From positions 1-20,264 of IMG/VR virus record IMGVR_UViG_3300030450_002413: a DNA stretch of 20,264 nt; one strand, 5' to 3'. Made by a program: the position numbers and the translations under genes. Source of the DNA: a virus. Numbering within the stretch: the stretch's first letter is position 1; each line of letters starts with the position of its first letter. Shown here in pieces: positions 1 to 20,264 of this stretch. Below the pieces are notes generated by a model. That model had not been told where the DNA came from, made no database searches, and saw nothing but the letters and a program-made list of their open reading frames with translations.

Positions 1-839
1 TTACAGATTCATTATCATTAACACCTGGAAAGATCACAGCTGATAACCAAATCGCTGCTGTTCTTCACAGAGGTCGTGCATTTAGCTCAAGAGACTTGGC
101 TGCATTAGCAGTTGGTGGCGGCCCAGATCCAATGGCTGCTATCGCTCAAAAGATGGCTGCTTATGTTAACAACCAAAAGCAAAAAGATTTATTCTCCTGT
201 TTAACTGGTGCATTTGGTTCTATCAACGCAAACGATAGCAACTCTGCATTATTTGCTTTAACAATTGATTCAGAATCAGGTGACACTCCAACAACATTAA
301 GTCCAAGACACGTTGCAAAGGCACAGTCTTTACTTGGTGATCAGGGATCAAAACTCACAGCCATCGCAATGCACTCAAAAGTCTACTACGACTTAGTTGA
401 GAGAAATGCAATTGATCGCATTTATGACAACACTGGCGCACCTGATACAGGAGCAACAGCTGGTAGCACAGCAGGGGCTTTCCCAGGAACAACATCTATT
501 CCTACATTTATGGGATTAAGAGTTATTGTTTCTGATGATGTTCCAACAACAGGATCTGGTTCTTCTACTGAATATTCAACATTCTTCTTTACACAGGGAG
601 CAGTTGTTACAGGTGAGCAGGCACCAATCAGAACACAAACAGATAGAGATATCCTTGCTTTAGAAGAAGCAATGGCTGTTGACCTTCATTACATCTACCA
701 TCCAGTAGGTTTGAAGTATGCAGTATCTACTGTTAACCCAACTCGTACCGTATTAGAGACAGTTGCCTCTTGGTCGAAAGTGTATGAGACAAAGAACATC
801 GGAATTGTCCGTGCTACTAACGTAAGTAACCAAGATTAA
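1..839 (+). CDS. Major capsid protein, Gp13-like HK97-fold family (5' partial)
   Basis: The frame is open from base 3 without a stop, so the gene begins before the window; 278 residues are visible. It should form the icosahedral head shell. The visible start (TPGKITADNQIAAVLHRGRA) followed by DLAAL...DPMAAI and a run of helices matches what I know of Gp13-like major capsid proteins, where this helix-rich segment is the spine helix and P-domain. The C-terminal part (VDLHYIYHPVGLKYAVSTVNPT) fits the family's closing strands. It is the first of the closely packed late genes and lies 2 bases before a probable decoration gene. Asn is AAC in 11 of 12 codons, unlike the AAT-rich tail genes, as expected for a very highly expressed protein. 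The TTG at 96 is an internal Leu codon, not the start. Confidence 0.9.
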   Translation, partial: TDSLSLTPGKITADNQIAAVLHRGRAFSSRDLAALAVGGGPDPMAAIAQKMAAYVNNQKQKDLFSCLTGAFGSINANDSNSALFALTIDSESGDTPTTLSPRHVAKAQSLLGDQGSKLTAIAMHSKVYYDLVERNAIDRIYDNTGAPDTGATAGSTAGAFPGTTSIPTFMGLRVIVSDDVPTTGSGSSTEYSTFFFTQGAVVTGEQAPIRTQTDRDILALEEAMAVDLHYIYHPVGLKYAVSTVNPTRTVLETVASWSKVYETKNIGIVRATNVSNQD

Positions 840-841
840 TC

Positions 842-1207
842 ATGGCTTCTATTTTTGAAATTGGTGCTGGTAGTTTAATCGGCCCAACAGACGGTGGTAC
901 TGTAACTCAGGCTACTAACAAATCAACAGGTGTAACTCTTAACACTGAGAGTGGACAGATAACAATGAATAACGCTGCATTAGCTGATGCCGCTGAAGTA
1001 TCTTTCACAGTTACTAACAGCAAAGTCGCAGCAACAGATGTTGTCGTTGCTTGTCATGGTTCTGCTGGAACTGCTGGTGCTTACATCGTAAGTGCCAACG
1101 GTATCGCTGCTGGATCATTCAAGATCACAGTTTCTAACGTATCAGGTGGATCTTTAAGTGAAGCTATCGTTATTAACTATGTTGCTCTAAAGGGAGCATC
1201 TAGCTAA
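842..1207 (+). CDS. Probable capsid decoration/head protein
   Basis: This 121-residue protein is Ala/Ser/Thr/Val-rich with alternating polar and hydrophobic stretches typical of a beta-sandwich (VSFTVTNSKVAATDVVV, FKITVSNVSGGSL, IVINYVAL). It has no signal peptide, membrane segment or Cys pair. It starts 2 bases after the capsid stop and shares its codon style: 7 of 8 Asn codons are AAC. I recall similar short proteins next to capsid genes in other phages, usually left unnamed. Position, fold pattern and capsid-like codon use suggest a decoration or head-surface protein made in large amounts. A tail or fibre accessory role is less likely but possible. No purine-rich ribosome site is visible, so translation may be coupled to the capsid gene. 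Confidence 0.6.
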   Translation: MASIFEIGAGSLIGPTDGGTVTQATNKSTGVTLNTESGQITMNNAALADAAEVSFTVTNSKVAATDVVVACHGSAGTAGAYIVSANGIAAGSFKITVSNVSGGSLSEAIVINYVALKGASS

Positions 1208-1345
1208 ATGGGAATGTACGCTTTTAGGCGTATGAGAGCGAGGAATGAGGCTGCTCAAAAGGCAGCTTCATTGACTCCAACTCTTGAAAAGCCAAAACCA
1301 AAACCAAAGCCCAAGAAGGTAAAACTAAATGGCGATAACTCTTGA
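1208..1345 (+). CDS. Small basic Lys/Pro-rich protein
   Basis: A 45-residue product. The start is basic (MGMYAFRRMRARNEAAQKAA) and the C-terminal half is an alternating Pro-Lys run (residues 29-36, PKPKPKPK) followed by KVKL. The ATG touches the preceding stop (1205-1207), and the 3' end overlaps the next gene by 17 bases. I recall short proteins with a PKPK tail at this place between capsid and connector genes in other phages. The charge suggests contact with DNA or an acidic partner inside the head, but this is inference. No domain is recognisable. Confidence 0.6.
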   Translation: MGMYAFRRMRARNEAAQKAASLTPTLEKPKPKPKPKKVKLNGDNS

Positions 1346-1889
1346 TGCAACTGTTGGTGGTGCTAACGCAAACACCTATATAACACTTGATGATGCAAAC
1401 TCATTTATTGAAGGTTTAGTCCTCAGTGATGATGCTGCTGCATGGGATGGGTCAAGCAACGATAATAAAAATCGTGCATTGTTTACGGCTGCACAAAGAA
1501 TTGATCGTGAAAAGTTTTTGGGAGCAAGGGTAGACGATACCCAAGCACTTGAATGGCCAAGATCAGGAGTTCGCAAACCTGATACATACACAAATTTGTA
1601 TGGCTTATCTTTTCCAAACAGATTAGTTGCTGATTATTACACCGATACTGAAATCCCAGATCGTGTAAAAAATGCACAGGTTATTTTGGCGGTATATCTC
1701 AACAACAATAGGAACGGGTTGGAGTTGAGTGGTCTGGAAGATTTTGCAACAGTAAGTATTGGTAATATAAATGCAACCCCTAGATTCTATGGGGCAGTTG
1801 GTATTGATCGAATCCCACCTATAGTTGATCATTACCTGATGGGTATTAGAATAGGTGGAAGAGCAAACTTATCAATCAAGAGGTCTTAA
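1329..1889 (+). CDS. DnaT-like head-tail connector family protein
   Basis: This 186-residue protein has the pattern I associate with the phage family labelled 'DnaT-like ssDNA-binding protein': ANTYITLDDANSFI near the N-terminus, then an AAQRIDREKFLG helix, then TQALEWPRSG, and a C-terminal helix (VKNAQVILAVYL). Despite the label, its place directly after the capsid genes and before the neck genes points to an adaptor or connector docking on the portal, like the HK97 gp6 group. The ATG lies inside the end of the preceding micro-gene. An alternative is an uncharacterised head-completion protein. The family match is fairly sure; the exact structural position is inferred from gene order. Confidence 0.75.
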   Translation: MAITLDATVGGANANTYITLDDANSFIEGLVLSDDAAAWDGSSNDNKNRALFTAAQRIDREKFLGARVDDTQALEWPRSGVRKPDTYTNLYGLSFPNRLVADYYTDTEIPDRVKNAQVILAVYLNNNRNGLELSGLEDFATVSIGNINATPRFYGAVGIDRIPPIVDHYLMGIRIGGRANLSIKRS

Positions 1890-1891
1890 AA

Positions 1892-2131
1892 ATGGGCTAC
1901 GGTTACCAATATCCAGCAGGGATAATCATTACAGATACAAATGCCCATACTGGCAGATTCGGTAAAGTGCATTGTCTGACAGATGCTGAAGCTACTTTTG
2001 TCGCTGAGAACTTAACAGAAAATGGTTCTTCAACTATCAATGGCATCACAATGAAGGCATCATCTGAAGTTGAAGGTGTAATCACAAGTATCACTCTTGC
2101 AAGTGGTCAGGTCATAGCTTATTCATTATGA
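1892..2131 (+). CDS. Small conserved phage structural protein
   Basis: This 79-residue product has the pattern HTGRFGKVHCLTDAEATF, then ITSITLASGQVIAYSL. I recall very similar small proteins in many phages (aromatic-Gly start, HTG.FG..H.L.DA, final TLASG.V.AY), commonly near capsid or neck genes and without a settled function. They look like small beta-barrel head or fibre accessories. An AAGAGG ribosome site sits 7-8 bases before the ATG. The stop overlaps the next start as ATGA (2128-2131), implying coupled translation. The assignment is by position and pattern only. Confidence 0.6.
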   Translation: MGYGYQYPAGIIITDTNAHTGRFGKVHCLTDAEATFVAENLTENGSSTINGITMKASSEVEGVITSITLASGQVIAYSL

Positions 2132-2481
2132 GTCTTGCCAACGCACTGAAAAAGGCAGCATCAAAGACTCTAAGCAAACTTGGAGGTGATGTGACCATCA
2201 GACAGGTAACGGCTGGCAGTTATAACACAACCACTGGAGCTATTACAGAGTCCACATCTGATACTACCGTTAAAGGTGCGTTGACAAATGTCAACAGATC
2301 CGAGGTAAACGATCTGATCGAATCCCAGGATAAGAGACTGACAATATCAGCAGGGGATTTGACCTTTGTACCGACCACAAAAGACAGGGTTGTTATAAGC
2401 AATGTTGAATTTAAAATTATTCAAGTTGTGACGAATGAGCAGAATAATACGGCAATAAGTTTTGATCTTATCTTGAGGTAA
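2128..2481 (+). CDS. Head-closure/neck protein
   Basis: A 117-residue protein. A short N-terminal helix (LANALKKAASKTLSKLG) is followed by a beta-rich domain: VTIRQVTAGSYNTTTGAI, VKGALTNVNRSEV, RLTISAGDLTFVPTTKDRVVI, FKIIQVV. That layout, with a YNTTTG turn and a GDL..P..D.V strand, matches head-completion or head-closure proteins (lambda FII/HK97 gp7-like group), which seal the portal exit and contact the tail. It lies between the connector and the HK97 gp10-like gene, the usual place. The ATGA overlap with the upstream gene indicates coupled translation. Sequence similarity in this group is low, so the role rests on pattern plus order. Confidence 0.65.
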   Translation: MSLANALKKAASKTLSKLGGDVTIRQVTAGSYNTTTGAITESTSDTTVKGALTNVNRSEVNDLIESQDKRLTISAGDLTFVPTTKDRVVISNVEFKIIQVVTNEQNNTAISFDLILR

Positions 2482-2483
2482 TT

Positions 2484-2822
2484 ATGGCTAGAGAAATAAA
2501 TATAACTGACATCGGTGATCATTTTGGTGAGAAGGTTCAAAAGACTGTGCGTAAAGCAACTTTCAAAGCAGAAAAAGACATAAAAGAATTTACACCAGTA
2601 GATACTGGTAATTTAAGAAGTTCATTCCAAAGCGAAGTCAAACCTTATATTGGAATTGTTTTTACCAATGTAGAATATGCAGAACCTGTTGCGTATGGAA
2701 CTAGCCTCCCTCCAAGTTGGGGTGGTCAATATAGAACTCGTCAAAATACTATAAAAGGTTATCCAGAACTAATTGCAAAGCAACTGGAACAATTTATTAG
2801 AGATGAATTTAGGAGGTCATAA
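2484..2822 (+). CDS. HK97 gp10-like neck/tail-completion protein
   Basis: This 112-residue protein carries the family's hallmark, TPVDTGNLRSSF (residues about 37-48), followed by VFTNVEYAEPVAYGT and a C-terminal helix (PELIAKQLEQFIRDEF). HK97 gp10-like proteins assemble at the head-tail junction or tail end. Length and motif order are normal for the family. A GAGG ribosome site lies 5-6 bases before the ATG. The last base of the stop codon is the first base of the next ATG (2822). Confidence 0.85.
   Translation: MAREINITDIGDHFGEKVQKTVRKATFKAEKDIKEFTPVDTGNLRSSFQSEVKPYIGIVFTNVEYAEPVAYGTSLPPSWGGQYRTRQNTIKGYPELIAKQLEQFIRDEFRRS
2811..2816 (+). promoter_or_regulatory. Consensus ribosome binding site
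   Basis: A full AGGAGG stands 5 bases before the ATG at 2822, inside the end of the preceding gene. It fixes the start of the tail terminator gene and is the clearest Shine-Dalgarno in the window; most other late genes have weak or no such site. Confidence 0.85.
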
Positions 2823-3244
2823 TGGCAGCAGTTGATTTAAACACTGTAAGATCAACGATTGAAGGAAGGCTTGCGACAGAACTTGCATCAAGTCCAGCTA
2901 TTCCTGTTGTATTTAACAACATGGCATTTGATTCCACTACAGAAGATACCTTTGTTCAATGTCAGACAAGCTTTGGTTCTGGAAGTTATTTGACCATGGG
3001 TGGATCTGCAAACTCTACAAATAGTGTTGTTGGTTTACTTTTAATTAATATATTTACAGAAGAAGGAATTGGGCCTGGAACAAACCTCACGATTGGCAAA
3101 AGGTTGCGTGACCTTTACAATAATATTACAGTTTCAAATGTTATTTTTGATTCACCAATTGGGCCTGAGATATTAACCTTAAGTCCTGAAGGTAAGTTTC
3201 AAACACAATTAAGAATCACATTTGAAATATTTGAGGATCTTTAA
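2822..3244 (+). CDS. Tail terminator protein (DUF4128, lambda gpU-like)
   Basis: A 140-residue protein with the usual tail-terminator layout: an N-terminal helix (DLNTVRSTIEGRLATEL), PAIPVVFNNMAFDSTTEDTFVQC giving the 'P....N..F' strand, a central sheet strand (VGLLLINIFTEEGIG), a second helix (GKRLRDLYNN), and a final strand pair (KFQTQLRITFEIF). These proteins form a hexameric ring that stops tail-tube polymerisation and binds the neck. The start is fixed by a consensus AGGAGG 5 bases upstream. The order gp10-like, terminator, tail tube is standard. Confidence 0.85.
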   Translation: MAAVDLNTVRSTIEGRLATELASSPAIPVVFNNMAFDSTTEDTFVQCQTSFGSGSYLTMGGSANSTNSVVGLLLINIFTEEGIGPGTNLTIGKRLRDLYNNITVSNVIFDSPIGPEILTLSPEGKFQTQLRITFEIFEDL

Positions 3245-3246
3245 TC

Positions 3247-3399
3247 ATGCCAAAACTTGTTATTACAGAAGAAATGCTTGATGCTATCGAAGCTGTCAAA
3301 GGTGTAAGAGATTCAAGAATGTGGGATCCTAATTGTAAAAGATATATGGAGAATCAAGAAAATTCAAAAAAAGATGTAAAAAAGACTGAAAAGGGTTAA
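3247..3399 (+). CDS. Small hypothetical protein, Lys-rich tail
   Basis: A 50-residue protein: MPKLVITEEMLDAIEAVKGV forms a likely helix, then DSRMWDPNCKRY, then a Lys/Glu/Asn-rich C-terminus (KKDVKKTEKG). It starts 2 bases after the terminator stop and ends 29 bases before the tail tube gene. I do not recognise the family. Its place between tail terminator and tube genes suggests a small tail-assembly accessory. No Cys pair, signal or membrane segment is present. It is credible because it fills an otherwise empty gap with a correctly spaced ATG and sensible composition. Confidence 0.5.
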   Translation: MPKLVITEEMLDAIEAVKGVRDSRMWDPNCKRYMENQENSKKDVKKTEKG

Positions 3400-3428
3400 T
3401 ATATTTATAAATCTTTCTTTTTTTTGTT

Positions 3429-3848
3429 ATGGCTGCTGTAAAAGGTGATGTCGGTAAAATAATGTTCCATAACGCTGCTGGAACAGAAGCTGATATATCA
3501 GGTCTTAGAAATTGGTCTTTATCAATTACTAAAGATACCCAAGAAACCACAGTTCAAGGTGACACCTCAAAAACTTTTGTTGGTGGCCTTATCTCTGGTG
3601 AAGGTTCAGCAACTCTCATTTATGATAATGCTGGTAACTCTGATTACCTGGCATTTGTTGAAGATGTATTAACTACAGGTGATGCGGCTGACGCATTGTT
3701 TGAATTGTTCCCAGATAGTTCAGCAAGTGCTAAAAAGTTTGGTTTTTCTGGAATAATTACAGGGGCTGAATATGGAGCAACACTTGGTGAAATTCAAGAA
3801 ATAAATATTACCTTCCAAACTTCAGGTGCAATTACTTCAGACATATAG
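3429..3848 (+). CDS. Major tail (tube) protein
   Basis: This 139-residue protein has the classic tail-tube layout: a strand near the N-terminus (GKIMFHNAAG), LRNWSLSITKDTQETTVQGD, GLISGEGSATLIYDN, an acidic helix (YLAFVEDVL), KKFGFSGIITGAEYGATLGEI, and the closing strand INITFQTSGAI. The W-S-L-S-I/QETTVQGD pattern matches the major tail proteins of siphoviruses, which stack as hexamers to form the DNA conduit. It precedes the tail chaperone and tape measure genes, as expected. The ATG is preceded by a T-run (ctttcttttttttgttatg) without a clear ribosome site, odd for a protein needed in hundreds of copies. Confidence 0.88.
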   Translation: MAAVKGDVGKIMFHNAAGTEADISGLRNWSLSITKDTQETTVQGDTSKTFVGGLISGEGSATLIYDNAGNSDYLAFVEDVLTTGDAADALFELFPDSSASAKKFGFSGIITGAEYGATLGEIQEINITFQTSGAITSDI

Positions 3849-3878
3849 TAAATTTTAAATAACTAACCCCACATAAAT

Positions 3879-4250
3879 ATGGCAACAAAAAGAACCGTTG
3901 ATTTAATCACTGAGGCTTTCAGTGATGTGATGACTGCAAGAAGAAAGTATGAACTAAAAAAGCCAAATGGTGATTTGTTAAAAGAAATATATTTTCCACC
4001 TTTAACTAGATTTGATAGAAAAAAAGCTCAAGTTGCTGCTGGAACAGATGATGCTTTGACAATATCTACAAAACTTCTTTGTCAACTTGCAGAAAATGAA
4101 GATGGCTCAAAAGCATTTCACTCTGCTGATGCGGAAAATCTACAGAGATTTCTACCTGAAACAGTTTTGAATGATCTTGAATTATTTATGATGGATATTC
4201 AGGTTGACTTAAATACAGCAAAAAACGAATCAGGCGAGATAACTGGCTAA
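3879..4250 (+). CDS. Tail assembly chaperone, short form (gpG-like)
   Basis: The zero-frame product is 123 residues (ending NESGEITG). It is a mostly helical, charged protein beginning MATKRTVDLITEAFSDVM, with LKEIYFPPLTRFDRKKAQVAAG and EDGSKAFHSADAENLQRFLPETVLNDLELFMM. It lies between tail tube and tape measure, the invariant place of the G/T chaperones that coat the tape measure and recruit tube subunits. Near its end the codons GCA AAA AAC contain a slippery A AAA AAC heptamer (4220-4226), from which a longer form is made (separate entry). Confidence 0.85.
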   Translation: MATKRTVDLITEAFSDVMTARRKYELKKPNGDLLKEIYFPPLTRFDRKKAQVAAGTDDALTISTKLLCQLAENEDGSKAFHSADAENLQRFLPETVLNDLELFMMDIQVDLNTAKNESGEITG

Positions 4251-4402
4251 ACTTTGAGTTTTTTCTCGCAACAGAGTTAGGTAAAACTTTAATTGAATTA
4301 CGAAAAAGTATTACAGAGGAGGAGCTTATACATTGGGCTGCATACTATGAAGTTAAGAATGAAAGGGAAAGACAGGAAATGCAGCGACAAAAGTCCAAAT
4401 AA
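3879..4402 (+). CDS. Tail assembly chaperone, -1 frameshift long form (gpGT-like)
   Basis: Joining 3879-4226 to 4226-4402 by a -1 slip gives a 174-residue protein: the first 116 residues of the short form plus 58 new ones (WLNFEFFLATELGKTLIELR, then ITEEELIHWAAYYEV and a charged KNERERQEMQRQKSK end). The second part has no ATG before its last few codons and no ribosome site, so it is reachable only by frameshifting. A W-x-L/F-x-F start and a helical WAAYYE segment are typical of T domains. The slip site, the 7-base spacer and a predicted hairpin (4234-4269) fit a classical programmed -1 frameshift. Confidence 0.85.
4220..4269 (+). promoter_or_regulatory. Programmed -1 ribosomal frameshift site with downstream hairpin
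   Basis: The heptamer A AAA AAC lies at 4220-4226 in the X XXY YYZ phase of the chaperone frame. Seven bases downstream, GCGAGA (4234-4239) can pair with TCTCGC (4264-4269). Inside, AACT (4241-4244) can pair with AGTT (4257-4260) and extend the stem. The spacing and structure are those of known stimulators. The zero-frame stop (4248-4250) is inside the loop. Confidence 0.82.
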
Positions 4403-4433
4403 AGGTAATATATAATTAAGATTATTTGTATTT

Positions 4434-6155
4434 GTGGCACAATCAACAGTCAGATTAATAGTTGATGCTCAAAATGCAATCAGACCTTTGCAACGTGTAA
4501 ATGAACAGACAAAAGCTTTAAGTAGTAGTACAGATAAATTAAAAGGTAGATTAGATAGAAGTAATAGATCACTTAGAAACACAGGTAGAGCAGCTAAAAG
4601 TGCAAGTGCTGGTGTTTCAACTTTAACAAAAGCTTTTGCACCATTACTTGCCGCAGTGTCAGTTCTGGGAGCAGCAAGATTTGTATTTGTTAAAACAGCC
4701 GAGTTAGAAACGCAAAGAGCAAGTCTTAAACAATTAACAGGATCACTTGAGGAAACCAATAAAATTATTGCTGAATTACAAGAATTTGGTGCTGTTACAC
4801 CTTTCACAAGTAGTGAACTAATAGAGCAAACCAAACGACTTAAAGCATTTGGATTTCAAACTGAAGAGCTTGTTGACACCACAAAAAGACTTTCAGATGT
4901 AGCTGGTGCTACTGGTGCTGACCTAACAGGTATTGCCACAGCCTTCGGTCAGATAAGAGCAAAAGGAAAATTACAACAAGAAGAGAATCTTCAACTATTA
5001 GAAAGAGGAGTTGATATAACAACTGAATTGAAAAATATCACAGGTTTACAAGGTGATGCTTTTGAATCTGCAATGCGAAAAGGCAAAATCGGTGCTGATC
5101 TTGTAAATCAAGCGTTAATAAATTTAACAAGTCAAGGAGGTATTTTTGCTGGTGGTGCAACAGCACAAGCAGACACTTTGAACGGAAAATTATCAACTTT
5201 ACAAGATACGATTGACACACTTGCAAGAACGATTGGAACAGAATTAGAAGAAGAAATAAAGGATGTTTTGGACTTTAGTATTGCAGCCGTCAAACAAATT
5301 AATCAGTTAATAAAAAATTTTGGCTTGTTAAAAAAAGCTATTGACGTCATAAACCCATTTGAACAAATAAAGAGTCTAAAAAAACAATTAGAGGGACAAA
5401 AAAATATTAACAAAACTGTAGAAGATGCAAAAAAACCGACAGAAGAAATTAAAAAAAATACAGAAAGCACAACACTTGCTTTTGAAACTGCTTTTACTAA
5501 CGCAAATTTATTTAATGCTTCTTTAGGTCAAACTGATATTTTTATGGATTCAATTAACGATAAAACAGATTCTTTTTCAATATCTTTAATAAATGCAACT
5601 TCAGAGGCAGATCAACTTAAACAAAAATTTATGGAGATAGGTCAAGGAATTGAGGATGGTATTGTTTCTGGACTCACTGATGCTGTTATGGGAACAAAAA
5701 CACTTGCACAGGCGGCTATAGGTGTATTAAATGATCTAAAACGCAAACTTGTTGAGGTAGCAATTCAACGTGCTGTTTCTGGTATTGGTAATTTCTTTGG
5801 TACTGCTTTAGGTAGTGCATTTGGTGGCGGCGGAGGTCTTTCTAGCATACCTTTTATGCCGAGCTTAGGCGGTGCTGGTTTTGCAAAAGGTGGTAAACCA
5901 CCTGTAGGTAAAATTTCTGTAGTAGGAGAAAGAGGTCCCGAATTGTTTGTTCCTCGGTCTGCTGGTACTATTATTCCAAATAGTAAAATTGGTGGTGGTG
6001 GGACAACTAATATAGTGACTGTTAATGTAGATGCAAGTGCTACATCTGCGGCTGGTAATCAACCAGATGCTAATGCTTTAGGCGCACTTATAGGTGGTGT
6101 TGTGCAACAAAAACTAATTGAAGAACAAAGGGCTGGAGGTTTATTAAATAGATAA
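4434..6155 (+). CDS. Tail tape measure protein
   Basis: This 573-residue protein scaffolds tail assembly and sets tail length. Residues 1-70 are a charged coiled-coil-like start (DKLKGRLDRSNRSLR). A hydrophobic stretch (LTKAFAPLLAAVSVLGAARFVFV, about 62-84) precedes the conserved N-terminal domain: TGSLEETNKIIAELQEFGAVTPFTSSEL, LSDVAGATGADLTGIATAFGQI, KLQQEENLQLLERGVDI. The C-terminus is Gly-rich, with the usual motif VGERGPELFVPRSAGTIIPN (about 500-519). It starts with GTG; the only upstream in-frame codons lead to a stop at 4413-4415, so no ATG is available. No ribosome site is seen. It overlaps the next ATG by one base. It is short for the family, implying a fairly short tail. Confidence 0.93.
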   Translation: MAQSTVRLIVDAQNAIRPLQRVNEQTKALSSSTDKLKGRLDRSNRSLRNTGRAAKSASAGVSTLTKAFAPLLAAVSVLGAARFVFVKTAELETQRASLKQLTGSLEETNKIIAELQEFGAVTPFTSSELIEQTKRLKAFGFQTEELVDTTKRLSDVAGATGADLTGIATAFGQIRAKGKLQQEENLQLLERGVDITTELKNITGLQGDAFESAMRKGKIGADLVNQALINLTSQGGIFAGGATAQADTLNGKLSTLQDTIDTLARTIGTELEEEIKDVLDFSIAAVKQINQLIKNFGLLKKAIDVINPFEQIKSLKKQLEGQKNINKTVEDAKKPTEEIKKNTESTTLAFETAFTNANLFNASLGQTDIFMDSINDKTDSFSISLINATSEADQLKQKFMEIGQGIEDGIVSGLTDAVMGTKTLAQAAIGVLNDLKRKLVEVAIQRAVSGIGNFFGTALGSAFGGGGGLSSIPFMPSLGGAGFAKGGKPPVGKISVVGERGPELFVPRSAGTIIPNSKIGGGGTTNIVTVNVDASATSAAGNQPDANALGALIGGVVQQKLIEEQRAGGLLNR

Positions 6156-6724
6156 TGGCTACTTTTCCGTCAATCACTCCCACTTATGGGATGAGAAAAA
6201 CAAGTTCACCAAAAGTAAGAGTTACACAACTTGGTGATGGTTATGAATTTAGGGCGTTATATGGCCTTCCTTTATCTCAAGACCCAAAAGTATATGATCT
6301 TACTTTTAACGTGTCTGAGACTGAATCAGATGTTATTGAGGGATTTTTAAGAAGCAGGGTTGCAGATCAGGCAAGTTTTACTTTTACCCCACCAGCAGAG
6401 GGCTTTACAAAAACAGGTACATATTCCCAAGTAAGTAGTACAACTGTGACTATTTCTATTACTTCGCATGGGGTTGCAATAGGTGATGTTTTAACAATTG
6501 ACTATACAAGTGGTTCTGCAACTGATGGTGATTTTGTTGTTGCCTCTGTGACAAGTGATGATGCTTTTACAGTTACAGCCGCATCCTCTGGTTCTAACAG
6601 TGGCAATGTATCAATAACACTTTCTGGTGCTGGCAAATATGTCTGTGATTCTTGGACAAAAACAATTCCATATAATAATAGAGCAATCATAAATTGTACT
6701 TTTAGGGAGGTTTTTGAACCATAA
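6155..6724 (+). CDS. Minor tail protein, lambda gpM-like, with inserted beta module
   Basis: The first 87 residues (PSITPTYGMRKTSSPKVRVTQLGDGYEFR, LTFNVSETESDVIEGFLR, FTFTPP) and the last 30 (KYVCDSWTKTIPYNNRAIINCTFREVFEP) together match the phage minor tail protein M family, which joins tape measure/tube to the tip. Between them, residues 88-160 form an extra module (ITSHGVAIGDVLTIDYTSG...DGDFVVASVT...FTVTA) not needed by the family; related modules occur in the next genes. Normal M-like proteins are about 110 residues, so the insert explains the length of 189. The ATG overlaps the tape measure stop by one base, and a GGAGG lies about 15 bases upstream. Confidence 0.82.
   Translation: MATFPSITPTYGMRKTSSPKVRVTQLGDGYEFRALYGLPLSQDPKVYDLTFNVSETESDVIEGFLRSRVADQASFTFTPPAEGFTKTGTYSQVSSTTVTISITSHGVAIGDVLTIDYTSGSATDGDFVVASVTSDDAFTVTAASSGSNSGNVSITLSGAGKYVCDSWTKTIPYNNRAIINCTFREVFEP
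6416..6634 (+). repeat. Tail beta-module copy 1 (in M-like protein)
   Basis: Residues 88-160 of the M-like protein. The pattern is TITS-HG, GD-L-IDYTSG, DGDF-V-SV, AFTVTA, SGNVSI. It resembles copies 2-5 at protein level, and resembles HG..tGD...dFtsG...dG.y.V..v....FTV modules that phage annotations often label Ig-like or E1-FCCH-like. Confidence 0.7.
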
Positions 6725-7558
6725 ATGTCAACACCTACTTCAGAACTACAAGAATTAACTAATAAATCTATTATTGAGTTGTTTTCTGTTGAGCTTAAAG
6801 CTGATGTTCATTATACAAAAGTTGCAAAAACAGACAATGCCTATACGCAGTCAGATGGAAGTGGTGGTGCTGGGACACAAATTGAAATTACACTTAACTC
6901 TCATGGATTTTCAACTGGTCTTATTTTAAGTCTTGACTTTACCTCTGGAAATGGAATTGATGGGATTTATACTATACAGAGTGTCACTACAAATACTTTT
7001 ACAGTTACGGCTACAAGTTCACAGTCAACAAGCGGTAATGTATCTTTCAATGTAAATTCAACATTAACAGACCCTACTGTTTATTTATTTCATAGTGGTA
7101 ATAATATGAAAGATAGTCTTGATATTGTATGGCAATCAAATACATACACAAGGATGCCTTGTACAGCAGAGGGTTTCAAATATTCTGGAAAAGGAACATT
7201 GCCAAGACCTACATTAACTTTTTCAAATTTATTAGGTACTGTGACCGCAATTTTACAACTTGTTAATCAAACAACACCCTTTATTGATTTACAGGGTGCA
7301 AAAGTAACACGCAGACGTACATTAAGCAGATTTCTTGATGCTGTTAACTTTCCTTCAAATGTAAATCCTTATGGCACACCTGATCCAGCATCTGAACTGC
7401 CAAAAGAAATTTATTTTATTGATAGAAAAGCTACAGAAACTAGAAATATTGTGTCATTTGAAATGGTTACAAGTTTTGATTTGCATGGTGTAGGCGCACC
7501 AAAAAAATTAGTTACAAGGGATGACTTTGCAGGTGTTGGAACTTTTGTTAATTTTTAG
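6725..7558 (+). CDS. Minor tail protein, lambda gpL-like, lacking the Fe-S C-terminus
   Basis: A 277-residue protein. The split N-terminal domain (SELQELTNKSIIELFSVEL; DPTVYLFHSGNNMKDSLDIVWQSNTY; MPCTAEGFKYSGKGTLPRPTLTFSNL) and the FLDAVNFPSNVNPYGTPDPASELPKEIYFIDRK segment match minor tail protein L. A beta module (residues 38-110) is inserted after the first strand. The protein ends HGVGAPKKLVTRDDFAGVGTFVNF. Lambda L continues into a Cys-rich domain that binds an Fe-S cluster, but here only one Cys (146) exists in the whole protein, so that domain is absent. It starts directly on the preceding stop and lies 2 bases before the K-like gene. Confidence 0.83.
   Translation: MSTPTSELQELTNKSIIELFSVELKADVHYTKVAKTDNAYTQSDGSGGAGTQIEITLNSHGFSTGLILSLDFTSGNGIDGIYTIQSVTTNTFTVTATSSQSTSGNVSFNVNSTLTDPTVYLFHSGNNMKDSLDIVWQSNTYTRMPCTAEGFKYSGKGTLPRPTLTFSNLLGTVTAILQLVNQTTPFIDLQGAKVTRRRTLSRFLDAVNFPSNVNPYGTPDPASELPKEIYFIDRKATETRNIVSFEMVTSFDLHGVGAPKKLVTRDDFAGVGTFVNF
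6836..7054 (+). repeat. Tail beta-module copy 2 (in L-like protein)
   Basis: Residues 38-110 of the L-like protein: IEITLNSHGFSTGLILSLDFTSG, DGIYTIQSVTTNTFTVTATSS, SGNVSFNV. It includes an 18-base stretch (6983-7000) that recurs with one mismatch in copy 3 (9011-9028), pointing to descent from a common DNA segment. Confidence 0.75.
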
Positions 7559-7560
7559 CT

Positions 7561-8268
7561 ATGGACTGGAAGCAATCTTTCAAAGAATATGCAAAAGAAC
7601 AAGCACCAAATGAGGCTTGTGGTTTGCTTGCTGTTATAGAAGGAAAAGAAACTTTTTGGCCTTGTAAAAATTTAGCTGAAGGAAAATTTGACTTTTTTAT
7701 GCTTGACCCTGATGACTGGGCAGAGTGTGAAGATAATGGAGAAGTTATTGGTGTAATTCATAGTCATCCTGTCGGATCAGCAACACCTTCAGATACTGAT
7801 AAAGCTGCTTGTGAACATTTGGGATTTCCATATTACATTTATAGTATTTCTTTAGATCATTGGGAAATGATAGAACCAAAAGATTGGAAAGCACCTTCAC
7901 TTATTGGTCGTAGGTTTATTTGGGGTAAATATGATTGCTGGTCTATAGTTACAGATTGGTTTAAAGAGACAAAAAATATAGATATTCCTTATTGGAAAAG
8001 ACCAAAAACAATAAAAGATTTTTTGGCAAACCCAGAATTTGAATTTGCTTTACCTAAATTAAATTTTGTAAAACAAGATAGGCATGATGATCTACAAGTT
8101 GGTGATGTTTTGTTATTTGAAGGTAGAAAAAATATTTTAAATCATGTAGCCGTATATATTGGAGATATGACTATCTTGAATCATAGTAGACGTGCATTAA
8201 GTTGTAGAGAATTTTATGGTTTAAAATACCAAAAAGCACTGAGGGGAGTTTATAGATATGCAGCTTAG
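7561..8268 (+). CDS. Tail-tip peptidase, lambda gpK-like (JAMM + NlpC/P60)
   Basis: A 235-residue protein with two enzyme domains. Residues 1-110 form a JAMM/Mov34 metalloprotease: E18 in NEACG, then H67-S-H69-P, seven residues, S77 and D80, the complete zinc-binding H-x-H-x7-S-x2-D motif. Residues 115-235 form an NlpC/P60 peptidase: C126 in WGKYDCWS, H195 in NHVAVYIGD and H208 in LNHS give a full Cys-His-His triad. Lambda K acts at the tail tip, and such enzymes are thought to cut peptidoglycan during DNA entry and process tip proteins. All visible catalytic residues are intact. It overlaps the I-like gene by 11 bases. Confidence 0.92.
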   Translation: MDWKQSFKEYAKEQAPNEACGLLAVIEGKETFWPCKNLAEGKFDFFMLDPDDWAECEDNGEVIGVIHSHPVGSATPSDTDKAACEHLGFPYYIYSISLDHWEMIEPKDWKAPSLIGRRFIWGKYDCWSIVTDWFKETKNIDIPYWKRPKTIKDFLANPEFEFALPKLNFVKQDRHDDLQVGDVLLFEGRKNILNHVAVYIGDMTILNHSRRALSCREFYGLKYQKALRGVYRYAA

Positions 8269-9112
8269 AAAAATAAAAGTCTATGGCAAGTTAAGAAAAT
8301 TTTTAGGACAGTCAACTTTTGAAGCTGCTGTAAATTCACCACAACAAGCATTTAATTTTTTAAGTGCTAATTTTGAGGGTATTGAAAAACACATGAATAA
8401 TCAAGTTTATAAAGTTAAAGTAGGTGGTCGTGTTGTAAGCCAAGAATTTTTAAATATGAAAGGTCAAGGCGAAATTCAAATTATACCTGTAGCTATTGGA
8501 GCAGAATTTGTAGCTAATTTTGTTGAAGATGCGATTGGTTTTGCTGGTGATGTTGTTAATTTTGTTTTTGATAATGCTTTAACTCTAGGTGCTGCTGCCC
8601 TTACAGGTGGATGGAGTTATGTTGCGACAGTTGCTGCACTTACTGTTGCATCTGATCTTTTATCACCTGACCAGCCAGTACAGAATGCCTCTGCTGTTGG
8701 TGATATAGACCCAGGCATCAGAGGATCATATAGTTTTAGCGGCATCCAAAACGTCAGTTCGAGTGGTATTCCAATTCCTATAATATATGGGCGTGTTTTC
8801 TCTGGATCAATTATTATAAGTGCAGGGACTGATACTACACAAATAATAGGAATGTTATCGAGTACATTAACTTACACGCAATCAGGAAATTTAATTACTG
8901 TTACGGCTAATGGTCATAATTTCAAAAATGGAGAAAATATAAATGTTAATTTTACCTCTGGCCCTCTTAATGGTTCAAATGTTGACAATGCAACTTTTGG
9001 TGTTCAAAATGTCACTACGAATACTTTTAAAATGAGTACCGGTGTATGGAACAGTCAAACATATTCAAATTCTGGAAATGAATTAGAAGTCACAGCAAGG
9101 AATTTACCATAA
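8258..9112 (+). CDS. Tail assembly protein, lambda gpI-like, with appended beta module
   Basis: A 284-residue protein. Residues 1-80 are a ubiquitin-like tail assembly I domain (IKVYGKLRKFLG, VYKVKVGGRVVS, GEIQIIPV). A hydrophobic helical region follows (about 88-135, FVEDAIGFAGDVVNFVF, ALTLGAAALTGG, VATVAALTVASDLL), then IPIPIIYGRVFSGSIIISAG, where I-like proteins usually end. Beyond that, residues 203-280 are an extra beta module. The start ATG overlaps the K-like gene by 11 bases and is served by GAGGGGAG about 10 bases upstream. I-like proteins are needed for tip assembly and J loading. Confidence 0.87.
   Translation: MQLRKIKVYGKLRKFLGQSTFEAAVNSPQQAFNFLSANFEGIEKHMNNQVYKVKVGGRVVSQEFLNMKGQGEIQIIPVAIGAEFVANFVEDAIGFAGDVVNFVFDNALTLGAAALTGGWSYVATVAALTVASDLLSPDQPVQNASAVGDIDPGIRGSYSFSGIQNVSSSGIPIPIIYGRVFSGSIIISAGTDTTQIIGMLSSTLTYTQSGNLITVTANGHNFKNGENINVNFTSGPLNGSNVDNATFGVQNVTTNTFKMSTGVWNSQTYSNSGNELEVTARNLP
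8864..9097 (+). repeat. Tail beta-module copy 3 (C-terminus of I-like protein)
   Basis: Residues 203-280 of the I-like protein: LITVTANGHNFKNGENINVNFTSG, ATFGVQNVTTNTFKMST. It follows the normal end of the family. The 18-base stretch at 9011-9028 matches copy 2 at 17 positions. Confidence 0.7.
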
Positions 9113-9118
9113 ATAATT

Positions 9119-12100
9119 ATGCCTAGATTAGTTGACGATCAATTATTTGGAACTGATGCAAAGGTTGTTGACGCCGATTTAGTTGATAATGCCTTAAGAA
9201 GTAAACAGTTTGCAACAGTTGTAGATTTACTTGGATATGGAGAAATAGAAGGATTTAGAAAACCAACAAATTCAAACCCAAGTTCAACCGATTCTCTTGA
9301 TGTTAGGAAAGATATATTTTTAGATGGAACACCTATAGTAAACGCTAATGGTGACAAAAATTTTGAAGAAGTTGAAGTATTTTTTAAAAGTGGCACAAAG
9401 GATCAAACACCAATACAAGAAATAAATGCGATAGAAAATACAATACCAGTAGGTGTTGAAGTTACAAAAGATGTACCAATAACAAGAACTATATCAAATA
9501 CCTCCGTTGATAAAGTAAGAGTTACCCTTCAAATTCCACTTTTACAAAAAGTGAAAGATGGTGAGATTGTAGGTACAAGTATTCAAGTTTCTATAAGAAT
9601 CACAGAAAATGATGGAACAGTATCAAATCCAGTGGTAAAAGATAAAATTGCTGGAAGAGTTATAAATCCATTTTTAAAAGATTATGAAATAATATTTGAA
9701 AGAGACATGAGTTTTCCTGTTACTTTAACTGTTATAAGAGACAGTAAGGAAAAGCAACAGTTTTCAAGAAAAGTAAATTGGTTATCTTATACAGAAATTA
9801 TTACAGACACAAAGGCATATCAAGGATTTGCTTATGCTGCTTTAAGATTTAATGCACAACAATTTCAAAACTATCCAAAGCGAATGTATCGCCTTAAGGG
9901 AACAAAAATTAAAGTGCCACACGATACAACAATAGATTTAGATAATGGAAGAGTTGTTTATCCAGATGGTTATACATTTAATGGAACATTCAAAACTGAT
10001 AAAGAATGGTGTTCAGACCCAGCTTGGGTTTTATATGATTTGTTAACTACAGAGAAAGGCTTTGGCGGTTCAGGTGGCATTATTGATGAGGACACTTTAG
10101 ATGTATTTAGCTTTTATTCTGCTAGTGCATACAACAGTGAACTAATAACTGATCCCATAACAGAAACAACAGAGCCAAGATTTAGTTGTAATATTATTAT
10201 TCAAAAAAAACAAGATGCTTTTACCATAATTAATGATTTATGCTCTGTAATGAGAGCAACACCATTTTATAGCGTTGGATCACTTAAAATATCTCAAGAC
10301 AGACCAAATAACACTTCAACAAATACATCTGATCCACAATACATATTCACTAATGCAAACGTTTCCTCTGAAGGTTTTATATATAGCAGTATTGGATCAA
10401 AAGGAAGATTTACAGAGGTAGAGGTTTCTTATTTTGATAATGATACACAGAGTTTAAATTTTGAGTATGTAAGTGCTGATGAAATTACAGCTTTATCTGG
10501 TTATATAACCAAGTTTGGAAGGATAAGAAAAACTCTTAAATCTTTTGCTTGTACATCAAGAGGTCAAGCAAATCGTCTTGCTAGATGGTTTTTATACACA
10601 AACTTAAAAGAAACTGAATTAGTGTCTTTCAAAATAACTCTTGAAGCTGGTGTGATTGTAAGACCTTCTACAATTATCGCAATTGCTGATTCTTTAAGGG
10701 CTGGCGTGCGTAGGGGTGGAAGAATAAAATCTGTTACCAACACAACTACTATTGTTGTTGATGATGCAAATAATACTGATCTTACAGCAGAAAATTCAGC
10801 AACTTTATCTGTCATTATGCCCGACGGCTCAACAGAAAGCCGTAGTATTAGTTCAATATCTGGCACTACAATTACTGTTTCTTCAGCATTTTCTACAACT
10901 CCAAATGTAAACTCAATTTATGCAATAGAAAACACAACAGTCGAATTTCAAACATATAGAGTTTTGGGGATAGAAGAGGTTAACCATTGTGAATATAATA
11001 TTTCAGCAATAATCCATGACACAAACAAATATTCTGAAGTTGAAGATACTGATGTTGCAGCAAATCCAAGATCAATAACAACTTTAATTGATGAAAAACC
11101 AGCACCAAGTAATTTAGCTGTAACAGAGGAAATCGTTGCTAGAAATAATAGGGCAGTTTCAAAATTATTAGTTACATGGCAACCAGTACAAGGTGTTAAA
11201 GAATATATCCTTGAATCTCGTTTCGATGAAGATAATCCAGAAAGATTTAGGGTAGCAAGACCAAGTTTTGAAATATTTGAATCAAGATTAGGCACTTATG
11301 AGTTTGCTCTTAAGTCAGTTAACTCTTTAGGAAAAATAAGTAGAGACGTAACAAAAGTATCATTCACTGCAGTTGGAAAAACAGCACTACCAACAGACCC
11401 ATCAGGTTTAACTGTTGAGCCTGTATCAGATCAATTTGTTAGGTTACGTTTTAATGCAGCAACAGATGTAGATGTAATTCATGGAGGCACTCATGAGATC
11501 AGGCATTCAACAGATACAAGTGCCTCTGCTAATTTTGCAAATGCTTTAGAAATCGAAATTGTGGCTGGTAATGTAACAGAAGCATTAGTCCCAGCTTTGA
11601 CAGGGACATATTTTATTAAAGCAGTTGATGATGGTGGTAGAAGGTCAGCAAATGCAGCGAAAATAGTTATTACAAAACCTGATCCACAACCAAATCAAAT
11701 AATAGTCACACAAAGAGAAGATCAAACTTCACCTGTATTTAATGGCACAAGGGTAAGGACTGTATTTAGTGATGTATTTAATGGATTGGTTTTAGATGGT
11801 ACACAATTTTTTGATAATGTAGCAGATGTTGAGGCTCTTGCAAGTTTTGATTTTTTAGGTTCTGGTATTGCTTCGCAAGGTTTTTACACTTTTGCTGATG
11901 ATCTTGATTTAGGTGCAGCTTTTGATTTGTCGTTAGAACGTCATTTCAAAACGGCAGCTATTGTTGTTTCTGATTTATGGGATTCAAGAGTTCAATTAGT
12001 TAACAGCATGCCAGACTGGGATGGAACTTTAGCTGAAGATGTTGGTGCAAAATTACAAGTTGCTACTTGTCAGGGTGTTAATACTGCATCTTTATCTTCA

Positions 12101-12979
12101 ACATATTCTCAAACTCAGGATCTCATAACAATAACAAGATCCTCTCATGGATATGCAGTAAATGATAATGCACTTGTTGATTTTACAAGTGGAACTGCAT
12201 CAGACGGATTTTTAAAAGTTACCTCTATAACCAATGCAAATGTTTTTGTTGCTGAAGCAAAAAGACAACTTGCTGAGTATGAAATTATAAATGAAGATAC
12301 TGGCGAGATAAGAATTTTTAGTTCTGGCGATCATTTTGGCCTTGTTGCAAATGACACTGTAAAACTTGTATTTTTATCTGGTGATGCAACAAGTGGAGAT
12401 TTTGTTGTAGGTGCAGTTCAATCTGCTGGGGTTATTTCTATAACAACATCTGACAATGATGAGGTTACCTCTGGTAGTGTTGAGCTAATAAAGATTAAAG
12501 ATAGTTCTGGAAATAATGTCACTACAAGCGGTAATTGTAATATATCAAGCGCATTTAGTCCTTTTAATGAATTTGCAAATGGTGAGTATAGAGCAAGAGG
12601 TTTTAGATTTAGGGCAGAATTGTTTTCTAATGATCCTGATGAAAATATAGAAATTGATGAATTAGGCTATACAGCAAGTATGAAACGTAGAACAGAAACT
12701 GTAAACACTGCTATAGCAAGTGCTTGTGCTACTAATGGTGCAGCAAAAACAGTTACTTTTGGAAATGCTTTTTATACAGGCACTACAGCTATAAATTCAT
12801 CAACAACAGCATTTTTACCAACTATTGGAATAACTTTAGAAGGTGCTGTTTCTGGTGATTATTTTAAAATTACCTCTGTAACAGGAAGTCAATTTGTTAT
12901 AGAAACAAGAGATTCAAGTAATAATTTTAAAGATTTAAGTTTTAAATATACAGCAGTTGGTTTTGGTAAAGGCTCTTAG
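9119..12979 (+). CDS. Central tail-tip/host-specificity protein, lambda gpJ-like
   Basis: A 1286-residue protein. Residues 1-650 are the conserved J core (LRSKQFATVVDLLGYGEIEGF; IFLDGTPI; VNWLSYTEIITDTKAYQGFAYAALRF; NYPKRMYRLKGTKIKVP; WVLYDLLTTEKGFG; QDAFTIINDLCSVMRATPFYSVG), with a beta insert around 535-610. Two fibronectin type III-like domains follow (about 660-755 and 757-860). The distal part (about 890-1286) holds two beta modules (993-1050, 1054-1126) related to those in the M-, L- and I-like proteins, and a third divergent one at the end (ITLEGAVSGDYFKITSVTGSQFVIET). J forms the central tip spike; its distal end usually contacts the receptor. Length is near lambda J (about 1130). The start lies 6 bases after the I-like stop. 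Confidence 0.93.
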   Translation: MPRLVDDQLFGTDAKVVDADLVDNALRSKQFATVVDLLGYGEIEGFRKPTNSNPSSTDSLDVRKDIFLDGTPIVNANGDKNFEEVEVFFKSGTKDQTPIQEINAIENTIPVGVEVTKDVPITRTISNTSVDKVRVTLQIPLLQKVKDGEIVGTSIQVSIRITENDGTVSNPVVKDKIAGRVINPFLKDYEIIFERDMSFPVTLTVIRDSKEKQQFSRKVNWLSYTEIITDTKAYQGFAYAALRFNAQQFQNYPKRMYRLKGTKIKVPHDTTIDLDNGRVVYPDGYTFNGTFKTDKEWCSDPAWVLYDLLTTEKGFGGSGGIIDEDTLDVFSFYSASAYNSELITDPITETTEPRFSCNIIIQKKQDAFTIINDLCSVMRATPFYSVGSLKISQDRPNNTSTNTSDPQYIFTNANVSSEGFIYSSIGSKGRFTEVEVSYFDNDTQSLNFEYVSADEITALSGYITKFGRIRKTLKSFACTSRGQANRLARWFLYTNLKETELVSFKITLEAGVIVRPSTIIAIADSLRAGVRRGGRIKSVTNTTTIVVDDANNTDLTAENSATLSVIMPDGSTESRSISSISGTTITVSSAFSTTPNVNSIYAIENTTVEFQTYRVLGIEEVNHCEYNISAIIHDTNKYSEVEDTDVAANPRSITTLIDEKPAPSNLAVTEEIVARNNRAVSKLLVTWQPVQGVKEYILESRFDEDNPERFRVARPSFEIFESRLGTYEFALKSVNSLGKISRDVTKVSFTAVGKTALPTDPSGLTVEPVSDQFVRLRFNAATDVDVIHGGTHEIRHSTDTSASANFANALEIEIVAGNVTEALVPALTGTYFIKAVDDGGRRSANAAKIVITKPDPQPNQIIVTQREDQTSPVFNGTRVRTVFSDVFNGLVLDGTQFFDNVADVEALASFDFLGSGIASQGFYTFADDLDLGAAFDLSLERHFKTAAIVVSDLWDSRVQLVNSMPDWDGTLAEDVGAKLQVATCQGVNTASLSSTYSQTQDLITITRSSHGYAVNDNALVDFTSGTASDGFLKVTSITNANVFVAEAKRQLAEYEIINEDTGEIRIFSSGDHFGLVANDTVKLVFLSGDATSGDFVVGAVQSAGVISITTSDNDEVTSGSVELIKIKDSSGNNVTTSGNCNISSAFSPFNEFANGEYRARGFRFRAELFSNDPDENIEIDELGYTASMKRRTETVNTAIASACATNGAAKTVTFGNAFYTGTTAINSSTTAFLPTIGITLEGAVSGDYFKITSVTGSQFVIETRDSSNNFKDLSFKYTAVGFGKGS
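11096..11690 (+). other. Two FN3-like domains in the J-like protein
   Basis: Domain 1 begins at PAPSNLAVTEE, with LLVTWQPVQGVKEYILESR and GTYEFALKSVNSLGK. Domain 2 begins at LPTDPSGLTVEPVSDQFVRL, with TGTYFIKAVDDGGRRS. The Trp/Tyr spacing and the closing 'Y.F.....N..G..S' pattern are those of fibronectin type III folds common in J proteins. Confidence 0.75.
12095..12496 (+). repeat. Tail beta-module copies 4 and 5 (distal J-like protein)
   Basis: Copy 4 (12095-12265): LITITRSSHGYAVNDNALVDFTSG, SDGFLKVTSITNANVFVAE. Copy 5 (12278-12496): IRIFSSGDHFGLVANDTVKLVFLSG, SGDFVVGAVQ, ISITTS, TSGSVELI. They are adjacent, share the module's motif order with copies 1-3, and are strongly diverged from each other. 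Confidence 0.65.
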
Positions 12980-12984
12980 TGTAA

Positions 12985-13013
12985 TTGTTTTAGAAATTAG
13001 TGTATCCTATAAT
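12985..13013 (+). promoter_or_regulatory. Candidate sigma70-type promoter before the tail fibre gene
   Basis: TTGTTT (12985-12990), a 17-base spacer, and a perfect TATAAT (13008-13013) lie in the 55-base gap between the J-like and fibre genes, one of the few gaps in the late operon. The -35 matches consensus at three of six positions. The region is AT-rich, so chance is a real alternative. Confidence 0.4.
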
Positions 13014-13034
13014 TAAATAAATACTGATGGGCAA

Positions 13035-14450
13035 ATGAGTCAAAACGATTTTGTAATAGATAATGGTACAGGTCTTGCTGTCCGTCAAGATATAGAATCT
13101 GCCTTCCAAGCACTTGCTGGTAATAACTCAGGTAATTCAACCCCTACTACAACATATCATTATCAATGGTGGGCTGATACCTCTGCCAATGTAATGAAAA
13201 TAAGAAACTCAAATAATACAGATTGGATAGAACTGTTTCAACTTGACGGTACTTTTACTCTTGAAGATGGATCTGCAAGCACACCAGGGCTTGCTTTTAG
13301 AGATGATTTAAATACAGGTATTTTTAGTTCTGCTGCTGATACTTTTAATGTGGCAACTGGTGGTGTTGAAAGAATGGAGCTAGGAGCTACAACAGTATTT
13401 AATGAAGATGGTGCAGATGTAGATTTTAGGATTGAAGGCGATACAGATGCTAATTTATTCACACTTAATGCTGGTAATGAAGCGGTTGGAATTGGATTTG
13501 ATCCAACTAGAAAATTCGAAGTAAAAGATAATTCTGGTGGTAATAGAGTTGTTAATATCAGGTCAAGTGGAACCTCTGGAGCTTTTCTTGCATTTTTAGA
13601 TGCAAATACTACAGATGATTCAAAATGTAGATTAGGGAGTGCTGGTGGTAATAATCTAATATTAAAAGGTGATACAGTTCAATTCGGTACTGGAGGTGGG
13701 ACTGAATTTGGTAGGTTTGATTCGTCTGGAAGGTTTCTTATAGGAACTACTAGTACTGTTATCGGTTCAGCAAGTGAATTTAATGAGATTGTTTTAAGTG
13801 GTAAAACTAGAGGTGCGGGGATAACTTTACAAGATGTTGATGCAAATACAAGATTTCAAATACGCACAGATGATAATGGTGATGGAACTTTACTAAATGC
13901 TTCAACAAACCACCCCATAGCCATTCGAACAAATAATACAGAACGTATGCGTATAGATTCGTCTGGGAGTGTTTTGTTTGGTACCACATCTGATGTTAGT
14001 ACTTCTGGAGGTTCTCAATTCAAATCTGTTTCAAATAATCGTATGCAATTAGTTGTGGGAACAAACACCAGCGGTTCAAATACGGTGGCAGCATTCAATA
14101 ATTCAAATGGAACAGTAGGTCAAATTAACACCAGCGGTACAAGCACAGCATATAATACCAGTGCATCTGATAGAACACTTAAAAAGAATTTTGAAAGCTG
14201 GACTGAAAATACATTAGATTTGTTTAAAAATATAAACCCTCAAAAATTTAATTTTATAGTAGAAGATGATGGGGCAGAAAAATCAAAAGGTTTTGTTGCG
14301 CAAGATATGGTAAGTAGTTTTCCAGAGGCATATACAAAAGAAGAGGGAGAAAATGCAAAGTATTATTTTAACCCTTCTGGAATGGTTGTATATTTAATGA
14401 AAGCAATACAGGAGTTGGAAGCGGAAGTTGCATCATTAAAGGCAGCCTAG
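13035..14450 (+). CDS. Tail fibre with C-terminal S74 intramolecular chaperone
   Basis: A 471-residue protein. Residues 1-75 (MSQNDFVIDNGTGLAVRQDI, HYQWWADTSANVMKIRNSNN.DWI) are an attachment domain I recall from many phage fibres. The middle is a repetitive beta fibre (GLAFRDDLNTGIF; GVERMEL; GNEAVGIG; RMRIDSSGSVLFGT), which suggests a trimeric beta-helix. The end is an S74 domain: S378-D-R-T-L-K383-K-N, INPQKFNFI, SKGFVAQDM, FPEAY, MVVYLMKAIQELEAEVASLK. S74 domains help trimer folding and then cut themselves off near the Ser-Lys pair, here releasing about 94 residues. Asn is mostly AAT, unlike the capsid gene. Likely a receptor-binding side or central fibre. Confidence 0.9.
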   Translation: MSQNDFVIDNGTGLAVRQDIESAFQALAGNNSGNSTPTTTYHYQWWADTSANVMKIRNSNNTDWIELFQLDGTFTLEDGSASTPGLAFRDDLNTGIFSSAADTFNVATGGVERMELGATTVFNEDGADVDFRIEGDTDANLFTLNAGNEAVGIGFDPTRKFEVKDNSGGNRVVNIRSSGTSGAFLAFLDANTTDDSKCRLGSAGGNNLILKGDTVQFGTGGGTEFGRFDSSGRFLIGTTSTVIGSASEFNEIVLSGKTRGAGITLQDVDANTRFQIRTDDNGDGTLLNASTNHPIAIRTNNTERMRIDSSGSVLFGTTSDVSTSGGSQFKSVSNNRMQLVVGTNTSGSNTVAAFNNSNGTVGQINTSGTSTAYNTSASDRTLKKNFESWTENTLDLFKNINPQKFNFIVEDDGAEKSKGFVAQDMVSSFPEAYTKEEGENAKYYFNPSGMVVYLMKAIQELEAEVASLKAA

Positions 14451-14477
14451 TAATATTGGTAGACTAATAAAAAATTT

Positions 14478-14678
14478 ATGGCAACTCCACAAGAAATTTA
14501 TGATGAAACAAAAACTCGTCTTGATTTAAATATTGCAAAATTACAAGTTTTACAAAGAGAAATACAAGAAAAGCAAGCAGAGGCACAAAAACTAACCCAA
14601 CCAATTATTGAGGATCAAGGTGCATTAAAACAATTAGAAAAACTAAGTGATGTTGTACCGACTGTAGAATCAAAGTAA
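14478..14678 (+). CDS. Small coiled-coil protein
   Basis: A 66-residue, charged, helical protein. It begins MATPQEIYDETKTRLDLNIA and continues KLQVLQREIQEKQAEAQKL, a heptad-like run consistent with a coiled coil, then a short C-terminal tail (LSDVVPTVESK). It lies 27 bases after the fibre gene and 22 before the next small gene. I recall similar small helical proteins beside fibre genes in marine phages but know no function. A fibre chaperone or adaptor is a reasonable guess from position only. No signal or membrane segment. Confidence 0.6.
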   Translation: MATPQEIYDETKTRLDLNIAKLQVLQREIQEKQAEAQKLTQPIIEDQGALKQLEKLSDVVPTVESK

Positions 14679-14700
14679 AATAAAATAAAAAATTATTATT

Positions 14701-15042
14701 ATGGCTGTAACTTGGAATGTTGTTTCTTTAGATGCAACAAAAACTGTAGGTTCTTTATCTGATGTCGTTACTACTGTTCACTGGACTGCTAGTGATTCTG
14801 AAACTGTTGGTAGTGGCGATTCTGCTGTTGAACACAATGGTCATAGATATGGTACTGTAGGGCTTGCTGCTGCTGACACTGGATCTTTTACTGCCTATAA
14901 AGATATAACAAAAGATAGTGCTATTGCATGGGCAAAAGCTGCACTAGGATCTGATGAAGTTACAGCTATTGAAACAAATATTGCTGCACAGATAACAGAA
15001 TCTAAAACACCAAGTACTACTTCTGGTGTACCATGGTCTTAG
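14701..15042 (+). CDS. Conserved hypothetical protein (DUF7936-like)
   Basis: A 113-residue protein. A beta-rich first half (VTWNVVSLDATKTVGSLSDVVTTVHWTASDSETVGSGD, HRYGTVGL) is followed by a helical half (AIAWAKAALGSDEVTAIETNIAAQITESK) and a short end (TPSTTSGVPWS). The VHWTASD...HNGHRYGT and final VPW are signatures I recall from a family common downstream of tail fibre genes in marine phages (I believe DUF7936), of unknown function. An AT-only leader (attattattatg) precedes the ATG with no purine-rich ribosome site. It may be a fibre- or tip-associated structural protein. Confidence 0.65.
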   Translation: MAVTWNVVSLDATKTVGSLSDVVTTVHWTASDSETVGSGDSAVEHNGHRYGTVGLAAADTGSFTAYKDITKDSAIAWAKAALGSDEVTAIETNIAAQITESKTPSTTSGVPWS

Positions 15043-15078
15043 TCACATAAGACATAATCAGGTACATTGGAGCGATTG

Positions 15079-15106
15079 TTGGAATAACTAGCAGCATTGA
15101 TATAAT
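15079..15106 (+). promoter_or_regulatory. Candidate promoter with extended -10, upstream of small membrane gene operon
   Basis: TTGGAA (15079-15084), a 16-base spacer, and TATAAT (15101-15106) preceded by TGA give the extended -10 form TGnTATAAT. It sits in the 104-base gap after the structural operon and about 40 bases before the 15147 ATG. The leader contains GGAGG (15129-15133). It is the best promoter seen in the window and would let this small operon be expressed apart from the structural genes. Confidence 0.6.
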
Positions 15107-15146
15107 TAATGTATGACTGATCGCACGGAGGATCGCTTCTTTTACC

Positions 15147-15380
15147 ATGTTTCAAAAAGTTTGTAATTATCTTTCTATTTTATCCACTGTCTTAGTTCTG
15201 GGAATACTGGGCGGTGGTTTTTTTACATTTAAGTATGTCCAATCTCCTCAGTTTCAGAACAAGATTATGAATTTGATATTATCTGATGTGCAAAAACTTA
15301 TGCCAAAGATGTTAGATAATAACCTCCAGGAAATAACAGGGCCATCACTACCAATCCCATCAAAAAAAATTGGTTTATGA
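15147..15380 (+). CDS. Small single-pass membrane protein
   Basis: A 77-residue protein. Residues 8-30 (YLSILSTVLVLGILGGGFFTFKY) form one hydrophobic segment after a short basic start (MFQKVCN), so an N-in/C-out orientation is likely. The rest is helical and amphipathic (NKIMNLILSDVQKLMPKMLD), then a Pro-rich end (GPSLPIPSKKIGL). I recall similar proteins in marine cyanophages but not a function. Size and single membrane span allow a holin, antiholin or spanin-like part; no direct evidence separates these. A GGAGG 13 bases upstream is farther than usual. The stop overlaps the next ATG as ATGA (15377-15380). Confidence 0.65.
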   Translation: MFQKVCNYLSILSTVLVLGILGGGFFTFKYVQSPQFQNKIMNLILSDVQKLMPKMLDNNLQEITGPSLPIPSKKIGL

Positions 15381-15544
15381 ATTGTTGGTATTGCAAAGGA
15401 GAGTTAGAGTTTGAAAAAGAAACCGATATTGACCAAGATTTTGAACCTATTTTATTTGCAGAATTTTCAGTAAAAACTAATCTATCTTGCCCAAAATGTT
15501 TTTCATCAGTGCAAGCTTTTAAAAGAAGAGATGCCTATGACTGA
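15377..15544 (+). CDS. Zinc-ribbon micro-protein (two CxxC)
   Basis: A 55-residue protein. C3-W-Y-C6 and C38-P-K-C41 form a four-Cys zinc ribbon, separated by an acidic stretch (ELEFEKETDIDQDFEP) and a strand leading to the second pair (SVKTNLSC). The end is basic (AFKRRDAYD). I recall a MNCWYCKxEL...NLSCPKC protein in cyanophages. Zinc ribbons of this size usually bind nucleic acid or a protein partner such as RNA polymerase. It is coupled by ATGA to the membrane gene before it and overlaps the next gene, so all three are made together. Function unknown. Confidence 0.7.
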   Translation: MNCWYCKGELEFEKETDIDQDFEPILFAEFSVKTNLSCPKCFSSVQAFKRRDAYD

Positions 15545-16181
15545 AATAATAGAAATAATAATTCCAAAGATACCACAGATAAATATAAACACTTACATTT
15601 CTACTCCTTTACCTGTTTTAAATGTACCTTTACCAAATATAGATCTTCCTGGGTGCGTTAAGACCCATAGAGATGCTTCAGTAAAAAATACACAGATAAT
15701 AGAAGATGATGTAAATGGTGCGTTTTATAGTTGCCCTCAAGGAAAAATCCCCTCTTTTGTACCGATAAACTATGACAGAAGGAGAATACAGATTGTAGAG
15801 CAAAAACAAGAAAGCCCTCCAAGAAGACCTGATATCCCACAAGCAAAACAGTCTGAAATACCTGATATTCCAAAAAAAAAAGAAACGATAAAACTAGAAC
15901 CTTGTCCAGGAAAAAATAATCAAAGGGTTGGGGATTTTCGTAACGAAAAACGTTTAGAACGTGTCATCGGCCATGAAAGAGGGGATGATGGGATAGAGTG
16001 CATAACGATCTATGAGGATGTTCCCTTTACGAGTCAATACATTCCAGAAGTTTCTACTGTTGTATCTACTGCTATTATTGGCTTGGTCGCTGCCAGTTCT
16101 CCACTTTTACTTAATATCATCAAACCATTAGTTAAGAATATCGTAAAGAAACTGACAAAGAAGAAAGATAAGGTAGAATAA
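15537..16181 (+). CDS. Proline-rich protein with C-terminal membrane segment
   Basis: A 214-residue protein. An Ile/Pro-rich start (EIIEIIIPKIPQININTYIS, PLPVLNVPLPNIDLPGC) leads to HRDASVKNTQIIEDDVNGAFYSCPQG, a Pro/Lys-rich linker (about 85-120), a core (PCPGKNNQRVGDFRNEKRLERVIGHERGDDGIECITIYEDV), a hydrophobic segment (about 170-195) and a Lys-rich tail (KKLTKKKDKVE). That fits a C-terminal membrane anchor with cytoplasmic Lys tail. I recall this family in marine cyanophages, function unknown. Two starts are possible: 15531 and 15537. GAAGAG (15525-15530) is 6 bases before 15537 but abuts 15531, so 15537 is preferred. Confidence 0.7.
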   Translation: MTEIIEIIIPKIPQININTYISTPLPVLNVPLPNIDLPGCVKTHRDASVKNTQIIEDDVNGAFYSCPQGKIPSFVPINYDRRRIQIVEQKQESPPRRPDIPQAKQSEIPDIPKKKETIKLEPCPGKNNQRVGDFRNEKRLERVIGHERGDDGIECITIYEDVPFTSQYIPEVSTVVSTAIIGLVAASSPLLLNIIKPLVKNIVKKLTKKKDKVE

Positions 16182-16186
16182 TATAT

Positions 16187-16245
16187 AAGCAAAGGAAGTT
16201 GTATGTAACTTTTTTAAGCTCTGCCGATACATAGAGCCTTTGCTT
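16187..16245 (+). ncRNA. Predicted branched RNA structure (three-way junction) in the convergent gap
   Basis: AAGCAAAGG (16187-16195) pairs perfectly with CCTTTGCTT (16237-16245), enclosing two hairpins: AAGTT/AACTT (16196-16200 with 16207-16211) and GCTCT/AGAGC (16218-16222 with 16233-16237). Base 16237 is shared by two stems. A run of five T follows the first inner hairpin. It could be the 3' end of the upstream mRNA, a terminator or a small RNA. This is base-pairing by eye, with no energy calculation. Confidence 0.35.
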
Positions 16246-16249
16246 CTTT

Positions 16250-16290
16250 AGACAAGTCTTACCACAGCCCGTGGCTTGTCTTAATCTTTT
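16250..16290 (+). terminator. Bulged hairpin followed by T-rich stretch
   Basis: AGACAAG (16250-16256) pairs with CTTGTCT (16275-16281), and CCAC (16262-16265) with GTGG (16271-16274), closing loop AGCCC; five bases bulge on the 5' side. TAATCTTTT follows (16282-16290). It could terminate the plus operon or form part of the structured element beside it. Confidence 0.4.
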
Positions 16291-16320
16291 ATGATAGCTA
16301 ATATTAAAATGGTGGTCTAA

Positions 16321-16360
16321 GTAGATAGGTTTTGATTGTTTCCTATCTACCTTTCTTTTA
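16321..16360 (+). terminator. Rho-independent terminator between convergent operons
   Basis: GTAGATAGG (16321-16329) and CCTATCTAC (16342-16350) form a perfect 9-base-pair stem with a 12-base loop, followed by CTTTCTTTT (16351-16359). It would stop plus-strand transcripts before they run antisense into the minus operon. On the minus strand the same stem includes the last gene's stop codon (16347-16349), but no T-run follows it. Confidence 0.6.
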
Positions 16361-17168
16361 ATATTTTGTGGGTGTGAGGTAATACCTGATTAGCCTTTGG
16401 CACTAAATAAACATCCTTACAAATATTAAAAAATGGACTATCAGTGGTTAACATAATACCCTCCTGTTTTAATTTGCCACATTCCCGAATCCTTGCGATT
16501 TGCCAGTCTAATCGTTTATTCTCTAATACTTGTTTTTGTATATTTATCTGAGTATCAGCAGCAGATTTACATTGATTCTGTAAGCCACGATCTAATGGAA
16601 TACTAAAAGATGCTGAGACTCCAAAATTCAAAGCATAACTATCTTTATTTGTTCCAGAATAATTTCTTTGATAATAAAGAATATTCCCTGGGTTATCTGG
16701 TACACCATCTCCTATTGGGTTTCCATCATCATCAAAATCACCTTTTAAATCTGTTGGGTCATACACTGGCGTCTCATAAAAGTCTCTAAATGGTTTTTGA
16801 TAATTTACTCCAAAAGTACTAAAAGGGCTTATTGTGAGGGTCGGCCCCTGACAAACAACATTTCCTCCGTACTGATTAGTTGTCATATTACCCGTCAAAC
16901 TTTGAATCGCCATATTCGTGACGCTTCCGTTGTTTGATTGTGAAACAGCATTAGCGAACACTTGTGTAGGTGATAGCAGAATTATTGAGAGAACACTGAG
17001 GTACTTGTGACTACGCTTTGCGACTCTATATTTCTTTGGATCGTTGTTACGTTTGATATTCCACCTGGGCCACGATAAGTTTCCGTAAATTGAAATGCGT
17101 TTCCAGAATTTGGATTTGTTAGATTGAATACTGGTTTGCTTTCTGTTGATAAGTCTAAACCTGTCCAT
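16347..17168 (-). CDS. Exported hypothetical protein with calcium-loop motif; start uncertain
   Basis: In 273-residue numbering, residues 51-72 (KRSHKYLSVLSIILLSPTQVFA) look like a Sec signal peptide cut before NAVSQ. The mature part has four Cys (106, 200, 230, 250), a D-x-D-D-D-G...DGVPDNPGN stretch (144-162) like a thrombospondin type 3 calcium loop, beta segments (LTISPFSTFGVNY, LNFGVSASFSIPLD) and a helical charged end. The only in-frame ATG/GTG/TTG before the signal is at 17168, which would put 50 residues ahead of it; those residues are the shifted frame of the preceding gene, so the true start is probably a rare codon near 17018-16982. I recall the mature domain from marine cyanophages, function unknown. 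Confidence 0.6.
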   Translation of the reverse strand: MDRFRLINRKQTSIQSNKSKFWKRISIYGNLSWPRWNIKRNNDPKKYRVAKRSHKYLSVLSIILLSPTQVFANAVSQSNNGSVTNMAIQSLTGNMTTNQYGGNVVCQGPTLTISPFSTFGVNYQKPFRDFYETPVYDPTDLKGDFDDDGNPIGDGVPDNPGNILYYQRNYSGTNKDSYALNFGVSASFSIPLDRGLQNQCKSAADTQINIQKQVLENKRLDWQIARIRECGKLKQEGIMLTTDSPFFNICKDVYLVPKANQVLPHTHKILKER

Positions 17169-17422
17169 GTATAGCTTTGTCCACCTACTGTCCCGTTAAC
17201 ATCCGTTGTATCTGGAGCGACTGATCCATCGGTTGTGACACCCAATCCAGTAACAGTATATTCATAAGAATTACCATGATAATCTGTAGAAGTGATAGTC
17301 TCATTTATAGATGTAGTTGTATTCGTAGTGCTGGACATCGTACCAGTTGTAAAATTCGGCACCACGGGTTGGGATTTAACAGGTACAACATATAGCAAAA
17401 GCAACAATAAGAGTTTTTTCAT
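16982..17422 (-). CDS. Exported Thr/Ser-rich hypothetical protein
   Basis: A 146-residue protein starting with a textbook signal peptide: MKK, an unbroken Leu run (LLLLLLLYVVPV), likely cut near KS/QPVV. The mature part is Thr/Ser/Asn-rich and beta-prone (TTTSINETITSTDYHGNSYEYTVTGLGV; NAFQFTETYRGPGG) without Cys, consistent with a secreted or surface beta protein. It starts 3 bases after the preceding gene's stop. Its 3' part shares up to 187 bases with the longest reading of the next gene, in another frame. Repeated Thr patterns recall adhesin-like or glycosylatable proteins, but no family is recognised. Confidence 0.7.
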   Translation of the reverse strand: MKKLLLLLLLYVVPVKSQPVVPNFTTGTMSSTTNTTTSINETITSTDYHGNSYEYTVTGLGVTTDGSVAPDTTDVNGTVGGQSYTWTGLDLSTESKPVFNLTNPNSGNAFQFTETYRGPGGISNVTTIQRNIESQSVVTSTSVFSQ

Positions 17423-17425
17423 AAA

Positions 17426-17932
17426 TCATCTTATAGTTAGCTCCGTGACAAACTGTCCTGTAACAGTAGAACCTGCATCACCCTCATGTAATCCTGTGAT
17501 CCCATGACCTGATGTAATAGAACCTGCAAAACCATCTCCACTTCCAGCTACAGTTGAAATTACACTACCAAAGTTAGGAACTGTTCCAGCTGTAATATTG
17601 CTATTGCTATCAGGAATCGTGTCTGCTGCTGTAAATGATTCTGTTAATGACCAAGTGCTTGCACAGTTAGCAGGTGTTTCTCCACAACCATTTATAGAAT
17701 AATCTCCAGCGTTTAGAGTAACTGCATTGTTGCTTACAGTTAGTCCTCCAATCTGATCGTTTGAATCACTTGTTCCTATATTGCTGCCCGAAGCACTATA
17801 AGAAGCACCAATCCGTGTGGCTTGTGTCATGGCCGCGTCAACTTTTACGCTTACGCTTGATGTAAATTTTGAAGTTATGTCAGCGTGAACTGGTGCTGAT
17901 ACTAAAAATAGGAATAGAAATAGCTTTTTCAT
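17426..17932 (-). CDS. Exported Ser/Gly-rich hypothetical protein
   Basis: A 168-residue protein. The signal peptide is MKKLFLFLFLVSAPVHA, cut before DITSKF (A-x-A-like site). The mature part is Ser/Gly/Ala/Thr-rich with likely strands (KFTSSVSVKVDAAM, IGGLTVSNNAVTLNAGDYSING) and one Cys pair (83, 90, NGCGETPANC) that could form a disulfide outside the cytoplasm. The end (ITSGHGITGLHEGDAGSTVTGQFVTELTIR) is Gly-rich. It overlaps the membrane-protein gene before it by 4 bases (ATGA) and precedes another signal-peptide gene by 3 bases. Function unknown; I recall relatives in marine cyanophages. Confidence 0.72.
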   Translation of the reverse strand: MKKLFLFLFLVSAPVHADITSKFTSSVSVKVDAAMTQATRIGASYSASGSNIGTSDSNDQIGGLTVSNNAVTLNAGDYSINGCGETPANCASTWSLTESFTAADTIPDSNSNITAGTVPNFGSVISTVAGSGDGFAGSITSGHGITGLHEGDAGSTVTGQFVTELTIR

Positions 17933-18300
17933 TTCTTTGTAGGGGGTGGATCAATAATCTCTGCTCCTATTATTTTAATAGGGGTTTCTACTCTTATAGT
18001 CTGCACCGAACCGTTATTATTTGCAAGTTTCTTAGTCTCCTCCTGAGTTTCTTTGCGTTTTTTAGATCCCTCAAGGCCAAATGTCGCTAATGCACCCGTA
18101 AGCAAACTCGCTGGAAATGTTATGTCTTTGGGTTCTGTACTATATCCAGGGATCGTTATGTAGTTAAGAGAAACAATAAAACCAGACCAAACTACAACAC
18201 CCAATCTTACAAAAAGACTGATTATCGCCAATTGTTCTTCTTTATCGTCAATGCTTTCTTTTATCTTTTGCAATGGATTTTTCTTTTTTTCTTCAACCAT
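17929..18300 (-). CDS. Holin-like small membrane protein
   Basis: A 123-residue protein from the ATG at 18300. A charged start (MVEEKKKNPLQKIKESIDDKEEQ) is followed by a hydrophobic segment (LAIISLFVRLGVVVWSGFIVSLNYI, about 24-48), IPGYSTEPKD, a second weaker segment (ITFPASLLTGALATFGLEG), and a long charged tail (SKKRKETQEETKKL) with VETPIKIIGAEIID near the end. Two short membrane segments and a charged tail fit a holin, but no holin family is clearly matched. The frame opens at 18357, but that start would overlap the divergent gene at 18343 and add an extra hydrophobic stretch, so 18300 is preferred. First gene of the minus operon. Confidence 0.68.
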   Translation of the reverse strand: MVEEKKKNPLQKIKESIDDKEEQLAIISLFVRLGVVVWSGFIVSLNYITIPGYSTEPKDITFPASLLTGALATFGLEGSKKRKETQEETKKLANNNGSVQTIRVETPIKIIGAEIIDPPPTKK

Positions 18301-18342
18301 AACTATTAAAATTAGCCATAATACTTTAATTATAGCCAAATC
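18301..18342. promoter_or_regulatory. 42-base divergent intergenic region, candidate -10 for the minus operon
   Basis: The gap separates minus (18300) and plus (18343) starts and is almost all A/T. On the minus strand 18334-18329 reads TATAAT, but no good -35 lies 16-18 bases upstream, where the plus gene begins. No clear plus-strand promoter is seen in the gap. It must serve both sides if neither is read through. Confidence 0.3.
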
Positions 18343-18504
18343 ATGCCAGAGGTACACGCAGCACTGATTGGGGCAGCAGCCACCGCCTTCCTCATGGTTT
18401 TATCTAATATAAGCAACAGAAGAGAAAGAGATATCAGAGAAATTTTTAACAGAATCAATCAACTGGAGAAAGCCGTAAGTCGTATTGAGGGGCAGAATCG
18501 CTAA
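18343..18504 (+). CDS. Small N-terminal membrane-anchored helical protein
   Basis: A 53-residue protein. MPEVHAALIGAAATAFLMVL is one hydrophobic segment after a short acidic start, followed by a charged helix (NRRERDIREIFNRINQLEKA) with heptad-like spacing and SRIEGQNR at the end. This N-out or N-in anchor plus cytoplasmic coil recalls small proteins from cyanophages and some antiholins. The Arg cluster right after the segment suggests the tail stays in the cytoplasm. It is divergent to the exported-protein operon and 34 bases before the next small gene. Function unknown. Confidence 0.62.
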   Translation: MPEVHAALIGAAATAFLMVLSNISNRRERDIREIFNRINQLEKAVSRIEGQNR

Positions 18505-18538
18505 TCTTTGGTATGTTTGGGAAAGAACACAAACATTT

Positions 18539-18700
18539 ATGTCTAAATTTTTAATCAACCTGTTTATCAAGTTCGGCAAGTCGGAAAGTCTACGCAAAGC
18601 CTGTTTATCGCTCTTAAAAGACTTGGCAGCCAAATCAGATAATGACGTAGACGATGCCATCGTCAAGATGATTGAAGAAAAACTCTTCCCAGTAAAATGA
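18539..18700 (+). CDS. Small helical hypothetical protein
   Basis: A 53-residue protein beginning MSKFLINLFIKFGKSESLRKA, then CLSLLKDLAAKSDNDVDDAIVKMIEEKLFPVK. The start is hydrophobic-aromatic and amphipathic; the rest is a charged helix pair. The frame is open from a TTG at 18485, but that would overlap the previous gene and add an unlike sequence, so the ATG at 18539 is chosen. The stop overlaps the next ATG as ATGA (18697-18700). I recall like proteins in cyanophages; no function known. Confidence 0.62.
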   Translation: MSKFLINLFIKFGKSESLRKACLSLLKDLAAKSDNDVDDAIVKMIEEKLFPVK

Positions 18701-18978
18701 AAAAGAGAAAATTTCTTAACATCGAGATAGAAGATGCTCCATTGGAGCTGGAGCTATCGGTGGAACAAAGATGTCGTGACATCTTGGCCTCTGATGATAT
18801 TTACAGCGTCAAACGGTATTGCACTCATCTGGTAAGGCATCAGATGAAACAGGATGTATTTCTTGCATCTTTACTTGGTCGTCTTGTAGAACTTGAGGCT
18901 GCTTTGGCAACTCATCAAGTAAGAAAAGATAAAAAAGGTTTTATCAAGAAGATGAAACGATTTCTTCGTATTCCTTAA
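18697..18978 (+). CDS. Conserved hypothetical protein
   Basis: A 93-residue, soluble, mostly helical protein. A short beta start (RKFLNIEIEDAPLELELSV) is followed by helices (EQRCRDILASDDIYSVKRYCTHLVRHQMKQDVFLASLLGRLVELEA) and a very basic end (RKDKKGFIKKMKRFLRIP). The His-Gln-Met-Lys-Gln helix and basic tail give it a possible nucleic-acid or membrane-surface contact, but no family is recognised. It is translationally coupled to the gene before it and converges with the minus gene at 18944, overlapping its 3' end by 35 bases. Confidence 0.62.
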   Translation: MKKRKFLNIEIEDAPLELELSVEQRCRDILASDDIYSVKRYCTHLVRHQMKQDVFLASLLGRLVELEAALATHQVRKDKKGFIKKMKRFLRIP

Positions 18979-19225
18979 GTTCTTCTTTTGTAAAATCTTT
19001 TACATATAGTTTTGATAACTTATCAATCTCAACATTATATTTAAGGATTGCTGTCCTTATATGTTCTGTAACCCAGCTACCGTTATTAGCAACAACTTCT
19101 GCTTTATTTCTAGAGTTTATATTTATTCTGTGTTCTGTTCCTCTTAGTTGTATATCAAGTAAATTTTTTTGTAGGTTTTTTATTCTTATCTCCTTTAACT
19201 TCCTAAGCTTTTTTGAATCACTCAT
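18944..19225 (-). CDS. Hypothetical protein
   Basis: A 93-residue protein: a basic helical start (SDSKKLRKLKEIRIKNLQKNLLDIQLRG), a middle with polar strand-like residues (EHRININSRNKAEVVANNGSW) and a C-terminal charged helix (KYNVEIDKLSKLYVKDFTKEELKEYEEIV). No Cys, signal or membrane segment. Its ATG lies in the last codons of the preceding micro-gene (8-base overlap), supporting coupled translation, and its 3' end overlaps the convergent plus gene. Not recognised. It is the last gene of the minus run. Confidence 0.58.
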   Translation of the reverse strand: MSDSKKLRKLKEIRIKNLQKNLLDIQLRGTEHRININSRNKAEVVANNGSWVTEHIRTAILKYNVEIDKLSKLYVKDFTKEELKEYEEIVSSS

Positions 19226-19364
19226 TTTGCAACTCTTGTATCCTTTTATTTATAGCATCATATCTTACACAATATTCCTTAAGATCTAACCGTTCAAACC
19301 AAAATTTTTTCTGTAATTCTGCAAGCTGGTCGTAATAATTTTTGATCAGATCTTTATTTTTCAT
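19218..19364 (-). CDS. Micro-protein, helical
   Basis: A 48-residue protein: MKNKDLIKNYYDQLAELQKKF, then WFERLDLKEYCVRYDAINKRIQELQNE. It is strongly helical with regular hydrophobic spacing. It overlaps the gene before it by 11 bases and the gene after it by 8, exactly filling the space between them, which is the main evidence for coding. Function unknown. Confidence 0.55.
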   Translation of the reverse strand: MKNKDLIKNYYDQLAELQKKFWFERLDLKEYCVRYDAINKRIQELQNE

Positions 19365-19560
19365 GTAATTCATACTTGGTAATCAATGCCTCTACAACAT
19401 CTTCGGGCAGTACTTGTTTTAACAATGGATCAGACCACCCTTTAGGAGGTAACTGTATTACCTGACCAAACATATCCTCACCTTTTCGTTGCCAACAAAT
19501 TTCCCATAAAATAGCCCCACCAAGCATTATTTCAGTGTTAGGGGATGCAAAGACTTTCAT
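19354..19560 (-). CDS. Hypothetical protein
   Basis: A 68-residue protein starting MKVFASPNTEIMLGGAILWEICWQRKGEDM, then FGQVIQLPPKGWSDPLLKQVLPEDVVEALITKYE. The frame also has an ATG at 19572, but GGAG (19570-19567) is 6 bases before the ATG at 19560, and the upstream micro-gene ends there as ATGA, so 19560 is preferred. Four Trp and two short Pro motifs (QLPPKGWSDP) suggest a small folded domain. Not recognised; probably soluble. Confidence 0.55.
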   Translation of the reverse strand: MKVFASPNTEIMLGGAILWEICWQRKGEDMFGQVIQLPPKGWSDPLLKQVLPEDVVEALITKYELHEK

Positions 19561-19640
19561 TTTTTGCTCCATAATTTTATGAGAAATTCTAATTCAGCAA
19601 CTCTTTTTTTCGCTGCTGCGATTTTTTCGGCTGTTGTCAT
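19557..19640 (-). CDS. Micro-protein, 27 residues
   Basis: The product starts MTTAEKIAAAKKRVAELEFL and ends IKLWSKK: a single amphipathic helix with Lys-rich ends. I recall MTTAEKI...LI..W-type micro-proteins in cyanophages, from memory only. Its stop overlaps the next ATG as ATGA (19557-19560). There is no clear ribosome site before it. Such a short frame can occur by chance, so the coding call rests on the overlap and the coherent helix. Confidence 0.42.
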   Translation of the reverse strand: MTTAEKIAAAKKRVAELEFLIKLWSKK

Positions 19641-19756
19641 AAATAAAAAAGGGGACTTACATAAGGTGGTTATAGAACAAAAAATTCAGTCTTAACTATT
19701 GAGTGTTAGCTTTGGTTAAGGTGGCTTTTTGTGAAATACCTTAATGCCCCTATAGA

Positions 19757-20077
19757 TCAGGCTGGTACTGCTTCTGAGCTTCTACTCTTCACAGGTAATG
19801 TAAAGTCATTCACTCTTACCTGAATAGATGCTCCAGCACTGCCATCTCTTTTCTCAAAAATATTCAAATTACCAGATCCTGTCACGGTAATCTGATTACC
19901 TTTATTTATATACTGCATGACAACATCTCCTCGATTACCCCATACAGTGCAATCAATTGAAACAGTCACATCCTGGATGTCTGTAAGTAATCTGAAATTT
20001 GTCACCTTAGTTCCCTGAGAAGTTTCTTTCTGTACTGGATCTGAGGCTAGGTTGCCAACGGCTGTAATGCTTAACAT
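19757..20077 (-). CDS. ssb: Single-stranded DNA-binding protein, short form
   Basis: A 106-residue OB-fold protein: MLSITAVGNLASDPVQKETSQGTKVTNFRLLT, then DCTVWGNRGDVVMQYINKGNQITVTGSG, then IQVRVNDFTLP. The strand order and VWG..AD/GD, KG..I.V.G signatures are those of bacterial SSB. It should coat single-stranded DNA in phage replication or repair. It ends SRSSEAVPA: the Gly-rich linker and acidic DDDIPF-type tip, which recruits host partners in bacterial SSB, are missing. It begins 10 bases after the stop of the HTH gene, in the same operon. The symbol is by family. Confidence 0.82.
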   Translation of the reverse strand: MLSITAVGNLASDPVQKETSQGTKVTNFRLLTDIQDVTVSIDCTVWGNRGDVVMQYINKGNQITVTGSGNLNIFEKRDGSAGASIQVRVNDFTLPVKSRSSEAVPA

Positions 20078-20087
20078 GATAATTTAA

Positions 20088-20264
20088 TTAGTTAGGGTTG
20101 TTAGTTTTGTTCTGCCAGTCCTCAATATCTTCTCGGTTGTACCGAATAGTGTTATTAAGGATGACAGTCCATTTTGGGCCACTGGGGTGACCCTTGCGAG
20201 TTTTGGTTCTCCAAAGTCGCACAGTTTGAGGTTTTACACCAAGCTCTTCAGCTAATTGATCTGA
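20088..20264 (-). CDS. Excisionase/MerR-like HTH DNA-binding protein (5' partial)
   Basis: The last 58 residues are visible; the start lies beyond the right edge. LAEELGVKPQTVRLWRT forms a helix-turn-helix, KGHPSGPKW.VILNNTIRY a wing-like strand pair, and NREDIEDWQN a final helix, the layout of the HTH_17/excisionase family. These bind DNA as small regulators or recombination directionality factors. The adjacent SSB suggests a replication or early-control operon. With no integrase in view, a regulatory role is more likely than excision. Confidence 0.75.
   Translation of the reverse strand, partial: SDQLAEELGVKPQTVRLWRTKTRKGHPSGPKWTVILNNTIRYNREDIEDWQNKTNNPN

Follow-up and report, generated by a model that had tools for sequence, protein, structure and literature searches.

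We identified in a siphovirus-like phage a conserved gene cassette that, judging from its genomic place, its timing motifs, its distribution and its neighbours, is somewhat more probably than otherwise (a probability of roughly 0.55) a late host-lysis, or envelope-disruption, module of marine picocyanobacterial phages. A large fraction of marine Synechococcus and Prochlorococcus cells is lysed by cyanophages, and to our knowledge lysis genes have not been named for most of them. A lysis role for the cassette, if it holds, would open this question to direct tests in model pairs, for example P-SSP7 and Prochlorococcus MED4, and assign a function to hundreds of records labelled 'hypothetical protein'.

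The window, meaning the whole 20,264-nucleotide stretch analysed (positions 1 to 20,264 of IMG/VR record IMGVR_UViG_3300030450_002413), belongs to a 34,184-base record whose TerL, portal, lambda-type tail and recombination genes identify the phage as siphovirus-like. Genes A to D lie on the minus strand at 16347-18300, opposed to the plus-strand tail operon. A sequence-only reading of the window had proposed a four-gene operon here, and the strand and the first two junctions bear it out: the end of A (17929) and the start of B (17932) share ATGA in a 4-nt overlap, and a 3-nt gap separates the end of B (17426) from the start of C (17422). D does not follow C as that reading had it; instead, the last 187 nt of C also encode the beginning of D, which starts at ATG 17168 in the -1 frame. 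The start codon of A is ATG 18300, with GTG 18357 as an alternative. The cassette is also wider than 16347-18300, as the convergent genes E and F are part of the unit, and gene H accompanies it in the siphovirus-like group only. Terminator and promoter scans within the window gave nothing above chance level. The features are as follows, with GenBank labels of the families given as T4-GC numbers:

Gene A, 17929..18300, minus strand: 123 aa; DUF6450/phrog_2714; T4-GC 218; short holin-like inner-membrane protein with charged ends
Gene B, 17426..17932, minus strand: 168 aa; phrog_564; T4-GC 237; Sec signal peptide, beta-rich, predicted to be exported
Gene C, 16982..17422, minus strand: 146 aa; phrog_650/DUF6322; T4-GC 236; Sec signal peptide, all-beta model
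Gene D, 16347..17168, minus strand: 273 aa; phrog_848; T4-GC 235, 'gp165'; start within C, -1 frame
C/D overlap, 16982..17168, minus strand: 187 nt in two coding frames
Gene E, 15531..16181, plus strand: 216 aa; phrog_570; T4-GC 234; Pro-rich; convergent to D
Gene F, 15147..15380, plus strand: 77 aa; phrog_568; T4-GC 414; single N-terminal transmembrane segment
Gene H, 18343..18504, plus strand: 53 aa; one transmembrane segment; divergent from A
Gene I, 18485..18700, plus strand: 71 aa; phrog_2738/402; comes after D in podoviruses

The products of A to D match phage families far over chance (phrog_2714/DUF6450, 2e-34; phrog_564, 1e-37; phrog_650/DUF6322, 1e-39; phrog_848, 1e-75), none of them with a named function. 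The sequence-only reading had offered the genes as an undescribed system, a claim overtaken by a passage of Sullivan et al. (2010; PMC3037559), which reports a cassette of T4-GC 218/219/234/235/237 in 15 of 16 cyanomyoviruses, with function unknown, and treats the gene set as conserved and possibly mobile, together with a 'plasmid stability' gene. Profile and tblastn matches, along with gene order in loci L001 and L007 and in 80 IMG/VR loci, make membership of this published cassette firm. The gene families are the same, found here in a siphovirus-like phage and also in T7-like phages; relative to that passage, what is new comprises these T7-like and lambda-tailed hosts, the C/D overlap, the late-promoter motifs and the relations to endolysin genes, the last three of which it does not describe. 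Phage records retrieved by tblastn numbered 436 for D, 395 for B, 393 for C and 310 for A, nearly all from marine cyanophages, and the cassette is common to those with contractile, long non-contractile and short tails. Of the 25 loci whose flanks are long enough, all have B, C and E, 24 have F and 23 have A. A genome scan for host homologues returned only phage-like or co-amplified contigs.

In T7, the interval between tail fibre and terminase holds the holin gene 17.5 and the spanin genes 18.5/18.7. In P-SSP7 and its relatives, an E-like gene, A, C, D and I lie between the tail fibre genes and the terminase small subunit gene, so that this block occupies the place of the T7 holin and spanin genes, which favours lysis. 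The same reading is favoured by the lack of any named holin, endolysin or lysozyme in P-SSP7 and of lysis families among the ten largest open reading frames tested outside the window of the 34-kb record. A PHROG scan of 20 uncharacterised or tail proteins of P-SSP7 gave one partial endolysin match only, to gp50, which counts against lysis, as does the missing o-spanin lipobox.

The sequence-only reading took the product of A to be a membrane protein, and hydropathy agrees, with one strong segment at residues 25-43 and a weaker, sub-threshold second one; P-SSP7 gp43, of the same family, has two transmembrane segments listed in its record. Like class II holins (lambdoid phage 21 S, T7 gp17.5), A is a short membrane protein with charged ends, and its homologues sit at the T7 holin place in P-SSP7 and against a C39 endolysin-like gene in one contig (L093). 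It differs from them in length (123 aa versus 65-95 aa) and shows no above-threshold similarity to a named holin family. E has a C-terminal transmembrane segment with a basic tail by hydropathy, and the profile similarity of its podovirus counterpart, gp42, is weak. Relatives of F carry the label 'plasmid stability'; since F is tied to the cassette and encodes a membrane protein of 77 aa with a single pass, both this label and the mobility idea resting on it look doubtful.

The timing motifs come from the T4-like loci, in which TAAATA lies within 150 nt upstream of B in 38 of 50 (2.1 expected) and of A in 41 of 50 (3.9 expected), with ATAAATA mostly 24-35 nt ahead of the start. The published cyanophage late promoter is NATAAATA (PMC2984593). 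These motifs upstream of B and A favour lysis; a T4-type late promoter was neither expected nor found in the window's own siphovirus-like group.

The relation to endolysin genes points the same way, with qualifications. The three genes A, C and D are jointly present in 14 and jointly absent in 8 of 22 complete genomes, so the genes do co-occur elsewhere, which supports the sequence-only reading. S-PM2-type C39, GH24 or RlpA genes are found in all eight cassette-free genomes, which were picked for carrying S-PM2-like C39 or RlpA genes, and clearly in one of the 14 cassette-bearing ones; the informative part is therefore that such genes are confined, among these 14, to DSL-LC03, apart from a weak C39 match in P-GSP1. 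An exact test of the alternation gives 3e-5, or 1.4e-4 if the weak P-GSP1 match is counted, for a panel that includes related phages and whose members were picked by a single trait at a time. Amidase_2 is absent from all 22 genomes. The C39 and GH24 endolysins with RlpA of S-PM2, S-CREM1, S-SZBM1 and ACG-2014f, which are enzymes of known fold and non-homologous to every cassette gene, occur mostly where the cassette is missing, and nrdB lies close to the cassette in S-RIM44 and close to the endolysin in S-CREM1 and S-CRM01.

Both this joint presence or absence with alternation and the endolysin genes found near the cassette in DSL-LC03 and several lineages favour lysis. In DSL-LC03, two endolysin genes precede A by up to 2 kb and D by up to 4 kb. 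A C39-like gene is close to the cassette in ten contigs, from IMG/VR and elsewhere and of distinct lineages (L037, L042, L064, L049, L063, L068, L072, L084, L091, L093), lying 1-3 kb away in several lineages and directly behind A in L093, and it adjoins the cassette in 8 of 80 IMG/VR loci. A itself is beside an endolysin or endolysin-like gene in L093 and close to one in L049, L063, L084 and DSL-LC03, an arrangement not seen in the window. As DSL-LC03 and several contigs have both, a strict replacement of the endolysin by the cassette is ruled out, and the looseness of the alternation counts against lysis, as does the expectation that cassette phages should still require a wall-cutting enzyme, which was not found in most of them. 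In one group (L063:2847-3638; L049, L068, L072, L084) the match to C39 stays below threshold and another residue apparently occupies the position of the catalytic Cys, so the protein may be inactive and, from its sequence, is possibly a wall-binding remnant.

The sequence-only reading assigned Sec-type signal peptides to three proteins, and C and D do have an N-terminal hydrophobic segment; in B the hydrophobic stretch is shorter, and in all three a small residue comes next, where cleavage is plausible. What did not hold is the position of D's start, as no start codon lies at the peptide quoted for it, and the signal peptide falls at about residues 55-72 of the protein given here. No lipobox Cys occurs at the signal-peptide ends of B, C or D. 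A B profile finds C open reading frames, and hhalign aligns C with B at probability 94 (E 1e-7), which makes the two proteins remote paralogues. An AlphaFold2 model of C (pLDDT 82.8) is all-beta and includes two long strands, of 22-23 residues each, and that of D combines beta structure with a 42-residue helix at low confidence (pLDDT 68.3). PDB fold searches with both models gave no significant match, a PDB profile search gave nothing for C and D and a single chance row for B, and a viral structure library searched with C returned likely family members only. C was also considered as a beta-barrel pore toxin and rejected, because the Foldseek and VIA rows lie close to chance level, with a best Z of 3.9 over about 40 residues. 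The 'calcium-loop-like motif' noted earlier, DFDDDGNPIGDGVPDNPG, is present in D; it is shortened or lost in several relatives and is thus not essential to the D family.

We propose that A, F and E would reside in the inner membrane, with A acting in a holin-like manner when infection ends. B, C and D would be made from the late stage on, exported and processed by the host Sec pathway, and accumulate as periplasmic oligomers of beta structure, whose target would be the outer membrane or the wall; D, translated from its own start codon inside C, would have its output tied to that of C. Some phages would combine this module with a C39-type endolysin, and most would operate it without a recognisable endolysin. 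We put forward tentatively, as possible but doubtful, the stronger version, in which the cyanobacterial envelope is broken without a recognisable endolysin, by a holin-like protein together with two or three Sec-exported beta proteins, the latter assembled in the periplasm or outer membrane, the key exported pair comes from overlapping genes, and most marine cyanophages of all three tail types use this system in place of a holin-endolysin-spanin set. Against lysis, no catalytic or known lysis domain was found in A-F, and no PDB match by sequence or fold.

The sequence-only reading, whose proposal of an envelope role is supported along with Sec export, listed envelope disruption at lysis beside superinfection exclusion and host aggregation. 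Genomic context favours the first; exclusion fits poorly with the late-promoter motifs and the alternation with endolysins and is less likely than lysis, and aggregation is not supported. A broader alternative, which we regard as unlikely, is that the exported proteins form a complex not meant for lysis, within the host's outer membrane or on it; as a channel or surface layer, it would keep other phages out, alter the receptor or export molecules late in infection. Three predicted Sec-exported, beta-rich proteins would suit such a complex, and so would the resemblance of D to TolC-type outer-membrane proteins, which is weak and non-significant both by sequence (Pfam OEP at E 0.005, below cut-off, in 2 of 73 members) and by fold (Foldseek E above 1, with a D model of pLDDT 68). 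The late-promoter motifs are late for exclusion, however, and such a complex does not predict joint presence or absence with lysis-type genes or C39 neighbours.

It is quite improbable that B, C and D belong to the virion or its assembly machinery and only resemble exported proteins. The late-promoter motifs and the position next to tail genes, in the window and in podoviruses, would fit that role, but the proteins are common to phages with contractile, long non-contractile and short tails, unlike tail parts, and D keeps a processable signal peptide, with a normal n-region of 11 residues in P-SSP2. They are only 'hypothetical' in S-TIM5, although its record names neighbouring virion proteins, and none of them matched a virion component in our searches.

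The overlap of C and D is a constant feature of the cassette. D's stop-to-stop frame overlaps C, always in the -1 frame, in 87 of 87 loci and 6 of 6 podoviruses. Where a third-position T in C would create a stop in the D frame, T occurs in 0 of 946 contexts inside the overlap versus 304 of 872 upstream (0 of 302 versus 98 of 282 in a thinned set of 25 sequences), counts that are conditional on D being found as an open reading frame, as it was in every locus with C and D; in the other alternative frame, stops occur both in the overlap and upstream. D's ATG sits on a conserved Trp codon of C, and the base preceding TGG is A in 72 of 76 sequences (22 of 24 thinned) versus a 33% background. In P-SSP2 and DSL-LC03, short-start forms place the start of D near its signal peptide, which indicates that D is a separate exported protein. 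In five loci of the siphovirus-like group (L015, L016, L018, L019, L024), Tyr replaces the conserved Trp of C, and the D frame is open but without ATG, GTG or TTG; a conserved ATC ahead of the signal peptide is a possible non-AUG start.

A model in which programmed -1 frameshifting yields D solely as a fusion to C, with the C signal peptide exporting both, would accord with the invariant frame and these five loci, but we count it as rejected and very improbable, as the slippery heptamer is not conserved (13 of 87, sites scattered), D has its own signal peptide, its frame is often closed shortly before the conserved ATG, whose A is retained, and the short-start forms exist.

Under the lysis reading, C and D may be compared with the Rz/Rz1 spanins, likewise a pair of envelope proteins whose genes overlap in different frames and lie among the late genes near terminase. 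Unlike the spanins, C and D have no lipobox, C lacks an N-terminal membrane anchor and coiled coil, and both are instead soluble-type Sec exports.

Several annotations merit mention. D is annotated too short, with its signal peptide lost, in P-SSP7 (L102:13616-14239), P-SSM4 (L007:7235-8113), S-RIM44 (L006:4971-5897) and P-SSM2 (L101:4842-6230), and C is left unannotated in 9515-10a and NATL1A-7. Cyanophage contigs (L089-L093, L095, L096) are binned in GTDB bacterial or archaeal genomes assigned to Nonlabens, Lewinella, Chloroflexota, Formosa, Bacteroidetes, Euryarchaeota and Gammaproteobacteria, probably through contamination. P-SSP7 gp50 (L102:15360-17066), an uncharacterised 568-aa protein whose gene adjoins terminase, matches an endolysin PHROG at E 1e-9 over 99 residues, which Pfam did not confirm. 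The S-PM2 'putative lysin' p157 (L109:18286-18696; S-PM2 116286-116696) is annotated at 72 aa; its lysozyme domain match spans a 169-aa open frame, and on this evidence the gene is likely full-length.
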